Origin: Nonomuraea typhae
GTDB taxonomy: Bacteria > Actinomycetota > Actinomycetes > Streptosporangiales > Streptosporangiaceae
Length of the DNA: 64,000 nucleotides
Reading direction: 5' to 3'
Assembly: GCF_009760925.1 (NCBI RefSeq)
Contig: NZ_VRLV01000003.1
Coordinates: 124,001-188,000 of the forward strand
Positions 1-64,000 of this stretch are shown piece after piece. Both the position numbers and the translations under genes were made by a program. Position 1 is the stretch's first letter; the number at the start of each line of letters is the position of its first letter. Below the pieces are notes generated by a model that saw only the letters and a list, made by a program, of their open reading frames with translations, was not told where the DNA came from and searched no databases.

Positions 1-513
1 GCCAGCGTGGTCATGGTGGCGCTGGGGGCGACCTTCGGCTGGGCGGGAGGCATGGCGCTGTCGGTCGTGGGCAGCGTCGGAAGCTTCGCCGTCGGCTACT
101 ACATCGGCCGGCGGTCCAAGGGCTCACTGAAGACGGTTCTGCCCGGCGGTGACGTCACGCGGGCCGCGGCCATGGTGGAACGCTGGGGCATGCTGGCCAT
201 CGTGGTCAGCCGGCCCCTTCCCCTCCTGGCCGAGACGGTCGCCTTCTCCACCGGCGCCTTCGGCATGCGGCCGCTGGCGGCGTTCTCCGCCGCCGTCATC
301 GGCGCGGCCGGCCCGGCCGCCGCCTTCTCCTACGCCGGCTGGCGCGGCGCGACGACGGCCGACGGCATCATCGTCTTCCTCCTCGTCGCCCTGGCCTCCG
401 GCATCTGCTGGTTCGCCGGCCGGCGCCTGACCCCGGCTCCCGCCGCGCAGCCCCCGGGCGACCCGGCCCCCGCCGGGCAGCTCCAGGGGGACGAGGGCCC
501 GTCCGGCCACTGA
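1..513 (+). CDS. DedA/VTT-family membrane protein, 5'-truncated by the window edge
   Basis: The window opens inside this gene; about 170 C-terminal residues are visible in a frame open from base 1. They look like the C-terminal half of a DedA/VTT (SNARE-associated) inner-membrane protein: hydrophobic Gly/Ala-rich segments, a GYYIGRR motif at a membrane border, the segment [15 protein letters not shown], and two more membrane helices. The last ~25 residues are a hydrophilic Pro/Ala/Gly tail. DedA proteins are linked to lipid-carrier flipping and envelope homeostasis. The substrate here cannot be told. The family call rests on the VVSRPLP-type motif and topology, since the N-terminal half lies outside the window. 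Confidence 0.7.
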
Positions 514-562
514 CGCACGGCTCTTGCCATCCGGCCGGGAGTCTCTTACGTTCGTCACCATA

Positions 563-581
563 TAGTTCAGTGCTCAAACTA
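563..581. promoter_or_regulatory. Putative ROK-repressor operator before xylA
   Basis: An imperfect palindrome with arms TAGTTC and AAACTA (5 of 6 positions pair) separated by 7 bases lies 13 bases before the chosen xylA start. A -10-like TATAGT (561-566) overlaps its left arm. AGTT/AACT-type half-sites resemble operators of xylose ROK repressors, and a ROK gene closes this operon, so autoregulation by that protein is the natural inference. No good -35 was found. Confidence 0.45.
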
Positions 582-594
582 AATGGTGGCGTTC

Positions 595-1770
595 ATGACC
601 GCACCCACGACGCACGACAAGTTCTCCTTCGGCCTGTGGACCGTCGGGTGGGAGGGCCGCGACCCGTTCGGCGACGCGACCCGCCCGCCCCTGGACCCCG
701 TCGCGGCGGTGCACCGCCTGGCGGAGCTCGGCGCGTACGGGGTCACCTTCCACGACGACGATCTGGTGCCCTTCGGCGCCCCCGCGGCCGAGCGGGAGCG
801 CCGGGTGGCCCGCTTTCGCGCCGCGCTGGCCGAGACGGGCCTGGTCGTGCCGATGATGACGACCAACCTGTTCACGCACCCGGTGTTCAAGGACGGCGGG
901 CTCACGAGCAACGACCGGTCGGTGCGCCGGTTCGCGCTGCGCAAGGTGCTGCGCAACGTCGAGCTGGCCGCCGAGCTCGGGGCCGCGACCTACGTGATGT
1001 GGGGCGGGCGGGAGGGCTCCGAGTACGACCCGGCCAAGGACGTGCCGGCGGCGCTGGACCGCTACCGAGAGGCGGTCAACCTGCTCACCGCCTTCGTGTC
1101 CGAGCGCGGGTACCCGATCCGGTTCGCGCTGGAGCCCAAGCCGAACGAGCCGCGTGGCGACATCCTGCTGCCGACGGTCGGCCACGCGCTCGCGTTCATC
1201 GCCGGCCTGGAGCGCCCGGAGCTCGTCGGGGTCAATCCGGAGGTCGGGCACGAGCAGATGGCGGGCCTGAACGTCGCCCACGGCGTCGCCCAGGCGCTGT
1301 GGCACGGCAAGCTCTTCCACATCGACCTGAACGGCCAGCGCGGGATCAAGTTCGACCAGGACCTGGTCTTCGGCCACGGCGACCTCATGAGCGCCTTCAC
1401 CCTCGTCGATCTGCTCGAGCACGGCGGCCCGGGCGGCGGCCCGGCCTACGACGGGCCGCGGCACTTCGACTTCAAGCCCTCGCGCACCGAGGACGCCGAC
1501 GGCGTCTGGGCGTCGGCCGCGGCCAACATGCGGACCTACCTGCTGCTGAAGGAGCGCGCCCGGGCCTTCCGTGCCGACCCCGAGGTGCGGGCGGCCCTGG
1601 CGAGCGCCCGGGTCCCCGACCTGCGCGTGCCCACCCTGGCGCCGGGCGAGGGCTACGACGACCTGCTGGCGGCCGGCGACGACGGCGATCCCGTCAAGCT
1701 CGGCGAGCGCGGCTGCGGCTTCGTGCGGCTCAACCAGCTCGCGGTGGAGCACCTGATGGGAGCCAGGTGA
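595..1770 (+). CDS. xylA: Xylose isomerase
   Basis: Cytoplasmic TIM-barrel enzyme converting D-xylose to D-xylulose (and glucose to fructose). The start [20 protein letters not shown], the [13 protein letters not shown] segment carrying the active-site His/Asp, the metal-site [11 protein letters not shown] and the EVGHEQMAG segment are all textbook actinobacterial class I xylose isomerase, and ~391 residues is the usual length. I chose the ATG at 595: GGTGG (585-589) sits 5 bases before it, and that SD overlaps the alternative ATG at 583, which has none. First gene of xylA-xylB-ROK; the xylB start overlaps its stop by four bases (GTGA), indicating translational coupling. Probably xylose-induced through the downstream ROK repressor. 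Confidence 0.95.
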
Positions 1771-3155
1771 CCCTCGTGGCCGGGGTCGATTCGTCGACCC
1801 AGTCGTGCAAGGTCGTGATCCGGGACGCGGAAACGGGCGCGCTGGTACGGCGGGGCCGCGCGGCGCACCCCGCCGGGACCGAGGTCGATCCGGAGGCGTG
1901 GTGGCGCGCCCTGCGGGAGGCGATCGCGGCGGCCGGCGGGACGGCGGACGTGTCGGCGATGAGCATCGCGGGCCAGCAGCACGGCATGGTGTGCCTGGAC
2001 GCCGGCGGCCGGGTCGTGCGCGACGCCCTGCTGTGGAACGACGTCCGCTCGGCCGGGGCGGCCGGGGACCTCGTCCGCGAGCTGGGCGCCGCCGCGTGGG
2101 CCGAGCGGGTCGGCTCCGTTCCCGTGGCCTCCCTCACCGTCACGAAGCTGCGCTGGCTCGCCGAGCACGAGCCCGCGAACGCCGCCCGCGTCGCCGCGGT
2201 GTGCCTGCCGCACGACTGGCTCACCTGGCGGATGCGCGGCGCGACCGGCCTGGGCGAGCTGACCACCGATCGTTCCGACGCGTCCGGCACCGGCTACTTC
2301 GACTCGGTGTCCGGCGGCTACTGCGGCGACCTGCTGCGCCTGGCCTTCGGCCGGGACGACGTCGTGCTGCCCCGCGTCCTCGGCCCCTACGAGCACACCA
2401 CGTCGGCGGACGGGCTGCCGCTGGGCGCGGGAGCCGGTGACAACGCGGCCGCGATGCTGGGGGTCGACGCCGGATCGGACGTCGTGGTGTCCGTGGGCAC
2501 CTCCGGGGTCCTGATGGCCCGGCACCACCGCCGCCCCGCCGATCCCACGGGCACGGTGGCCGGGTTCGCCGACGCCACAGGAGGTCATCTGCCGCTCGTC
2601 TGCACGCTGAACGCCGCCCGCGTGCTGGACGCGGCCGCCGCCATGCTCGGCGTGGACCTGATGCGCCTGAGCGATCTGGCGCTCAGCGCGCCGCCGGGCG
2701 CGGAGGGCCTGGTCCTCGTCCCGTACCTCGAGGGCGAGCGCACCCCGAACCGGCCGCACGCGTCCGGATCCCTCCACGGCCTCACCGCCGGCAACGCGAC
2801 ACCGGCCAACGTCGCCCGGGCCGCGGTCGAGGGAATGCTGTGCGGCCTGGCGGCCGCTCTCGAGCCGCTGGCCGCCCAGGGCGTACGGCTCGGCGCCGTG
2901 CGCCTGATCGGCGGGGCGGCGGCCGCCCCCGCGGTGCGGCGGATCGCGCCGTCGGTCTTCGGGCTCCCGGTGATCGTGCCCGCGGCCGGTGAATACGTCG
3001 CCGACGGCATGGCCCGCCAGGCCGCCCGGGTGCTCCTGGGCGAGCCGCCCGCATGGCACGGCACCGCACCGCCCCCTGACGTCTACGAGTCACCGCCCGC
3101 CGCGGGCCTGCGCGAGCGCTACGCCGAAGCCGCCGACCACCACCTCGGCCGATGA
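1767..3155 (+). CDS. xylB: Xylulokinase
   Basis: FGGY-family sugar kinase phosphorylating D-xylulose to xylulose 5-phosphate for the pentose phosphate pathway. It starts with the phosphate-binding [24 protein letters not shown] and LLWNDVRS are the xylulokinase substrate region; [11 protein letters not shown] and VSVGTSGVL form the catalytic Asp/ATP part. About 462 residues, normal for the family though at the short end. The GTG at 1767 overlaps the xylA stop in GTGA and is the only start that keeps the conserved N-terminus without extra sequence. Its own stop overlaps the ATG of the next gene (ATGA). Confidence 0.93.
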
Positions 3156-4324
3156 CCGCCCCACGCGGCCCGGCACACCTGCGGGCGCTCCGCCAGGCGA
3201 ACCTCACCGCCGTGCTGCTGGCCCTGGCCTCCCGGCCGGGCTCGCGGGCGCAGCTCGCCCAGCGCACCGGCCTGACGAAGGCCACCGTCGCGAGCCTGGT
3301 CGAACCCCTGCTCGCCGGCCGCCTGCTGATCGAGGACCTGGCCGAGGCGAACGGCCGCGGCCGGCCGTCGCACCCGCTGCGGTTCCACCCCTGCGCGCCG
3401 GTCGCCATCGGCGCGGAGGTGAACGTCGGCTACATCGCCGCCGCGACCCTGACCCTCGACGGCCGGCTCCAGCACTTCCGCCGCCGCGACACGGACAACC
3501 GCGGCCGTCCGGCGGGCGATCTGCTCGACGAGCTGACCGCCCTGGCCCAGTCCCTGTACGGCGAGGCCGCCGGGCCCGTCCTCGGCGCCGGCCTCGCCGT
3601 ACCCGGAGTCGTCCACGAGCGGCAGGTGATCCGGGCGCCGAACCTGCCGCAGTTCGTGGGCACGCGGCCGGGCGAACACCTGGCGGCCGCCCTGCGCCTG
3701 CCGATCGTCGAGACCGGCAACGAGGCCAGCCTCGCCGCCCGTGCCCACCTGTGGCCGGTCGGCGTCACCGGCGGCGACTTCGCCTACGTCTCCGGCGAGG
3801 CCGGCGTCGGCGCGGGGCTCGTGATCAACGGCGAGGTGCTCCGCGGGGCCAGGGGCTTCGCCGGCGAGTTCGGGCACCTCGTGATCGAGCGCGAAGGGCG
3901 GCCGTGCACGTGCGGCGGGCGCGGGTGCGTCGAGCGCTACGCGGGGTTGCGGGCGATGCTCGACGCCTCCGGGCGGGGCGATCTCCCGTCGTTCCTGCAC
4001 GCGCTGGAGTCCGGCGAGGCCGCGGCCGTGGAGGCGGCGCGGGCGGCGGGCAGCGCGCTGGGCGTGGCGCTGGCCTCGTTGCTGAACCTGTGCGACCTGC
4101 CCGCCGTCGTGCTCGGCGGCGTCTACGCCCGGCTGTTCGCCTATCTGCGGCCGGCCGTACAGGAGGAGCTCACGTCGCGCGTGCTGGCCGACGCTCTGCG
4201 GCCGACCGAGCTGCGGGCGTCCGAGCTCGGAGATCGGGCGGCTGTCCAGGGCGCGGCCGGGATCATCACCCAGCTGGCGTGTGCACAGCCGCACCTGCTC
4301 GTGGGAGGTGGGCAGCCCAGGTGA
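3152..4324 (+). CDS. ROK-family transcriptional repressor, XylR-like
   Basis: 390 residues. An N-terminal winged helix-turn-helix (about residues 10-65: [20 protein letters not shown] then [14 protein letters not shown]) precedes a ROK sugar-kinase-like domain with the zinc-binding signature [13 protein letters not shown] and the DNA/sugar-domain hinge GEFGHLVIE. It starts inside the xylB stop (ATGA), so it is co-transcribed with xylAB and is very probably the xylose-responsive repressor of this operon, binding the palindrome before xylA. Translation ends 69 bases before a strong terminator. The ligand is inferred from context only. Confidence 0.88.
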
Positions 4325-4393
4325 GCGTGGGCGGCATCGGTGCGTTTCGGCACGCGGCGAACCTGCCCCTGATATCCTGATCATCACTATCTG

Positions 4394-4435
4394 AGCCTCC
4401 TCCGCCGGACCCCGTCCGCCCGAGGAGGCTTTTTC
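4394..4435 (+). terminator. Rho-independent terminator of the xyl operon
   Basis: A perfect 9-bp stem, AGCCTCCTC (4394-4402) and GAGGAGGCT (4422-4430), is followed by TTTTC. This classic terminator closes xylA-xylB-ROK. Confidence 0.88.
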
Positions 4436-4469
4436 ATGTCCGCGATCACCTGAGACAAGGACCTCCACG

Positions 4470-5345
4470 ATGACGAACACCTGGCGGCTCGGCGATCTGA
4501 CCGTCAACCGGATCGGTTTCGGCGCCATGCGCCTGACGGGCAGTGCCGCCTTCGGCGAGGGCGTCCCGGCCGACCGCGAGCGTTCGATCGCCGTGCTGCG
4601 GCGCGCGATCGAGCTCGGGGTCAACCACATCGACACCGCCGCCTTCTACTTCTCCCCGCATCTGTCGGCCAACGAGCTGATCCGCGAAGCGCTGGCCCCC
4701 TACCCGGACGACCTCGTGATCACCACCAAGGTGTGGCCGGGGCGCGACGCGTCGGGCGCGTGGTGGTGGGCCGCGCCCGAGCAGTTGCGCGGCCAGGTCG
4801 AGGACAACCTTCGCGGGCTCGGCCGCGACCATCTCGACGTGGTGAACCTGCGCGTCCCGCCCAGCCGGAAGGACGGCCCGATCGGGGAGCACGTCGCCGC
4901 CCTGGCCGCGCTGCGCGAGGCCGGGCTCATCCGGCACCTGGGGATCTCGAACGTCACCGTGCGGCAACTCGACGAGGCCCGCGCCATCACCCCGGTGGTC
5001 TGCGTGCAGAACCCCTTCGGCATCGGCGCCCCGGCTACCGAACGGGAGCTCCTGCGCACCTGCGGCGAGCTCGGCGTCGCCTACGTCCCCTTCTTCGCGA
5101 TCGCGGGCGCCGGGCGCGAGGCGGGGGCGACCGCCGCCGAACCCGACGAGGTGCTCGCCGTCGCCCGGGCGCACGACGCCACTCCGGCGCAGGTACGGCT
5201 GGCGTGGACGCTGCACCAGGGAGCCCACGTGCTCGCCATTCCGGGCACCGGCGACCCCGGCCATCTCGCCGAGAACGTGGCGGCGGGAAACCTGCGCCTG
5301 TCCGGCGAGGAGGTGGCTCGCCTCACCGCCCTGGGCGCGTCGTAA
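4470..5345 (+). CDS. Aldo/keto reductase
   Basis: 291-residue NADP(H)-dependent (beta/alpha)8 oxidoreductase. The family pattern is clear: RIGFGAMRLTG at the N-terminus, HIDTAAFY with catalytic Asp55 and Tyr60, ITTKVWPG with Lys87, and ISNV/QNPF in the cofactor half. The usual fourth residue, a His in an 'LxxLHxxD'-like strand, is replaced by Arg128 (DVVNLRVPP). I recall this NLR variant in an actinobacterial subgroup, so it is probably ancestral rather than a local mutation. It sits 125 bases after the xyl terminator and 9 bases before the next gene, so the two may share a transcript. Substrate unknown. Confidence 0.85.
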   Translation: MTNTWRLGDLTVNRIGFGAMRLTGSAAFGEGVPADRERSIAVLRRAIELGVNHIDTAAFYFSPHLSANELIREALAPYPDDLVITTKVWPGRDASGAWWWAAPEQLRGQVEDNLRGLGRDHLDVVNLRVPPSRKDGPIGEHVAALAALREAGLIRHLGISNVTVRQLDEARAITPVVCVQNPFGIGAPATERELLRTCGELGVAYVPFFAIAGAGREAGATAAEPDEVLAVARAHDATPAQVRLAWTLHQGAHVLAIPGTGDPGHLAENVAAGNLRLSGEEVARLTALGAS

Positions 5346-5354
5346 CCTCGCCCT

Positions 5355-5897
5355 ATGACCGACACACCCCAGCACTACGCGCCCCGGTGGAACGTGAGCG
5401 AGCGGCCCGAGCCACCGGATGTCGGCGGTGAACGAGAGATCCTGACCGCGGTCCTGGACTGGCATCGGGCGACGTTCGACGGAAAATGCGCAGGTCTGCC
5501 GCCGGAGCGGCTGTCGGAGCGGGCGGTGCCGCCGTCGGGGTTGTCCCTGCACGGGATGGTGCGGCATCTGGCCGGGGTGGAGCGGTGGTGGTTCCGCATC
5601 CAGTTCGCCGGCGAGGACGTCCCGCTGTTGTACTACTCCGACGACGAACCCGACCAGGACTTCGACGACCTGGACGGGGATGTCGAGGAGGCGTTCGCCG
5701 GCTGGCGGGCGGAGTGCGAGCACTCCCGGCGCATCACGGATGACGCCCCGGACCTCGAGGCGACGGGAATCCGCAGGAGCACCGGCGCGCCGATCTCCTT
5801 GCGGCGCATCCTGGTGAACATGATCGCCGAGTACGCCCGGCACAACGGCCACGCGGATCTTCTGCGGGAGCGCATCGACGGTGCCACCGGGATGTGA
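5355..5897 (+). CDS. DinB/DUF664-family protein, mycothiol-dependent transferase-like
   Basis: 180 residues with the four-helix DinB fold signature. MVRHLAGVERWW near residue 65 supplies the first metal His, and AEYARHNGHADLLRE near the C-terminus supplies the other His pair. This DUF664 subgroup is common in actinobacteria and related to mycothiol-dependent S-transferases and maleylpyruvate isomerases; a detoxification role is plausible, but the reaction is unknown. It starts 9 bases after the aldo/keto reductase stop and converges on the deaminase gene with no spacer. Confidence 0.8.
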   Translation: MTDTPQHYAPRWNVSERPEPPDVGGEREILTAVLDWHRATFDGKCAGLPPERLSERAVPPSGLSLHGMVRHLAGVERWWFRIQFAGEDVPLLYYSDDEPDQDFDDLDGDVEEAFAGWRAECEHSRRITDDAPDLEATGIRRSTGAPISLRRILVNMIAEYARHNGHADLLRERIDGATGM

Positions 5898-6836
5898 CTA
5901 GGCGAGCCAGCGCGCGATGCCGGTCAGCATCTCGTCCTTGAGCTCGCCGGGCGCGAAGGAGGCGCGCACCCCGTTCGCGGCCAGCTCGGCCAGTACGGCG
6001 TCGCCGTACCCGAAGACCTCGCGCAGGAGGCGGTACTCGCCGGCCAGGTCGGCCTCGCCGTCGGTGTTGATCGTCACCAGGAGCCCGGCCTCCAGCAGGC
6101 GGGGCAGGGGGTGCTCGGGCAGGGACGGCACCAGCTTGAGCAGGACGTTGGAGCTCGGGCAGACCTCCAGCGCGATCCCGGCGGCGGCGACCTCGGCGGT
6201 GAGGGCGGGGTCGTCGAGGATGCGGATGCCGTGGCCGATGCGTTCGGCGCGGCCGGGGCCGAGGGCGTCGCGGATGCTCTGCGGACCGGCCGCCTCGCCG
6301 GCGTGGTGCACGAGGTGGATGCCGGCCTCGTGGGCGGCGGCGAAGACGCCGGTGAAGGGGGCCAGGCCGTAGGCTTCGTCGCCGGCCAGGCCGATGGCGA
6401 TCACCTCGGGGTGGCGCTGGGCGAGTTTGAGCGTCTGCCAGAGGCGTTCGACGGGGCGGCGGCGGGAGTGGTCGAGGATCACGCGGGTCTCGATGCCGTG
6501 GCCGCGGCCTTCCGCCAGGCCCTCGAGCACGGCCTCCAGCGGCATCTCCGGGTCGCCGAGGCGGTCGCCGTGGGCGGCGGCGGTGAAGCTGACCTCGGCG
6601 TAGCGGGTGCCCTGGGCGGCCTCGTCTTCGCAGAACTCGCGGGCGATGCGGCGGAAGTGCGCGGGTTCGGTCAGGCGCTCGCGGACCTGCGCGCGGTGGT
6701 CGGCGAAGTCGCGGAAGGTGGCGAAGGGGCCGCCGCGCCCGCCGGGCCCGCCCAGTTCCAGGGAGGTTTCGGGGCGGACGGTGCTTTCCAGGTGAACGTG
6801 CAGGTGGGCCTTGGGCAGCGCGCGCAGATCTCTCAC
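5898..6836 (-). CDS. Adenosine-deaminase-like amidohydrolase
   Basis: 312 residues from a GTG start (VRDLRALPKAHLHVHLE). The metal ligands of the adenosine/AMP deaminase superfamily are present: HxH in HLHVHLE, HHAGEA, and RIGHGIRI, followed by CPSSNV. Two canonical substrate-side residues differ: the N-terminal HLDG is HLES, and the DD pair that holds zinc and the purine N7 is NTDG, so the second Asp is Gly. It may therefore deaminate something other than adenosine, for example an aminofutalosine-type or modified nucleoside; this is inference. Monocistronic on the minus strand, 77 bases downstream of the sigma factor gene, with which it may share a transcript. Confidence 0.8.
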   Translation of the reverse strand: MRDLRALPKAHLHVHLESTVRPETSLELGGPGGRGGPFATFRDFADHRAQVRERLTEPAHFRRIAREFCEDEAAQGTRYAEVSFTAAAHGDRLGDPEMPLEAVLEGLAEGRGHGIETRVILDHSRRRPVERLWQTLKLAQRHPEVIAIGLAGDEAYGLAPFTGVFAAAHEAGIHLVHHAGEAAGPQSIRDALGPGRAERIGHGIRILDDPALTAEVAAAGIALEVCPSSNVLLKLVPSLPEHPLPRLLEAGLLVTINTDGEADLAGEYRLLREVFGYGDAVLAELAANGVRASFAPGELKDEMLTGIARWLA

Positions 6837-6913
6837 CGCACGGACCCTAGCCCGATGCCGGGCGGGCGGGCATCCGGTTTTCCGGCGGTCCGGATGTCCC
6901 GCCCGGGTGGCGA

Positions 6914-7924
6914 TCAGCTCAGGTAGTCGCGCAGGGCCAGGGCGCGCGAGGGGTGGCGGAGCTTGGACATGGTCTTGGACTCGATCTGCCGGATGCGCTC
7001 GCGGGTGACCCCGTAGACCTTGCCGATCTCGTCGAGTGTCATCGGCCGGCCGTCGACCAGGCCGTAGCGCATGCTGATGACGCCGGCTTCGCGCTCGGTG
7101 AGGTCGTTCAGGAGCCCGCGCAGCTGCTGCTGCATGAGGGTGAAGGAGACGGCGTCGGCCGGGGAGACGGCCTCGGTGTCCTCGATGAGGTCGCCGAACT
7201 CGCTGTCGCCCTCCTCTCCCAGGGGCGTGTGCAGGGAGATGGGCTCGCGGCTGTAGGTCTGGACCTCGATCACGCGATCGGGGGTCAGCTCGACCTCGAT
7301 CGCGATCTCCTCCGGCGTGGGTTCGCGGCCGAGCTCGATCTGCATCCGGCGCTGCACGCGGGCGACCTTGTTGATCAGTTCGACCATGTGCACGGGGATG
7401 CGGATGGTCCGTGCCTGGTCGGCCATGGCCCGGGTGATGGCCTGCTTGATCCACCAGGTGGCGTAGGTGGAGAACTTGAAGCCGAGGCGGTAGTCGAACT
7501 TCTCGATGGTGCGGATGAGGCCGAGGTTGCCTTCCTGGATGAGGTCGAGGAAGAGCATGCCGCGGCCGGTGTAGCGCTTGGCGATGGAGACGACCAGGCG
7601 CAGGTTGGCCTCAAGCATGCGCTCCTTGGCCCGCAGGCCGTCCTCGGCGATCCATTCCAGGTCGGCGCGGAGGTCGGCGGGCAGGCCGGGCTCGGTCTCG
7701 AGCCGTTCGCGGGCGAACAGCCCGGCCTCGATGCGCTTGGCGAGCTCGATCTCCTGTTCGGCGGTGAGGAGAGGGACGCGGCCGATTTCCTTGAGGTATG
7801 CCTTGACCGAGTCGCCGGTGCCCGGAGCGGTGTCGTCCAGGACGGGAAGCTCTGCTACTTCGGACAAGACGCTCTCCTCGCTTGGGTGAATCTGCTTCGA
7901 CGATGGCGCGGTGAGTTGCGGCAA
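6914..7924 (-). CDS. Group 2 RNA polymerase sigma factor, HrdA/HrdD/SigB-like
   Basis: Sigma-70 family protein with region 1.2 ([21 protein letters not shown]), the full region 2 core ([33 protein letters not shown]), region 3 and region 4.2 ([19 protein letters not shown]). It lacks the long acidic N-terminus of a primary sigma factor and is therefore group 2. I set the start at TTG 7924 because a strong SD, GGAGAAGGG, ends 6 bases before it. The upstream GTG at 7954 is an unlikely start: it would lie at or before the +1 of the promoter seen at 7958-7986. That promoter is overlapped by a perfect inverted repeat, so this sigma factor is probably repressed by an unidentified regulator. Confidence 0.9.
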
Positions 7925-7939
7925 GACGAACCCTTCTCC

Positions 7940-7962
7940 AAACTTAGGACACACCTAAGTTT
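7940..7962. promoter_or_regulatory. Perfect inverted-repeat operator at the sigma factor promoter
   Basis: Arms AAACTTAGG (7940-7948) and CCTAAGTTT (7954-7962) are perfectly complementary with a 5-base spacer. The site covers the -10 hexamer and transcription start expected for the leftward sigma gene, the position of a repressor operator. The cognate regulator is not evident nearby. Confidence 0.7.
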
Positions 7963-7994
7963 AGGTTGACACTGGCGTATCGTCAACCTAAAAT
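7958..7994. promoter_or_regulatory. Mirror-symmetric overlapping divergent promoters
   Basis: A perfect 10-bp inverted repeat, TTAGGTTGAC (7961-7970) and GTCAACCTAA (7982-7991), embeds two near-consensus promoters. Leftward: -35 TTGACG (7986-7981), 17-base spacer, -10 TAAACT (7963-7958), serving the sigma factor. Rightward: -35 TTGACA (7966-7971), 17-base spacer, -10 TAAAAT (7989-7994), with no sense gene downstream. CCTAAAAT recurs at 8004-8011. Two polymerases could not occupy both promoters at once. Confidence 0.72.
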
Positions 7995-8080
7995 GAGGAC
8001 GGACCTAAAATTTTTAGATGGGGATGCTGAGCGGAGGCTGCTCCTTCACGCTACCCAACGCACGGGGCAACCAAGCTCCA

Positions 8081-9520
8081 TCAGCCAAGACTCTTGACAT
8101 CGCCGACCAAACCAGCATGGAGCAGCTCGTCCAGCGCCTCGCGCAGATGGCGAGCCAGTTCCCAGGCGTCCGGCACCATCCGCCGGTCGGTGATCACGCC
8201 GATGTCCAGCGAGCCGTCGTAGGAGAAGGCGGTGATGTTCACCCCGCCGCTCATGTCGGTGATCACCGAGACGGGATAGTGGGTCAGCAGCCGCGCCCCG
8301 CACACGTACAGCGGGAACTGCGGCCCGGGCACGTTCGAGATCGCCACGTTGATCGGCGGCGCCGTCTGCCCGACCAGCCCGAACGCCGAACGCGAGGCCA
8401 GCCCCATGAGCGCGGCCGGCATCGACTCGCTGAACTCCCGCAACCACCGCGCCGGCGCCAGCGAGAACCTGTCCTTGATCCGCCGCATCGCCTCGCGCAC
8501 GTGCCGCAGCCGCTCCATCGGATCCGCCAGGTGTACGGCCAGCGGCGCCGTCATGATCGTCACCTGGTTCCCCGGCCCGTCCTCCCCCGCCGACCGCAGC
8601 GAGAACGGCACCCCGGCGGCCAGCGGCATGTCCGGCACCCCGCCGTGAACGGCCAGCCACCGCCGCAGCGCCCCCGCGCACACGGCCATGACCACGTCGT
8701 TGACGGTGACCCCGGCGGCCTTGCGCACCTGCTTGACCTCCTCCAGCGGCAGCGAGACGAACGCGAAGCGCCGATGCTCCGAGACCGGCCCGCTGAAGGG
8801 CGTCTTCGGCGCGGGCAGCGACGGCAGCTCCGGCACCTGCGATCCGGCCAGCCTCCTGGCCAGCCCCGACACCAGCCGGGCGCCGGGAATCCACGACACC
8901 AGCGGAATCTCGTCCAGATGCGGCAGCGCCCCGGCGGCGAAGCGGACCGCCTGGGCCGGGTTGCCGCTCATCCTGATCAGCGCCCGGCCGGCCATCTCCA
9001 GCCCGTCCGGCGTCGGCTCGTCGGGCTCGGGGCGCCCCGCGGGCGGCGGCGCGGGCACCGGCGTGAGGTCGAGGAGGGCGGCCAGCACGTCCGCCCCGCC
9101 GACGCCGTCGACCGCCGCGTGATGAATCTTGGTGTAGAGGCCCATGCGCCCGCCGGACAACCCGTGGATCAGGTAGATCTCCCACAGCGGCCGCCTGCGG
9201 TCCAGGCGGCGCGGATGCAGCCGGGACACCTGCTCGGCCAGTTGCCGGTCGTCGCCGGGCGGCGGCAGGCCGATCTCCCGCACGTGGTAGTCGAGGTCGA
9301 GGTCGTCCTCACCCACCCAGTACGGATGATCCAGCCCGAAGGGCACCGGCGCCAGCTTGCGCCGCAGGGCGGGAATGTACGGCAACCGCGCCTCGAGCAG
9401 AGCCTGCAGGTCGCTGCGGTTGACGTCGCCCTCGAGGATGGCCAGGCCGGCGATGTTGGCGACGTTGGTGGCGGTCTCGAAATGCAGGAACTGGGCATCC
9501 AGGGCGGTCAGTTGTGGCAC
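8081..9520 (-). CDS. Wax ester synthase/diacylglycerol acyltransferase
   Basis: 479-residue WS/DGAT family protein making storage triacylglycerols or wax esters from acyl-CoA at the membrane/lipid-droplet surface. The N-terminus LTALDAQFLHFET is typical, the catalytic HHxxxDG motif is intact as IHHAAVDGVGG near residue 131, and the C-terminal half carries the family segments NQVTIMTAPL and ISNVPGPQFPLY. Length is normal. It stands alone on the minus strand, and its 3' end is the target of the rightward promoter at 7966-7994, which would make antisense RNA across it. Confidence 0.92.
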   Translation of the reverse strand: MPQLTALDAQFLHFETATNVANIAGLAILEGDVNRSDLQALLEARLPYIPALRRKLAPVPFGLDHPYWVGEDDLDLDYHVREIGLPPPGDDRQLAEQVSRLHPRRLDRRRPLWEIYLIHGLSGGRMGLYTKIHHAAVDGVGGADVLAALLDLTPVPAPPPAGRPEPDEPTPDGLEMAGRALIRMSGNPAQAVRFAAGALPHLDEIPLVSWIPGARLVSGLARRLAGSQVPELPSLPAPKTPFSGPVSEHRRFAFVSLPLEEVKQVRKAAGVTVNDVVMAVCAGALRRWLAVHGGVPDMPLAAGVPFSLRSAGEDGPGNQVTIMTAPLAVHLADPMERLRHVREAMRRIKDRFSLAPARWLREFSESMPAALMGLASRSAFGLVGQTAPPINVAISNVPGPQFPLYVCGARLLTHYPVSVITDMSGGVNITAFSYDGSLDIGVITDRRMVPDAWELARHLREALDELLHAGLVGDVKSLG

Positions 9521-10266
9521 AGGTCACACCTCCGCCACCGAACCAATCACGCCGCGGCCGCCGCCACAAGGCCGGTGGTGGCGGGGCCGGGCAGGGCGGG
9601 CGTACGCCCGTCAACCATGCCCGGCCCCGCCGGCGGCCCACTCACAATGATCAATCCAATGCCCATCCCGTGCCCCCGTGGCGCGCCGGCCGGTCCGGCC
9701 CCCTCAAACGACACGACAACCCGTCGCCGGACCACGTGCGCCGCACCGAGGTCGTGCAGCGGTTCAGCCCCCCGTTGACACTTTTCTTGGCTGTACCGCC
9801 GCGCCTCAAGCCGGAGGCGAATGCCGCACAGGCCCCTCCTCTCGATGCGTCCCCCGTCGATGAATAGTGAAATCAGCTTCTGCTTGCCGACCTATCCCCC
9901 GATGAGCAAATTCCGTTTAGGTCGGTAAGGCTTACCCGATTCCCTAGAAACGAGAGGGAGTGGTGCTTCCTTGCTTGATTCTGGGCGAGTCGCCCTCGAA
10001 CACCAAGCCCCTTTTCCCGCTTTTCAACGCCGCTCCGGCCGGGCCCGGCCGTCCGCCCGTCGTGCCCGCAGGCGAGATGACCTGGGCTTATGTCGTGCCG
10101 GTACGGCCGGCGCGAGAGAAGATGCCGTTCCCTCCCCTTTGTACGCCGGCGGGGCCGGAGGGCGATCTCGATGAACATGCATCGGCACGAAAACCTTGGA
10201 AACGTATGCGATGTTTCTCGTCCGGGCTATTGCCGAAACGCCGTCAATGTGTGTCGAATAGTCCGC
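9521..10266. other. Gene-free interval with a large hairpin
   Basis: No convincing coding sequence on either strand; open frames here lack codon bias, an SD or family motifs. It holds the hairpin at 9580-9631 and a short inverted repeat, GGTAAG/CTTACC (9924-9936, one-base spacer), in a locally AT-richer stretch that may carry the promoter of the nSTAND gene. Confidence 0.5.
9580..9631. terminator. Long GC hairpin, terminator-like or cruciform
   Basis: Perfect 14-bp arms (GGCGGGGCCGGGCA at 9580-9593 and its complement at 9618-9631) enclose an inner 12-bp palindrome, GGGCGTACGCCC (9598-9609). There is no T-tract. It lies upstream of the acyltransferase gene and before the rightward nSTAND gene, so its role is uncertain. 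Confidence 0.5.
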
Positions 10267-13200
10267 ATGGGTCGTCCGGAGAAAGCATTGGATCCGCAGG
10301 CGGGTCCCATAGAGGCGTTCGCGCACGCGCTGCGGCGATTGCGGGAAGACGCGGGCATGCCCACGTATCGGGAACTGGCTCACCGCGCCGGCTATTCGGC
10401 CACCGCGCTGCAGGGGGCGGCGCGGGGTGACCGGTTGCCGAGCCTGGCGGTGACCCTGGCCTTCGCCGGGGCCTGCGGCGGGGACCAGCAGGAGTGGGAG
10501 CAGCGCTGGCGCACCACCGAGGCCCTGCTGGCGATCGCCCCCGACATCCTCGACACCTCCGCCGTCACGTGCGCGGCCGGAGAGACGCCGCGGGCCAAGG
10601 AGGCGAACGGGGCCCCGCAGGCGCCCTACGTGGGGCTGGCCGGCTACGGCGTCCGGGACACCGATCGGTTCTTCGGCCGCGACGAGCTGGTGGCCGGCCT
10701 GCTCGAGCAGTTGCGCGAGCGGCGCTTCCTGGCGCTGGTCGGGCCGTCGGGCAGCGGGAAGTCGTCATTGCTGCGGGCGGGGCTGATCCCGGCCGCCCGC
10801 GCCCGCCTCCTGCCGGGCGCGACGGAGATCGGCGTGATCGTGTTCGCCCCGGGCCGCAGCCCGCTCACCGCCCTGTACGAAGCCCTCGCCACCGCCGGAA
10901 CGGGGCCGGCTTCGGGCGCCGCGCCCGCGCAGCCGAACGGAGAGGACGGCTTGGCCGCCGGCGACCTGGCCGGGGGCGACCTGACGGAGCTGGCCGACCG
11001 CTTCGGCGCGCTGCCCGCCGGGCCGAAGGCGGAGTTACTGGTGGTGGTGGACCAGTTCGAGGAGGTCTTCGCCCTGTGCCCGAGCGCGCGGGAGCGGGCC
11101 GCGTTCGCCTCGGTGCTGGTGTCGGCCCGATGGGCGGGCAGCCGGGTGCGGGTGGTGCTGGGCCTGCGGGCGGACTTCTACGGGCACTGCGCCGCCCACC
11201 GCGCGCTGGCCCAGGCGCTTCAGGCCGCGACCGTGCTGGTGACGCCGATGAGCGCGGCCGAGCTGCGCCAGGTGGTGGTCAAACCCGCTGCCCTGCAGCA
11301 CGTCATGGTGGAGCCGGCGCTGGTGGCCACGATCGTGGCCGAGACCGCCGACCAGCCGGGCGCGCTGCCGCTGGTCTCGCACGCGCTGCTGGAGACCTGG
11401 CGCCGGCGCCGCGGCAAGAACCTCACCCTGCACGCCTACCACAGCGCCGGCGGCATCCACGGCGCCATCGCCCAGACCGCGGAAGCGGCCTACGTCACGC
11501 TCTCGCCCGACCAGCAGGATGCCGCCCGCCGGCTGCTCCTGCGGCTGATCACGGTGGACGCCGACGGCCAGGTCACCCGCCGCCCGCTGCCCCGCGCCGA
11601 CCTGTCCGGCACGAGCCCGCCCGAACCCGGCCTGCCGGACTCCGCCCACACGCCCCCCGCGCTCAACGAGAGGGCGGACGGTGACACGGCGGGCAGGCTG
11701 GGCGCGGTGCTGGACCGGCTGACCCACGCCAGGCTGATCACCGCCGACGCCCAGACCGTGCAATTGGCGCACGAAGCGGTGATCACCTCCTGGCCCCGGC
11801 TGCGGGACTGGGTGGCGGCCGACCGGCAGGGCCTGCGCATCCGGCAGCAACTGGCCGAGGCCACCTCGACCTGGCGAGAGCTCGGCCGCGATCCCAGCGG
11901 CCTGTACCAGGGCGCACGGCTGGCCCTCACCCGCGACTGGGCCGCCCACAACGACCACGCCGGGCTCACCGCCGACGAACGGGCGTTCCTGGATGCCAGC
12001 ATCAGCGCGGACGAGGCCAGGCAGGTGGCGGTGCGGCGCATCAGCCACCGGTTCCGGACCCTGTCGGCGGCGCTCGGGGTGTTGCTTCTGCTCGTCTCCA
12101 GCGCCGCCGTCCTCGCGGTGCAACAGCGTCAGCTCGCCGAGCACGAACTCGCCCAGTCCCAGTCCAGGGAACTGGCCGCGCAGGCCCAGCGTGCCGCGGG
12201 CACCAACACCCCCCGGGCCCTGCGCCTGGCCGGCGACGCATACCGGCGGGCGCCGACCGCCGAAGCCCGCAGCAGCCTGCTCAGCATCACCGCCGTCCCC
12301 CGCGCCAGCGTCCACCTGAACGATCCCGGCCAAGGACAGGACCCCAACCAGAGGCGGGTCGCCGCGGCGCTCGCCTTCAGCCCCGACGCGCGGCTGCTGG
12401 CCTACGCCGAGCGCCAGGCAGGACCGGTGCGGATCTGGAACACGGAAAGCGGCGCCCTGGTGGCCACCATCGGCCACAAAGCCTCCGCCATCACGTTCAG
12501 TCCCGACGGCAAACGTCTCGCCTTCGAGGAGGAGGAGATGGTCTGGGTGTGGGACCTGCCCACCAACCAGCCCGTCACGAAACTGGCCTACACCACCTCT
12601 GCCCGCACGCTGGCCTTCAGCTTCGACGGTCGCCAGATCGCCGCACAGCCCTTCGAGGTCAAAGGCGACGAGAAGCGCACGGCCGAGGCGCCCTCCGTGA
12701 CGGTGTGGGACATCGCCAGCCGCAAGACGACGACCTATCGGGGCGCGCCCGCGATCGAGCGGTTGAAGACCGCCCAGGCCACGGCGATCCGCGCCCGCGC
12801 CCTCGGGTTGCCCACCGGCGATCAGCCCTTCCCCTTCCCGTTGTTCCCCGACTACAGCCACGACGGGAGCGTCCGGCTCGAGCTCGAGGACTACGACGTC
12901 GGCGTCTCGGTCATCGAGGCGCTCACCGGGAAGAAGGAGTGGTACGGCGACACCCGGAGCTGGGTGTCGGCGATCTCCCCGGGCGGCCACCTTCTCTACC
13001 TCGGCCACAAGCAGGGCCAGATCTCTCTCTGGAACGTGGCCGAAAAAAAGCCGAGCGCCACGGTGCAAAGCTACCCGGGGGACGTGATCGCGCTGACCCT
13101 CAGCCAGGACGGGCGCCTGCTCGCCACGGCCGATCACACCGGCGTCATCGCCATCCATGACCGTGCCAGCCTGCCGCTCATCGGCCACACGAACCCCATC

Positions 13201-14076
13201 CGCTCCATCGCCTACGCCCCGGACAGCAAGAGGATCACCACGCTCGACCAGGTGACCGCGCGGACCTGGGACCTCGCCACCCGCCGGGCCGGCACCTTCC
13301 TGCTCGCGGACCCCTCCTCCCCCGAGGCCGCCGCCTACAGCCCCGACGGCCGCATCCTGGTCACCAGCCACTCGGCCACGTCCAAGCCGGACGCCCGGAT
13401 CAGGCTCTGGGACTCCTCCACCGGCGAGCAGCTCGGCACGCTCCCGTTCGCCGTCCCTGCCTACGCGCAGCAGCCGAACCACCTGGCCTTCAGCTCCACC
13501 GGCCGCACCCTGCTCGGCCGTACCGCCGACGGTCACGCCTATCTGTGGGACATGGGCTCCAACACCCTGCTCCAGGGCGCCGTCGAGTGCCCGGGCGCCG
13601 TCTTCACCCCGCAGGGGGACCAGCTGATCTGCCTCCACCAGGACCGCCTCGTCGCCCAGGGCATCCCCGCCAAGCCCCTGACGCCGTCCCCGCCCACGCA
13701 CACCGACCCGGCACGGACCAGCGAGGTGCGCAGCGCCTACAGCCCCGGCGGGCGGCACCTGGCCACGCTCACCGACAGCAAGGTCACGCTCTGGGACGCC
13801 CAGACCCGGACGAAGATCCCCGCACCGCCCAACACCCCGGCCCCCGCGCGGGCGGTGGCCTTCAGCAGTGACGGGCGCCTGCTGGCCATCGCCGGCAGCG
13901 ACGGCTCCATCCTGCTGTGGGACCTGGAGCAGCGCACCACCTGGGCCACCCTGACCGGTCACACCGGAGCCGTCACCACCCTCGCCTTCAGCCCCGACGG
14001 CACCACCCTCGCCTCGGGCAGCACCGATCAGACCGTCATCGTCTGGCCCCTGAACCCCGAATCCGTCCTGCGCTGA
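10267..14076 (+). CDS. HTH-nSTAND ATPase-WD40 repeat protein
   Basis: 1269-residue signalling protein. Order: an N-terminal XRE-type helix-turn-helix (about residues 10-75, FAHALRRLREDAGMPTYREL); a STAND NTPase of the nSTAND1 type with FFGRDELV, Walker A VGPSGSGKSS near residue 157 and Walker B LLVVVDQFEEVF near 257; a winged-helix/TPR-like arm; one membrane-type helix near 600-615 (ALGVLLLLVSSAAVLAV); then WD40 repeats from ~700 to the end, with several AFSPDG...WD units. The ATG at 10267 puts MGRPEKALD just before the HTH; longer starts add sequence unlike the family. STAND proteins are ligand-gated switches, and the WD40 fan is probably the sensor. Such genes are abundant in actinomycetes and some resemble immune NLRs; no dedicated effector domain is visible here. 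Confidence 0.88.
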   Translation: MGRPEKALDPQAGPIEAFAHALRRLREDAGMPTYRELAHRAGYSATALQGAARGDRLPSLAVTLAFAGACGGDQQEWEQRWRTTEALLAIAPDILDTSAVTCAAGETPRAKEANGAPQAPYVGLAGYGVRDTDRFFGRDELVAGLLEQLRERRFLALVGPSGSGKSSLLRAGLIPAARARLLPGATEIGVIVFAPGRSPLTALYEALATAGTGPASGAAPAQPNGEDGLAAGDLAGGDLTELADRFGALPAGPKAELLVVVDQFEEVFALCPSARERAAFASVLVSARWAGSRVRVVLGLRADFYGHCAAHRALAQALQAATVLVTPMSAAELRQVVVKPAALQHVMVEPALVATIVAETADQPGALPLVSHALLETWRRRRGKNLTLHAYHSAGGIHGAIAQTAEAAYVTLSPDQQDAARRLLLRLITVDADGQVTRRPLPRADLSGTSPPEPGLPDSAHTPPALNERADGDTAGRLGAVLDRLTHARLITADAQTVQLAHEAVITSWPRLRDWVAADRQGLRIRQQLAEATSTWRELGRDPSGLYQGARLALTRDWAAHNDHAGLTADERAFLDASISADEARQVAVRRISHRFRTLSAALGVLLLLVSSAAVLAVQQRQLAEHELAQSQSRELAAQAQRAAGTNTPRALRLAGDAYRRAPTAEARSSLLSITAVPRASVHLNDPGQGQDPNQRRVAAALAFSPDARLLAYAERQAGPVRIWNTESGALVATIGHKASAITFSPDGKRLAFEEEEMVWVWDLPTNQPVTKLAYTTSARTLAFSFDGRQIAAQPFEVKGDEKRTAEAPSVTVWDIASRKTTTYRGAPAIERLKTAQATAIRARALGLPTGDQPFPFPLFPDYSHDGSVRLELEDYDVGVSVIEALTGKKEWYGDTRSWVSAISPGGHLLYLGHKQGQISLWNVAEKKPSATVQSYPGDVIALTLSQDGRLLATADHTGVIAIHDRASLPLIGHTNPIRSIAYAPDSKRITTLDQVTARTWDLATRRAGTFLLADPSSPEAAAYSPDGRILVTSHSATSKPDARIRLWDSSTGEQLGTLPFAVPAYAQQPNHLAFSSTGRTLLGRTADGHAYLWDMGSNTLLQGAVECPGAVFTPQGDQLICLHQDRLVAQGIPAKPLTPSPPTHTDPARTSEVRSAYSPGGRHLATLTDSKVTLWDAQTRTKIPAPPNTPAPARAVAFSSDGRLLAIAGSDGSILLWDLEQRTTWATLTGHTGAVTTLAFSPDGTTLASGSTDQTVIVWPLNPESVLR

Positions 14077-14114
14077 CGCCGGTTGAGATCCTTCAGCGCG
14101 AGCATGAAGACATC

Positions 14115-15323
14115 ATGGGCTTTTCCGATGAAACGGTTGAAACCGTACGCGCGCTGTACCCCTCTCTAGCCGACGGCCACGCCTACCTTGACGGCGCGGC
14201 GGGCACCCAGACGCCACAGCCGGTCATCGACGCCATCTCCGACGCCTACCGCCGGGGCCTGGGCAACGTGGGCGGGGTCTTCCCGGCCAGCGAGCGCTCG
14301 ACCGCGATCGTGGCCGCCTGCCGCGCGGCGATCGCCGACCTGGTCGGCGGGCTGCCCAACGGAGTGATCCTGGGCCCGAACATGACCACCCTGACCTACC
14401 GGCTGGCCCGCGTGCTGACCGGGCCCGGCGACGAGGTGGTCGTCTCGCGCCTCGACCACGACGCCAACGTCCGGCCGTGGACGCAGACCGGCGCGCGGGT
14501 GCGTTGGGCGGAGGCGGACCCGGTCACCGGTGAGCTGCCGGTCGAGCAGTACGCCGAGCTGATCGGCCCGGGCACCCGCCTGGTGGCGCTCACGGCGGCC
14601 AGCAACACCCTGGGCACCCGCCCGGACGTGGCGGCCATCTGCGAGATCGCGCACGCGGCCGGCGCGCTCACCTTCGTGGACGGGGTGCACGCCACCGCGC
14701 ACGGCCCGGTGGACATGCACGCGCTGGGCGCCGACTTCTACGCCACCAGCGCCTACAAGTGGTCGGGCCCGCACATCGGCGCGGTGGTCGCCGACCCGGT
14801 GGCGCTGGAGTCGCTGCACCCGGACAAGCTGCTGCCCTCGCCGGACACCGTCCCGGAGCGGTTCGAGCTGGGCACGGCCGCGCTGGCGGACCTGGCCGGG
14901 GTGACGGCGGCGGTCGAGCACCTGGCGGACCTGGTCCCGGGCACGGGGAGCCGGCGTGCGCGCCTGGTGGCCTCGATGACCGCGGCCGAGGAGCACGAGC
15001 TGGCGTTGTTCGCCGCGATGATGTCGGGCCTGGAGACGATGCCGCACGTCACGGTGTACGGTAAGCCCGCCCGCCGTACCGCGACCGCGTTCTTCACCGT
15101 GGCCGGGACGACGCCCCAGCAGGTGGCCGAGCACCTGGCCGGGCGCGGGGTGAACGTGTGGAGCGGCAACATGTACGCCTGGGAACTGACCGGCGCGCTC
15201 GGTGTGCGGGACTCGGGCGGGGCGGTGCGCGCCGGGCTGGTGCACTACAACGACCGCTCGGACGTGGAGCGGCTGCTGGAGGGCGTGGCCGAGCTCAGAT
15301 CCACCCGTCCAGGGAGGACATGA
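14115..15323 (+). CDS. Aminotransferase class V, cysteine-desulfurase-like
   Basis: 402-residue PLP enzyme of fold type I. The N-terminal LDGAAGTQTPQPVIDAI, the cofactor region GPNMTTLTYRLAR, VDGVHATAHGPVD and the Schiff-base lysine in TSAYKWSGPH (near residue 215) match the SufS/CsdA-like 'cysteine desulfurase-like protein' subgroup of actinobacteria. There are no SufU/SufBCD neighbours, so a role in Fe-S assembly is not supported by context, and the activity could be another Cys/selenocysteine lyase or a hydrolase-type PLP reaction. The SD at the ATG is weak. Its 3' end overlaps the convergent hydrolase gene by 29 bases. Confidence 0.82.
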   Translation: MGFSDETVETVRALYPSLADGHAYLDGAAGTQTPQPVIDAISDAYRRGLGNVGGVFPASERSTAIVAACRAAIADLVGGLPNGVILGPNMTTLTYRLARVLTGPGDEVVVSRLDHDANVRPWTQTGARVRWAEADPVTGELPVEQYAELIGPGTRLVALTAASNTLGTRPDVAAICEIAHAAGALTFVDGVHATAHGPVDMHALGADFYATSAYKWSGPHIGAVVADPVALESLHPDKLLPSPDTVPERFELGTAALADLAGVTAAVEHLADLVPGTGSRRARLVASMTAAEEHELALFAAMMSGLETMPHVTVYGKPARRTATAFFTVAGTTPQQVAEHLAGRGVNVWSGNMYAWELTGALGVRDSGGAVRAGLVHYNDRSDVERLLEGVAELRSTRPGRT

Positions 15324-15987
15324 AGCCGGGCAGGTCGTCACGGTGGATGCAGTGGCCGGCGCCGGTGACGGTGCGGATCTCGAAGCCGCGCCCGGCCAGC
15401 TCCGCCGCGGCCCCGGGCTTGACGGTGAAGCTGGGGTCGGCCAGTTGCACCAGGGAGGGCACGATCGGCGCAGCGGGCAGATAGTCGGGGGCGAAGCCCG
15501 CCACGCCGTCCAGGAAGGCCGGGTCGAACAGGGCGAACCCCGCCAGTTCCGCCTCGACGTCGGCGTCGGACCACCGGGGGTTCATCCGGCGCACGCCGGC
15601 CTCGGTGGCGGTGGCGACCATCTGCCTCATGAACGCCAGCGCCTGGGCCGGCACGCTGTCGAGGGTGAAGCCCGGGTCGGAGTAGACGGCCTTGCCCGGG
15701 CGCAGCCGGTCGACGGCCAGCGACAGCGCCAGGCCGCCGAGGGAGTGGCCGATGGCCAGGTCGGCGCCCTCGGGCAGGGTGTCGGCCAGGTCGTCGCCGA
15801 GCAGCTCCGGCTTGTAGTCGCCGCGCGGGCTGGCGCCGTGCCCGCGCAGGTCGGGGGCGAGCACACGGTAGCCGCGGGCGACCAGTTCGGCCTCGACGGC
15901 GTGCCAGGTGCGGTGGTCGGACATGCCGCCGTGGATGAGCAGGGCGAGCTTGCCGCCGTCGCCGCGCTCGTGGACGTTGAGCTTCAT
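15295..15987 (-). CDS. Alpha/beta hydrolase
   Basis: 230 residues with a compact alpha/beta-hydrolase fold: oxyanion-hole LLIHGGMSDHRTW, DLRGHGAS, nucleophile elbow IGHSLGGLALS, and a C-terminal GAGHCIHRDD carrying the catalytic His. Small and without a lid insertion, so possibly a lactonase or esterase of small substrates. It is divergent from the acetolactate-synthase-like gene; the shared 87-base intergenic region contains the palindrome TTATACGTATAA. Substrate unknown. Confidence 0.82.
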   Translation of the reverse strand: MKLNVHERGDGGKLALLIHGGMSDHRTWHAVEAELVARGYRVLAPDLRGHGASPRGDYKPELLGDDLADTLPEGADLAIGHSLGGLALSLAVDRLRPGKAVYSDPGFTLDSVPAQALAFMRQMVATATEAGVRRMNPRWSDADVEAELAGFALFDPAFLDGVAGFAPDYLPAAPIVPSLVQLADPSFTVKPGAAAELAGRGFEIRTVTGAGHCIHRDDLPGFMSSLDGWI

Positions 15988-15997
15988 GAGCCGGAGT

Positions 15998-16009
15998 TTA
16001 TACGTATAA
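15998..16009. promoter_or_regulatory. Perfect 12-bp palindrome in a divergent promoter region
   Basis: TTATACGTATAA is self-complementary and lies 10 bases before the hydrolase start and 66 bases before the acetolactate-synthase-like start. It doubles as a -10-like element for either direction (TATAC/TATAA), and a dimeric repressor site is the simplest reading. No regulator gene is adjacent. Confidence 0.5.
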
Positions 16010-16074
16010 CCAGGGAATGAACCAGACCATACTTTTGCTTGCACGCACAATGAAATTCTGAAGGGGGCACCACG

Positions 16075-17718
<1,644 letters not shown>

Positions 17719-17744
17719 AAGGGGCGCGCGTAAGATCGTGGGCG

Positions 17745-18698
17745 ATGACCGAGATCGAGACCTTCTCCCCCTCGCGGATCGAGCCCGCCCGCGATCCTTA
17801 CCACGTCTATCTCGACTCGCTGACCAGCGCGGAGTCGCGCCGTACGATGCGCGGCTGCCTCGATCGCATCGCCCGCCTGCTGACCGGCGAACCGGCCTCC
17901 ACCGGCGCCGGCCAGCCCTGGCACCTGCTGCGCTACGAGCACACCGTCCGCATCCGCACGCTGCTCACCGAGCAGGGCTGGTCGCCGGCCTACGTCAACA
18001 AGCACCTGGTCGCGCTGCGCCGCGTGCTGAAGGAGGCGTGGCGGCTCGGCCAGACCTCCGCCGAGGACCTCGCCCGCGCCTCCGACCTTTCTCCGGTACG
18101 GCAGAGCCGCCTGCCCACCGGTCACCACGTGCCGCCCGAGGTCGTGGGCGCGGCCCTGTCTGCCTGCGACGACTCCGTGGCCGGGGTGCGTGACGCCGCC
18201 CTCATCGCCGCCTTGTACTCCACCGGCTGCCGCCGGGCCGAGCTGGCCGGGCTGGAGCTGGCCGACTACGACCCGGGCGCGCGATCGCTGCGGGTGCGCG
18301 GCAAGCGGGACAAGGAGCGCATGGTCTATCTGACCACCGACGCCATCCGGCTGCTCGAACGCTGGCTGGCGATCCGCGGCACCGCGCCCGGGCCGCTGTT
18401 CAGCCCGCTGAGCAAGGCCGGCCGCGTGCGCCCGCGCCCCCTGAGCGGGCAGGGCATCGCCGACATCCTGACCCGCCGGCTGGGCGAGGCCGGGGCGGCC
18501 CGCCGTACCGCCCATGACTTCCGCCGCACCTTCATCGGCGAGCTGCTGGACGCGGGCGTCGACCTGGCCACGGCGCAGGCGCTCGTCGGCCACTCCTCGC
18601 CCGCCACCACCGCGCGCTACGACCGCCGGCCGGAGAAGACCCGCCGCGAGGCCGTGGACCGGATCAAGCTGCCGGCGGCCCGTCCGCTGTCGGGGTGA
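17745..18698 (+). CDS. Tyrosine recombinase/integrase, XerC/D-like
   Basis: 317 residues. The N-terminal SAM-like core-binding domain is followed by a complete catalytic domain: Arg in STGCRRAELAGL near residue 159, Lys in GKRDKERMVYL, HxxR in AHDFRRTFIGELLD near 255, His in VGHSSPATTARYDRR with the nucleophile Tyr near 290. All active-site residues are intact. It lies 26 bases after the ThDP enzyme gene. I found no attachment repeats, tRNA or other phage/ICE genes beside it, so this looks like a solitary Xer-type recombinase rather than the end of an integrated element. The size fits XerC/D, but its first residues are not diagnostic. Confidence 0.88.
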   Translation: MTEIETFSPSRIEPARDPYHVYLDSLTSAESRRTMRGCLDRIARLLTGEPASTGAGQPWHLLRYEHTVRIRTLLTEQGWSPAYVNKHLVALRRVLKEAWRLGQTSAEDLARASDLSPVRQSRLPTGHHVPPEVVGAALSACDDSVAGVRDAALIAALYSTGCRRAELAGLELADYDPGARSLRVRGKRDKERMVYLTTDAIRLLERWLAIRGTAPGPLFSPLSKAGRVRPRPLSGQGIADILTRRLGEAGAARRTAHDFRRTFIGELLDAGVDLATAQALVGHSSPATTARYDRRPEKTRREAVDRIKLPAARPLSG

Positions 18699-18760
18699 AC
18701 TTTCCGGCCCGGGCGTCCCTCCAACAAGAGGCAACCGACTCTTCCCAGGGGGGGAATCCG

Positions 18761-19861
18761 ATGAGGCTCAGGAAAACCACTGCCATGCTGACGTTCGCGG
18801 CGCTCGGCTGCACGTTGCCGGCCACGGCCGCATTCGCCGCATCGCCGGGGCGTCCACCGGCGTTACCGCAGACGGGGGCGGGCCCGGCGACCTTCGCCTA
18901 CCTGTGTGTCACGGGCAAGAGCCTGCGGCCCTCCGGCACGTGTGACACCTGGCGGGTGGTCACCGGTGACGGCAAGATCTACTCCTTCCCCGAGGCGCTG
19001 GCCTACGAGAAGGACAAGAAGGACCCCGACGTGGGCGACACGGGGTCGTTCGCGATCAGCCCGGACGGCATGCGGGTGGCCTACCATCGCGCTTCCGACG
19101 ACCGCGTCGTGGTGCGTGACCTGGACAGCGCCGAGACCTGGACGGTGCCCTACAAGGTGCCGCGCGGCTCGACCGGGTCGCCGTTCACGCTGCGGTTCGT
19201 CCGCGACGGCAACGGGCTGGCCATCACGCCGGCCGACGCCGAGAAGGCCGCCACCGTCTACGTCCGGGTCGAGGAGGGGACGGCCCGGCGCATGCCCAGG
19301 GGGTGGACGCTGCTCGACGCCGACGGCGACCGGTTCACGCTGCTGCGCGAGCCCGGCATCGGCGCGCGGGGGATGTTCCGCACGATCACGGGCGGCAAGC
19401 CGGCCGACGTCAAGATTCCGGAGAACGCCGGCAAGCACCTCATCTGGGGCCCCTTCGCCGCGCGGGACGGCCGGGCGGCCAACCTGGTGCCCACCGACCC
19501 GCCCGCCTGCGGGCCGGACATGACGCCGGTCTGGCTGACCTCCTTCTCCACCGCCGCCGGCACGATGAAGAAGGTCAAGCCGCAGCTGCCCAAGGACGTG
19601 CACCAGGCCGACGTGATCGACTGGCTCAACTCCACGGAGGTCGTGGCGGCGGCCGGGCGGGAGCGGCCCGGGAAGCGGTTCACGGTGCCCGGCTCGTACG
19701 TCTACGCGGTCGACGTCACCACCGGCGCCGCCAGGCTGCTGGCCAAGTTGTCCACGCGCGAGAGCATCCACGAGAGCAACCTGGTCGTCGGCGGGTACCT
19801 TGCGGCCAGGGGCGCGGCGGCGGACAAGGCGGTCAAGCCCGCCAAGGGCGGCTGCGGCTGA
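18761..19861 (+). CDS. Secreted TolB-like beta-propeller protein
   Basis: 366 residues with a Sec signal peptide (MRLRKTTAMLTFAALG... cleaved near ATAAFAASP). The mature part has propeller blades of the TolB/PD40 type, best seen as FAISPDGMRVAYHR followed by VVVRDLDSAETW. Several cysteines (YLCVTG, GTCDTW, PPACGP, GGCG at the C-terminus) suggest extracytoplasmic disulfides. Function unknown. The start follows a run of seven G (SD-like). It converges on the penicillin-binding-protein gene, with a 37-bp tandem repeat filling the gap. Confidence 0.78.
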   Translation: MRLRKTTAMLTFAALGCTLPATAAFAASPGRPPALPQTGAGPATFAYLCVTGKSLRPSGTCDTWRVVTGDGKIYSFPEALAYEKDKKDPDVGDTGSFAISPDGMRVAYHRASDDRVVVRDLDSAETWTVPYKVPRGSTGSPFTLRFVRDGNGLAITPADAEKAATVYVRVEEGTARRMPRGWTLLDADGDRFTLLREPGIGARGMFRTITGGKPADVKIPENAGKHLIWGPFAARDGRAANLVPTDPPACGPDMTPVWLTSFSTAAGTMKKVKPQLPKDVHQADVIDWLNSTEVVAAAGRERPGKRFTVPGSYVYAVDVTTGAARLLAKLSTRESIHESNLVVGGYLAARGAAADKAVKPAKGGCG

Positions 19862-19862
19862 G

Positions 19863-19990
19863 GTCCGCGGCAGGCCGCGGCGCAGGGTCTGTGGGCTGCG
19901 GCTACGGCAGGCCGCGGCGCAGGGCCTGTGGGCTGCGGCTACGGCAGGCCGCGGCGCAGGGCCTGTGGGCTGGGGTTACGGCAGGCCGCG
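19863..19990. repeat. 37-bp tandem repeat at the 3' end of the PBP gene
   Basis: Two full 37-bp units (19894-19930 and 19931-19967) are flanked by a partial unit on each side (from about 19863, and 19968-19990). On the minus strand each unit contains CGGCCTGCCGTA(A/G), the last codons and stop of the penicillin-binding protein. The array thus looks like repeated duplication of that gene's 3' terminus, with the true stop in the innermost copy. Confidence 0.85.
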
Positions 19991-21583
19991 CAGGAACTTC
20001 GCGGCCACGGGGGCGGCGACCTTGCCGCCGCCTCCACCGCCCTCGACCACGACGGCGAAGGCCAGCGGGCCCTTGTAGCCCATGAACCAGGCGTGTGACT
20101 CCAGCTTGGGGCCAGTGCCGTACTCGGCCGTGCCGGTCTTGCCCCGGGTTCCCGAGGGCAGGCCGGCGGCCTTGGCGGTGCCCTTGGTCACCACGGCCGA
20201 CATCATGGCCCCGAGCCGGCCGGGCACGCCTTCGGGCAGCTCACGCGGCTCGGCCTTCTGCTTGAGGCCGGGCACGAGGGTGGGCGGGCGCCAGGTGCCG
20301 TCGGCGATGGCGCCCGCCACGGCGGCCATGGTCAGCGGGCTGGCGGTGATGCGGGCCTGGCCGAAGGACTCGGCGGCCAGTTCGGCGTCGGACTCCGCCT
20401 TGGGGAAGCTGGGCTTGGTGGCCGGCACGCCGATGGTGAGCGGCTGGTTGAAGCCGACCTGCTCGGCGGTCTCCAGCAGCTTCTCCGCTCCCAGCCGCCG
20501 CTGGGCGAGCGGGGCGAACGTGGTGTTGCAGGAGTAGGCGAAGGAGTCGGAGAAGGTCAGCGAGCCGTACTCGGCACGCTCGGAGTTGCGGATCTTCAGC
20601 CCGCCCACGGTGGCGTACTTGGGGCAGGTGACCCGCTCCTGCGGCCCGAGGCCGCCGCCCAGCAGCCCGATGGCCGTGACCGCCTTGAACGTGGAGCCGG
20701 GCGCGTACCGCCCGTTGATGGCCCGGTCGAAACCGCCCCGGTTGTTGACCACGGCCTTGATCTCGCCGCTGTCGCTCTCGAGGGCGACCAGGGCCGCCGG
20801 CTTGTCGAGGTCCTTGACGGCGGCGACCGCGGCATCCTGGATCCGGGGATCCAGGGTGGTCTCCAGCTTCTCGCCGTCCGCGCCGTCCATGGTCTCGAGC
20901 GTCTTGCCGCCGAGCTGGACCTCGGTGGCGGGCGTCCCGGCCAGCTGCTTCTGGAACGTCTCCTGCAGCCCGCCCCGCCCCACGGCCTGGCCGACCTTGT
21001 ACGAGGGGCCGAGCTGGTCCACGTCCTTCTTGGTCGCCTTGTCCAGGAAGCCCACCAGTTGCTGGATCGACCCGCCGACCTGGCCGGTGTCGATGCGCTC
21101 GCCGGTGGCGTCGGTGATCTCGGCCCGAGCCGGCCAGCGCGTCTTGAGCGCGAACGTGGCGCCGGGCGTCATGGACGGGTGCAGCGTCTGCGGCGTCCAG
21201 TCCACCTTCCAGGTGCGGTCGGTCACCTTCACGGGGATCTGTCCCTCGTAGGTCCACGTGCCGGCGTTCTTGAGCTTGAGCTCCGCGGTGTACGGCACCG
21301 CCGACCGGCCGTCCTGCTCCGGGGCCGCGTTGCCCAGCGTGACCTTGAGCCCTTCGACCGCCAGGCCGGTGCGCATCTGCTCGTACCCGGCCAGCGACTG
21401 GGGCGCGGCCAGTTCCCTGGTCATGGCGGCGGCGTCGCCGTTCTGCCACGCGCCGGCGAACCGGCCCGCGGTCTCCATGGGGCTGCCCGTGGTACGCAGC
21501 AGCAGGTAGGCGCCTCCGCCTGCCGCCGCCAGTGCGAGCACCGTCACCCCGGACACGATCGCGATGGTCCTACCTCGCGCCAC
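19976..21583 (-). CDS. Penicillin-binding protein, monofunctional transpeptidase with NTF2-like N-domain
   Basis: 535 residues, a cell-wall D,D-transpeptidase anchored by an N-terminal membrane helix (TIAIVSGVTVLALAAAGGGA). An NTF2-like/MecA-type N-terminal domain follows at about residues 35-150 (AGRFAGAWQNGDAAAM), then a linker and the transpeptidase domain with all three motifs: STFK near residue 295, SCN near 351 and KTGTAEYG near 481. The architecture is that of class B PBPs of the PbpA/MecA-like group common in actinobacteria. It is not beside division genes, so a specialised or accessory role is likely. Its last bases lie in the 37-bp tandem repeat. Confidence 0.92.
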   Translation of the reverse strand: MARGRTIAIVSGVTVLALAAAGGGAYLLLRTTGSPMETAGRFAGAWQNGDAAAMTRELAAPQSLAGYEQMRTGLAVEGLKVTLGNAAPEQDGRSAVPYTAELKLKNAGTWTYEGQIPVKVTDRTWKVDWTPQTLHPSMTPGATFALKTRWPARAEITDATGERIDTGQVGGSIQQLVGFLDKATKKDVDQLGPSYKVGQAVGRGGLQETFQKQLAGTPATEVQLGGKTLETMDGADGEKLETTLDPRIQDAAVAAVKDLDKPAALVALESDSGEIKAVVNNRGGFDRAINGRYAPGSTFKAVTAIGLLGGGLGPQERVTCPKYATVGGLKIRNSERAEYGSLTFSDSFAYSCNTTFAPLAQRRLGAEKLLETAEQVGFNQPLTIGVPATKPSFPKAESDAELAAESFGQARITASPLTMAAVAGAIADGTWRPPTLVPGLKQKAEPRELPEGVPGRLGAMMSAVVTKGTAKAAGLPSGTRGKTGTAEYGTGPKLESHAWFMGYKGPLAFAVVVEGGGGGGKVAAPVAAKFLRGLP

Positions 21584-21651
21584 TGCTCAGCCCCCTGATC
21601 CGTCGGCAGACCCCAAGTTCCCGAGCTTAGTAGCGGACATATCCCGACATG

Positions 21652-21876
21652 TCACACTTTTGCAGATCGTTCCCCGGGGGCCGCGCCGATCGCGGCGACG
21701 GGATCGCGGGCCGCGTTGACGGCCCGGGGGTCCCAGCAGAACGGGCGGCATTCCAGCATACGGCCGTCGCGCACCGTGATCAGTTGGACGATCAGGGTCT
21801 CGGCCTCTTTGCCTGTGGCGCGGCTGCGGAAGCGCACCCGGTTGCGGACGGCGTGCGTATCGCCCGGATGTTTCAC
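21652..21876 (-). pseudogene. SnoaL/NTF2-like remnant, N-terminus missing
   Basis: The 74-residue frame contains a segment typical of the C-terminal half of SnoaL-like/NTF2 proteins (RSRATGKEAETLIVQLITVR then DGRMLECRPFCWDPRAVNAA). The N-terminal helix and first strands of that ~110-130-residue fold are absent, and an in-frame stop lies just before the only start. It is either a decayed gene or a very short expressed variant; no SD is visible. Confidence 0.5.
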
Positions 21877-21905
21877 CGTTCACCGGCGCAAATCAGACCG
21901 CTGAG

Positions 21906-21946
21906 CCGCGGATGCCGTCCTTCATGCGGGAGGACGGCATCCGCGG
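21906..21946 (-). terminator. Strong hairpin terminator after the collagen-like gene
   Basis: A perfect 15-bp inverted repeat, CCGCGGATGCCGTCC (21906-21920) and its complement (21932-21946), with an 11-base loop, 13 bases past the stop of the collagen-like gene. No T-tract, as is common in actinomycetes. Confidence 0.75.
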
Positions 21947-21959
21947 TGTAACCGGCCGG

Positions 21960-22580
21960 TCAGGGGGTGTGATCGACGAATGCCGTGCAGTTACCCGGCC
22001 AGGCAGGATGATTCATGTTGCTGCCCGGGATCGGATCCACCTTGCAGGTGGTCTGGGCGACCTTTCCGGCCGAATTGAGGACCGTGACGTGGAGGTTGTC
22101 CCCATGGACTGCCAGGGAAACGTCGATGACGTTACCGGGATAACCGGGACGAGTGGAGATGTTGTGCCATGTAGGGATTGTTCGGGGATCGCGGATGTAC
22201 GTCTTTCCATCCCCCGGCGCCAGGCCGATGAACTTGACGTTGCCGTGGAACGCGCTGTCGATCCCGCGGGCCGCGCCGGCCGGCCCGGGCGGTCCCGGAG
22301 GTCCGGTCTTCCCGGGAGGTCCGGCGGGACCGCGCTCACCCGGCCGGCATTTGCAGCCGCCCCCCGAATGGCACCGGTGGCAGCGCTTGGGCCCCCAGAA
22401 GGGGCGGCCGTGGTGACGCAGCGACGGTTTGTCCCGCGGCGGCGGCGACACCTCACTTTCCGCGGCGACGCCGCTCTGCGCATTCGCGATAGTCGGAGGC
22501 AGCGACGAAAGGGCTACCACGGCCGCGACGGCCGTCCCGAGGTAAACGCCTTTCCTGCCCAGGCTGGAGCGGTACGACAT
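21960..22580 (-). CDS. Secreted protein with a short collagen-like Gly-X-Y segment
   Basis: 206 residues with a signal peptide (YLGTAVAAVVALSSLPPTIANA). The mature part has a His/Cys-rich cluster (RCHRCHSGGGCKC), then about eight Gly-X-Y triplets (GERGPAGPPGKTGPPGPPGP), then a ~100-residue C-terminal globular domain ending in a Cys pair (TTCKVDPIPG, GNCTAFVDHTP). Bacterial collagen-like proteins trimerise through such segments and are often surface or matrix components. The preceding Cys/His patch could bind metal or crosslink the trimer. An SD-like GAGAGGGG precedes the TTG/ATG pair; I chose the ATG. Function unknown. Confidence 0.75.
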   Translation of the reverse strand: MSYRSSLGRKGVYLGTAVAAVVALSSLPPTIANAQSGVAAESEVSPPPRDKPSLRHHGRPFWGPKRCHRCHSGGGCKCRPGERGPAGPPGKTGPPGPPGPAGAARGIDSAFHGNVKFIGLAPGDGKTYIRDPRTIPTWHNISTRPGYPGNVIDVSLAVHGDNLHVTVLNSAGKVAQTTCKVDPIPGSNMNHPAWPGNCTAFVDHTP

Positions 22581-22673
22581 CAAGGCCCCTCTCTCTTACG
22601 ATTGGCCAACGTGGGATTACCCGACGTCAACTCGCGACAATCTGGGCCGAGTCGCTAACAATCTGCAAAAGTA

Positions 22674-23369
22674 TTACCTGGTACTCGCCCGGACATGGAC
22701 GGGGTCGCCGATGTCAAGCACCCGGAAAATGAGGTCGGCCGCGTGGATCGGAACCCGGACACAGCCATGAGAAGCCGGTCTCCTGGGCACCGAGCGGGAG
22801 CCGTGAATGGCTATTCCGCCGTTGAAATACAGGGAGTTGTACATCGAGCCGAGCGGGCCGGTCGTCCAGCCCGCGGCGCGCCGGTCGATCTGAAAGTCGC
22901 CCGTCGGGGTGACCGCGACGGCGCAGCGTCCGCTGTGGCAGTATTCCACCCCTGCGCCCGTGGACACGTGCACGGTCATGATCTGGCGATGGTCGCGATA
23001 CACGGTCAGCAGCTGCCGCTTGAGGTCGACCAGCGCGCCCGTGCGCAGGCTCAGGGGCAGCGGCCTGCGGTGGTCAGACGTGCGCAGGGCCCGCAGGGTG
23101 CGGGGGCCCACCCTGGTCCGCGGTTGCAGGCCCCGGCTCTTCTGGAAGGCCCACACCGCATACCGGGTACGCGCGTCGTACACGCCGCTGGGCCGCTCCC
23201 ACAGGAAGCCGCGCCGGTACAGCGCCTCCTGCATGCCGATGACCGCCGCACCGCGCGAGCCGTACGACAGCGGCGCGGTGTCGGCATATGCCGGCCCGCC
23301 GGAAAAAAGCGCCGCCACATACGCCAGCACGCCGGCGCCAACCGCCCCCCACCGACCCTTATGCCTCAC
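22674..23369 (-). CDS. L,D-transpeptidase with peptidoglycan-binding domain
   Basis: 231 residues: a signal peptide (GAGVLAYVAALFSGGPAYA), a PG_binding_1 domain at about residues 35-95 (YGSRGAAVIGMQEALYRRGF...YAVWAFQKSRGL), and a YkuD catalytic domain with IAIHGSRSVP and the active-site SHGCVRVP near residue 201. It makes or remodels 3-3 crosslinks in the cell wall, or attaches proteins. It lies 93 bases upstream of, and on the same strand as, the collagen-like gene, so the two envelope genes may be co-regulated. Confidence 0.92.
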   Translation of the reverse strand: MRHKGRWGAVGAGVLAYVAALFSGGPAYADTAPLSYGSRGAAVIGMQEALYRRGFLWERPSGVYDARTRYAVWAFQKSRGLQPRTRVGPRTLRALRTSDHRRPLPLSLRTGALVDLKRQLLTVYRDHRQIMTVHVSTGAGVEYCHSGRCAVAVTPTGDFQIDRRAAGWTTGPLGSMYNSLYFNGGIAIHGSRSVPRRPASHGCVRVPIHAADLIFRVLDIGDPVHVRASTR

Positions 23370-23476
23370 AAATCCTGACTACCCCCGCTTCCCATACCAT
23401 TATCCCCACGAAATTCCTCAGATTTCCCGACATTCGCCAATGCGAACATCGGCCATCCACGTGGCGCCCTTTCCGC

Positions 23477-24310
23477 TCAGTCGAAGACGAACGCCTTCCA
23501 GCGGGCGACCCCGGTGTCCCGCACCGCGAACCAGCCCTGATTCCGTTCGAGCTGCTCGGGTGACCAGTAAAGGATCCAGTAGACGTGGCTGGGCATGAGG
23601 TGCTCGTCACGCGGGTTGTACATCACGATCTCCCGCACGCCGACCTCGTCGAGGAGGAAACGCGGCTGTGCGAAGTACACGCTGTACGCCTGGCCGCGCG
23701 GGACGTAGTGGTACTGGAGGACGGCGGTCACCGAGGTGTCGTAATCCCGGTTGAGCGCCTGAAGGGAGAGGGGATAGCTGCCGTAGCGGGTGCGGTGATG
23801 CTCGATGTCGGCGATGAGCTGCCCGCTGCCGGCCATCAGCCGCGCCCGGGCGGCGTCGGTGAGCGGCGCCAGGAGCAGGATCTGGGCCAGCAGGAGCACC
23901 GGCGCAAGCGTGACGAGGCAGAGCGGCGCGCGACCGGCCCCCCGCTCCCCCGCGCACAGCGCCCTGACCCGGGGGACCCAGCGGACCAGCACCAGCGACC
24001 AGAGCCCCGCCACCAGGAGGCCGAAGGAGAAGCCCGCGGTCAAGGCCGCCGCCCCGGCCACGGCGAGCGCGGCCAACGTGGCGAGACAGATCGCCGCCAC
24101 CGCGTGCCGGAACACCCGGCGGCCCCGCCTCCGCTGAATCAGCCACACCATCCCCACGGGTACGGCCGGCATGCCGAACAGCCCGGCGACCTGCACCAGG
24201 ACCGACAGCGGCAACGCCATCGCGTCGTGGGCGCCGGGCAGGAACGGATAGGCCATCACCAGGATGAGGGCCACGGCCGCGCCGGCGATGAGGAAGACGG
24301 TCCTCGCCAT
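23477..24310 (-). CDS. Polytopic membrane protein of unknown function
   Basis: 277 residues with about five N-terminal hydrophobic helices (for example FLIAGAAVALILVMAYPFL, VAAICLATLAALAVAGAAAL, LCLVTLAPVLLLAQILLLAP). A ~120-residue extracytoplasmic domain follows, starting DIEHHRTRYGSYPLSLQAL, reminiscent of the periplasmic part of pilin-like 'IEAYRARHGRYP' proteins. It ends with many aromatic residues (HVYWILYWSPEQLERNQGW). I do not recognise the family. Start ATG 24310 follows no strong SD. On the same strand, about 100 bases upstream of the L,D-transpeptidase gene. Confidence 0.6.
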   Translation of the reverse strand: MARTVFLIAGAAVALILVMAYPFLPGAHDAMALPLSVLVQVAGLFGMPAVPVGMVWLIQRRRGRRVFRHAVAAICLATLAALAVAGAAALTAGFSFGLLVAGLWSLVLVRWVPRVRALCAGERGAGRAPLCLVTLAPVLLLAQILLLAPLTDAARARLMAGSGQLIADIEHHRTRYGSYPLSLQALNRDYDTSVTAVLQYHYVPRGQAYSVYFAQPRFLLDEVGVREIVMYNPRDEHLMPSHVYWILYWSPEQLERNQGWFAVRDTGVARWKAFVFD

Positions 24311-24395
24311 GCGCCGGACGCTAGCAGCCGGGCGTGCAGCCCCCGTGGACGTCCCGTGCAGACCCTGCACGGGACCCGCGTGCATGGCCTGCACG

Positions 24396-24518
24396 GGAGC
24401 CCCGGCTCACCCCGCCGGCCCTGCTCACGGAGTCCCGGCTCAGCCCGCCGACCTTGCTCACGGAGTCCCGGCTCAGCCCCCCACCTTGCTCACGGAGTCC
24501 CGGCTCAGCCCGCCGACC
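24396..24518. repeat. 32-33-bp tandem repeat at the 3' end of the HelR-like gene
   Basis: Four units start at 24396, 24429, 24462 and 24494, each beginning GGAG(C/T)CCCGGCTCA; the third has lost one base. On the minus strand the unit contains GGGCTGAGCC, the last codon and TGA stop of the helicase gene. The array is therefore a multiplication of that gene's 3' end, as also seen behind the PBP gene. Confidence 0.85.
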
Positions 24519-26655
24519 GGCTCGTGAGGATGACGAGGTGCTGCGTCGCCCGGGTCATGGCGACGTAGCGGTCGACCGCTCCCTCGACGCCGTCGCCGTA
24601 CGACTCGGGATCGACGAGGACGACCAGGTCGAACTCCATCCCCTTCGCCAGCTCCGGCGTCAGCGACCGCACGCGGGGCCGCTCCTGGAACGCCGGGTCG
24701 CCGATGACGCAGGCGACCCCGTCGTCGTGCTCGGCGAGCCAGGCGTCGAGGACGGCGTCCAGCTCGGCGACGGACCCGTGGACGACGGGCCGGCCGCTGG
24801 CCCGGATCGAGGATGGCACGTTGGCGTCCGGGAGCACGGCCCGGATGACCGGCTCGGCCGCCGTCATGACCTCTTCCGGCGTCCGGTAGTTGATGCTCAG
24901 GGAGGCCAGGTTGATCTGGTCGAGCCCGATGCGCTCGAGGCGCTGCTGCCACGACTCGGTGAAGCCGTGCCTGGCCTGGGCGCGGTCGCCGACGATGGTG
25001 AAGCTCCGCGAAGGGCAGCGCAGCAGCAGCATCTGCCACTCCGCATCGGTCAGTTCCTGGGCCTCGTCCACGACGACGTGGGCGAACGGGCCGGCGAGCC
25101 GGTCGGCTTCGAGGGCGGGCAGTTCGGACTCGTCGACCAGGTTCCGCTGAAGGTCCTCCCGGCGTAGCTGCGTCACGAGGCCCTCGCCGTCGTCGTCGGC
25201 CGCGATCAGGCTGTCGACGACCTGGGCCATGCGCTCGCGCTGGGCGGCGAGGGCGGCTTCCTGCCTGCGCTTGTGCCGGGACGCCTCCGGGTCGCCGAGA
25301 CGCTGGCGGGCCGCGTCCAGGAGCGGCAGGTCGGAGACCGTCCAAGCCTGGGCGTCGGCGCGCTGCAGCTTCTTGATCTCCTCGGGGGTGAGCCACGGGG
25401 CGCACAGGCGCAGGTAGGCGGGCACCGTCCACAGGTCGCCGACCAGGTCGGCCGCCTCGATCAGCGGCCAGGCGCGGTTGAAGGCCGTGAGCAGTTCCCT
25501 GTTCTGCAGCAGCGACTTGCGGACGAGTTCGGCCGGGGCCTCCTCGTCGTGCTTGTCCACCAGGATCGTGAGCAGTTCCGCCCAGATCTGGTCGCGGGCG
25601 TCGTTGTGCGGGGTGCCGGGGTCCGGCGCGGCGAACGCCTCGGCCCAGTCCTCGGCGCTCAGCCAGACGTCGGACCAGTGGGTGGTGACGGTCATCCCCT
25701 TGGCGGGCGCGTTCTCGTAGAACCTGACGGCCGGTTCGATCGCCTTCACCATGGTCGCGGCGGCCTTCAGGCGGGCCACCTCCGGGTCGGGCTCGGCCGC
25801 CGCCTTGGCGCCCTCGGGAACGAGGTCACGCAACGTGCAGGTCTGCACGCCCTCCTCGCCGAGGCTGGGCAGTACGTCGGCGACGTAGGCGAGATAGGGC
25901 TGGTGCGGGCCGACGAACAGCACGCCGCCCCGGCGGTGACCGAGGCGCGGGTCGGAGTAGAGGAGGTAGGCGGAGCGGTGCAGCGCGACGACGGTCTTGC
26001 CGGTGCCCGGGCCGCCGTCGACGACCAGGGCGCCGCGGGAGCCCGCCCGGATGATGGCGTCCTGGTCGGCCTGGATGGTGCCGAGCACGTCGCGCATCCT
26101 GGCCGAGCGGCTGCTGCCCAGGCTGGCGATGAAGGCCGACTGGTCGTCCAGCGCGGCGTGGCCTTCGATGCCGTCCGCGGTGAACACCTCGTCCCAGTAG
26201 TCGCCGATGCGGCCGCGGGTCCAGCGGTACCTGCGGCGGCTGGTCAGGCCCATCGGGTTGCCGTGCGTGGCGCCGAAGAACGGCTCGGCCGCCGGGGAGC
26301 GCCAGTCGAGCAGCAGCCGGCGTCCCTCCCGGTCCGTGAGGCCCAGCCGTCCGACGTAGACGGGTTCCTCCGGGTTGTCGGCGCTGACCATGCGGCCGAG
26401 GCACAGATCCAGGCCGAAACGGCGCAGGGTGCGCAGGCGGGCGGTCAGGCGGTGGATCTCCAGGTCCCGGTCCAGCGCCTGCTGGCCCTTGCCGCCGGCC
26501 GCCATGCGCTCGGCGTCGAGGCGGCCGGACAGGTCGGTGATCGACTGCTCGAGGCTTTCCGCGATGGCGGCGAAGTGCCGCTCGTCGGCGGCGATCAGCG
26601 TGGGGTCGGCTTTGCGGGCGAGGCGGTCGGGAAGATCGAACGCGCTGGTAGTCAA
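24505..26655 (-). CDS. HelD/HelR-like RNA polymerase-associated superfamily 1 helicase
   Basis: 716 residues. Coiled-coil N-terminal region (residues ~20-85, IAESLEQSITDLSGRLDAER), the HelD signature YVGRLGLTDREGRRLLLDWR followed by SPAAEPFFGATHG, Walker A VVDGGPGTGKTVVALHRSAYLL near residue 217, Walker B VVVDEAQE near 527, and late UvrD-like motifs ending YVAMTRATQHLVIL. HelD proteins enter both channels of RNA polymerase and remove DNA, RNA or drugs. The actinobacterial HelR branch displaces rifamycins and gives tolerance. It is the second gene after a rifamycin-inactivating-type glycosyltransferase, 42 bases downstream, under a RAE-like site, which supports HelR rather than a general recycling HelD. 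The 3' end is inside a tandem repeat. Confidence 0.86.
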   Translation of the reverse strand: MTTSAFDLPDRLARKADPTLIAADERHFAAIAESLEQSITDLSGRLDAERMAAGGKGQQALDRDLEIHRLTARLRTLRRFGLDLCLGRMVSADNPEEPVYVGRLGLTDREGRRLLLDWRSPAAEPFFGATHGNPMGLTSRRRYRWTRGRIGDYWDEVFTADGIEGHAALDDQSAFIASLGSSRSARMRDVLGTIQADQDAIIRAGSRGALVVDGGPGTGKTVVALHRSAYLLYSDPRLGHRRGGVLFVGPHQPYLAYVADVLPSLGEEGVQTCTLRDLVPEGAKAAAEPDPEVARLKAAATMVKAIEPAVRFYENAPAKGMTVTTHWSDVWLSAEDWAEAFAAPDPGTPHNDARDQIWAELLTILVDKHDEEAPAELVRKSLLQNRELLTAFNRAWPLIEAADLVGDLWTVPAYLRLCAPWLTPEEIKKLQRADAQAWTVSDLPLLDAARQRLGDPEASRHKRRQEAALAAQRERMAQVVDSLIAADDDGEGLVTQLRREDLQRNLVDESELPALEADRLAGPFAHVVVDEAQELTDAEWQMLLLRCPSRSFTIVGDRAQARHGFTESWQQRLERIGLDQINLASLSINYRTPEEVMTAAEPVIRAVLPDANVPSSIRASGRPVVHGSVAELDAVLDAWLAEHDDGVACVIGDPAFQERPRVRSLTPELAKGMEFDLVVLVDPESYGDGVEGAVDRYVAMTRATQHLVILTSRSAG

Positions 26656-26697
26656 GGAATTCAGCTCCGATGTGGTTGTTCTCGGTGACCGCGTCTT

Positions 26698-27909
26698 CTA
26701 GTGGAGGTCGGTGAGCAGCCGCTTCGCGGCCACCATGGCGCCGTCGGCCCGGATCGTGGCGGCCACGGCGGCCGCTCGTGCGCGGGTTTCCGGGGCCAGT
26801 GCCGTACCGAGGGCGGCGGAAAGGGAGGCGAAAGTCGGCGCCGGGCCGTCGTGCGCCACGCCGATGCCCAGCTCGGCCACCCGGGCGGCCCAGTACGGCT
26901 GGTCGGCCACCTGGGGCACCACCACCTGCGGGGCGCCGGAGCGGGTGGCGGTCGTCGTGGTGCCCGCGCCGCCGTGGTGCACGACGGCGGCCACCCGGCC
27001 GAACAACGCCTGCTGGTTCACCTCGCCCACGACGAAGCAGTCGTCCCGGTCGTCGATCAGGTCCAGGCCGGCCCAGCCCCGGGCCACGACCACACGGCGG
27101 CCCGCGGCCCGGACCGCCTCGATGACCACCCGGGCGACGTCCGTGGACGCGCGCATGGGCATGCTGCCGAAGCCCGCGTACACCGGCGGCGGGCCGGCGT
27201 CCAGGAAGGCGAGCAGGTCGTCCGGGAGCGGGTTGGCGTCGGGCAGGATCCAGGCGCCGGTCTGGACGACGTCCAGGTCCGGCGTCTCCTTCCACGGGTC
27301 CAGGACCGGGTCCGTCGCCAGCCACGGCCGGCGGCCGATGACGTAGTCGCGGACGTGCTCCACCGGCGGCAGGCCGATCGCGGCCCGGTTGGTGTTGAGC
27401 GCCGCGCCGAACAGGGCGTCGATGCTCCGGGCGTCGAGCTCCCACAACACCCGGTTGCGGGTCTCCCCCGGCGGGAACGGCCGGCCCGGGTAGGCCAGGG
27501 GCGAGTGGTACGGCGACGGCAGCGTGAGCTGCTGGAAGGTCACCGACACGGAGGGGATGCCCAGCTTCTCGGCCACCGACCGCGCCCCGGCCGCGGCCGG
27601 CAGCGCACCCGTCGCCACCACGACGTCACACCCTTCGGCCGCGTCGATGACCGTGCCGAACTGGCCGGCGATCAGCTCGGCCGCGCGCCGGGGCAGGTCC
27701 GCAGCCCGCGGCGCCGCGGCCGTCAGCGCCCGCGCCGACTGGTAGACCGGCACCAGCGGCACGTCGATGCCGGCCAGCCGCTGGGCGAAGTCCTCGTCCG
27801 GCGGCGCGCACACGCGCACCTCCGCGCCGAGTTCCCGCAGCCGCACCGCGAGCCCGGCCAGCGGTTCGACATCTCCGCGCGAGCCGTACGTCGACAGCAG
27901 CACCCGCAT
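26698..27909 (-). CDS. Macrolide-type glycosyltransferase, probable rifamycin glycosyltransferase
   Basis: 403-residue GT-B fold GT1 enzyme. The start MRVLLSTYGSRGDVEPLAGLA and the C-terminal nucleotide-sugar motif VVHHGGAGTTTTATRSGAPQ (near residue 311) define the MGT/UGT family. ATG 27909 has the SD GGGGGA at the right distance, and upstream in-frame codons are unlike the family. Relatives named Rgt glucosylate and inactivate rifamycins and are characteristically preceded by the rifamycin-associated element; a matching palindrome sits 58 bases upstream of this start. Operon partner of the HelR-like gene, so inactivation and target protection would be induced together. Without the element I could only say antibiotic/sterol-type glycosyltransferase. 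Confidence 0.82.
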   Translation of the reverse strand: MRVLLSTYGSRGDVEPLAGLAVRLRELGAEVRVCAPPDEDFAQRLAGIDVPLVPVYQSARALTAAAPRAADLPRRAAELIAGQFGTVIDAAEGCDVVVATGALPAAAGARSVAEKLGIPSVSVTFQQLTLPSPYHSPLAYPGRPFPPGETRNRVLWELDARSIDALFGAALNTNRAAIGLPPVEHVRDYVIGRRPWLATDPVLDPWKETPDLDVVQTGAWILPDANPLPDDLLAFLDAGPPPVYAGFGSMPMRASTDVARVVIEAVRAAGRRVVVARGWAGLDLIDDRDDCFVVGEVNQQALFGRVAAVVHHGGAGTTTTATRSGAPQVVVPQVADQPYWAARVAELGIGVAHDGPAPTFASLSAALGTALAPETRARAAAVAATIRADGAMVAAKRLLTDLH

Positions 27910-27967
27910 TAAGCGTCCCCCATTTTCGCAGCTAAAAGGCCTCGGCCGTTGATTGTGCGGCATGACC

Positions 27968-27988
27968 GGGGTCTTGTGGCAAGTCCCC
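27968..27988 (-). promoter_or_regulatory. Rifamycin-associated element (RAE)-like palindrome
   Basis: The core CTTGTGGCAAG (27973-27983) is flanked by GGGGT on the left and TCCCC on the right, giving a 21-bp inverted repeat with a 3-base centre. It matches my recollection of the RAE core (CTTG-CGG-CAAG between G-rich and C-rich ends). In the gene's direction the TTGCCA inside it could serve as a -35, with CACAAT 19 bases on. It stands before the glycosyltransferase-HelR pair. Confidence 0.8.
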
Positions 27989-28096
27989 GAGTGCGCTATA
28001 GGTTGAGAGTGGAGGGGAGCGGCAACCCCCTGCCCTCACCCGCGCAGCGGCCCACGGGAGAATGAGAGCTCGTCTCGAGGACTGGGAGAGCTCGCC

Positions 28097-28531
28097 GTGG
28101 TCAGTGTCAGCGTGGAAACCCCGCAGCAAACCGAGCAGCGCCTGCGCCGCGTGATCGCCCTGGCCGACTTCACCGTCCACGAGGGCGTCTGGTGCTTCGA
28201 GGAGTCTCCCGCCGACCGGCCGCCCGAGCTCACCCCCGGCACGCTGGCGGTGGTGCGCGACGCCGACAGCTGGAGCAGCCTCGTCCCGCTGGCCGGACCG
28301 CGGGAGCAGGTCGAGGAGTTCGGGATCTTCTCCTTCCACTTCCCGCCCGGCGCCGACAACAGCGGCTTCGTCGGCTGGCTGGCCACCCGCCTCAAGGCCG
28401 AGCTGGGCACCGGTGTGTTCGTCGTGTGCGGCAGCAACCGTGCCCGGGGCGGGATCTACGATTACTGGGGTTGTCCCGTCGGCCTGCTGGACGAGGCCGT
28501 CGCCGTGGTCGAGGCCCTGCGTTCGTCCTGA
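28097..28531 (+). CDS. DUF6196-like protein
   Basis: 144 residues from GTG. The sequence (VSVETPQQTEQRLRRVIALA, then FGIFSFHFPPGADNSGFVGW, then GTGVFVVCGSNRARGGIYDY) matches an uncharacterised actinobacterial family I remember as DUF6196. Cytoplasmic, alpha/beta, no signal peptide. Divergent from the glycosyltransferase with ~190 bases between starts. Function unknown; a link to the rifamycin genes or to the CHAT gene downstream is not shown. Confidence 0.65.
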   Translation: MVSVSVETPQQTEQRLRRVIALADFTVHEGVWCFEESPADRPPELTPGTLAVVRDADSWSSLVPLAGPREQVEEFGIFSFHFPPGADNSGFVGWLATRLKAELGTGVFVVCGSNRARGGIYDYWGCPVGLLDEAVAVVEALRSS

Positions 28532-28549
28532 CCGCCGGGCATGGTCGGC

Positions 28550-28650
28550 CCTCGGCACGTGGACGAGGTCTGCCGGTGGACGAAGCCCGGCAGGACGAAG
28601 ACGATGAGCAGGACGACCTGGATCACGGCCGAGGCGGTATCGGCCATCAT
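28550..28650 (-). pseudogene. Possible remnant of a DUF6338-type membrane protein N-terminus
   Basis: On the minus strand from 28650 the frame reads MADTASAVIQVVLLIVFVLP followed by GFVHRQT, resembling the first helix of DUF6338 proteins ('...LVLPGFVYQ...'). It then loses similarity within ~30 codons. No rest of the gene is present between its neighbours. Weak, short evidence. Confidence 0.3.
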
Positions 28651-28705
28651 GAAGATCGTATTGCTGGGTTCATGACGCGGAAAGCCCGATGTTCAGGGGG
28701 AAGCC

Positions 28706-31700
28706 GTGACAGAGACCGAAGAGTTGATCGACCGTGCGCTGACGCTGAAACTCCGGTTCGAGCGGTCCGGCAGCCGCGCGGACATCGACGAGGCGATCAG
28801 GCTCGGCGAGGTCGCGGTCGCCGCCGGCGGCCCCCGCCTCGACGTGGCGCTGGGCAATCTGAGCGCGGCACTGCTCAGGCGCTTCGAACGCTTCTCCGAC
28901 CGGGCCGACCTCGACGAGGCCATCGACCTGGCCCGCGCCGCGGCGGCGGGACTGCGGGAGGGCACCACGGAGCGCGCCGCCGCCGACGTCAACCTCGGCC
29001 GGCTGCTGACGGTCTGCTACCAGCACCGCAACGACCTCGCCGCGCTGGACGAGAGCATCGAGCTGGTCAGGGCGGTGGCGCCGGGCGATCCACTGGCCCT
29101 GCTCAACCTGGCCGGCTCGCTGCGGCAGCGCTACGAGCGCACCGGCTGCGACCGTGATCTGATCGCCGCGGCGCGGGCCCTGGCCGACGCCCTGACGTTG
29201 CTGCCGGAGGGTCATCCGGCCCTGGGCATGCTGCTGTCCGAGCTCAGCGTCGTGGAGTCCCGCCGCTACCACGCGAGCGGCGACCCCGCCCGTCTGGACG
29301 CCGCCGTCGGCGCCGCGCGCCGCTCGGTCACGGCCACGCCGCCCGGCCACCCCAGGTTCAGCGCCCACCGGGCCAACCTGGCCGGCGCGCTGCAGACCCG
29401 CTACGAGCGCACCGGCGAACTCGACGACCTCGAGGAGGCCGTGGACAACGCCCGGCGGGCCGAGTCCGCCGCCGGAAACGGCCCGCTCACGTGGGCGGCC
29501 GCGATGGCCGCGAGCCTGTGCGGGCTGCTGCGCATGCGCTACGCCCGCACCGGTGACGCGACCGACCTCGACGAGGCGGTGGCCGCGGCCCGTCGCGCGC
29601 TGGCCGCCGTCCCCGAGGGCAGCCCCGAGCGCGGCGGTCTGCTGACCACACTGTGTACGGCGTTGCGCGCCCGCTACCTGAGATCCGGCGAGCGGGCCGA
29701 CATCGAGGAGGCGGTCACCGCCGGGCGGGAGGCGCTGGCGTGCACGCCGTCCCGGCATTCGGCGCTGGCCCGCTTCCGGCTCAACCTGGCCGTCGCGCTG
29801 CTCACGCTCTTCTCCAGGACCGGCGCGGCCGGGGCCGAACTCGACGCGCTCGGCCAGCTCGAGACCGCGCTGGAGGAGATGCCGGCCGGCGATCCCGAGC
29901 AGGGCCGCTTCCTGTCCCACCTGGCCACGGCCCGCCGCCTGCGCGCCGAGCGGACCGGGGAGCGGGCCGGCCACGACCTGGCCGTGCGCACCGCGGAACG
30001 GGCGCTGGCGGTCACCCGGTCCGGCCACCCGCACCTGGGCGAGCGGCGCCACGAACTCGCCTTGGCGCTGCAGGCCCGCTACGAGCACAGCCGCGACCCG
30101 GCCGACCTGGACGCGGCCATCGCCGCGGGCAGAGACGCGATCCAGGTCACGCCGCCGGGGCACGCCCATCGGGCCGGTCTGCTGGGCAACCTCGGCAGCG
30201 CCCTGCTGCGCCGGGCCGTGCGCGAGAGCGGCGCGCCCTGGGACGACAAGACCGGCCCCGCCTCCGGAACCGAGGCCGGCCGCGTCCCCGGAACCGATAC
30301 GGGCCCCGCCCTGGGTGACGAGGCCGGCCCGGCCTCCGGGGACGAGGCGGGCTCCGCCGTACCGGAAAGGGAGCGGGACGGCGGGGCCGGGGACGCGCGT
30401 GCGGCGCTCGCCCTGTGCCGTGAGGCGGCGCTGGACGAGGCCGGGACGCTCACCTCGCGCATCGGCGCGGCCCGGCAGTGGGGCGGGTGCGGCGCAGTGC
30501 TGGGAGATTGGACGCAGGCGCTGGCCGGGCTGGAGACGGCGATCGGGCTGCTGCCGCGGCTCGCGCCGCGCGACCTGGAGCGCGCCGAACAGGAGCACCG
30601 GCTGGCGCAGATCGCCGGGGTGGCGGCGGAGGCTGCGGCCTGCGCGCTGGAGAACGGGCTGCCCGAGCGGGCGCTGGAGCTGCTGGAGGCCGGGCGCGGG
30701 GCGCTGTACGCGCAGACGCTGGCGACCGGGCCCGAGCCGGCCGGGCTCGACCCCGCCCTGGCCACGCGGGTGGAGCGGCTGCGCCGCGACCTCGACGCCG
30801 ACCAGACCGCGCCCGCCGCCCGGCGCAGGGAGCTGAGCGGGCGGTGGGCGGCGCTGGTCGAGGAGATCAGGGCGCTGCCCGGCCACGGGGGCTTCGCCGC
30901 GCCCCCCGCCGCCGCCGAGCTGACCGCGCAGGCCGGGCGCGGCCCCATCGTGGTGGTGAACGTCAGCGAGTACCGCTGCGACGCGCTGCTCGTGACCCGC
31001 GACGGCGTGCGCGCGCTGCGGCTGCCCGGCCTGACCCGGCGCGAGGCCGTGGCCAAGGCGGTTGTCTTCCACGCGGCCCGCGAGCGGGCGGGCGAGAGGG
31101 CGGGCGAGGTGCACGGCGTGCTGGCCTGGCTGTGGGAGCGCGTCGCGGAGCCGGTGCTGGCGGCGCTGCCCGGCGAGCGCCGCGTGTGGTGGATCGGGAC
31201 CGGCCCGCTCGCCCTGCTCCCCCTGCACGCCGCCGGGCACCACACCGACGGCACGGGCAGGACGGTGCTGGACCGGGTGGTCTCCTCCACCGCGCCGACC
31301 ATCGGCGCGCTGGCCCACGCGCGGGCCGCCGCCGCGCACCCCGCGGCGGGCGGCACCCTCGTGGTCACCGGCTCCGGAGCCCCGCACCCCGGCGAACCCG
31401 TCCTGGCCGCCTTCCCGGAGGCGCTCAGCCTGCACGACGAACCACCGGCGACCGTCCTTGCGCACCTGGCGACGGCCGCCCGCGTGCATTTCGCCTGCCA
31501 CGGCCACCTCGGCCCGGCCGGCCCGTCGCAGAGCCGCCTGCTCATCGGCCCCCGGGGCGATCTGCGCCTGACCGCCGTCGCCGGCCTGCGCCTGCGCGGC
31601 GCCCACCTCGCCTACCTGTCGGCCTGCGGTACGGCGCAGCCGCACGGCGGGCCGGCCGGCGAGGCGATCCATCTGGCGGCCGCCTTCCACCTGGCCGGGT

Positions 31701-31882
31701 ACGCCAACGTGGTGGCGACGCTGTGGCCCGTCTACGGCAGTCCGGCGGCCGAGGTGGCCAAGATCTTCTACGCCGACGCCGCGCACCCGGCCGAGGCCCT
31801 GCACCGGGCGGTGCTGTCGCTGCGCGCGGACCTGCCGGGGCTGCCCGCGCTGTGGGCGCCGTTCATTCACTCGGGGGGCTAG
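28706..31882 (+). CDS. TPR-repeat CHAT-domain protein, caspase-like protease candidate
   Basis: 1058 residues from GTG with SD GGGGGAA. Residues 1-~510 are ~12 degenerate TPR-like units of about 45 residues, each with LxxRYxRTG..ADLDEAVAAAR-type wording. Residues ~511-565 are a Gly/Pro/Asp-rich linker with imperfect repeats (EAGRVPGTDTGPALGDEAGP). The rest holds more helical repeats and a C-terminal CHAT domain (~740-1058) with the caspase-type dyad: His in VHFACHGHLGP near residue 930 and Cys in AYLSACGTAQ near 971. CHAT proteases are proximity-activated effectors (for example in separase-like and Craspase-type systems). Its 3' end overlaps the convergent GTPase gene by 20 bases, keeping the three genes 28.7-34.4 kb in one block. 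Confidence 0.87.
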   Translation: MTETEELIDRALTLKLRFERSGSRADIDEAIRLGEVAVAAGGPRLDVALGNLSAALLRRFERFSDRADLDEAIDLARAAAAGLREGTTERAAADVNLGRLLTVCYQHRNDLAALDESIELVRAVAPGDPLALLNLAGSLRQRYERTGCDRDLIAAARALADALTLLPEGHPALGMLLSELSVVESRRYHASGDPARLDAAVGAARRSVTATPPGHPRFSAHRANLAGALQTRYERTGELDDLEEAVDNARRAESAAGNGPLTWAAAMAASLCGLLRMRYARTGDATDLDEAVAAARRALAAVPEGSPERGGLLTTLCTALRARYLRSGERADIEEAVTAGREALACTPSRHSALARFRLNLAVALLTLFSRTGAAGAELDALGQLETALEEMPAGDPEQGRFLSHLATARRLRAERTGERAGHDLAVRTAERALAVTRSGHPHLGERRHELALALQARYEHSRDPADLDAAIAAGRDAIQVTPPGHAHRAGLLGNLGSALLRRAVRESGAPWDDKTGPASGTEAGRVPGTDTGPALGDEAGPASGDEAGSAVPERERDGGAGDARAALALCREAALDEAGTLTSRIGAARQWGGCGAVLGDWTQALAGLETAIGLLPRLAPRDLERAEQEHRLAQIAGVAAEAAACALENGLPERALELLEAGRGALYAQTLATGPEPAGLDPALATRVERLRRDLDADQTAPAARRRELSGRWAALVEEIRALPGHGGFAAPPAAAELTAQAGRGPIVVVNVSEYRCDALLVTRDGVRALRLPGLTRREAVAKAVVFHAARERAGERAGEVHGVLAWLWERVAEPVLAALPGERRVWWIGTGPLALLPLHAAGHHTDGTGRTVLDRVVSSTAPTIGALAHARAAAAHPAAGGTLVVTGSGAPHPGEPVLAAFPEALSLHDEPPATVLAHLATAARVHFACHGHLGPAGPSQSRLLIGPRGDLRLTAVAGLRLRGAHLAYLSACGTAQPHGGPAGEAIHLAAAFHLAGYANVVATLWPVYGSPAAEVAKIFYADAAHPAEALHRAVLSLRADLPGLPALWAPFIHSGG

Positions 31883-33065
31883 GGGCCCCGGCCTCCGGCT
31901 CCCGCCGCCGCCCGGACCGGAAGATCGGCACCGGCGCGAGGTGCTCGCCCAGCTCCCTGATCTGGCACGACCTGTCGTCCCGTCCCTCGTCGATCTCCCG
32001 GATCCGCTCCCTGACCTCGCCGAGCCGCCGCATCAGCTCCCGGTGGGCGGGCAGCAGCCTGCCGGGCCGTCCCAGAGCCTCGCCGACCCGGCGGAAGGCG
32101 GCCCGCGTCCTGCCCACCTCGTCCCGGTCCTCGCCGCCGGTCCGGCGGCCGCGTATCCACCTGCCTCCGGCCTGCATCCCCCACGCGACACCGCCGCGGA
32201 CGACGGCGTATTGCCACGGGCCCGCCAGCGCCGCCAGCCCCGTCAGGCCCAGCGTCTTGCCCACCCGGCGGCGCAGCTCGCGCTCGTCCCGTTCGAGCGC
32301 GGCCTCCTGCTCCCGGCACGCGGCGAGCTCGTCCGCGCGCAGGCGATCCAGGTGGCTCATGACGGCGAACAGCATCGGCAGGTGCACCCATCGCGGGCTG
32401 ACCAGCTCCGGATCGACCCGGCTGAGCTGCGCTCCGGGGAAGACTCCGGCGCGGACCGGGCAGACCATCGTGTGGGTGCCGGGCTCGAAGCACAGGGGAA
32501 GCAGCTCCCGCACCTCCCGGATCAGGCGTTCCTCGCTCTTGTCCGGGCCGCGCGCGATCTGGTCGAACTTGGTGACCACGACGGCGATGGACGGGCAGGC
32601 CCCGCCGTGCTCGCGCCGCAGGCCGAACAGGTGCTGGAGCAGGAAGGACATCCGTGCGGCGCCGATCAGGCCGGCGGCGTGCACGCGCGTGGTGTCGTCG
32701 AGCGGATCGCCCAGGACGCCGCCGTCGAGCACCAGGACGATCGTGTCGCTCTCGGCCAGCTGCTCCGCCCCGTCGCCGGGATGCTCCGTCCACTCGGCGA
32801 CGGCCAGGTCCGCGCGGCCGTCGCGCAGGGTCATCGTGTGGGTGACGGGCCTTTCCGTACGGCGGGGCGGAAACCTGCCCTCGTCCGCCAGGAGCTTCCA
32901 GACCCGCCGCAACTCGAGGTCGGCCTCGGCCGATTCGGCGCGCAGGTAATAGGACTGCCCCTGGGACACGCCGAGTGACAGCACGTCGTACATCGCGTGC
33001 AGGAGCGTGGTCGAGCCGGCTCCGGGGACGCCGAGGGCGGTGATGACCACGCGGGGAACGGCCAT
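31863..33065 (-). CDS. P-loop GTPase-like protein, conflict-system type
   Basis: 400 residues. Residues 5-25 form a Walker A/G1 loop, VITALGVPGAGSTTLLHAM. AEWTEHPGDG fits the G3 position of double-GTPase-like families (cf. DYPGE). VVVTKFDQI is a G4 TKxD motif for guanine. The C-terminal third is helical and charged, with a hydrophobic stretch around ALAGPWQYAVVRGGVAWGMQ and a coiled coil (ELMRRLGEVRERIREIDEGR). It starts 7 bases after the coiled-coil gene, with GAGG as SD, so the two are coupled. No named family comes to mind; context (CHAT effector opposite, coiled-coil partner) suggests a regulated NTPase switch. Confidence 0.65.
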   Translation of the reverse strand: MAVPRVVITALGVPGAGSTTLLHAMYDVLSLGVSQGQSYYLRAESAEADLELRRVWKLLADEGRFPPRRTERPVTHTMTLRDGRADLAVAEWTEHPGDGAEQLAESDTIVLVLDGGVLGDPLDDTTRVHAAGLIGAARMSFLLQHLFGLRREHGGACPSIAVVVTKFDQIARGPDKSEERLIREVRELLPLCFEPGTHTMVCPVRAGVFPGAQLSRVDPELVSPRWVHLPMLFAVMSHLDRLRADELAACREQEAALERDERELRRRVGKTLGLTGLAALAGPWQYAVVRGGVAWGMQAGGRWIRGRRTGGEDRDEVGRTRAAFRRVGEALGRPGRLLPAHRELMRRLGEVRERIREIDEGRDDRSCQIRELGEHLAPVPIFRSGRRREPEAGAPSPPSE

Positions 33066-33072
33066 GATGTCC

Positions 33073-34413
33073 TCACGAGGTGAAGGGCGACTCGCCCGGC
33101 CGATAGGGAAGCCGTCCGCGCGGCGCCTGCTCGCCGTGCGGGGTGATGCGCCGCGGAAGCTCCAGCCCGGCGAACGGCGAGCCGGCGGGCGCGCGGCGCA
33201 GAACCTCGTCCAGGCGCTTCAGGTGATGCCGGGCGGCCAGCGGGCCGTGAACGGCGGCGTCGAGGAGTTCCGCCGGCGGGAGATCGTCCCTGGCCCTGTC
33301 GTGCCCGGCCAGCAGGGAGATCGCCAGCAGGAGGTCGGCGTCGCCCTGCTCGCCGGGGGCCGCGAGCCAGCGCCGCGGGGCTCGTTGCAGCAGGTGGTAG
33401 GCCGGGTCCCGGAGGGAGCCCAGGGGAAGGTCCACCTGGGCCGGCCGGTCGGCGGCGGGGCCCACTGCCGCGATGACCCGGTCGAGCTGTTCCTCGTAGG
33501 CCGGGGTGTGCAGCAGGTGGAAGCAGTCCACGGCCATGACCAGGCTGATCGCGATGAGGCGTGCGGCCCGCTCGTGATTCAGCTCCGCCGCCGCCTCCGG
33601 CCCCTCGGGGGCGTCGTCGCGGGAGAAGCGCACGGTCTGGACGTGCTGGGAGCGAACCATGGGGGTGACCGCGCGGGGAATCAGGTGGCAGCCCCCGATC
33701 GTCACGTCGATCCGCTCACGGTCCAGCTCGAAGCTCACGACGAGGGTGGGGATCCCCGCCAGATCCCCCGCGTACAGGTCGGAGTCCGGCCAGGTGATGG
33801 CGCTGTCGGCGGGGTACACCTCCGGGCTGAAGGGCGGGTCCACGTGTTCGGCCAGGACCATCTTGACGCGCCGGATCAAGGAGGCGGCCCAGGGGCTGCC
33901 GCTCTCGCCCTGTACGGCGGGCGGCGCCAGGACGATCAGCAGCGGACGGGTGCCGGGATCGGGGTGGGTCGTGGTGAAGGAGGCCCGCAGGTGCCCGGGG
34001 CCCCGCTCGAAGGGATACTTGTCCAGCCGTTTCTTGATCCACCCGACCTTCAGCTCCCTGACGGCCGCGCCGTCCGCCTCCTCGAGGCGGTATCGGCGCT
34101 CCTGCTCGAGCAGTTTCTCCTGGTGGCGCCATTCGGCTTCCTGGCGTGCCACCTCCCACTCCCGCGCCTGCCGGGCGATCTTCTCCTGCCGCCGGGACTG
34201 CACGAGGTCGGTGGCCGCCTTGGCACCCAGGTCGATCGCCTGCTGGAGCAGGGCCGCCCGGCCGGTCGCGCCGGCCAGCTCGCTCTGCTGGTGGAACGCG
34301 AGCTGCGCCTGGTCGAAGGCGAGCTCGCGCTGCGCGGTCCGCGCCACCTTGTCACGATAAATCTGGAAAAGGGCCCGGCCCGCCTCCACCGCAAACAGCG
34401 TCAGTACATCCAC
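33073..34413 (-). CDS. Coiled-coil protein of unknown function paired with the GTPase
   Basis: 446 residues from GTG with SD AAGGGG. Residues ~1-20 are an amphipathic helix (MDVLTLFAVEAGRALFQIYR). Residues ~25-115 are a long, highly charged coiled coil (RQEKIARQAREWEVARQEAE). Residues ~120-440 are a globular domain (PLLIVLAPPAVQGE, TLVVSFELDRERIDVTIGG, ARLIAISLVMAVDCFHLLH). I do not recognise the globular part. The gene order (this gene, 7 bases, GTPase) implies the two proteins act together, and the coiled coil could oligomerise or tether the GTPase. Confidence 0.6.
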   Translation of the reverse strand: MDVLTLFAVEAGRALFQIYRDKVARTAQRELAFDQAQLAFHQQSELAGATGRAALLQQAIDLGAKAATDLVQSRRQEKIARQAREWEVARQEAEWRHQEKLLEQERRYRLEEADGAAVRELKVGWIKKRLDKYPFERGPGHLRASFTTTHPDPGTRPLLIVLAPPAVQGESGSPWAASLIRRVKMVLAEHVDPPFSPEVYPADSAITWPDSDLYAGDLAGIPTLVVSFELDRERIDVTIGGCHLIPRAVTPMVRSQHVQTVRFSRDDAPEGPEAAAELNHERAARLIAISLVMAVDCFHLLHTPAYEEQLDRVIAAVGPAADRPAQVDLPLGSLRDPAYHLLQRAPRRWLAAPGEQGDADLLLAISLLAGHDRARDDLPPAELLDAAVHGPLAARHHLKRLDEVLRRAPAGSPFAGLELPRRITPHGEQAPRGRLPYRPGESPFTS

Positions 34414-34541
34414 GCGCTACACCCCTTCGTAGCGGATCCTGTCGCATCTGTGATTCGCTCCCCGGGGCCCCGGCGATACAGCCCGGGCGCTGCCGGGGTG
34501 GTTCGCGGGTCCGTTCGGCGGCCCGCGGAGACGACCTTTAT

Positions 34542-34560
34542 CGTTACCTAGTTCACTATC
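34542..34560. promoter_or_regulatory. MarR-type operator, copy 1
   Basis: On the minus strand it reads GATAGTGAACTAGGTAACG. It matches the site behind the MarR gene (35081-35099) at 17 of 19 positions. It contains TAGTGAACTA and sits 11 bases before the MarR start, the place for autorepression; it also precedes the divergent coiled-coil/GTPase pair by ~130 bases. Confidence 0.75.
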
Positions 34561-34570
34561 AGCCTGGGGA

Positions 34571-35044
34571 ATGGATGGGCGCGGAATGCCGAGCGATGTG
34601 AGTGCGACGCAGGTGGGCGAGCTGTTGCAGGCTGCCGCGCGGGCCTTCTCGCAGCAGGGCCTGGCCCGGTTCGGCGAGCACGGGCTGTCGCCCGCCAGAG
34701 TCCGCCTGCTGACCACCCTTCACCAGAGGCCGGGAAGCAGGATGCGCGACCTCGCCGACGTGCTGGGCGTCAGCGGCCGGGCCGTCACCCCGGTGGTCGA
34801 CGCCCTGGAGTCCGACGGCCTCGTCGCCAGGACCGCCGACCCCGGCGACCGCCGGGCCTTCCGTCTCACGCTGACCGACGCGGGACTCGCCACGATCGAC
34901 CGGATCACCGAGCTCCAGCACCGGGTGAGCGAGGAGATCTTCGGCGGCTTGACGCCGGCCGACCGCGCGCAGTTGGGCGGCCTGCTCAGGAAGTTCCTCG
35001 TCACGGTGTCACGTGAGCCGTGCCCTCAGAACCCGGCCGACTAG
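34571..35044 (+). CDS. MarR-family transcriptional regulator
   Basis: 157 residues with a winged helix-turn-helix: LSPARVRLLTTLHQRPGSRM, then LADVLGVSGRAVTPVVDALE as recognition helix, and the wing motif DPGDRRAFRLTLTDAG. Dimerisation helices flank it. Two ATGs are possible (34571, 34586); neither has an ideal SD. Nearly identical operators stand before and just after the gene, so it should repress itself and whatever followed. What follows now is a broken P450 gene. Confidence 0.9.
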   Translation: MDGRGMPSDVSATQVGELLQAAARAFSQQGLARFGEHGLSPARVRLLTTLHQRPGSRMRDLADVLGVSGRAVTPVVDALESDGLVARTADPGDRRAFRLTLTDAGLATIDRITELQHRVSEEIFGGLTPADRAQLGGLLRKFLVTVSREPCPQNPAD

Positions 35045-35080
35045 TTCACCGCCGCGTTGACAGTCCGATTCTCCATCCCA

Positions 35081-35112
35081 GATAGTGAACTATGTAACTA
35101 TCACCTAGGTGA
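35081..35112. promoter_or_regulatory. MarR-type operator, copy 2, with adjoining palindrome
   Basis: The plus-strand copy of the operator (35081-35099) lies inside an inverted repeat GATAGT (35081-35086)/ACTATC (35097-35102). The perfect 12-bp palindrome TCACCTAGGTGA (35101-35112) follows directly. Together they sit just before the ATG of the P450 remnant, marking it as the former regulated target. Confidence 0.75.
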
Positions 35113-35122
35113 CGGAGTCTGG

Positions 35123-35452
35123 ATGACGCCGCCCCCGGACTTCACCCTCAACCCCCATCCCGAACTCGACCGCCGCCGAGCCCTGGCCCCGTCACCCCGG
35201 TGGAGCTGATGCCCGGCGCCTCCGGCTGGCTGGTCACCAGCCACGCGCTCCCCCAACCCCCACCTGACCTTCGGCCACGGCATCCACCACTGCCTCGGCG
35301 CCGCCCTGGCCAGGTTGGAAGGCGAGATCGCCGTCTCGGCGCTGATCGGCCACTTCCCCCGCCTCGCGCTCCCGCCCGGCGACGACGGCCCCAGCCGGTG
35401 CCCGGACGTCGCCCTGCGCGGCCTGCGCGACCTCCGCGTCACCCTGAACTGA
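35123..35452 (+). pseudogene. Cytochrome P450 pseudogene with large internal deletion
   Basis: The ATG at 35123 begins MTPPPDFTLNPHPELDRRRA, a P450 N-terminus, but stops early (TGA 35207-35209). A shifted frame continues [20 protein letters not shown], the next P450 segment. After a jump of ~300 missing residues the heme-binding region appears as [20 protein letters not shown], with the Cys ligand intact, and runs to a normal C-terminus (RDLRVTLN, stop 35450-35452). Only about a quarter of a 400-residue P450 remains, in at least two frames. It cannot make an active enzyme. Confidence 0.88.
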
Positions 35453-35507
35453 CCGGGGCGCCCCCGGGGCAGGGCGTGCCTATATTGATCTCGTCAGGGA
35501 GGATCAG

Positions 35508-36650
35508 ATGAGCGAAGGGCACACCGACGTCCTCGTGATCGGCGCCGGCGTCATCGGCGCCAGCTCCGCCTGTCACCTGGCGCGCGCCGGGCGGCGCGTC
35601 GTGGTGGCCGAGTCCTTCGCCGGACCGGCCGAGGGCAGCACCGGCCGGTCGTTCGCCTCGGTGCGCGGTCAGTGGGCGGGCTCGCTCAACATCGAGCTGT
35701 CGTGGCGGAGCATCCAGCGTTACCGCTCCTTCGCCACGGACGTGGGGTACCGGCCCACCGGCTACCTGCTGCTCGTCCCGGACGCCGCCTGGGCGGCGCA
35801 GCAGGAGGCGGTCCGGCTGCAGCGCCGTCACGGCGTCCCCGTCGAGCTGCTCGACACCGGCGCGGCCGCGCGGATCACCCCGTTCGACCCCAGCGGGATC
35901 GCGGGGGCGGCATGGGGGCCGGCCGACGGTGTCGTCGACCCCCACCTGGTCACCTGCGCCTTTCTCGACCTGGCGCGCGCGGCCGGCGCCCGCGTCCTGT
36001 TCCGCCATCCCGTCACCGCGGCCGAGGCGGACGAGGGGACGGGCGGCTGGCGGGTCACCGCGGGCGGGCGCGTCTGGCTCGCCCAGCACGTGGTGAACGC
36101 GGCCGGTGGGTGGGCGGGCGAGGCGGCCGCGCTGGCCGGGCTGTCGGTTCCCGTGGTGCACTCACGCCGCAACGTCTACGCCACCGCGCCGGACGTCCTC
36201 CGCGCGCCCCTGCCCCTGACGATCGACGTCGGCTCGGGGGCGGTGGTGCGCGGTGAAGGCTCGCGGGTGCTGTTCTACGCCTCGCGCCCGGACCAGTCCG
36301 ACGGCTACGACGTGAGCGTCGACTGGTCGTGGATGGAGCCGGCGCTGGAACGCGTGGCCGGCCGCTTCCCCTGGATCGCCGACCTGCCGCTGGACCGCCG
36401 CGGCTGCTGGGCGGGAACCTATGAGAACACCCCCGACCACGCGGGCGTCCTCGGCCCCGATCCGTCCGCCCCGACCTGGATCAACGCCTGCGGCTTCTCC
36501 GGTCACGGGCTGATGCAGGCGCCCGAGATCGGGCGGCTCGTGGCCGAGCAGGTCGTCACCGGCGCCATCACCAGCCTCGACGTCACCTCCCTGCGGCTGG
36601 AGCGCTTCGCCGATCCGGCCTACACCGCCCGCGCGGAGCTGGTGTTCTGA
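35508..36650 (+). CDS. FAD-dependent oxidoreductase, DAO/sarcosine-oxidase-beta-like
   Basis: 380 residues. The N-terminal Rossmann dinucleotide motif VLVIGAGVIGASSACHLARAG, STGRSFASVRGQ for flavin contact, and the C-terminal GFSGHGLMQAPEIGRLVAEQ are hallmarks of the D-amino-acid oxidase/glycine oxidase/sarcosine oxidase beta family. It oxidises an amine or N-methyl amino acid, with O2 or an electron carrier as acceptor. A strong SD (GGGAGG) precedes ATG 35508. It stands alone between the dead P450 and the convergent hydrolase gene; substrate unknown. Confidence 0.88.
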   Translation: MSEGHTDVLVIGAGVIGASSACHLARAGRRVVVAESFAGPAEGSTGRSFASVRGQWAGSLNIELSWRSIQRYRSFATDVGYRPTGYLLLVPDAAWAAQQEAVRLQRRHGVPVELLDTGAAARITPFDPSGIAGAAWGPADGVVDPHLVTCAFLDLARAAGARVLFRHPVTAAEADEGTGGWRVTAGGRVWLAQHVVNAAGGWAGEAAALAGLSVPVVHSRRNVYATAPDVLRAPLPLTIDVGSGAVVRGEGSRVLFYASRPDQSDGYDVSVDWSWMEPALERVAGRFPWIADLPLDRRGCWAGTYENTPDHAGVLGPDPSAPTWINACGFSGHGLMQAPEIGRLVAEQVVTGAITSLDVTSLRLERFADPAYTARAELVF

Positions 36651-36658
36651 CCGCGCTT

Positions 36659-37540
36659 TCAGCGGTCCGCGCCGCCGGTGTGCGCCAGGATCGCGGCGGC
36701 GATGCGGGCAAGCGCCGGGGCGGGCAGGGTGTGCCCCATCCCCTCGATCGGCATGAAGACGCTGCCGGGGATCGCGGCGGCCAGCGCCCTGCCCTGCTCG
36801 AAGGGGGCCATGGGATCCTCCGTGCCGTGAATCACCAGGGCAGGGGCCTTGATCGAGCCGACCAGCCCGGACCGGTCACGTGAGGCGGTCACCGCGAGAA
36901 CGTGATTCCGCATCGTGTGCGCCAGGTCCCCGGCCCGGGCGACGTCCCGGGCGATGATGCGGCGCGTGGCCGGCTCGTCGAACGGGCTGAGCGAGCCGGT
37001 CACGATACGGGCGAGGTCGACTCTGGCCTGGATGTGCTCGTCCGCGGTGACCGGCGGATCGGCGGCCTGGCGGGCGTCCCACGCGAGGAGCCGCGGATCC
37101 CGTTCGGAGCCCTGGAAGGCGCTGGTTTCCGGGTCGAGGGCCGCGGCCGTGGACATGACGGCGGTCAGCGTGCGGACCCGCCCGGGGTGCTCCAGTGCGA
37201 TCTCCTGGGCGATCATGCCGCCCATCGAGGCTCCGACCAGGTGCGCCGCCTCGACGCCCAGCCCGTCGAGCAGGCCGGCCGCGTCATCGGCCAGGTCGGT
37301 CAGCGTGTACGGCCGCGCCGCGTAGTCGACCCGCTCCGACAGGCCGGTGTCCCGGTTGTCGTAGCGGATGACGTAGCGCCCACCGGCGCGCAGCATCTCG
37401 CAGAAGTCGTCCGGCCAGGCCGTTCCCTGGGCGCCGAGACCCATCACCAGCAAAATCGCCGGATCGCCCGGATCGCCCAGGGTCTCGCACCACAGGCGCA
37501 CGCCGTTGCTCTCGATCCATCGTTCCCTCTGTGCAGTCAT
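36659..37540 (-). CDS. Alpha/beta hydrolase
   Basis: 293 residues: oxyanion region LVMGLGAQGTAWPDDF, nucleophile elbow LVGASMGGMIAQEIAL, acid VIHGTEDPMAPFE and catalytic His in IEGMGHTLPAPA. The pattern matches the aclacinomycin-methylesterase/DnrP-RdmC-like and general esterase group. It follows the TetR gene by 18 bases on the same strand, so it is probably co-transcribed with and controlled by that regulator. Substrate unknown. Confidence 0.85.
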   Translation of the reverse strand: MTAQRERWIESNGVRLWCETLGDPGDPAILLVMGLGAQGTAWPDDFCEMLRAGGRYVIRYDNRDTGLSERVDYAARPYTLTDLADDAAGLLDGLGVEAAHLVGASMGGMIAQEIALEHPGRVRTLTAVMSTAAALDPETSAFQGSERDPRLLAWDARQAADPPVTADEHIQARVDLARIVTGSLSPFDEPATRRIIARDVARAGDLAHTMRNHVLAVTASRDRSGLVGSIKAPALVIHGTEDPMAPFEQGRALAAAIPGSVFMPIEGMGHTLPAPALARIAAAILAHTGGADR

Positions 37541-37558
37541 ACAAAAAGTATAGACGCG

Positions 37559-38173
37559 TTAACCTTTTTCGCGGAAGCGGTCCGCCCGCAGCACCGCGAG
37601 CATCTGCGCCCTCAGATGCTCGCGGACGAGCGCCGTCTCTCCCCCCAGCCGCGCGGCGATCACCGGCGTGACCATGCCCATGACCGACGTGACCGCGATC
37701 TGGGCGCCCAGGGCGGAAAGCCCGGGCCGCGCCTCGGCGAGCAGAGCGGCCCACTCCTCCCGCACCTCCCGCATCCGGCCGACGAGGCGCCGCCGGTCCT
37801 CCTCGGGCAGCCTCGGCAGTTCCCCCTGCAGGATCAGCATGAGCTCCTGGTTCTCCAGGGCGAAGGCCGCGAACCAGTTCACCAGCATGACCAGCCGCTC
37901 CTCCGGCTCCCGCTCACGGGACTCCAGCACGGCCCGGCTGCCTTCGCGCAGGCGCTCGATCGACAGCTCGATCAGCGCGATGAGGATGGCCTGCTTGCCC
38001 GCGAAGTGCTTGTAGACCGCGGGCCCGCTGACACCCGCCGCGGCGCCGATGTCGTCGATCCCGGTGAGGTCGTAGCCGCGCTCGACGAACAGGCGCGCCG
38101 CCTGCAGCAGAATGACCCGCTTGCGTGCGCCGTGCTTGCGTCCCTTGGCGATGAGCGCTTCCAATTCCGCCAT
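37559..38173 (-). CDS. TetR-family transcriptional regulator
   Basis: 204 residues. N-terminal HTH: KRVILLQAARLFVERGYDLT then IDDIGAAAGVSGPAVYKHFA, a classic TetR DNA-binding domain. The ligand domain is all-helical. ATG 38173 has a clear SD (GAGGGG six bases before), so I prefer it over the GTG at 38200. Likely represses its own two-gene unit with the hydrolase; the divergent gene upstream (a methyltransferase) is now a pseudogene. Confidence 0.9.
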   Translation of the reverse strand: MAELEALIAKGRKHGARKRVILLQAARLFVERGYDLTGIDDIGAAAGVSGPAVYKHFAGKQAILIALIELSIERLREGSRAVLESREREPEERLVMLVNWFAAFALENQELMLILQGELPRLPEEDRRRLVGRMREVREEWAALLAEARPGLSALGAQIAVTSVMGMVTPVIAARLGGETALVREHLRAQMLAVLRADRFREKG

Positions 38174-38287
38174 CACGGGCCCCTCGGATCCTGCCGTCAC
38201 GCTGCTGCTCCGTTCCAGACGTCGGTGACGCTCAACGTACCGCCGCCTTCTGCGCGGGCCCGCGTGTTCAGCGCCAAGATGGTCGGC

Positions 38288-38898
38288 ATGTCTACCGTGC
38301 CGGAAAATCACGTTGAGCCCGCCCGAGTCAACGACTACGACCGTCTCGCCGAGGCGTACGCGGCCGAGAACGAGGCGAGCATCGACAACGCCTACTACGA
38401 GCGGCCCGCCATCCTGGCCCTGGCCGGGGACGTGCGCGGCCGCCGGATCCTCGACGCCGGCTGCGGCTCGGGCCCGCTGTTCGCGGCGCTGCGCGAGCGC
38501 GGCGCCGTCGTGTCCGGCCTCGACAGCAGCGCCGGGATGGTGGAGCAGGCCCGGCGGCGGCTCGGTGACGGCGCGGACCTGCGGGTGGCCGGCTGATCGT
38601 GTCCGTCGACCATCCCATGATCGTCTACGTCGGGCACCGCCTGGCCGGGCGCGAGGCCGGCTACTTCGGGACCACGAACTCGCTCGAAGAATGGACCATC
38701 GGCGGCCAGACCGTCCCGATGAGCTTCTGGCACCGGCCGCTGCACGCGATGACCGACGCCTTCACCGCGGCCGGCTTCCGCCTGTCGGTCATCAGCGAAC
38801 GTCAGCCCGTGCCGGCCGCCCGCGAGCTGTTCCCCGAGGAGTTCCGGTCCCTGTCCGCCACCCCGAGCTTCCTGTTCTTCGTCCTGGAGGCCGGATGA
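38288..38898 (+). pseudogene. SAM-dependent methyltransferase pseudogene with internal deletion
   Basis: The first part (38288-38596) reads MSTVPENHVEPARVNDYDRL, then SAM-binding motif I ILDAGCGSGPLFAALRERG, and terminates in DLRVAG followed by TGA. The second part resumes in another frame at about 38590 with RLIVSVDHPMIVY and continues through FWHRPLHAMTDAFTAAGF to ...SATPSFLFFVLEAG. The two halves are colinear with one class I methyltransferase that lacks ~45 residues (motifs II-III). The junction at GGCCGG would restore motif continuity if the lost block were put back, so a deletion with frameshift is the likely cause. Confidence 0.85.
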
Positions 38899-38905
38899 AA
38901 CGGCC

Positions 38906-39910
38906 CTACAGTTGCCGAGGCGGGCCGGTGGAGGCGCGGGCGACGAGGACAGGGGAAAAGACGTGGTCGACGTGAGGGGTGTGGTAGCCCTGCAGGCGTT
39001 CCCACAGGGCGGTGGCGATCGCGCCGGCCATCTGCTCCACCGGCTGGCGGACGGTGGTGAGCGGCGGGTTGCTGTGTGAGGCGAGATAGGTGTCGTCGTA
39101 GCCGATCACCGACAGGTCCTCGGGGACGGACAGTCCCCGCTGGCGGGCGGCGGCCAGGACGCCGAGGGCCATCAGGTCGCTGCCGGCGACGACGGCCGTG
39201 GCACCGGCTTCGATGAGGCGCAGGCCGGCGGCGTGGCCGCCGGTCAGCGAGTAGTCGGTCTCGGCGTAGAGGGCGTCGTCCACCGAGCCGAACCGGCGGC
39301 GCATCTCCCGGCCGTAGCCGCGCAGGCGGTTCTGGGAGGGTCGCAGGTAGCCCTGGCCGCCGGCCAGGCCGATCCGGGTGTGGCCGAGCGAGCGCAGGTG
39401 GTCCACGGCCATGGCCGCGCCCGCGGCCTCGTCGGTGGTGACGGTGGAGACGGGCAGGTCCGGAACGTGCCCGCCGACCAGCACCATCGGCATCTGCCGC
39501 TGGTGCAGCTGCCAGTAGAAGCCGTGATCGGCCGAGGGGTTGGCGTGGCGCCCCGAGACCAGGACGAGGCCCTGGATGCTCCGCCGCGCCAGGGAGGCGA
39601 GGTAGTCCAGCTCGGTCGGCCCCTGCTTGGTCGAGCTGCCGATCATCGCGGTCACGCCGAGCGCGCCGAGCTTGGCCTCGATCGCGCCGGCCAGCAGCGG
39701 GAAGACGGGATTGTCCAGCTCGGGCACGATGATGCCGGCGAACGGCTGCGACTGCGGCGCGGGCGCGACCATGCCCTGCTCGCGCATGGCCCGCAGCACG
39801 CGGGCGCGGGTCTCCTCCGCCACCCCGGGCCGGTCGTTGAGCACGCGGCTGACGGTCGCCGCGCTGACGCCGACGCGCTTGGCGATCGTGCGTACCGACA
39901 GCCGTGTCAC
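38906..39910 (-). CDS. LacI-family transcriptional regulator of the maltodextrin operon
   Basis: 334 residues from GTG. HTH LSVRTIAKRVGVSAATVSRV with hinge helix NDRPGVAEETRARVLRAM, followed by a periplasmic-binding-protein-like effector domain (GIIVPELDNPVFPLLAGAIE ... VIGYDDTYLASHSNPPLTTV). Divergent from the GH13-MalEFG operon, with the palindrome GAAACATGTTTC between them, so it is the probable maltose/maltodextrin-responsive repressor of both. Converges on the methyltransferase pseudogene. Confidence 0.9.
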   Translation of the reverse strand: MTRLSVRTIAKRVGVSAATVSRVLNDRPGVAEETRARVLRAMREQGMVAPAPQSQPFAGIIVPELDNPVFPLLAGAIEAKLGALGVTAMIGSSTKQGPTELDYLASLARRSIQGLVLVSGRHANPSADHGFYWQLHQRQMPMVLVGGHVPDLPVSTVTTDEAAGAAMAVDHLRSLGHTRIGLAGGQGYLRPSQNRLRGYGREMRRRFGSVDDALYAETDYSLTGGHAAGLRLIEAGATAVVAGSDLMALGVLAAARQRGLSVPEDLSVIGYDDTYLASHSNPPLTTVRQPVEQMAGAIATALWERLQGYHTPHVDHVFSPVLVARASTGPPRQL

Positions 39911-39929
39911 AGCAGCTCCAGAAACCGTT

Positions 39930-39941
39930 GAAACATGTTTC
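39930..39941. promoter_or_regulatory. LacI-type operator between lacI-like gene and GH13 operon
   Basis: GAAACATGTTTC is a perfect 12-bp palindrome of the LacI/GalR class (GAAAC...GTTTC). It ends 7 bases before the -35 of the rightward promoter and lies 19 bases before the regulator's own start, so it can serve both. Confidence 0.75.
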
Positions 39942-39948
39942 TCCCCGG

Positions 39949-39978
39949 TTGCTACCAGTCATCGCGCCTGCTTAGGCT
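39949..39978 (+). promoter_or_regulatory. Promoter of the maltodextrin operon
   Basis: -35 TTGCTA (39949-39954), 18-base spacer, -10 TAGGCT (39973-39978); the GH13 start is 37 bases downstream with SD AAAGGGAG. Adjacent to the LacI operator. Confidence 0.6.
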
Positions 39979-40015
39979 CCAACCCATCGAAGCAGGTAAA
40001 GGGAGCGTCAACAGC

Positions 40016-41785
40016 ATGGTCCAACGGGAAACACTATGCAACACAGCGGCACACCACGACGGTTCGCCGCTGTACGTCTCCGATCCCTCGCCGGGGCTGG
40101 GCGAGCGGGTCGAGGTGTTCGCGCGCACCGCCGACGCGCTCGGGACCCGGCGCGTCTTCGTCCGCAGCACCCCCGACGGCGAGCCCTGCTTCACCGAGGC
40201 GCTGATCGACCGCGTCACCCCCGGCGAGACCTGGTGGCGTGCCACCCTCCGGATCGCCAACCCCGAGTGCGGCTACCGCTTCCTGCTGCACACCGTCACG
40301 GGCCCGCTCTGGCTGACCGCCGCGGGACTGTCGCGCACCGAGGTCACCGACGCCGCCGACTTCACGCTCGCCGCCTTCCCGCCGCCGCCCGCCTGGGCCG
40401 CCGACGCGGTGATCTACCAGATCTTCCCCGACCGTTTCGCCCGCTCCGACCGGCCGCGCGGCCCGCTGCCGTCCTGGGCCCGCCCCGCCGCCTGGGACGA
40501 GCCCATCCCGTACGGCCGGCCGTACGCGCTGCAGCAGATCTACGGCGGCGACCTGTGGGGGGCGGCCGAGCGGCTCGAGCACATCGCCGCCCTGGGCGCG
40601 AACCTGATCTACCTGACCCCGTTCTTCCCCGCCCGCTCCAACCACCGCTACGACGCCGTCACCTTCGACCGCGTCGACCCGCTGCTGGGAGGCGACGAGG
40701 CGCTGAAGAACCTCACCGCCCGCGCGCACGAGCGCGGCATCCGGGTGATCGGCGACATCACGCTCAACCACTCCGGCGACGCCCACGACTGGTTCGTCAA
40801 GGCGAGAAGCGACCGCCCCGGGCCCGAGCGCGGCTTCTACTACTTCGACGGCGACGACTACGCCACCTTCGCCGGGGTGAAGTCGCTGCCCAAGTTCGAC
40901 CACAGGTCGCCGGAGCTGCGCCGCCGCCTGGACGCGGTGATCGCCCGCTACCCCGATGAGTTCGGCCTGGACGGCTGGCGGGTGGACGTCGCCCAGTCGG
41001 CCGGCCGCCACGGCGGGGTCGAGCTGAACGCCCGGGTCGCCGCGGACACCAGGGCGGCGCTCGGCGACGACCGGCTGCTGCTGGCCGAGAACCAGTTCGA
41101 CGCCTCGGCCGCGCTGCGCGGCGACGGCTGGCACGGGACGATGGCCTATGCCGGGTTCGCCCGTCCGGTGTGGTCGTGGCTGGCACGGGAACGTTCCACC
41201 GAGTTCTGGGGCACTCCCGGGCCCATCCCGCACTACGGCGGCGGCGACCTGGCCGCCGTGATGCGTGCCTATGCCGCCCGGATCCCGTGGCGGGCCCACA
41301 CCCACAACCTCACGCTGCTCGGCTCGCACGACACCGCGCGCTTCCGCTCGATCGCCGGCCGCGAGCACCAGCACCTGGGCGCCGCGCTGCTGTTCACGCT
41401 GCCCGGCCTGCCGATGGTCTTCGCCGGCGACGAGGTCGGGGTCGAGGGCGTGCATCTGGAGGACGGCCGCCGTCCCTTCCCCTGGGAGCCGGACCGGCAG
41501 GACCACGGCACCCACCGGCTCTACCGTGAGCTGATCGCGCTGCGGCGCGGCCGGGAGGCGCTGCGCCGAGGCGGGCTGCGCTGGCTGCGCGCCGACGACG
41601 AGGTGGTGCTGTTCGAGCGGGCCACGGCGCACGAGACGCTGCTCGTCCAGGTCAGCAGGGGCGCCCACCCGCCGATGCCCGCGCCCGCCGCGCTGGCCGG
41701 CCTGCTCGGCGCGCCCGACCTCGCACCCGGCGAGCCCATGCCCGGCGACGGGCCCGCCTTCCACATCTGGGAGACCACACGATGA
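40016..41785 (+). CDS. GH13 alpha-amylase-family glycosidase, maltodextrinase/neopullulanase-like
   Basis: 589 residues, no signal peptide, so it acts on imported oligosaccharides. An N-terminal beta domain (CBM34/early-set type) precedes the (beta/alpha)8 barrel, whose motifs are intact: ITLNHSGD (region I), GWRVDVAQ with the nucleophile Asp near residue 323, LLLAENQ with the acid Glu near 357, and LLGSHDTAR with the third Asp near 437. The start at ATG 40016 has AAAGGGAG ten bases before. First gene of an operon with esterase, binding protein and two permeases; its stop overlaps the next start (ATGA). Likely hydrolyses maltodextrins to glucose/maltose. Confidence 0.9.
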   Translation: MVQRETLCNTAAHHDGSPLYVSDPSPGLGERVEVFARTADALGTRRVFVRSTPDGEPCFTEALIDRVTPGETWWRATLRIANPECGYRFLLHTVTGPLWLTAAGLSRTEVTDAADFTLAAFPPPPAWAADAVIYQIFPDRFARSDRPRGPLPSWARPAAWDEPIPYGRPYALQQIYGGDLWGAAERLEHIAALGANLIYLTPFFPARSNHRYDAVTFDRVDPLLGGDEALKNLTARAHERGIRVIGDITLNHSGDAHDWFVKARSDRPGPERGFYYFDGDDYATFAGVKSLPKFDHRSPELRRRLDAVIARYPDEFGLDGWRVDVAQSAGRHGGVELNARVAADTRAALGDDRLLLAENQFDASAALRGDGWHGTMAYAGFARPVWSWLARERSTEFWGTPGPIPHYGGGDLAAVMRAYAARIPWRAHTHNLTLLGSHDTARFRSIAGREHQHLGAALLFTLPGLPMVFAGDEVGVEGVHLEDGRRPFPWEPDRQDHGTHRLYRELIALRRGREALRRGGLRWLRADDEVVLFERATAHETLLVQVSRGAHPPMPAPAALAGLLGAPDLAPGEPMPGDGPAFHIWETTR

Positions 41786-43101
41786 TCGAGACCCTGGCCG
41801 GCGTGCGCTCGCGGGCGCTGGGCAACACCCGCGACGTCTTCGTCTACCTGCCGCCCGGCCATGATCCGGCGGCGGGGCCGTACCCGGTGGTGGTGCTGCA
41901 GGACGGACAGCACGTGTTCGCCGGAGCGGGCCTCAGCCCGAGCTGGCGGGTGGACGAGACGCTGGACGACCTGATCGGGCGCGGCCTGCTGCCGCCGCTG
42001 GTCGCGGTCGGCGTCTCGAACGCCGGCGACCGGCGCGGCGACGAGTACTCCCACGTCGCGCCCTATCCGCGTGATCCGCGCGGCGTGTGCCGCGGGGAGC
42101 GGTACGAGGAGTTCCTCGTCGAGGAGCTGCTGCCGGTGATCCGCGAGCGGTACGCGGTCACCGCCGACCCGGCGGCCACCGCCGTGATGGGCTCCTCGAT
42201 GGGCGGGCTGGTCAGCTACCACCTGGCCTTCCGCAGGCCGGAGGTGTTCGGGCTGGCCGCGGTGCTCTCGCCGTTCCTCGTCTTCGCCGACCCGCTGACG
42301 CTCGCCGAGACATCCGTCCACCGGCGCTTCGACGCCCGCGGGCCGCGCCGCATCTGGATGGACGTCGGCGGCATGGAGGGCCTGATCATGGTCGGTCCCG
42401 TGCGCGAGCTCGCCGAGCACCTGCTCGGCCTCGGCTACGCGCCCGACGACGAGCTGCGCTTCCTGCACGAGCCGTCCGCGCCGCACCACGAGGACGCCTG
42501 GGCGGCGCGCGCGGGCAGCGCCCTGCTGCACCTGTTCGGTACGGCGGGGCCGCCCGTGCGCCTGTCGGGCCGCGACGGCCAGGCGGCCACCGGCCAGGCG
42601 CTCGACGTGGCGCCCATCGCCGAGCGGGCCGACGGCTGCCGCTACTCGGCGCTCGGGGCCGAGGTGACCTGGCGGCCCGCCGTAGCGCTCAAGAGCGTCG
42701 GCCACGCCCTGCTCGAAGGCGTCGAGCCGGGCCGCGCCGAGGTCGTGGCCCGCGTCGGCGAGCTGGCGGTCACCACGCGGGTGACGGTCGTCGAGGGCGG
42801 CCCCGACGCGCTGCTCGACGTCACCGTCATCGTGCCGGACGGCACCCCGGACGACTCGCCCGTCTACTTCTCCGGCCTGGCCACCACCGAGGTCGCGCCC
42901 GGTGTCCACCACGGCGCGTGGCGGCTGCCGCGCGGCGTCGGGCTCAACGGCGCGGTCGGGCGAGGCTGGCGCCGCGACGGCCTGGACGCCGACGGCGTCC
43001 CCATCGGAACCCCCCTGAGGCACGACGCGGACCGGCGGGTCCGGGTGCGTGTCGAAAGCTGGAGCGATCCGGCCCGGGACGACCCGCACGCCGGATCCTG
43101 A
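41782..43101 (+). CDS. Esterase-D/Fes-like alpha/beta hydrolase in the maltodextrin operon
   Basis: 439 residues. The N-terminal ~270 residues are a PF00756-type esterase: PYPVVVLQDGQHVFAG, AVMGSSMGGLVSYHLAFRRP with the catalytic Ser, and a late HHEDAW His. The remaining ~170 residues form an extra beta-rich domain (TSxx-like VAPIAERADGCRYSALGAEV ... VYFSGLATTEVAPGVHHGAW) resembling a glycoside-processing accessory or CBM20-like module. Coupled to GH13 through ATGA and 9 bases ahead of malE. No signal peptide, so a cytoplasmic deacylase of acylated (for example acetylated) maltodextrins is a reasonable guess; an esterase in this operon is unusual. Confidence 0.8.
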   Translation: MIETLAGVRSRALGNTRDVFVYLPPGHDPAAGPYPVVVLQDGQHVFAGAGLSPSWRVDETLDDLIGRGLLPPLVAVGVSNAGDRRGDEYSHVAPYPRDPRGVCRGERYEEFLVEELLPVIRERYAVTADPAATAVMGSSMGGLVSYHLAFRRPEVFGLAAVLSPFLVFADPLTLAETSVHRRFDARGPRRIWMDVGGMEGLIMVGPVRELAEHLLGLGYAPDDELRFLHEPSAPHHEDAWAARAGSALLHLFGTAGPPVRLSGRDGQAATGQALDVAPIAERADGCRYSALGAEVTWRPAVALKSVGHALLEGVEPGRAEVVARVGELAVTTRVTVVEGGPDALLDVTVIVPDGTPDDSPVYFSGLATTEVAPGVHHGAWRLPRGVGLNGAVGRGWRRDGLDADGVPIGTPLRHDADRRVRVRVESWSDPARDDPHAGS

Positions 43102-43110
43102 GGAGCGACC

Positions 43111-44301
43111 ATGCGCACGTTCACCACACTCGCCGCCGCGGCCCTGCTCGCGGCCGGCTGCGCCGCCGCTGAGAAGGCGGCGCCCCCGCCCGCCACGCTC
43201 ACCGTCTGGGCCGACGACAGCCGGGCCGCGACGCTGCAGCAGATCGCCGCGGCGTTCGAGAAGGACCGCGGCGTCCGGGTCAAGATCGTGCAGAAGGCCA
43301 TGGGCGGCCTGCGGGACGACTTCGTCTCCCAGGCGCCCTCCGGCCAGGGGCCCGACATGATCGTGGGGCCGCACGACTGGCTGGGCAAGCTGGTGCAGAA
43401 CGGCGTGGTGGCGCCGCTCGACCTGTCGGCCAAGGCGGGGCTGTTCGCGAAGGCCGCCGTGGAGGCCATGACCTACGAGGGGCAGACGTACGGCCTGCCG
43501 TACGCGATCGAGAGCGTGGCCGTGCTGCGCAACACCACGCTGGCGCCCGCCGCGCCCGCCACCTTCGACGAGCTGGTGGCCAAGGGCAGGGCGCTGGTCA
43601 AAGCGGGCAAGGCCGAGTATCCGGTCGGGCTGCCCGTCGACCCCAAGGCGGGCTCGCCCTTCCATCTGTACGCGCTGCAGACCTCGTTCGGCTCGGCGGT
43701 GTTCGGCCGGGACGGCAGGCTGGCGATCGACGACCCGGGCGGGCTGAAGTTCGCCGCCTACCTGCGGAAGCTGTCGGCGGAGAAGGTCGTCTCGACCTCG
43801 CTGACCGGCGACATCGCGACCAGCGCCTTCGTCGAGGGCAGGACGCCGTTCCTGGTCACCGGGCCGTGGGACGCGCCCGCGCTGGTCAAGGCGGGCGTGC
43901 CCTTCGCCGTGGACCCGGTGCCGCCGGCGGGGCCGCAGAAGGCGCGGCCGTTCGCGGGCGTGCAGGGGTTCTTCGTCAGCGCCAAGAGCGCCAACCCGAT
44001 CCTGGCCAACGACTTCCTGCTCAACTACCTGGCCACGCCGCAGGCGCAGAAGGCGCTGCACGCGGCGGGCGGGCGGCCGCCCGCGATGACGTCGGTGCGG
44101 GAGGAACTGGCCGGCGATCCGGTGCCGGCCGGGTTCGCCGCGGCCGCCGCCGCAGGGGTCCCGACGCCGAACGTGCCCGCGATGGACGCCGTCTGGGCCG
44201 ACTGGGGACTCTCGCAGCTCGCGATCATCACGGGGAAGGGCGACCCGGCGGGCCTGACCAGGAAGGCCGCGGACCGGATCCGCGCCAAGATCGGATCGTG
44301 A
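43111..44301 (+). CDS. malE: Maltodextrin ABC transporter solute-binding lipoprotein
   Basis: 396 residues with a lipoprotein signal peptide (TLAAAALLAAGCAAAEKA; lipobox LAAGC, Cys lipidated). The mature protein has the MalE/cluster-1 fold: LTVWADDSRAATLQQIAAAF, GPDMIVGPHDWLGKLVQNGV, YGLPYAIESVAVLRN and GVQGFFVSAKS are typical maltose-binding segments. It captures maltose or maltodextrins outside the cell for the two permeases that follow. The stop shares one base with the next start (TGATG). Confidence 0.92.
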   Translation: MRTFTTLAAAALLAAGCAAAEKAAPPPATLTVWADDSRAATLQQIAAAFEKDRGVRVKIVQKAMGGLRDDFVSQAPSGQGPDMIVGPHDWLGKLVQNGVVAPLDLSAKAGLFAKAAVEAMTYEGQTYGLPYAIESVAVLRNTTLAPAAPATFDELVAKGRALVKAGKAEYPVGLPVDPKAGSPFHLYALQTSFGSAVFGRDGRLAIDDPGGLKFAAYLRKLSAEKVVSTSLTGDIATSAFVEGRTPFLVTGPWDAPALVKAGVPFAVDPVPPAGPQKARPFAGVQGFFVSAKSANPILANDFLLNYLATPQAQKALHAAGGRPPAMTSVREELAGDPVPAGFAAAAAAGVPTPNVPAMDAVWADWGLSQLAIITGKGDPAGLTRKAADRIRAKIGS

Positions 44302-45677
44302 TGCGCTTCGTTCCCCTCGCGGTCGCCGACGCGCTGGCGGTCTACGGGCTGGTGGCGCTCGGCGGGCAGCGCTCGTGGTGGATGTTCGCGCTGCTGCTGG
44401 CGGGGACGGTGGCCGTCAACGTCGTCTACCTGAGCAAGCGGGCGGTCCCGGCCAAGTACCTGGCGCCGGGCGTCGTGCTGCTGCTGGTCTACCAGGTGTA
44501 TGTGGTGCTCTACACCGGCTACGCGGCCTTCACCAACTACGGCGACGGCCACAACGGCACCAAGTCCGACGCGGTCGCGGCGATCCTGGCCGCCAGCGAG
44601 GTCAAGGCCGGCCCGAGCCGGCCGATCCGGGTGGCGGAGAAGGACGGCGAGCTGGGCTTCCAGGCCGGGCCCGGCTGGCGGGCCCTGCCGTACGCCGAGA
44701 TCGTGGCCAGGCAGGCGGAGATCGTCAAGCTGAGGGTGCCGGTCGCCGGCGGCGTGCTGAAGACCGCCGACGGCGTGACGGCCGCGCCGTACCGGCCCAC
44801 GCTCGTCCACGACGCCGCCGCCGGCACCGTCACCGACGCCGCGGGCACCGTCTACCGCGACGACGGGCGCGGCTCCTTCCGCGCCGCCGACGGGCGGGCC
44901 CTGAGCCCCGGCTGGAAGGTCTTCGTCGGGCCGGAGAACTTCACCAGCGTGCTCACCAGCGCCGAGATCCGCGGGCCGTTCCTGGGCGTGCTGGTGTGGA
45001 CGTTCGCCTTCGCGGGGCTGTCGGTCGCGCTCAGCTTCGGCTTCGGGCTGGTGCTCGCGCTCGTCCTGGACGGCTATCGCGTCTACCGCTCCCTGCTGAT
45101 CTTCCCGTACGCGTTCCCGGCCTTCATGGCGGCGCTGCTGTGGCAGGGCCTGCTCAACACCGACCACGGCTTCGTCAACGAGGTGCTCCTGGGCGGCGCC
45201 CCGGTGCCGTGGCTGACCGACCCCTGGCTGGCCAAGCTGAGCGTGCTCGTGGTCAACGTGTGGATCGGGTTCCCGTACATGTTCCTCATCTGCACCGGCG
45301 CGTTGCAGGCGGTGCCGCGCCAGCTCGCCGAGGCCGCACAGGTCGACGGGGCGGGTCCCTGGCGGGTCCTGGCCTCGGTACGGCTGCCGCTGCTGCTGGC
45401 CTCGACCGCGCCGGCCCTGGTGGCCACGTTCGCGTTCAACTTCAACAACTTCAACGTCATCTACATGCTCACCGGCGGCGGCCCCCGGGATGCCGGGGCG
45501 CCGGTCGACGTGGGCTCGACGGACCTGCTGATCTCGCTGGTGTACAAGCTGGCCTTCGGCGGCACGTCCCGGAACTACGGCCTGGCCTGCGCGGTCTCCA
45601 TCCTGATCTTCGCGGTCATCGCGGCGATGTCGCTGGCGGGGTTCCGGCGGGCCAGGCGGCTGGAGGCGGCTGCATGA
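44301..45677 (+). CDS. malF: Maltodextrin ABC transporter permease, MalF-like
   Basis: 458 residues. Long N-terminal part with three membrane helices and a ~170-residue extracytoplasmic P2 loop (about residues 75-215), as in MalF rather than short sugar permeases. Then six helices with the binding-protein-dependent transport signature, including the EAA loop LAEAAQVDGAGPWRVLASVRLP that docks the ATPase. TGATG overlap with malE and ATGA overlap with malG. No ATPase gene is in the operon; a shared MsiK-type ATPase encoded elsewhere is expected for actinomycetes. Confidence 0.92.
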   Translation: MRFVPLAVADALAVYGLVALGGQRSWWMFALLLAGTVAVNVVYLSKRAVPAKYLAPGVVLLLVYQVYVVLYTGYAAFTNYGDGHNGTKSDAVAAILAASEVKAGPSRPIRVAEKDGELGFQAGPGWRALPYAEIVARQAEIVKLRVPVAGGVLKTADGVTAAPYRPTLVHDAAAGTVTDAAGTVYRDDGRGSFRAADGRALSPGWKVFVGPENFTSVLTSAEIRGPFLGVLVWTFAFAGLSVALSFGFGLVLALVLDGYRVYRSLLIFPYAFPAFMAALLWQGLLNTDHGFVNEVLLGGAPVPWLTDPWLAKLSVLVVNVWIGFPYMFLICTGALQAVPRQLAEAAQVDGAGPWRVLASVRLPLLLASTAPALVATFAFNFNNFNVIYMLTGGGPRDAGAPVDVGSTDLLISLVYKLAFGGTSRNYGLACAVSILIFAVIAAMSLAGFRRARRLEAAA

Positions 45678-46507
45678 GACTCTGGAGGCACCTGGCCGGT
45701 CTGCTGGCCACGGTGGTCGCGTTGTTCCCGCTGGTGTTCGCGCTGGCCGCCTCGCTGAACCCGAGCGGGACGCTGACCGGATCCAACGACCTGTTCGGCG
45801 CGGTGAGCTGGCAGCACTACCGGACGCTGTTCACCGACGCGCTGCACCCGTTTCCCCGCTGGTTCGTCAACTCGCTGGTGATCGGGGTGTCGACGGCGGC
45901 CGGGTCGGTGTTCCTGGGGGCGTGCGCGGCTTACGCGTTCTCCCGGTTCCGTTTCCGGGGGCGTGAGGCGGGTTTGGTGGGCCTGGTCTTCGTCCAGATG
46001 TTCCCTCAGGTGCTGGCCTACGTCGCGATTTTTCTGCTTTTGTCGGCTTTTAAGGAGATATTTCCGCCGCTGGGGATAGGGAGCACGTTCGGGCTGATCA
46101 TGGTCTACCTGGGAGGCGCGCTCGGCGTGAACACCTACCTCATGAAGGGCTTCTTCGACTCCATCCCCCGCGAAATCGACGAATCCGCCCAGATGGACGG
46201 CGCCTCACACGCCCAGATCTTCTTCCTGATCCTCCTGCCCCTCGTCAGGCCCATCCTCGTCGTCGTCGCCCTATTCTCCTTCGTGGCCACGATGAACGAC
46301 TTCGTCATCGCCGGCCTCGTCCTCACCGACCCCGACCAGCAGACCCTCGCCGTCGGCCTGTACCAGCTCGTCTCCTACCAGCTCGGCCAGAGCTGGGGCG
46401 TCTTCGCCGCCGGCGCCCTGATCGGCGCCCTGCCCGTGCTGATCCTCTTCCAGTTCCTCCAGCGCTTCATCGTCGGCGGCCTGACCAGCGGCGCCGTCAA
46501 GACGTGA
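45674..46507 (+). CDS. malG: Maltodextrin ABC transporter permease, MalG-like
   Basis: 277 residues, six membrane helices, with the EAA-type loop IDESAQMDGASHAQIFFLIL and the C-terminal FQFLQRFIVGGLTSGAVKT seen in MalG. Completes the MalEFG importer. The last gene of the operon; it converges on the 784-residue protein gene with only six bases between stops and no obvious terminator in the gap. Confidence 0.92.
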   Translation: MRLWRHLAGLLATVVALFPLVFALAASLNPSGTLTGSNDLFGAVSWQHYRTLFTDALHPFPRWFVNSLVIGVSTAAGSVFLGACAAYAFSRFRFRGREAGLVGLVFVQMFPQVLAYVAIFLLLSAFKEIFPPLGIGSTFGLIMVYLGGALGVNTYLMKGFFDSIPREIDESAQMDGASHAQIFFLILLPLVRPILVVVALFSFVATMNDFVIAGLVLTDPDQQTLAVGLYQLVSYQLGQSWGVFAAGALIGALPVLILFQFLQRFIVGGLTSGAVKT

Positions 46508-46513
46508 CCGTGC

Positions 46514-48868
46514 TCATGCGACTGGAAGGCACCAGTGGGCGCCGGTGGTCCAGCCGAGGAAGCGGCGTCCGGAACCGTCCGGAGTGGTTCCGCCGGCGGC
46601 GAAGCGGCCGCCGGCGATCACGTGGGACAGTCCCTTGACCGCCGGGGCCAGGCGGGCGTCGGGGAGCATCCGGCGAAGGCCGGTCAAGGCCGCCTCCTGC
46701 TGCTGCCGGTCGCAGAAGCTCAGATAGAAGATCGCCTGCCGCCAGCCGTACGCCATGTTCTTGACCATGCGCAGGCTCGGCGCGGACAGGCCCGCGACGA
46801 TCCACGTGAACGTGCGCTCGGCGAGGGCGGGGGCCTGGGCGCGGAGGTCGTCCTCGAGGTGCAGGGTGTGGACCAGGGCGGCCAGGTTGTGGGTGGTCAG
46901 GATCTGGCTCTGCTCCAGGACGGTGCCGTTGGCGGCGACGAAGCCGCGGCTCGTGCCGGTCTGCGCCTCCTTGGCGCGCTCGGCGCACAACGTCGCGAAG
47001 TCCTCGGCGGTGCGTTTCCCCCACCGGCGGCCGCTCTTCCCCGCCGAGGTCCAGGCGCGCTCCTCGGGGAGGTCGTAGTAGCGGGCGTAGAGGGTGCCGG
47101 CCATCGTCCGGCTCGTGATCTCCGCCGCGGTGCGCCACTTGGTGGTGAAGGAGCCCATGAAGATGTCGGCGGCGACCTCCTCCACCAGGGGCATCGGCAG
47201 GCCGGCCCGCTCGGCCAGCGCGCCCAGCTCGCGCAGCAGCGGGTTGGGCAGGATCGTCTGCGGGAACGCGGTCAGCGCCAGCGTCGTCGCCTGTGCCAGC
47301 GTGCGGCGCGCGGTGCGGGCGCCGTCGGGGCTGGGCGCGCGGAACGGCTCCAGCGCGCCGATCCAGGGCAGCTCGTCGAAGCGGACCTGATGCTCCAGGT
47401 TGAGCAGCAGCAGGCTGCGGCGCCGCCGGAACGCGCCGTAGGTCTGGGCGTACAGGCCCGCCAGGTGCTCGTCGCCGAGGTCGGCGGCGACGAGCTGCGC
47501 GGTGATCTGCGGCAGCACCCGGGCCAGCACCTCGCCGGAGGTGATCACACCGCGGGCCACGAGCTCGTCCACGGGCGCCTCCAGGGCGCGGGTGAGCTTG
47601 GCGGCCAGGTGCGGCGGGATCGGGTGGACCGCGCCCGCCTCCTCCGGCAGGGTGTCGGCCGCGAGGGGCTCGACGGCGGGGATGCCGCCCTCCTCCGGGT
47701 AGCGGTCCAGCCTGCCCGCCAGGACTGCGGCCAGCGCCGCGTGGGTCGGCCGGGCCGCGGCCACGGCCTGCGTGCTGCGCAGGGCGGCCCGCCGCTCCGA
47801 GCCGGGGGCGCCGTGACGGGTGACGGTGCCGACCAGCACACGGCGGATCCAGCCGACGTCGCGGCCCGTGAGCGCGCTGCTGTCGTACTCGCAGGCGTCC
47901 AGCGCCCGGCGCAGGCGGGCGAAGTTGCTCTTGGGGTGGGTGTGCGCGGCGGGCGGCGCGTGCGTCTGGCTCGCCTCCCGGTAGTCGGCCAGCCATTCGG
48001 TACGGCGCCGCGTCCAGTCGGCCGGCCACACGCGGCACGGCCAGCCGCCCTCGACGGCCCCGCCGTACGACTGCCCGGGCTGCTCGCCCTCGGCAGCGCC
48101 GCCGTGCGACAACCCAGGCAGCTCGCCCTCGGCAGTGCCGCCGTGCGACAACCCAGGCAGCTCGCCGTCGGCAGCGCCGCCGTGCGACAGCTCAGGCAGT
48201 TCGCCCTCGACGGTGTCGCACCACAGCGCGACCAGCCGGTCGTACAGCGGCAGCCAGACCCGCAGCGTCTCCAGCATCGTCGCGATCCGCGGGTTGACCG
48301 TCACCGCGCGCAGGGCCGCCTTCACCTCCCCCACCGGCGCGAGCCGTACCGTGGCGCCGGAGGGCGCGGGGCTGTCCGTCAGGCGAGGCGTCATCCGCAG
48401 CCGGTGCATGAGCGGCCGCAGGGAGACCACCAGATCGAGGGCGTCGGCGGCGTGCCCGCGGTCGAGCAGCCAGGCGGCCGTCATCAGCGCGGCGTCCTCG
48501 GGAGCGTCGACGCGGTAGCGCCCGGATGCGAGAACCTCCAGGAGTTCGGCCTGGCCCTCGTCGCTGAGGTAGTACAGGTTGAGCTGCTCGCGGTCGCCGA
48601 AGCGCGCGGCCTCGGCCTCGCTCAGCGGCGTTTCCGCCACGTACCGGCCGGTGGCGAAGCCGCCGTGCGCGACCTCGAGCGTCACCCAGGCGGGCGTATC
48701 GGCGACCGGCGTGCGCGAGCCGATCGTCAGCCGGCCGGTCTCCATGCCGTCCAGCACCGCCCGCCACGCCGCCGCCTTGGCCTCGCCCGCGGCGGCCCGG
48801 TTCATCGCGCGCTGGAGCTGCCCGTAGGCGTAGCCCGGACTTGCCGTGCGGCGCGGCTCCTCTGACAC
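46514..48868 (-). CDS. 784-residue protein of unknown family next to tRNA-like genes
   Basis: Cytoplasmic, no signal peptide or membrane helix. I do not recognise a family. Visible: N-terminal QLQRAMNRAAAGEAKAAAWR; a beta-rich AWVTLEVAHGGFATGRYVAE; a region at residues ~219-272 with four 13-residue repeats (consensus ELPGLSHGGAAEG); long helical stretches (ITAQLVAADLGDEHLAGLYA); conserved-looking TTKWRTAAEITSRTMAGTLY, then RWGKRTAEDFATLCAERAKE; and SLRMVKNMAYGWRQAIFYLS near the end. GTG 48868 has SD GGGGGA five bases before and lies 29 bases after tRNA-like element A, on the same strand as both tRNA-like genes and the RNase III gene, so an RNA-related role is suggested by position only. Confidence 0.7.
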   Translation of the reverse strand: MSEEPRRTASPGYAYGQLQRAMNRAAAGEAKAAAWRAVLDGMETGRLTIGSRTPVADTPAWVTLEVAHGGFATGRYVAETPLSEAEAARFGDREQLNLYYLSDEGQAELLEVLASGRYRVDAPEDAALMTAAWLLDRGHAADALDLVVSLRPLMHRLRMTPRLTDSPAPSGATVRLAPVGEVKAALRAVTVNPRIATMLETLRVWLPLYDRLVALWCDTVEGELPELSHGGAADGELPGLSHGGTAEGELPGLSHGGAAEGEQPGQSYGGAVEGGWPCRVWPADWTRRRTEWLADYREASQTHAPPAAHTHPKSNFARLRRALDACEYDSSALTGRDVGWIRRVLVGTVTRHGAPGSERRAALRSTQAVAAARPTHAALAAVLAGRLDRYPEEGGIPAVEPLAADTLPEEAGAVHPIPPHLAAKLTRALEAPVDELVARGVITSGEVLARVLPQITAQLVAADLGDEHLAGLYAQTYGAFRRRRSLLLLNLEHQVRFDELPWIGALEPFRAPSPDGARTARRTLAQATTLALTAFPQTILPNPLLRELGALAERAGLPMPLVEEVAADIFMGSFTTKWRTAAEITSRTMAGTLYARYYDLPEERAWTSAGKSGRRWGKRTAEDFATLCAERAKEAQTGTSRGFVAANGTVLEQSQILTTHNLAALVHTLHLEDDLRAQAPALAERTFTWIVAGLSAPSLRMVKNMAYGWRQAIFYLSFCDRQQQEAALTGLRRMLPDARLAPAVKGLSHVIAGGRFAAGGTTPDGSGRRFLGWTTGAHWCLPVA
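48045..48210 (-). repeat. 39-bp in-frame tandem repeat in the 784-residue protein gene
   Basis: Four units of 39 bp encode 13-residue repeats: ELPELSHGGAADG, ELPGLSHGGTAEG, ELPGLSHGGAAEG, EQPGQSYGGAVEG. Reading frame is kept, and the outer copies have diverged. Copy number could vary between strains. Confidence 0.85.
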
Positions 48869-48897
48869 CGTGGTCCCCCTGACGTCACTCGTGAAGA

Positions 48898-48967
48898 CCT
48901 GAAGGCGAGGATCGAACTCGCGCCCTCCCGGAAGAGCCGGGCGATCTACCCACTGATCTACTTCAGG
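48898..48967 (-). tRNA. tRNA-like element A, cloverleaf with 5-nt anticodon loop
   Basis: Perfect arms: acceptor CCTGAAG/CTTCAGG (7 bp), D stem GATC/GATC around AGTGGGTA, anticodon stem CCCGG/CCGGG (5 bp), variable AGGGC, T stem GCGAG/CTCGC (5 bp) with loop TTCGATC. The anticodon loop is only CTCTT, two bases short; if C32-U33 are kept, the triplet would be CUU (Lys). No CCA is encoded and the base after the acceptor is T. All stems are complementary, so it is not simply decayed, but a normal decoding tRNA is unlikely. Confidence 0.65.
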
Positions 48968-48989
48968 AGAGGCCGGGTCCGGCCGTCGA

Positions 48990-49059
48990 CATGGAGGCGG
49001 GATTCGAACCTGCGCCCTCCCGGTCCCAGCCGGGCGCTCTGCCACTGAGCTACTCCATG
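48990..49059 (-). tRNA. tRNA-like element B, cloverleaf with 6-nt anticodon loop
   Basis: Acceptor CATGGAG/CTCCATG (7 bp), D stem GCTC/GAGC around AGTGGCA, anticodon stem CCCGG/CCGGG (5 bp), variable AGGGC, T arm GCAGG-TTCGAAT-CCCGC with one A-C mismatch. The anticodon loop is CTGGGA, one base short; with C32-U33 the triplet is GGG (Pro). It differs from element A in acceptor and D stems but shares the anticodon stem and the AGGGCGC run that follows. 22 bases upstream of element A, 99 bases after the RNase III stop. Confidence 0.65.
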
Positions 49060-49158
49060 GTGTGGTGCCGCTCACCATATCGGACATGCCGGGCCGCGCT
49101 GCCAATGGTTTTCCGGACGGCGGGGCCGAGCACGCCCGGGCGTGCTCGGCGCACCTCG

Positions 49159-50097
49159 TCAACCTGTGCGTTTCCTCGGCTCGGCGGTGGCCATTCCGGC
49201 CGTGGACGTTCCCGTGTCCTCCGGATCGGCCATGACCTGCCGGGCGGCGGCGATCCGCCGGATCGCGTTCCAGGCCGCCTCGGCCGCCTGCTGCTCCGCC
49301 TCCTTCTTGCTGCGGCCCTCGCCGGAGCCGAAGGTGGTGCCGCCGACGTATACCGAGGCGCGGAAGGTCTTGTGGTGGTCGGGGCCGCTCTCCATGACGT
49401 GGTAGTCGGGCACGCCGAGCTCCTCGAGCGCGGTGAGCTCCTGCAGCGACGTCTTCCAGTCCAGGCCCGCGCCGAGCTCCGCCGAGCGGACGATGAGCGC
49501 GTCGAAGAGCCGGCGCACCAGGGCGGCAGCCACGTCCAGGCCATGGTCGAGGTAGACCGCGCCGATCAGCGCCTCCAGGGTGTCGGCCAGGATCGACGCC
49601 TTCTCCCGGCCGCCGGTCACCTCCTCGCCGCGGCCGAGCCGGATGCAGGGGCCGACGCCCAGGTCCTGCGCGACTCCGGCGAGCGCGCGCATGTTGACCA
49701 CGGCGGCACGCAGCTTGGCCAGCTGCCCCTCGGTCACGTCGGGGTGGCCGCGGTACAGGGTGTCGGTGACGACCAGGCCGAGGACCGAGTCGCCGAGGAA
49801 CTCCAGGCGCTCGTTGGTGGGCAGGCCGCCGTTCTCGTAGGCGTACGAACGATGCGTCAGCGCCCGCTCCAGCAACTCGCGGGAGACCTCGACGCCCAGC
49901 GCCCCGATCAAGTCCGCGCGCTCCGGCGTGCTCGGGCCTGCCGGCGCGGGCTGATGCGCGGTGAGGTCGTCCCACCCGGCGTTGACATCGATCAGCGCAT
50001 CCAGCAGCGCGCTCAGCTCCGCGTTGGCGTCGGCCAGCAGGGCGTCGAGGTGCGCGTTGTTCTCGTGTGCGTGGGAGGGTTCGTGGTGACGCGTCAT
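49159..50097 (-). CDS. rnc: Ribonuclease III, non-syntenic copy
   Basis: 312 residues. The endonuclease domain has the signature [20 protein letters not shown] with the catalytic Glu/Asp, and [20 protein letters not shown] with the second acidic pair. A double-stranded RNA-binding domain follows ([20 protein letters not shown] ... [20 protein letters not shown]). It cleaves dsRNA, including rRNA precursors. The first ~65 residues ([20 protein letters not shown]...) are not part of RNase III; they look like a separate small protein fused on, and begin in an ATGA overlap with the sigma factor gene. The usual DUF177-rpmF upstream and mutM-smc downstream neighbours of actinobacterial rnc are absent. 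Confidence 0.9.
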
Positions 50098-50570
50098 GAT
50101 GCTTCCTCGGTTGTGGCGTTCATCGCCTTTCTGAGGTTGGAACGAGCCTTGTGCAGGTTCTGCCGGACGGCGGCGGGGTCCTGGCCTAGCTGGGTGGCGA
50201 TCTCACCGGGCTTGAAGCCGTCGAGGTACCACGCCATGACCGCGCGCTGCCGGGGCGGCAGGCTCTGCAGGGTCGCGCGGACCAGGCGTTCCTGCCGGCG
50301 GCATTCGACGGCGTCCGCGGTGCTGTCCGGGCCGGCCGGGACGGGTAACTGGTCGGTGGGCGGCGGCGGGCGCCGGCGCAGGAACTCGCGGAGCGCCACC
50401 GTCCGCAGCCACGCGTCGGGGTTCTTGATGGTGTCCCACCGCGAGTGAGCCTGGGTGAAGGCGGATTGCACCGCGTCTCTCGCCTCGTGCACGTCGGTGG
50501 TGCCGATGGACCTCATGACGAACCGCACCAGAGGTTTGAACTCGCTCTTGTAGTAGGCCTCCAGGTCCAC
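50094..50570 (-). CDS. Small sigma-70-family (ECF-type) sigma factor
   Basis: 158 residues with region 2 ([20 protein letters not shown] ... [15 protein letters not shown]) and region 4 ([20 protein letters not shown] followed by [20 protein letters not shown]). GTG 50570 is preceded by GGAGG eight bases away. Shorter than SigE-type factors but complete for both DNA-binding regions. Its stop overlaps the start of the RNase III frame (ATGA), so RNase III would be translated together with it. No anti-sigma gene is evident unless the N-terminal extension of RNase III is its remnant. Confidence 0.82.
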
Positions 50571-51079
50571 GCGTTACACCTCCGCATCCGCCCTCGCCAC
50601 CGAGATGGCGGCCCGTGTGCCGGAGCCGGGCGTCGTCATGGCGTGGGCAGTGGGGGGATCGTGGTGAGCGTCGGGTCCAGCAGGCTCGCCATGTGCATCA
50701 CGTCCGTTCCGGTCGGGGAGAGGGAGGCGCGTGAACACTCGGTAGAGCACGCGCCGTCTGAGAACGTGACCTCCCACGGCGAGAATCTCCTCGATTCCGG
50801 CCACGGCGCCAGCCCGCCGCTCCAGGCCGCTCCAGCCCGCTCCAGGCCGTTCCAGGCCGGTCTAGGCCGGAGGGGAAAGGCCCAGGTCCGTGCGCGACGT
50901 GCCGGGACGGTCGGCGCGGAGCGGAGGTGTCCGGAGGCGCCGGACACCGAACCGCCCGCGAGGCGAAGGCTGTGAGCAGCCGATTGCAGAGGGTTTTCCG
51001 GTATGTGTCCGGACCTGGTCGCCGGACACCCCGCCAGGAGCCGAGCGTCGATCTCGCCCAGCAACGGAAGGAGTCGACC
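50571..51079. other. Intergenic region with a short 10-bp repeat
   Basis: Divergent control region between the sigma factor and a secreted-protein gene. No convincing ORF on either strand. It carries the 10-bp repeats at 50819-50870. Confidence 0.45.
50819..50870. repeat. 10-bp tandem repeat, five units
   Basis: Units GCTCCAGGCC, GCTCCAGCCC, GCTCCAGGCC, GTTCCAGGCC, GGTCTAGGCC in register from 50819, drifting at one or two positions each. In the divergent promoter region; possibly a simple slippage product. Confidence 0.75.
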
Positions 51080-51487
51080 GTGAAACACCCCCGATCGGCC
51101 CGCATACTGGCGGCGCTCGTCTGCGCCGCCTGCCTGACCGCCGTCCAGACGGGTCCCGCGCAGGCCACCGCCGCCGGCGTGTACTTCAACAAGGACTGCG
51201 TGAGCAGGATCAACTGCACGTTCTACCTCCGCCCCCACGCCACCCGGTCGGTCACCCGCTATCTCAACAAGCACGGCTGGTCCGTGGACGCCGCCGCGAA
51301 CCTCGTCTGCTTCCGCCTGCCGGCCCTCTACGGGCTCGCCTGCGGGGCGGCGATCGCCATCCCCTACCGCCGGGCGCTGCCGCACCTCCAGGCCGCCGCC
51401 GAGAACGGGGGCTGCTTCACGATCCGCGCCAAGTTGCCGATCGCCAAGTTCGGCAGCGTGACCACGGATGATCCCAGCTGCTCCTGA
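51080..51487 (+). CDS. Small secreted cysteine-containing protein
   Basis: 135 residues from GTG with SD AAGGAG. Signal peptide RSARILAALVCAACLTAVQT, cleaved near AQATA. The mature ~105 residues contain six cysteines (KDCVSRINCTFYL, LVCFRLPALYGLACG, GGCFTIRAKLP, PSCS), fitting three disulfides and a small stable extracellular fold. I do not recognise the family; inhibitor, toxin or hydrolase-inhibitor folds are all possible. Confidence 0.7.
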   Translation: MKHPRSARILAALVCAACLTAVQTGPAQATAAGVYFNKDCVSRINCTFYLRPHATRSVTRYLNKHGWSVDAAANLVCFRLPALYGLACGAAIAIPYRRALPHLQAAAENGGCFTIRAKLPIAKFGSVTTDDPSCS

Positions 51488-51998
51488 CAGCCGGACGAAC
51501 AGCGGGGGCGTCCCGAGCCGCCCTCATGGGCTCCCCCGCTGTGGCGATGGCGACGGGGCATGGCTGTCGAGGCAGGCGCGCGCACCACGACGAACCCGAC
51601 GGACCCGACGGACGGCGACGGACCCGACGACGGCGACGGGCAGCGACGGGCGGCGCGGGACGGGCGGCACCCACGGCGCGAGCGGCGCCGGGCAGCGCGG
51701 CACGGGGCGCAGGGTCGCGGTCGGATCGCAGGTCGCGGGCGGGTCGCAGGCGGGCGGCGCCGGGCGGGTGGCTCCAGACGGCTTACGCGGGGGGCGCGGT
51801 CGGGCGGCTCCAGGTGTGGCCGGTCGGGCGGCTCCAGGCGTGGTTGGGCGGTGCGGGCGGTGTCATCCGACTGCCAGGTCCATACGATGGGCGCTAGGTG
51901 TGTTGATTTCGCGCTATTGGCGGATATATCGTGACAACGCCTTTACAAAGTAGATTCGCTTCGGGAGTAAAAGGCGGTGTTTTTCCGGAAAAATAGGT
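51488..51998. other. Gene-free, low-complexity GC-rich interval
   Basis: Contains the terminator-like stem at 51501-51540, then ~300 bases of CGACGG/CGGGCGG-type simple sequence with a 23-bp direct repeat containing TCGGGCGGCTCCAGG (about 51799-51842). The frames are open only because the composition excludes stops. No gene recognised. Confidence 0.5.
51501..51540 (+). terminator. Terminator-like hairpin after the secreted-protein gene
   Basis: Stem AGCGGGGG (51501-51508) and CCCCCGCT (51533-51540), 8 bp perfect, 14 bases after the stop; no T-tract. Confidence 0.6.
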
Positions 51999-53441
51999 TC
52001 ATGAGCCGAATGCTCGCTTAAGGGCGTCCACAAGCTGATCGGGCAGCTCGATCTTCCAGTTGCCGTTCTCCCGGATCAGGCGCCGCCGCTCGCCGGAGAA
52101 CCGCTGCGACTGAGGGCCGCCCGCCCCTCCGGAAATGGTCACCGTACCGCTGAAGGCCACGATCGCCTGAGCCCCCCGCTGCTCGACCACCTTGACGTCG
52201 TCGATGGTGGTCCTGGCGCCGAGCGATCGCAGCTGGTCCTCCCCCGCCTGGCACTTGGCGATGAACGCGGCCCTGGACATGCCCAGTTTCCTCGTCGAGG
52301 CCGAGGTGAGGGCGTCGTAGAGCGGGGTGCAGTCGCCGTTCTCCACCGCGCCGGTGATCCGGCGCAGCGTCGCCTCCAGCGCGGCCTCGTCCTCCGGCGT
52401 CACCCGGGGCCCCGGTCCCCCGCAGCTGGTGGACTGGCGCAGGTCCGCGCACGCGGAGTCGCCGGAACGGAGGGGAGTGTCCTTCTTGCCGGTGAAGCCG
52501 ACCTTGCGCTGGTAGAGCTTGCCGTCGTCGAGGTCGATCAGGGTGAAGCGCTTGACCTTCTTGCCCGCGGTGAAGGTCGCGACCCTTCTCGGGGCGAAGG
52601 AGCTCCAGGCGTCACCCGGGTTGTGCGCATATTTCCTGACGTTGTCGGAGGTGCTTGCGGTGCCTCGCGGCTCGGCCAGCGGATTGCCGCAGTTGCACTT
52701 CACCCGCGGCACCCCGCGCTCGTCGACCAGCACCGCCGTACCGGCCTGAAGGACGGCCTGGTACGGCGTCGCCTCGCCGTCCTTGTAGTCGTAGTTGGTG
52801 ACGCGGGCGTCCATCCGCAGGCGTACCGGCGTCAGCCTGGCGAGGTAGGACCGGATCTGGCCGGGCTGGATCCGGTGCGTCGCCGCCCATGTCCGGGCCT
52901 GCGCCGCGTGCCGGGGATCGGTCAGGTACTTGACCAGCTTTCCCACGTCGCAGGCCACGCCGTGCTTGGTGGTGGCGTACGCGCCGTCGCGGCTGCCGTC
53001 GACGTTCCCTCCGGCCTCCGGGGCGCCGTCGATGAAGGCGGGCCGCACGTCACGGCCGGGGGTGTGGGGGTCGGCGGGCTCGGAGACGAAGGCGTCCTCC
53101 TGCATCGTGTCCACCGGGATGAGCGAGACGGCCTGCTGGATGGTCAGGAAGACCAGCGTGCCGGCGGCGATCGCGCCGGCGAGCGTCGCCGCCACGAAGG
53201 CGATGGCGATCTTGATGCGCCGATCGCCGGACTCGGGCGGCGGGGCCTCCGCCTGCCGCGCGGGCGCTATCGACCGGATCGCGACGCCCAGCGCGACCAG
53301 CCCGGTGAGGGCGCTGATCACGCTGGCCAGCTGGTCGGCCTTGTCGAGGCCGACGTAGGTGATGACCGCGGCCAGCGCCACGACAGCGAGGCTGCACAGC
53401 AGGAGCGCGATCCAGATCCATCGTCTGAACTGGAGAGCCAC
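51999..53441 (-). CDS. DUF6777-like membrane-anchored protein
   Basis: 480 residues. Three N-terminal membrane helices (WIALLLCSLAVVALAAVITY, a second around LTGLVALGVAIRSI, a third IAFVAATLAGAIAAGTLVFL), then an extracytoplasmic domain in which TPYQAVLQAGTAVLVDERGV and VKCNCGNPLAEP match the actinobacterial DUF6777 family as I remember it. The C-terminal ~110 residues (ATLRRITGAVENGDCTPLYD ... ENGNWKIELPDQLV) look like an NTF2-like/lipoprotein domain. Stands alone; function unknown. Confidence 0.7.
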   Translation of the reverse strand: MALQFRRWIWIALLLCSLAVVALAAVITYVGLDKADQLASVISALTGLVALGVAIRSIAPARQAEAPPPESGDRRIKIAIAFVAATLAGAIAAGTLVFLTIQQAVSLIPVDTMQEDAFVSEPADPHTPGRDVRPAFIDGAPEAGGNVDGSRDGAYATTKHGVACDVGKLVKYLTDPRHAAQARTWAATHRIQPGQIRSYLARLTPVRLRMDARVTNYDYKDGEATPYQAVLQAGTAVLVDERGVPRVKCNCGNPLAEPRGTASTSDNVRKYAHNPGDAWSSFAPRRVATFTAGKKVKRFTLIDLDDGKLYQRKVGFTGKKDTPLRSGDSACADLRQSTSCGGPGPRVTPEDEAALEATLRRITGAVENGDCTPLYDALTSASTRKLGMSRAAFIAKCQAGEDQLRSLGARTTIDDVKVVEQRGAQAIVAFSGTVTISGGAGGPQSQRFSGERRRLIRENGNWKIELPDQLVDALKRAFGS

Positions 53442-53963
53442 GGCCGCCTATTGTCCGCTCGGCGGGCGGGGAAAGCGATAGGAAATATCGGGTTTGCATG
53501 GAAGGGTGGCGGTCCGTGATCGCCGCCCGTCGCACGCGCCTCACGGGGCGGGCGTGAGACGCATGCGGGCCTTCTGTAACGCGGCCGGAGTTACCGTTCT
53601 CACCGGCGCGCCACTCCAACTCCGCCGGGCATAGCGGGGACCCATAAGGTGCGTCCGCGAGATGGCTGCTCACGGATATTCCGCCGGGCCCGGTCAAAGC
53701 CTCGGCGACAACACGGGATTCGCTTCAGGAATGGGCGGTTTACCGCGAAAGCCAGAAACTTTCTCACGTCAGGCAAATAGGGAAACCCATCGGCGCGGGT
53801 TGCGAGCCCGCTCGCTTCCGCGGTTCCGGGCCCGGGTCGTACCCGGTCTGCTGGTCGTGCCGATACCCGACGTGCGGCGTGGCCGGAATACCCCTACGGA
53901 GCTACCTTTGCGGACACATCTACCTTCCGTCGCCGCCAGCGTACCGAGCCGGCGCCGCCGGCT
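53442..53963. other. Intergenic region without recognised content
   Basis: Upstream of the DUF6777-like gene and downstream of the MFS gene (both minus strand). AT-richer around 53480-53510. I see no gene, repeat or strong hairpin. Confidence 0.4.
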
Positions 53964-55469
53964 TCATCGGACGGTCGGATGTGCCTTCACCTCGCGGCCA
54001 GCCGTACGACGGCGTGCCGCGCCGACCACGGCGGCCATGAAGGCGAGCAGGCCGGCCGCGCCCGCGAGGGCCACGATGCCCACGCCCGCGGTGAAGGCGT
54101 CGCGCGCGACGGCGAGCAGTTCGGCCGCCGCGCCCGCCGCGAGGTCCCCAGCGGTGTCCGTGGCCCCCGCGATCGTGGTGCGCGCGTGCTCGGCCATGTC
54201 GGCCGCGGCGCCGGGGACGGGCACGTCGGCCATGGACATCCGGTAGAGGTAGGTGGCGGCGGCGCCCATCACGGCGATGCCCAGCCCGGCGCCCAGGACG
54301 TGGCCGACGCCCGCCACCGGCCCGGGGAGGCCGCGCACGCCGGAGGCGAGCAGCGAGCCCGCGCCGAGGCAGGCCAGCGCGCCGCCGAGCACCGCGAGGA
54401 GGGGACCGTCCACCGCGCCCATCTGGGACAGCACCGCGAATCCGGCGACGGAGACGGCGACGCCCGGGGCGATCGCGCCCGTCCCCCGCGCGGGCAGCGC
54501 GGACGACAGCCGCCAGCCCGCGGCCAGCCCCACGCCGAGCAGCGGCAGCCACAGCCCCGCCTGCAGGGGCCCCAGGGCGAGCACGCTCAGCAGATACTGG
54601 CTGACCAGCAGGAACGTGCCCGCCATCACCGCGGCGGCCACCATCGTGACGGCCAGGGCGACCCGGGGCACGCCGTTCAGGGACAGGCTCGGACGGCGCT
54701 TCAGCCTGCGCACGAGCAGGATGCCGAACCCGGCGCCGAACAGGATCATCAGCGGCGGCAGGAGGGCGATGGAGGGGCGGTCGGCGGTGAGCACCTTGAC
54801 GCCGTCGACGACCGGCATGACCGCGAGGAAGTACAGGAACATGCCCGCCACGTCGATGGGGCCCGCCTCGCTCTCGCGGGCCTCGGGCAGCAGGAACGGC
54901 CCGGATACGACGAGCAGCGCCATGACGGGCACGGAGATGAGGAAGACCGAACCCGGCCAGAAGGACGTGAGAAGAAGGCCGCCGGCGAGGGGACCGAGGA
55001 CGAAGCCGAGCATCGCCGCGCCCGCGTTCGAGGCCACGGCCGCGCGGCGCCGCCGCGGGTCGGCGAACAGATGACCGATCAGGCCGAACGCGGCGACCAG
55101 CAGCATCGCGCCCGCGACGCCGGCGAACAGCCGCACGGCCAGGAGTGTGTACGCCTCGGACACGTAGGCCGACGTGAGCGAGAGCACGCCGTAACAGGCG
55201 GCGCCGATGAGCAGCAGCCGCCGATGGCCGACCCTGCTCCCGAGGTTGCCCAGCGTGATGAAGAACCCGGCCATGAGGAAGCCGGCGATATCCATGATCC
55301 ACAGCTGGTTCACGCCGTTGCTGGCCAGATCCACGCTCAGGCCGGGCATGGCGACGTAGAGCGCGCCGAGCTCGAGGGCGATCACGAACGCGACCAGGGC
55401 CGGCACGACCGCGCCCATCCCCCGCCGCCGGTCGGACTGTACGGCATGCGTCGTGTTTGACACCGACAT
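53964..55469 (-). CDS. MFS drug exporter, DHA2 (14-TM) type
   Basis: 501 residues with about 14 hydrophobic helices. Motif A is recognisable as LGNLGSRVGHRRLLLIGAAC and motif C-like glycine-rich helix as NAGAAMLGFVLGPLAGGLLL, the signature of EmrB/QacA-type proton antiporters of cationic or amphiphilic drugs. ATG 55469 has GGAG seven bases before. It lies 90 bases downstream of cydB on the same strand and could be expressed with cydAB, though that is not a known standard association. Confidence 0.87.
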   Translation of the reverse strand: MSVSNTTHAVQSDRRRGMGAVVPALVAFVIALELGALYVAMPGLSVDLASNGVNQLWIMDIAGFLMAGFFITLGNLGSRVGHRRLLLIGAACYGVLSLTSAYVSEAYTLLAVRLFAGVAGAMLLVAAFGLIGHLFADPRRRRAAVASNAGAAMLGFVLGPLAGGLLLTSFWPGSVFLISVPVMALLVVSGPFLLPEARESEAGPIDVAGMFLYFLAVMPVVDGVKVLTADRPSIALLPPLMILFGAGFGILLVRRLKRRPSLSLNGVPRVALAVTMVAAAVMAGTFLLVSQYLLSVLALGPLQAGLWLPLLGVGLAAGWRLSSALPARGTGAIAPGVAVSVAGFAVLSQMGAVDGPLLAVLGGALACLGAGSLLASGVRGLPGPVAGVGHVLGAGLGIAVMGAAATYLYRMSMADVPVPGAAADMAEHARTTIAGATDTAGDLAAGAAAELLAVARDAFTAGVGIVALAGAAGLLAFMAAVVGAARRRTAGREVKAHPTVR

Positions 55470-55559
55470 CTGCCATCTCCATTTCTGTACTTTTCTGTCC
55501 CCTTCCTCGTCGCCCTCACCGAGCCGAGCGCGGGAAGCGGTGGTCAGGTCATCGGTGGC

Positions 55560-56297
55560 TCACAGGTACGATGGTCCGCTCACGCGGTGCCGGAAGGTCC
55601 ACCACACCCATGCCTGGGCGGCCACCAGCAGCGGGATCAGGGCAAGGATCACCGGGACGAGGAGCGCGCCCGCCGTACCGGGATTCAGGGGTAATCGCAG
55701 GCCCGCCAGCACCCCGACCGCCAGCAGCGCCGCCGAGGTCAGCGCGTACGTGCGGGCCTCCCCCGCGCCGGAGAGCACGATGGCCCGCTCGTGCAGCGTC
55801 CCGCGCAGCCGTAGCGCCGCGAACGCCAGCCCGTGCGTGGCGAACAGCGCGGCCACGAGCAGGGCCGACAGCGCGGCGGCGAGGCCCTCGAGGTCCACGA
55901 GCACATGGCTGAGCAGCGTCCCCCAGCTCAGCGCGAGGCCCCAGCCGCCGGCCACGATGGCTCCGTCCCAGAACAGCTGCCAGCGTTCGCCCGGCATCCG
56001 CCCGCGCAGCCACAGGCCCATGTCGCGGATCACCCAGGCCAGCAGCAGGACCACGACCACCACGTAGTTGCCGCTCAGCAGCTCGCTCTCCAGCTCGGGG
56101 AACAGCCCGGCGAGCACGCCGGCCGTCGCCACCAGCCACACCTCGTTGGCCAGGAAGAACGGCGCGATCGCGGCGATCACCTCGCGCCGCTCCGCCGCCG
56201 AGCGGCCGAGGTACGGCAGCGCCATGCTGACCCCGATGTCGGCGCCGCCCAGGACGAGGTAGCCGAGCGCGAAGAAGGCCAGGACGAAGATCTCCAT
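55560..56297 (-). CDS. cydB: Cytochrome bd-type oxidase subunit II, short form
   Basis: 245 residues with ~7 hydrophobic helices. The N-terminus VLAFFALGYLVLGGADIGVS (usual 'DGFDLG' position) and LANEVWLVATAGVLAGLFPE are CydB features. Length is well below the ~330 of E. coli CydB; the C-terminal helix pair is missing but the frame ends cleanly (WVWWTFRHRVSGPSYL), and some actinobacterial CydB are similarly short. SD GAGGAGG precedes the ATG. Second gene of cydAB, 10 bases after cydA; no cydDC follow. Confidence 0.85.
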   Translation of the reverse strand: MEIFVLAFFALGYLVLGGADIGVSMALPYLGRSAAERREVIAAIAPFFLANEVWLVATAGVLAGLFPELESELLSGNYVVVVVLLLAWVIRDMGLWLRGRMPGERWQLFWDGAIVAGGWGLALSWGTLLSHVLVDLEGLAAALSALLVAALFATHGLAFAALRLRGTLHERAIVLSGAGEARTYALTSAALLAVGVLAGLRLPLNPGTAGALLVPVILALIPLLVAAQAWVWWTFRHRVSGPSYL

Positions 56298-56307
56298 GGT
56301 CGCCTCC

Positions 56308-57570
56308 TCAGAATGTCGGGGCGGTGATGGAGGCGTCGATCGGGTTCCGGCCCAGGGCCACGGCGCCGGGCCCGCGGCGGGCGTGCCGGGCCAGCAGCCA
56401 GTAGTTGATCAGGATGAGGGCGGCGAAGAGGGCGACGAAGGCGGTGATCGAGAACCACATCTGGGGCGCCGTGACGGGGGTCATCGCGTCGGCGGTGCGT
56501 AACAGCCCGTAGACCGTCCACGGCTGGCGTCCTATCTCGCGGACGATCCACCCGGCGATCACGGCCGCGAACGGCAGGGGGATCATCGCCATCAGCACGC
56601 GGTGCCACAGCCGGAAGTCCCGGACGAGCGGCCGGAAGGCCATCAGCACGCAACTCAGCAGCGCCACGACCGTCAACACTCCCCAGATGCTCATCATCGT
56701 GATGCCCGCGCCCTGCACCACGCCGGCCGGCGGCAGATAGTCTCCCGGCCCGAACCTGGCCACCATCGCCGCCTGCGCCGCGGCCAGTTCCGCGGCGGCG
56801 CCGTCCCAGGCCCCGTCCTTGGCCGGCTGCAGGTGGTTCAGCGCGAACGAGCCGAACGTCACGCTGAAGAACGTCGCGGGCAGCGCCACCCCGACCCCGA
56901 TCCGCAGCGACTTGCGGAAGAAGTCCTGCTCGTCGGTGCGCCTGCGCAGATGGTAGGCGCTCACCCCGGCCATGAGGAATCCGCCGGCGATCAGGCCGCC
57001 GCTGAGAACGTGCCAGAAGGCCAGCTGCGCGACCGGGTTGGCCACCAGCGCGCCGAAGTCGATCATCCGCAGGGCGCCGCCCTCGGTCACGTGGCCGACC
57101 GGGTTCTGCAGGAAGCCGTTGGCGACCATGATCCAGAACGCGGAGGCGTAGGCGGTGAGCGCGACGACCCAGATCACGGCCAGGTGCGCCCACCGGTTGA
57201 GCTTGTTCCAGCCGAAGATCCACAAGCCCAGGAAGGTGGACTCGACGAAGAACGCCGCCAGGGTCTCCAGGGCCAGCGCCGAGCCGAAGACGTTGCCCGC
57301 GAAATCGGTCAGCCCGCGCCATGCCAGCCCGATCTGAAACTCCATCACCAGCCCGGTGACGATGCCCATTGCGTAATTGATGATGTAAAGCTGGCCCCAG
57401 AACCGGGTCATCCGCATGTGCAGGGTGTTGCCGGAGAAGGTGGCCCGCGTCTGGATCACGGCGACCAGGGTCGCCAGGCCGAGCGTCAGGATCACGAAGA
57501 GAAAGTGCGCGCCCGCGGTCAGCGCGAACTGCAGGCGGGCGAGATCCACCGTCTCCATGGGGGGCAGCAT
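56308..57570 (-). CDS. cydA: Cytochrome bd-type quinol oxidase subunit I
   Basis: 420 residues. LARLQFALTAGAHFLFVILT carries heme ligand His19-equivalent; AFWHVLSGGLIAGGFLMAGV has the second His; IGRQPWTVYGLLRTADAMTP is the conserved GRQPW quinol region. The Q loop is short, as in Gram-positives. High-affinity terminal oxidase used under low oxygen or respiratory stress. Two ATGs (57570, 57558) have poor SDs; I took the longer. The upstream region carries repeated TACATC motifs, probably a regulator site. Confidence 0.92.
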   Translation of the reverse strand: MLPPMETVDLARLQFALTAGAHFLFVILTLGLATLVAVIQTRATFSGNTLHMRMTRFWGQLYIINYAMGIVTGLVMEFQIGLAWRGLTDFAGNVFGSALALETLAAFFVESTFLGLWIFGWNKLNRWAHLAVIWVVALTAYASAFWIMVANGFLQNPVGHVTEGGALRMIDFGALVANPVAQLAFWHVLSGGLIAGGFLMAGVSAYHLRRRTDEQDFFRKSLRIGVGVALPATFFSVTFGSFALNHLQPAKDGAWDGAAAELAAAQAAMVARFGPGDYLPPAGVVQGAGITMMSIWGVLTVVALLSCVLMAFRPLVRDFRLWHRVLMAMIPLPFAAVIAGWIVREIGRQPWTVYGLLRTADAMTPVTAPQMWFSITAFVALFAALILINYWLLARHARRGPGAVALGRNPIDASITAPTF

Positions 57571-57649
57571 CAGTTACGGCTGCGCCGCGTCGCGTCATTC
57601 CGTGGCGGTCACCTGGCTTACATCCCTCGCAGTAAGCCCACATGTCGGC

Positions 57650-57667
57650 ATACATCCGGAGATGTAT
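57650..57667. promoter_or_regulatory. Inverted repeat and TACATC motifs upstream of cydA
   Basis: ATACATC (57650-57656), 4-base spacer, GATGTAT (57661-57667), perfect 7-bp arms, 80 bases before the cydA start. TACATC recurs at 57619-57624 (TTACATCCC) and about 57684 (GTACATCTC). A cluster of this kind suggests cooperative binding of an oxygen- or redox-responsive regulator. It does not look like a Rex site. Confidence 0.6.
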
Positions 57668-58465
57668 CTCAGTCAATCGGCGGTACATCTCTGGTTGTAA
57701 GCTGACCGAGAGTGATTTGAAGTGATCAAGCCGTATCTAACAGGTGATCACCATCTGCCTGGGGCTTTCGCGCCCGAGTCCTGAGTCTTCGCATAGTAAC
57801 GGACGGGTGGGCCGGGGTCCGACCCCGGGCACCGGAGGCTTGACCCCACGGCTCGCCGGTACTTATGTTCGAGCTTATTTGTTGCCTCATTTGCCAAATG
57901 GCGGGTTGATGATGCACTTCGTTCAAGACGAGTTCGTTAGGTCTCTGGGCAACTACGCGCCTGTCAACCTCGGGCGCGTGCTCTGCCACGGGTGCCGCCC
58001 GTATCAGCGCACCGTGACGCACTAGGGCAAGGCCGACATGACTCTCATGGATGGAGCAGTGGCAACAAGCGCACCTCATTGTGTGTACAACGGGACGAGC
58101 ATGACCACAGGTCGCACCTTGTCCACGCGACCACGCACGGCATCGGACTACGCGATAGGCCGTTGCCAATGGCCGCCGGCCTCGTTGATCAGGTGGACGG
58201 CACCGGGATCAAATGCCTTGCACGAGCTTTCGGGTAGATCGACCACGGCCTCGCCAAACCCCGGGGGCGCACACCCAACCCCATGGAGGCAGCAGTGAAA
58301 TCGCGCGCGCACGCGACTCCGTGCCCGCCCGCGTCGACGCTGGTCACCTTATCCATGCCCGCCTCGGTCACGGCCGGGGTGATCAGGGCGTCCAGGACCG
58401 CCGTCCGCGACGTCCTGCGCCCATCCGCCGGAAGGACGGAGTGAGGAACTGCCGGACGCGCCTCG

Positions 58466-58503
58466 CGGGGAAGTTCGCGAAGTTTTCGGGGAAGTTCGCG
58501 AAG
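58466..58503. repeat. 21-bp direct repeat with TTCGCGAA palindrome
   Basis: CGGGGAAGTTCGCGAAG occurs at 58466-58482 and again at 58487-58503, 21 bases apart. Each contains the 8-bp palindrome TTCGCGAA. Two helical turns apart, they could be a tandem operator; no gene is directly adjacent. Confidence 0.65.
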
Positions 58504-58823
58504 GAACCTGGTGGGACGGCCGCGGTCGTGACCCTCCTTCGCCCGCGGGCGGCGCCGGCCCGGGCCGCTCGACTCGGTGTTGTAAATGTTTCCAACAGCT
58601 TGCCAAAAGATGACGCCCAGTCATTCCGGCAACCAAGTGTTCGCTTCGTCAGCATCCAGTCGCGGGGCCTGGAGCCTCATCTGGTCATCAACGCAGCACG
58701 CCTGTACGATCACCGCCGATGGGGGGTCGTGACACAACGTAAAAAAGCGTTCTGGGTCTGAACTTTACAGACCCGAGAGCACGAAAGGAAATTGTATTTC
58801 CAGCACATAAAGGGGGCACGGGG

Positions 58824-59690
58824 TTGGCGCAAGAAAAGGTACGGGGTCAGATGCTAGCGATCGGCGCATTAACTGAATCGGCACGGCATGCATTCAGCGG
58901 GTCCTTGCTCACTCAGGTGGCAGAACCGGAAACGAGAGGTCTGAAAGGGCTAAATGTGCGGGGGACAGAACAGCACATCCGGACGATCCCTCTTTTTCAG
59001 AGGATCGCGTCATGGCGGCGGCGCCTGTTTGACACTCGCCGTCAGCGCACGGCGCCCGCACGGCCCTTCGGGTGGGAGCGGAAGGTCGTGGAGGAGGAGC
59101 GCCAGCGGATACGCCGCGACCTCCACGACGACCTGGGCCCGAGGCTTGCGGGGATACGGCTGCGCCTGCTCACCGTGGCCGATCAGCTCGACGAGTATCC
59201 GGCGGCCCGCCAGCTCATTCAGGAGGCCGCGGCGGAGATCGTCCAGCTGACGGAGGAGATGCGGCGCGTGGTCGAGGGACTGCCGCCGGAGGCGCTGGAC
59301 CGGTGGAGCCTGGGCGAGGCCCTCCGGCGGCTGGTCGTGCGCGTGAACGGGCTGGGGGCCGACGTCACGGCGGATGTGCCCGACGTCCGGCTCGACCTGT
59401 CGGCCACCACGGAGCGGGCTCTCTACCGGATCGCCGAGGAGGGCCTGACCAACGCGCTGCGGCACGCCGATGCCCACCACGTGCGGCTGCGTCTCCTGGT
59501 CGAGGAGCGGGACGTCATTCTGGAGATGGCCGACGACGGCGTCGGTCTTCCCCGGGCCAGGAAGGGCGGGATCGGCCTGACCTCGATGAGGCTGCGCGCC
59601 GAGGAGGCCAATGGCTACTGTGTCGTCGTGCCGGCGCGGCCACAGCCCGGCACGCTCGTGCGCGCGGTGCTGCCGCGGAGGGCGGCATGA
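58824..59690 (+). CDS. Sensor histidine kinase, NarL-partner (HisKA_3) type, soluble
   Basis: 288 residues from TTG with SD AAGGGGG at 7 bases. There is no membrane segment. The dimerisation/phosphoacceptor box is intact (EEERQRIRRDLHDDLGPRLA, phospho-His), followed by EMRRVVEGLPPEALDRWSL and the ATPase N and G boxes (EEGLTNALRHADAHHV, ADDGVGLPRARKGGIGLTSM). The ~75-residue N-terminus has no recognised sensor domain, so the signal is unknown, perhaps supplied by a partner. Overlaps the response regulator start by four bases (ATGA). Confidence 0.88.
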   Translation: MAQEKVRGQMLAIGALTESARHAFSGSLLTQVAEPETRGLKGLNVRGTEQHIRTIPLFQRIASWRRRLFDTRRQRTAPARPFGWERKVVEEERQRIRRDLHDDLGPRLAGIRLRLLTVADQLDEYPAARQLIQEAAAEIVQLTEEMRRVVEGLPPEALDRWSLGEALRRLVVRVNGLGADVTADVPDVRLDLSATTERALYRIAEEGLTNALRHADAHHVRLRLLVEERDVILEMADDGVGLPRARKGGIGLTSMRLRAEEANGYCVVVPARPQPGTLVRAVLPRRAA

Positions 59691-60349
59691 GCATCCGCGT
59701 GTTCCTGGTCGACGACCATCCCGTGTTCAGAGCGGGATTACGGTTCGCGCTGGAGTCCGCCGACGGCCTGGAGGTCGTCGGCGAGGCCGCCAGCGGTGAG
59801 GAGGCGGTAGGCGCGTTGCGCCTGCTCGATCCGCCGGCCGACGTCGTGGTCATGGACCTCCAGATGCCCGGCGGATCGGGCATCGAGGCCACCAGGCTCA
59901 TCCGTGCGCAAACCGCCGAAGACGACACCGCCCCGCAGGTGCTGATCCTTTCCGTGGCCGAGGACGACCACTCCGTGGTCACCGCCCTGCGCGCGGGAGC
60001 GCATGGCTTTCTCGTCAAACTGGCGTCTCGTCAGGAGCTGATCCGTGCCATTCACGTCGTGGCCGAAGGAGGCGCGGTCTTCGGCCAGTCGGTGGCGGCG
60101 CGGCTGGAAGGGTATTTCTCGGCATTGCACGTGCTGCCGAGTCGTGCGGCCTTTCCCGAGCTCACCGAGCGCGAGCGGCAGATCCTGGATCTGCTCGCGC
60201 GCGGATACAACAATCGCAAGATCGCCAGGGATCTCGTCCTGGCCGAGAAGACCGTTCGCAACCACATCACGCAGATCTACATGAAGCTGGGTGTGAACGA
60301 TCGCATGGCCGCGGCCGTCCGTGCCAGGGACGCGGGACTGGGCGAGTAG
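59687..60349 (+). CDS. NarL/FixJ-family response regulator
   Basis: 220 residues. Receiver domain with VFLVDDHPVFRAGLRFALES, phospho-acceptor Asp in VVVMDLQMPGGSG and the conserved Lys in AHGFLVKLASRQEL; C-terminal LuxR HTH LTERERQILDLLARGYNNRK followed by DLVLAEKTVRNHITQIYMKL. Partner of the kinase encoded immediately upstream (start overlaps its stop). Targets unknown; the neighbouring SRPBCC/AccD/ebo genes are candidates by position. Confidence 0.92.
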   Translation: MSIRVFLVDDHPVFRAGLRFALESADGLEVVGEAASGEEAVGALRLLDPPADVVVMDLQMPGGSGIEATRLIRAQTAEDDTAPQVLILSVAEDDHSVVTALRAGAHGFLVKLASRQELIRAIHVVAEGGAVFGQSVAARLEGYFSALHVLPSRAAFPELTERERQILDLLARGYNNRKIARDLVLAEKTVRNHITQIYMKLGVNDRMAAAVRARDAGLGE

Positions 60350-60458
60350 GAACGACGGTAGGACCACCTCCGGCCGCCGTGGCGGGTGTAACACGCCCTG
60401 GGGTTCGTCGTGCATTCTTTCCCCTCCATCACCCGCCACGTCCGGGACACGACAACGG

Positions 60459-60986
60459 CTAGAGGACGAGGGCGACGTCGCCGCCGGCCGAGACGGGCCA
60501 GGCGGAGGGAACGGGGCGACGGCTCGCGCCCGGGTTCCCGGCCTCGTCCCGCTCGCGCTGAAGGTAGGTGCTCAGCTCGCCCAGCACCCGTTCGGTGCTG
60601 CGGTGGAGCACCTTGGCCAGGTCCCCTGAGGCGGCCTCGGCATCCACCTCGGTCAGGAAGTTGTGCACGATCTCAAGGCGGGCGCCACCTTTGTCCGGTC
60701 TCACGTGCCAGCTCCCGTTCAGCACCACCGTCGACGGAGGCAGTGACAGCACCTCGAAGCCGATGTAGAAGTGGGCCGGGAAGTAGTACCAGTGACACCA
60801 GGTGACACTCTCGCCGAGGTCGTCGATGACCTTCATCTCCGCCACCACCTCGTTCTCGACGACCCGGTTCTGCGCCACCGACTCCACGGCGCTGAACACG
60901 GTGGGCCACAGGCCCAGGTCGGCGCAGAGCTCGTACACGCGCGAGGGCGTGCTGCCGATGACGACCGAGTTCTCGACGGTTTCCAT
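60459..60986 (-). CDS. SRPBCC (polyketide cyclase/START-like) protein
   Basis: 175 residues with the helix-grip fold seen in polyketide cyclases and lipid-binding proteins: VIGSTPSRVYELCADLGLWP (usual 'PaevvFdlvadve.wP'), VLNGSWHVRPDKGGARLEIV and a long C-terminal helix LAKVLHRSTERVLGELSTYL. The last ~25 residues are disordered and Pro-rich. Could bind a hydrophobic product of the adjacent AccD/ebo genes; divergent from them with 245 bases between starts. Confidence 0.8.
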   Translation of the reverse strand: METVENSVVIGSTPSRVYELCADLGLWPTVFSAVESVAQNRVVENEVVAEMKVIDDLGESVTWCHWYYFPAHFYIGFEVLSLPPSTVVLNGSWHVRPDKGGARLEIVHNFLTEVDAEAASGDLAKVLHRSTERVLGELSTYLQRERDEAGNPGASRRPVPSAWPVSAGGDVALVL

Positions 60987-61231
60987 TGAGCGGGACCTCG
61001 ATTCGTGTCGCGTAGGCTGCCATGCACCAATATCCGGAGGCCGACTCGAGCGGCACTAGGGCCGGTATAGAGTCCGGCTCCGCACGCGCGCCGACGTGCC
61101 CCGGTTCATGCCGCTGGGCGGCGAGCTCGAGTCTCCCTCGAGCCCCGTTCGAGTCGAACTCCGAAGAATTCCCCCATCCAGTTATTCGTGCGCGAGAGGC
61201 GTTATATGAACCGCGGGCGACGGTGGGCGTG

Positions 61232-62866
61232 ATGAGCGAACGCCGCACGTGCCCCAGATGCCGGCACGTGGGGGACGACCGGAACGTCGGACCCGACCTT
61301 GGCGTGTGCCCGCGGTGCGATCACCACTTCCCGCTGACCGCGCCCCAGCGCCTGGCTCAGTTACTGGATCCGGGCAGCCTCCGGCCGATCGGCGTCCCCC
61401 CGCTGGGGGGCGGTTCTCCGGAGGCGGTGGTGTGCGCTACGGGGACGGTGGAGGGCCGGCCGCTGGCTCTCGCCGTCATGGACTTCCGCTTCCTGGGCGG
61501 GCGGCCCGGCGCGGCCGTGGGCAGGCGGATCGGCAAGGCCGCCGAGCACGCCCTCGCCGAGCACCTGCCCCTGCTGATCGTCACGGCCGGCGGCGGCCGC
61601 ATGCTGGAGGGAGTCTTCTCCCTCATGCAGATGGCCAACGTCACCGAGTCCATCGGCAGGCTGCGGCAGGCGGGACTCCTGACGGTGTCCCTGGTCACCG
61701 GCCCGTCCTCCGGGGGACTCGAAGCGTGGTTCACCACGCTGACCGACGTCATCGTGTGCGAGCCGCGGGCCAGGCTCGGGTTCACCGGGCCCCGCGTCAT
61801 CGATGGAACCATCCGCAAACCGCTCCCCGCCGCCGCCCAGACCGCCGAGTCCCTGCTGGAACACGGCACGGTCGACATGATCAGGCGGCGCGTCGAGCTG
61901 CGGCCGGCGATCGCCGGGATTCTCACACCGGTGCCCAGTTCACCAAGCCAGACCCACGGGGGTCGTCTGGGCGTCCGATCGAGGACAGGAGACACAAGCA
62001 CCATGGATGAACAACAGTTCGTCTTCGGATTCGGCACCAACGGCTTCGGCGACCACACCCTGCACGACACCCTGGGGATGCTCGCCGACCTTGGATATCA
62101 GGGTGTGGGGCTGACCCTGGACAAGCACCACCTCGACCCCTTCGCCGACGACCTCCCCCAGCGGCTGGTACGGCTGCGCCGCAGGCTCGACGAGCTGGGC
62201 CTGCACGTCGTCATCGAGACCGGCGGCCGGTACGTGCTCGACCCCTGGCGCAAGCACTACCCCAGCCTCGTGTCGGCCGGCGGCGTCGAGCTCCGCGTCG
62301 ACCTGCTGCGCCGTGCCGTGCGCATCGCCGCCGAGATCGGTTCCGAGGTGGTCTCGTTCTGGAGCGGGATCGCCTCGCCGGAGCTGTCGGAGGACCAGCT
62401 CTGGGACCAGCTCCTGTCGGCGTGCACGGAGGTCGCGGAGGAGGCGGACCAGCACGGCGTGCTGCTCGGCTTCGAGCCGGAGCCCGGCATGTTCATCGAC
62501 ACCCTCGACTCGTTCGACGAGCTGATCAAGCGCCTTGATCCCCCGGACCTGTTCGGGCTCACCCTGGACATCGGCCACTGCCAGTGCCTGGAGCCCGACC
62601 CCGTGCCGCAGTGCGTGAAGCGTGCGGCCACGCGCCTGGTGCACGTCCAGATCGAGGACATGCGGCGCGGGGCGCACGAGCACCTGGAGTTCGGCGAAGG
62701 CGAGATCGACTTTCCGCCCGTGCTGCGCCAGCTGGTCGAGGTGGGCTACGACCGCCAGGCCACGGTGGAGCTGCCCCGCCACAGCCACGCCGCGCCCGAC
62801 GTGGCGGCCCGGTCGATTCGCTTTCTGCGCGAAGCCGCCCGGTCGTCCGCTCCCTTGTATCCGTAA
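61232..62866 (+). CDS. AccD-like carboxyltransferase fused in frame to a TIM-barrel sugar-phosphate isomerase
   Basis: One open frame of 544 codons covers two domains. Residues 1-257 are an acetyl-CoA carboxylase carboxyltransferase beta-subunit: zinc ribbon CPRC...CPRC at the start, MDFRFLGGRPGAAVGRRIGK, LIVTAGGGRMLEGVFSLMQM and GFTGPRVIDGTIRKPLP. From Met258 (ATG 62003) the frame continues without a stop into a ~287-residue xylose-isomerase-like TIM-barrel (FGFGTNGFGDHTLHDTLGML, LLGFEPEPGMFIDTLDSFDE, LTLDIGHCQCLEPDP, VHVQIEDMRRGAHEH with metal ligands). GGAG lies 11 bases before the inner ATG, so the barrel may also be made separately. The barrel belongs with the EboE gene 12 bases downstream. 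Confidence 0.8.
   Translation: MSERRTCPRCRHVGDDRNVGPDLGVCPRCDHHFPLTAPQRLAQLLDPGSLRPIGVPPLGGGSPEAVVCATGTVEGRPLALAVMDFRFLGGRPGAAVGRRIGKAAEHALAEHLPLLIVTAGGGRMLEGVFSLMQMANVTESIGRLRQAGLLTVSLVTGPSSGGLEAWFTTLTDVIVCEPRARLGFTGPRVIDGTIRKPLPAAAQTAESLLEHGTVDMIRRRVELRPAIAGILTPVPSSPSQTHGGRLGVRSRTGDTSTMDEQQFVFGFGTNGFGDHTLHDTLGMLADLGYQGVGLTLDKHHLDPFADDLPQRLVRLRRRLDELGLHVVIETGGRYVLDPWRKHYPSLVSAGGVELRVDLLRRAVRIAAEIGSEVVSFWSGIASPELSEDQLWDQLLSACTEVAEEADQHGVLLGFEPEPGMFIDTLDSFDELIKRLDPPDLFGLTLDIGHCQCLEPDPVPQCVKRAATRLVHVQIEDMRRGAHEHLEFGEGEIDFPPVLRQLVEVGYDRQATVELPRHSHAAPDVAARSIRFLREAARSSAPLYP
62003..62866 (+). other. Sugar-phosphate isomerase/epimerase domain with possible internal start
   Basis: The C-terminal barrel of the preceding frame could begin at ATG 62003 (MDEQQFVFGFGTNG). 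Family members are stand-alone proteins of about this size in ebo clusters, and the zone between the domains (residues ~243-257, SPSQTHGGRLGVRSRTG) looks like non-coding linker. I list it separately so both readings are on record. Confidence 0.6.
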
Positions 62867-62878
62867 GAAGGAGGCATC

Positions 62879-64000
62879 ATGCGATTCCTGCACTCCGACG
62901 GCACCCTCGTTCACCTGGCGTACTGCACCAACATGCACATGGCCGAGGACCTCGACGGGGTCGTCACGCAGCTCGCCCGCTACGCCGAGCCGGTGCGGGA
63001 GCGGCTGGGGACCGACCGGCTGGGGCTTGGGCTGTGGCTGGCGGCGCCGGTCGTGGCCGAGCTCGCGGCCGATTCCGGTGCCCTGCGGTGGCTGCGCTCG
63101 GAGCTGGACCAGCGAGGACTGGAGGTCGTGACCCTCAACGCCTTCCCCTATGCCGGTTTCCACGCGGCGTCCACGAAGAAGACGGTCTACAAGCCGGATT
63201 GGGCGGATCTGTCCCGGCTGGAGTACACGCTGGACTGTGCGAGGATCCTGACCGCCCTGCTGCCTGACGACGTGGTCAGGGGCAGCATCTCCACCCTCCC
63301 GTTCGGGTGGCGGGCGGACTGGACGCCCGAGCGGGGCGACCAGGCCAGGCGCAATCTCGATGCGCTGGCCGACGGGCTGGCGGCGCTGGAGGTGGAGACC
63401 GGGCGGACGGTGCGGGTCGCCTTGGAGCCCGAGCCCGGGTGCGTGGTGGAGTACATCGCGCAGGCGGTCGAGCACCTGCGCTCCCTCGACACCGAACGGC
63501 TGGGCGTCTGCCTGGACATCTGCCACCTGTCCGTGGCGTTCGAAGATCCGCAAGAGGCCGTCGCCGCGCTGGAGAACGCGGACCTGTCCATCGTCAAGAC
63601 GCAGGTCTCCTGCGCTCTGGAGGTGCCGGAGCCCAGCGGTCCCGGCGTGCAGAGCGCGCTGTCGGGCTTCGCCGAGCCGCGGTTCCTGCACCAGACCAAG
63701 GAACTGACCTCGTCCGCCCTGCTGAGCTGCGACGACCTTCCCGACGCCATGGCGGGCGGGCTGCCCGGCGCAGACCCCTGGCGCGTGCACTTCCACGTGC
63801 CCCTGCACGCCGACCTGCCGGCGCCGCTGTCCTCCACCAGGCCGGTTCTGCTGGCCGCGCTGGACGCCCTGTTCGGCGGTCCCACCGCCCGGACCGAGCA
63901 CGCCGAAGTCGAGACCTACACCTGGCCCGTGCTGCCGGGTGCCGAACGCGGGGACACCGAGCTGATCGCGGGGGTCGCGGGCGAGCTGGCGTGGACCCGG
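62879..64000 (+). CDS. eboE: EboE-like metabolite traffic protein, cut by the window end
   Basis: 374 codons are visible and no stop is reached; the family is about 390-400 residues, so only the C-terminus is missing. It starts MRFLHSDGTLVHLAYCTNMH, then HMAEDLDGVVTQLARYAEPV and LGTDRLGLGLWLAAPVVAEL, the recognisable EboE start. The TIM-barrel metal sites are visible as VALEPEPGCVVEYIAQAVEH, VCLDICHLSVAFEDP and VHFHVPLHADLP. SD GAAGGAGG. EboE belongs to ebo clusters that deliver a precursor to the periplasm for a secreted natural product or pigment; the rest of the cluster (prenyltransferase, TatD-like, phosphodiesterase genes) would lie beyond the window. Confidence 0.85.
   Translation, partial: MRFLHSDGTLVHLAYCTNMHMAEDLDGVVTQLARYAEPVRERLGTDRLGLGLWLAAPVVAELAADSGALRWLRSELDQRGLEVVTLNAFPYAGFHAASTKKTVYKPDWADLSRLEYTLDCARILTALLPDDVVRGSISTLPFGWRADWTPERGDQARRNLDALADGLAALEVETGRTVRVALEPEPGCVVEYIAQAVEHLRSLDTERLGVCLDICHLSVAFEDPQEAVAALENADLSIVKTQVSCALEVPEPSGPGVQSALSGFAEPRFLHQTKELTSSALLSCDDLPDAMAGGLPGADPWRVHFHVPLHADLPAPLSSTRPVLLAALDALFGGPTARTEHAEVETYTWPVLPGAERGDTELIAGVAGELAWTR

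What the first reader, a model, noticed from the sequence alone, without database searches (positions are those of the whole stretch)
48898..49059. Two tandem cloverleaf RNAs with 5-nt and 6-nt anticodon loops
Element A has all four stems perfectly paired, and element B has one mismatch in its T stem. Both have a 5-bp anticodon stem CCCGG/CCGGG but loops of CTCTT and CTGGGA in place of seven bases. A decayed tRNA should lose pairing at random; here the stems are kept and only the loops are short, as if selected not to decode. They may be tRNA mimics, aminoacyl donors for non-ribosomal use, nuclease decoys or frameshifting tRNAs.
Basis: seen in the sequence. Interest (0 to 1): 0.85.

Follow-up and report, generated by a model that had tools for sequence, protein, structure and literature searches.

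The report
Non-decoding tRNA mimics beside orphan proteins
Two tRNA-shaped RNA genes with misfit anticodon loops are part of a small mobile cassette, seen in many bacteria and virus contigs, in which tRNA look-alikes whose decoding loop is free to change sit beside one of two uncharacterised proteins, which suggests an undescribed RNA-protein particle rather than broken tRNAs.

Summary
Elements A (48896-48967, minus) and B (48988-49059, minus) are cloverleaf RNAs with 5- and 6-nt anticodon loops. They do not look like decayed tRNAs. They lie directly 5' of an intact 783-aa orphan gene (P783, 46514-48865 minus) and travel with it: 22 of 22 examined P783 loci in genome assemblies and 6 of 6 plasmid records carry one to three such RNAs. 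An orphan family without detectable relation to it (P472, about 450 aa) carries the same kind of RNA in 79 of 80 genome loci (five phyla), 7 of 7 plasmid records and 13 of 14 viral contigs. Stems covary strongly. Loop sequence and length (4-9 nt) drift like spacer DNA, while C32, U33 and a GG/CC rim stay fixed (rim in 114 of 114 unfiltered P472-linked RNAs, 7 of 62 ordinary tRNAs of this genome). The nearest relative's cassette has 7-nt loops in both elements, so loop length is labile, not selected short. Best reading: tRNA-derived, non-decoding RNA subunits of a dedicated ribonucleoprotein that works like Ro60 with its Y RNAs but is not a member of it. No library tried gave a convincing known family for either protein; P472's confident, nearly all-helical model has no solved fold match. 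Biochemical function is inferred; RNA antitoxin and nuclease bait remain open.

The parts
48896..48967 (-). Element A: tRNA-like RNA, 5-nt anticodon loop CTCTT at 48932-48936 (minus-strand sequence); U73, no encoded CCA (followed by CTT)
   Evidence: ARAGORN; Rfam RF00005 57.2 bits; R2 78.4 bits (R2 was built with A and B among its 18 rows); orthologue in G346 with 7-nt loop
48988..49059 (-). Element B: tRNA-like RNA, 6-nt anticodon loop CTGGGA at 49024-49029; one T-stem mismatch; U73, no encoded CCA (followed by CGA)
   Evidence: ARAGORN; Rfam 58.3 bits; R2 85.6 bits; orthologues in G346 and G007 with 7-nt loops
46514..48865 (-). P783: 783-aa protein of no recognised family, partner gene directly 3' of the two RNAs; GTG start 29 nt after the discriminator base of A, with a Shine-Dalgarno-like AGGGGG upstream (seen by eye)
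   Evidence: No Pfam, NCBIfam or PADLOC family at E<=1; no PDB sequence match at E<=1 for the family profile (the single-sequence search gave only E>=0.14); homologues with the RNA linked
48866..48895 (-). 30-nt spacer between element A and the P783 start codon
   Evidence: sequence

Best explanation
A and B are tRNA-derived, non-decoding RNAs that serve as the resident RNA partners of the neighbouring protein P783. They are expressed with the cassette, trimmed at their ends by the ordinary tRNA-maturation enzymes, fold into the tRNA L-shape and are bound by the protein through the conserved body and the fixed rim of the anticodon arm (GGCU...CC), leaving an anticodon loop with no codon to read and hence free to vary. 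I think the particle most likely works like the Ro60-Y RNA particle: the tRNA mimic occupies or gates the protein's RNA-binding surface, so that the protein handles or senses (damaged) tRNA or other structured RNA. Shown: RNA-protein gene linkage, preserved fold, relaxed anticodon. Inferred: expression, processing, binding. Least certain (about one in three): the Ro60-like gating role as against bait or antitoxin roles.
For: (1) Linkage in loci found by protein searches only: P783 family 19 of 19 fetched class-level loci plus window, G007 and G346 = 22 of 22; P472 family 79 of 80 genome loci (the miss, L122, ends 99 nt past the match) and 13 of 14 viral contigs (the 14th, L174, has a 37-bit hit with the same rim and a 9-nt loop); plasmid records 13 of 13. 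(2) Stems covary: 61 P472-type RNAs 98.8% of cells paired, covariation score 0.568 against 0.168 shuffled; 18 P783-type 99.2%, 0.391 against 0.115. (3) Anticodon not used to decode: loops 4-9 nt, 100 of 150 not 7 nt, 80 distinct sequences, yet C32 150/150 and U33 149/150; in 21 Streptomyces and Kitasatospora cassettes the body is nearly identical (p-distance 0.037; unpaired body 0.004) while the loop from nt 4 on diverges like spacer (0.376 against 0.388). (4) A GG/CC rim at the top of the anticodon stem: 114 of 114 ARAGORN hits beside P472, no motif filter, against 7 of 62 ordinary tRNAs. (5) 21 of 32 P783-type RNAs have lost T54-T55 (GGC T-loop), 19 of these 21 without the D-loop GG by the pattern used; all 11 TTC ones keep it: a concerted elbow change that rules out T54/Psi55 modification there. 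(6) The genome has 62 other tRNAs for all 20 amino acids. (7) P783 is open throughout; window against G346: 73.6% aa identity, differences by codon position 0.187/0.144/0.327. (8) Layout (gene plus one or two tRNA-like RNAs, sporadic, also in large viral contigs) parallels rsr-yrlBA.
Against: No expression, binding or phenotype data. 50 of 150 P472-type and 17 of 23 parsed P783-type loops have the normal 7 nt, so some copies might decode. U33 is conserved, as in ordinary tRNAs (61 of 62 here). Energy folding does not favour the cloverleaf. Neither protein shows a TROVE domain in the Pfam rows seen. P783 and P472 are not detectably related, so one mechanism for both is an assumption. No sigma-70-like promoter was found near A/B. 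RNase III beside the window cassette is not conserved with it. For the P783-type covariation the count of further pair types is not above shuffles (121 of 500 reach it).
Confidence: 0.55

Rival explanations
1. RNA antitoxin: P783 and P472 are toxins that act on tRNA (or another RNA), and the linked tRNA mimic is a pseudo-substrate that holds them inactive, as in type III toxin-antitoxin pairs.
For: Two-component, sporadic cassette on chromosomes, plasmids and viral contigs; neighbours not conserved; RNA copies 5' of the gene in the P783 type as in type III systems (recalled); two unrelated proteins share one RNA design.
Against: No match to a PADLOC or Pfam family for P783; P472 is 39-50% identical across phyla while loops vary even between close relatives, so loop and protein do not co-evolve; RNA lies 3' of the gene for 114 of 115 hits in the P472 genome loci.
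Confidence: 0.18
2. Bait for anticodon nucleases: the exposed, hypervariable loop is offered to tRNA-cutting enzymes of phages, hosts or rivals; the protein detects or follows cleavage of the bait.
For: Loop variability on a frozen body; presence in viral contigs, some beside ordinary tRNA genes; phage tRNAs with altered anticodon loops evading nucleases are reported (PMC10264068, title and opening of abstract in the listing only); [quoted passage not shown]
Against: The loop does not evolve faster than spacer (loop exceeds spacer in 92 of 210 pairs), so no sign of positive selection; loops of 4-6 nt are poor mimics of a 7-nt substrate; no consistent defence neighbourhood among 101 flanking proteins (first 25 of 35 families seen).
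Confidence: 0.13
3. True decoding tRNAs of unusual kind: quadruplet-reading, frameshifting or suppressor tRNAs that help express special genes.
For: 70 of 150 P472-type loops have 8 nt, as in +1 frameshift suppressors (recalled); U33 and C32 conserved; some are read with a CTA anticodon.
Against: Loops of 4-6 nt exist, including both window elements; near-identical bodies carry many different anticodons, so no amino-acid identity can be matched to a codon; 21 of 32 P783-type RNAs lack T54-T55.
Confidence: 0.06
4. Decaying tRNA genes left beside an unrelated gene.
For: 7-nt loops in the nearest relatives; T-stem mismatch in B; one copy type (second RNA of L042 and L108) has a real internal deletion.
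Against: Covariation, including a paired D-stem difference between window B and G346 B; near-invariant bodies; constant linkage to the proteins.
Confidence: 0.03
5. Cis-acting leader: in the P783 type the tRNA-like structure is mainly a 5' element that P783 binds to control its own translation, as the tRNA-like operator of thrS does (recalled).
For: In 11 of 20 P783 loci the in-frame ATG starts 2-4 nt after the discriminator base, leaving no room for a free Shine-Dalgarno site.
Against: In the P472 type the RNA lies 3' of the gene for 114 of 115 hits; in the window the start codon is 29 nt away with its own Shine-Dalgarno-like site; two RNAs in some cassettes.
Confidence: 0.05

Closest known systems
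Ro60 (Rsr, TROVE domain) with bacterial Y RNAs (YrlA/YrlB; rsr-yrlBA-rtcBA)
   Same: One RNA-binding protein gene with one or two adjacent small RNAs; tRNA-like domain in YrlA; also in a small subset of jumbo phages (passages of PMC7824862 and PMC7790460)
   Different: No TROVE domain in the Pfam rows seen for either protein; RNA is a complete four-arm cloverleaf with its anticodon arm, not a Y RNA; no rtcBA in the cassette; the YrlA model scored only 27.3 bits (gathering 69) in the one place it appeared
Type III toxin-antitoxin systems (ToxIN type; recalled)
   Same: Protein gene plus adjacent structured RNA, mobile and sporadic
   Different: RNA is a tRNA cloverleaf, not short pseudoknot repeats; no toxin family matched for P783
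Supernumerary tRNA genes of phages and tRNA array units (listings)
   Same: Extra tRNA-like genes in mobile and viral DNA
   Different: Here one to three copies beside a specific protein gene, with non-canonical, drifting anticodon loops
Allo-tRNAs and other tRNAs of unusual cloverleaf (recalled)
   Same: Non-standard tRNA architecture found in bacterial genomes
   Different: Here stem lengths are normal and only the anticodon loop, in some also the elbow, departs

Membership tests
Canonical decoding tRNA | Four-arm cloverleaf with covarying stems | tested here: met
Canonical decoding tRNA | 7-nt anticodon loop | tested here: not met
   A has 5 nt, B has 6 nt; ARAGORN reads 7 in 62 of 62 other tRNAs of the genome
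Canonical decoding tRNA | Anticodon conserved with the body | tested here: not met
   21 Streptomyces and Kitasatospora copies of the P472 type: body p-distance 0.037, loop from nt 4 on 0.376; not tested at this depth for the P783 type
Canonical decoding tRNA | CCA end and aminoacylation | not testable with these tools
   A and B lack an encoded CCA; charging needs an experiment
tRNA pseudogene | Loss of pairing and constraint | tested here: not met
   B has one mismatch
Ro60-Y RNA particle | TROVE-domain protein (sequence) | tested here: not met
   No TROVE in Pfam scans at E<=1: window P783 0 families; 18 P783 members, all 5 families seen; 38 P472 members, 25 of 26 families seen
Ro60-Y RNA particle | TROVE fold | tested here: inconclusive
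   P472 model pLDDT 91.6, no PDB match at E<=0.001; a fold that is not listed is not excluded; P783 not modelled
Ro60-Y RNA particle | Y RNA / YrlA RNA family | tested here: not met
   Rfam hits in the window at gathering score are RF00005 only; YrlA 27.3 bits against 69 at L042
Type III toxin-antitoxin | Known toxin family (ToxN/AbiQ and others) | tested here: not met
   P783: no PADLOC or Pfam family; P472 scanned in Pfam only
Type III toxin-antitoxin | Toxicity neutralised by the RNA | not testable with these tools
   -
Frameshift-suppressor tRNA | Anticodon loop enlarged to 8 nt | tested here: not met
   Window loops are 5 and 6 nt; P472-linked relatives 4-9 nt, 70 of 150 with 8

The most novel reading that the evidence does not exclude
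A widespread, undescribed class of non-decoding tRNA-mimic RNAs, each with a hypervariable anticodon loop, is the RNA subunit of two unrelated orphan protein families shared by bacteria of at least five phyla, plasmids, large viral contigs and, for one family by predicted fold, giant viruses; it forms a new kind of ribonucleoprotein that monitors or protects the tRNA pool in conflicts between cells and their parasites.
Probability: 0.4. Interest if true: 0.92.

Novelty: categorically new. Interest (0 to 1): 0.82.

Why it matters
tRNA genes with the wrong loop are usually written off as pseudogenes or mis-annotated. Here they mark a conserved two-part cassette with two protein families that matched no known family convincingly in the libraries tried, one of them with a confident, nearly all-helical model and no solved fold match. 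It gives a testable case of tRNA freed from translation and turned into a protein partner, spread sporadically through bacteria, plasmids and viral contigs, and a simple signature (orphan protein plus cloverleaf with GGCU/CC rim and free loop) for finding more.

Tried and rejected
RNase III as part of the system: the genome has a second RNase III gene right next to element B (72% identical to the other copy), but it was not found beside the cassettes of G007, G346 and the 19 class-level P783 loci. A shared origin of P783 and P472: hhalign finds nothing. Ro60 did not appear in these lists, which excludes nothing. Pfam on 38 P472 members: only weak rows, best DinB_2 at 5.8e-4 in 2 members and TPR_17 at 0.0072 in 3. 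Conserved neighbour genes: none in 101 of 125 flanking proteins from 32 P472 loci (169 Pfam families, the commonest in 3), none in 44 of 68 proteins of 9 viral contigs. Defence context: PADLOC hits in at most 2 of 101 proteins each (first 25 of 35 families seen). P783 in viral contigs: 19 pattern matches, no relative. P472 in the phage collection: none. Thermodynamic support for the cloverleaf: not found. Promoter and terminator scan: none. Positive selection on the loop: not shown.

Rows dropped before counts: 5 of the 25 genomes matching P783 (G059, G128, G221, G246, G253) matched only in a stretch that is a repetitive insert of G007 and were not fetched; the 25 include the window's own genome. 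P472 loci were the best 80 of 111. The 150 P472-type RNAs were picked by hand from the 184 hits (52 bits or more, beside the gene, judged not to be ordinary tRNAs); near hits left out are L169:6491 (60.8 bits, which does have the rim and a 7-nt loop), L177:6454 and 6535, L166:4799 and 4876, L174:6400, L093:6525 and L067:6211 (minus) (seven of the eight shown). The RNAs of alignment A8 had passed a motif filter for GGCT/GGCC, so the invariant rim in A8 is partly built in; the unfiltered recount (114 of 114) bears it out. In one search the parser required GG and CC at the rim; one of 24 P783-type RNAs could not be parsed. In the spacer test 3 of 24 loci were left out (two broken genes, one long spacer). 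A first loop parser mis-set several loops and was replaced. A first translation of P783 and the fourth row of alignment A1 were in a wrong frame and were not used.

Literature: nine searches listed no paper that by title or start of abstract describes such a cassette; passages were read in PMC9897764, PMC6409571, PMC7824862 and PMC7790460 only; the library lacks most subscription papers, so 'not in print' is not claimed.

Full report
WHAT IS THERE. Both elements lie on the minus strand, B (49059-48988) then A (48967-48896), and downstream on the same strand the 783-aa open reading frame P783 (48865-46514). ARAGORN and Rfam both see tRNAs. A has stems 7/4/5/5 all paired and loop CTCTT; B has one T-stem mismatch and loop CTGGGA. 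The host is probably a Nonomuraea: the same-genus genome G023 has a contig of the same length (12,782,631) as the Nonomuraea thailandensis contig of locus L092 (inference). It has 62 further tRNA genes under 44 names, covering all 20 amino acids, all read by ARAGORN with 7-nt loops, among them Pro GGG, CGG and TGG, Lys CTT and TTT, Arg TCT. A and B are supernumerary.

FIRST LEAD. Searching 59 related genomes with the pair showed tRNA-like genes in the same genus, but beside another protein: G005, G013 and G019 carry a pair, and G026 one, 3' of a gene of about 470 aa (P472), with loops of 7 and 8 nt. P783 has no Pfam, NCBIfam or PADLOC match; P472 members have only weak Pfam rows; neither profile finds a convincing PDB sequence (the one P472 row has E 0.54).

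P472 FAMILY. A profile search of the 84,980-species collection found 111 relatives, of which the best 80 are held: Streptomyces and other Actinomycetota, Planctomycetota, Hymenobacter, Taibaiella and Saprospiraceae (Bacteroidota), Acidobacteriota, and Proteobacteria (Andreprevotia, Roseomonas) (phyla from the names, recalled). ARAGORN saw a tRNA-like gene beside the gene in 79 of 80 and a covariance model confirmed it; the single miss, L122, is cut off by its contig end. 36 loci have two RNAs and 43 have one; in these loci 114 of 115 RNAs lie 3' of the gene, at a median of 67 nt from the stop codon. Seven plasmid records carry P472 and all seven have the RNA. Of 14 IMG/VR contigs with P472, several with many ordinary tRNA genes nearby, 13 have the RNA by the criterion used; the 14th (L174) has a 37-bit hit that shows the same rim and a 9-nt loop. 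In the viral contigs the RNA lies 5' of the gene in some (e.g. L170, L175, L178) and 3' in others (e.g. L166-L168). That these contigs are viral is the collection's label and was not checked.

P783 FAMILY. In 296 genomes of the class, 25 (own genome included) matched; 19 loci were fetched and all 19 carry one or two R2-type RNAs just 5' of the gene. Adding the window, G007 and G346 gives 22 of 22. Six plasmid records, including distant Curtobacterium relatives (30-32% identity), also all carry it, one of them (Embleya) three copies. Within the genus 3 of 54 genomes, the own one included, have P783, so the cassette is sporadic. All these loci were found by protein alone, so the RNA linkage is not built in. 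With about 64 tRNA genes in 11.4 Mb a tRNA beside a random gene is rare, by rough reckoning under 1%.

THE RNAs ARE UNDER SELECTION. For 61 P472-type RNAs, 98.8% of pair cells are standard pairs, 13 of 21 pairs show double changes, covariation 0.568 against 0.168 in shuffles and at most 0.135 in slid controls. For 18 P783-type RNAs including A and B: 99.2%, 9 of 21 pairs, 0.391 against 0.115, slid at most 0.060; there the number of further pair types is not above shuffles. Relatedness inflates such counts, but the slid controls share it. The two loop-proximal pairs of the anticodon stem (G-C, G-C) never vary in either alignment. The first alignment had passed a motif filter, so I recounted without it: 114 of 114 ARAGORN hits beside P472 have GG before and CC after the loop, against 7 of 62 ordinary tRNAs of this genome.

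THE ANTICODON IS FREE. Of 150 P472-type RNAs, loop lengths 4/5/6/7/8/9 occur 1/1/9/50/70/19 times, with 80 distinct sequences, yet loop position 1 is C in 150 and position 2 is U in 149; for 23 parsed P783-type RNAs lengths 5/6/7 occur 1/5/17 times. In 21 Streptomyces and Kitasatospora cassettes the body is almost frozen (p-distance 0.037; unpaired body 0.004) while the loop from nt 4 on differs as much as the spacer upstream (0.376 against 0.388; 210 pairs). That is what one expects if the loop has no codon to match; it does not show positive selection. 21 of 32 P783-type RNAs have a GGC instead of a TTC T-loop, 19 of these without GG in the D-loop by the pattern used, while all 11 TTC ones keep GG. 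This may be one ancestral switch, so it is not counted as independent events.

LOOP LENGTH IN THE WINDOW. In the nearest cassette, G346, B reads CTCGGGA and A reads CTCTTAC, both 7 nt; G007 has one element with CTCGGGT. Against G346 the window is one loop base shorter in B and two in A, while the bodies stay nearly the same and B shows a paired D-stem difference (A-U against C-G). On the other hand two more distant P783 loci, G152 and G212, have exactly B's loop CTGGGA, so the loop length has changed more than once and its direction is not settled. P783 itself is 73.6% identical to that of G346, with more change at third than at first and second codon positions (0.327 against 0.187 and 0.144). 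The short loops are thus length changes in a loop that tolerates them, in a cassette that is otherwise maintained.

GENE LAYOUT. In 11 of 20 P783 loci the in-frame ATG begins 2-4 nt after the discriminator base: the 3' cut that would mature the RNA would also free a nearly leaderless P783 message (inference). In the window the start is a GTG 29 nt downstream with a Shine-Dalgarno-like AGGGGG. In many Streptomyces P472 loci the spacer before the RNA shows a recurring TTGACC-17 nt-AATGAT (seen by eye, not scanned), suggesting a promoter of the RNA's own. No promoter-like site was found near A and B.

THE PROTEINS. The P472 model from 38 sequences is confident (pLDDT 91.6, pTM 0.89), nearly all helical, without a PDB match at E<=0.001. 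Among predicted viral structures two proteins match clearly, from Edafosvirus (E 2.7e-14) and Yasminevirus (E 1.3e-13), TM 0.67-0.68 by query length at 18% identity; these are giant viruses (recalled), and whether they carry the RNA was not looked at. Neighbouring genes are not conserved for P472.

READING. The common denominator is one orphan protein with one to three dedicated tRNA mimics whose decoding loop is irrelevant. I take the RNA to be the resident partner of the protein. The closest working analogue is Ro60 with Y RNAs: a protein gene with one or two small RNAs, a tRNA-like domain in YrlA, present also in a small subset of jumbo phages (passages of PMC7824862 and PMC7790460; the latter suggests that the YrlA tRNA-like domain might inhibit an anticodon nuclease). 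It is not a member: no TROVE domain is seen and the RNA is not a Y RNA. RNA antitoxin and nuclease bait are live rivals, decoding and decay poor ones. The mechanism beyond an RNA partner of the protein is inference.

The structural observation is right in its details. 'As if selected not to decode' is right in spirit but for another reason: the loop is unconstrained, not kept short.

Noticed in passing
window 49159-50097 (-): A second RNase III gene (full RNase III plus dsRNA-binding domain, N-terminal extension) directly upstream of element B; the genome's other copy is on contig C54. Not conserved with the cassette.
   Followed up: yes
L165 (G230:C45): tRNA-like RNA kept beside a P783 gene that matches only at its two ends, as if internally deleted.
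   Followed up: no
L042:3056-3125 and L108:6511-6580: The second tRNA-like copy has an internal deletion reaching into the variable region, a real case of local decay next to an intact first copy.
   Followed up: no
L037:3966-7148: P783 of G007 carries two long, low-complexity repeat inserts that the window protein lacks.
   Followed up: no
L093: Acanthopleuribacter cassette with one tRNA-like RNA on each side of P472, and a sigma54-activator gene about 2.7 kb downstream (the only such gene found by motif in the neighbour set; probably the RtcR-type PADLOC hit).
   Followed up: partly
L166-L168: Low-GC viral contigs with P472 among ordinary tRNA genes; a tRNAHis guanylyltransferase-like gene occurs in the neighbour set of the viral contigs.
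   Followed up: partly
L229, L231, L240, L241: A YrhB-domain gene follows the P472 RNA in four Streptomyces plasmid records (three of them one S. globisporus replicon type).
   Followed up: no
window 51999-53441 (-): Protein with a DUF6777 domain, function unknown.
   Followed up: no
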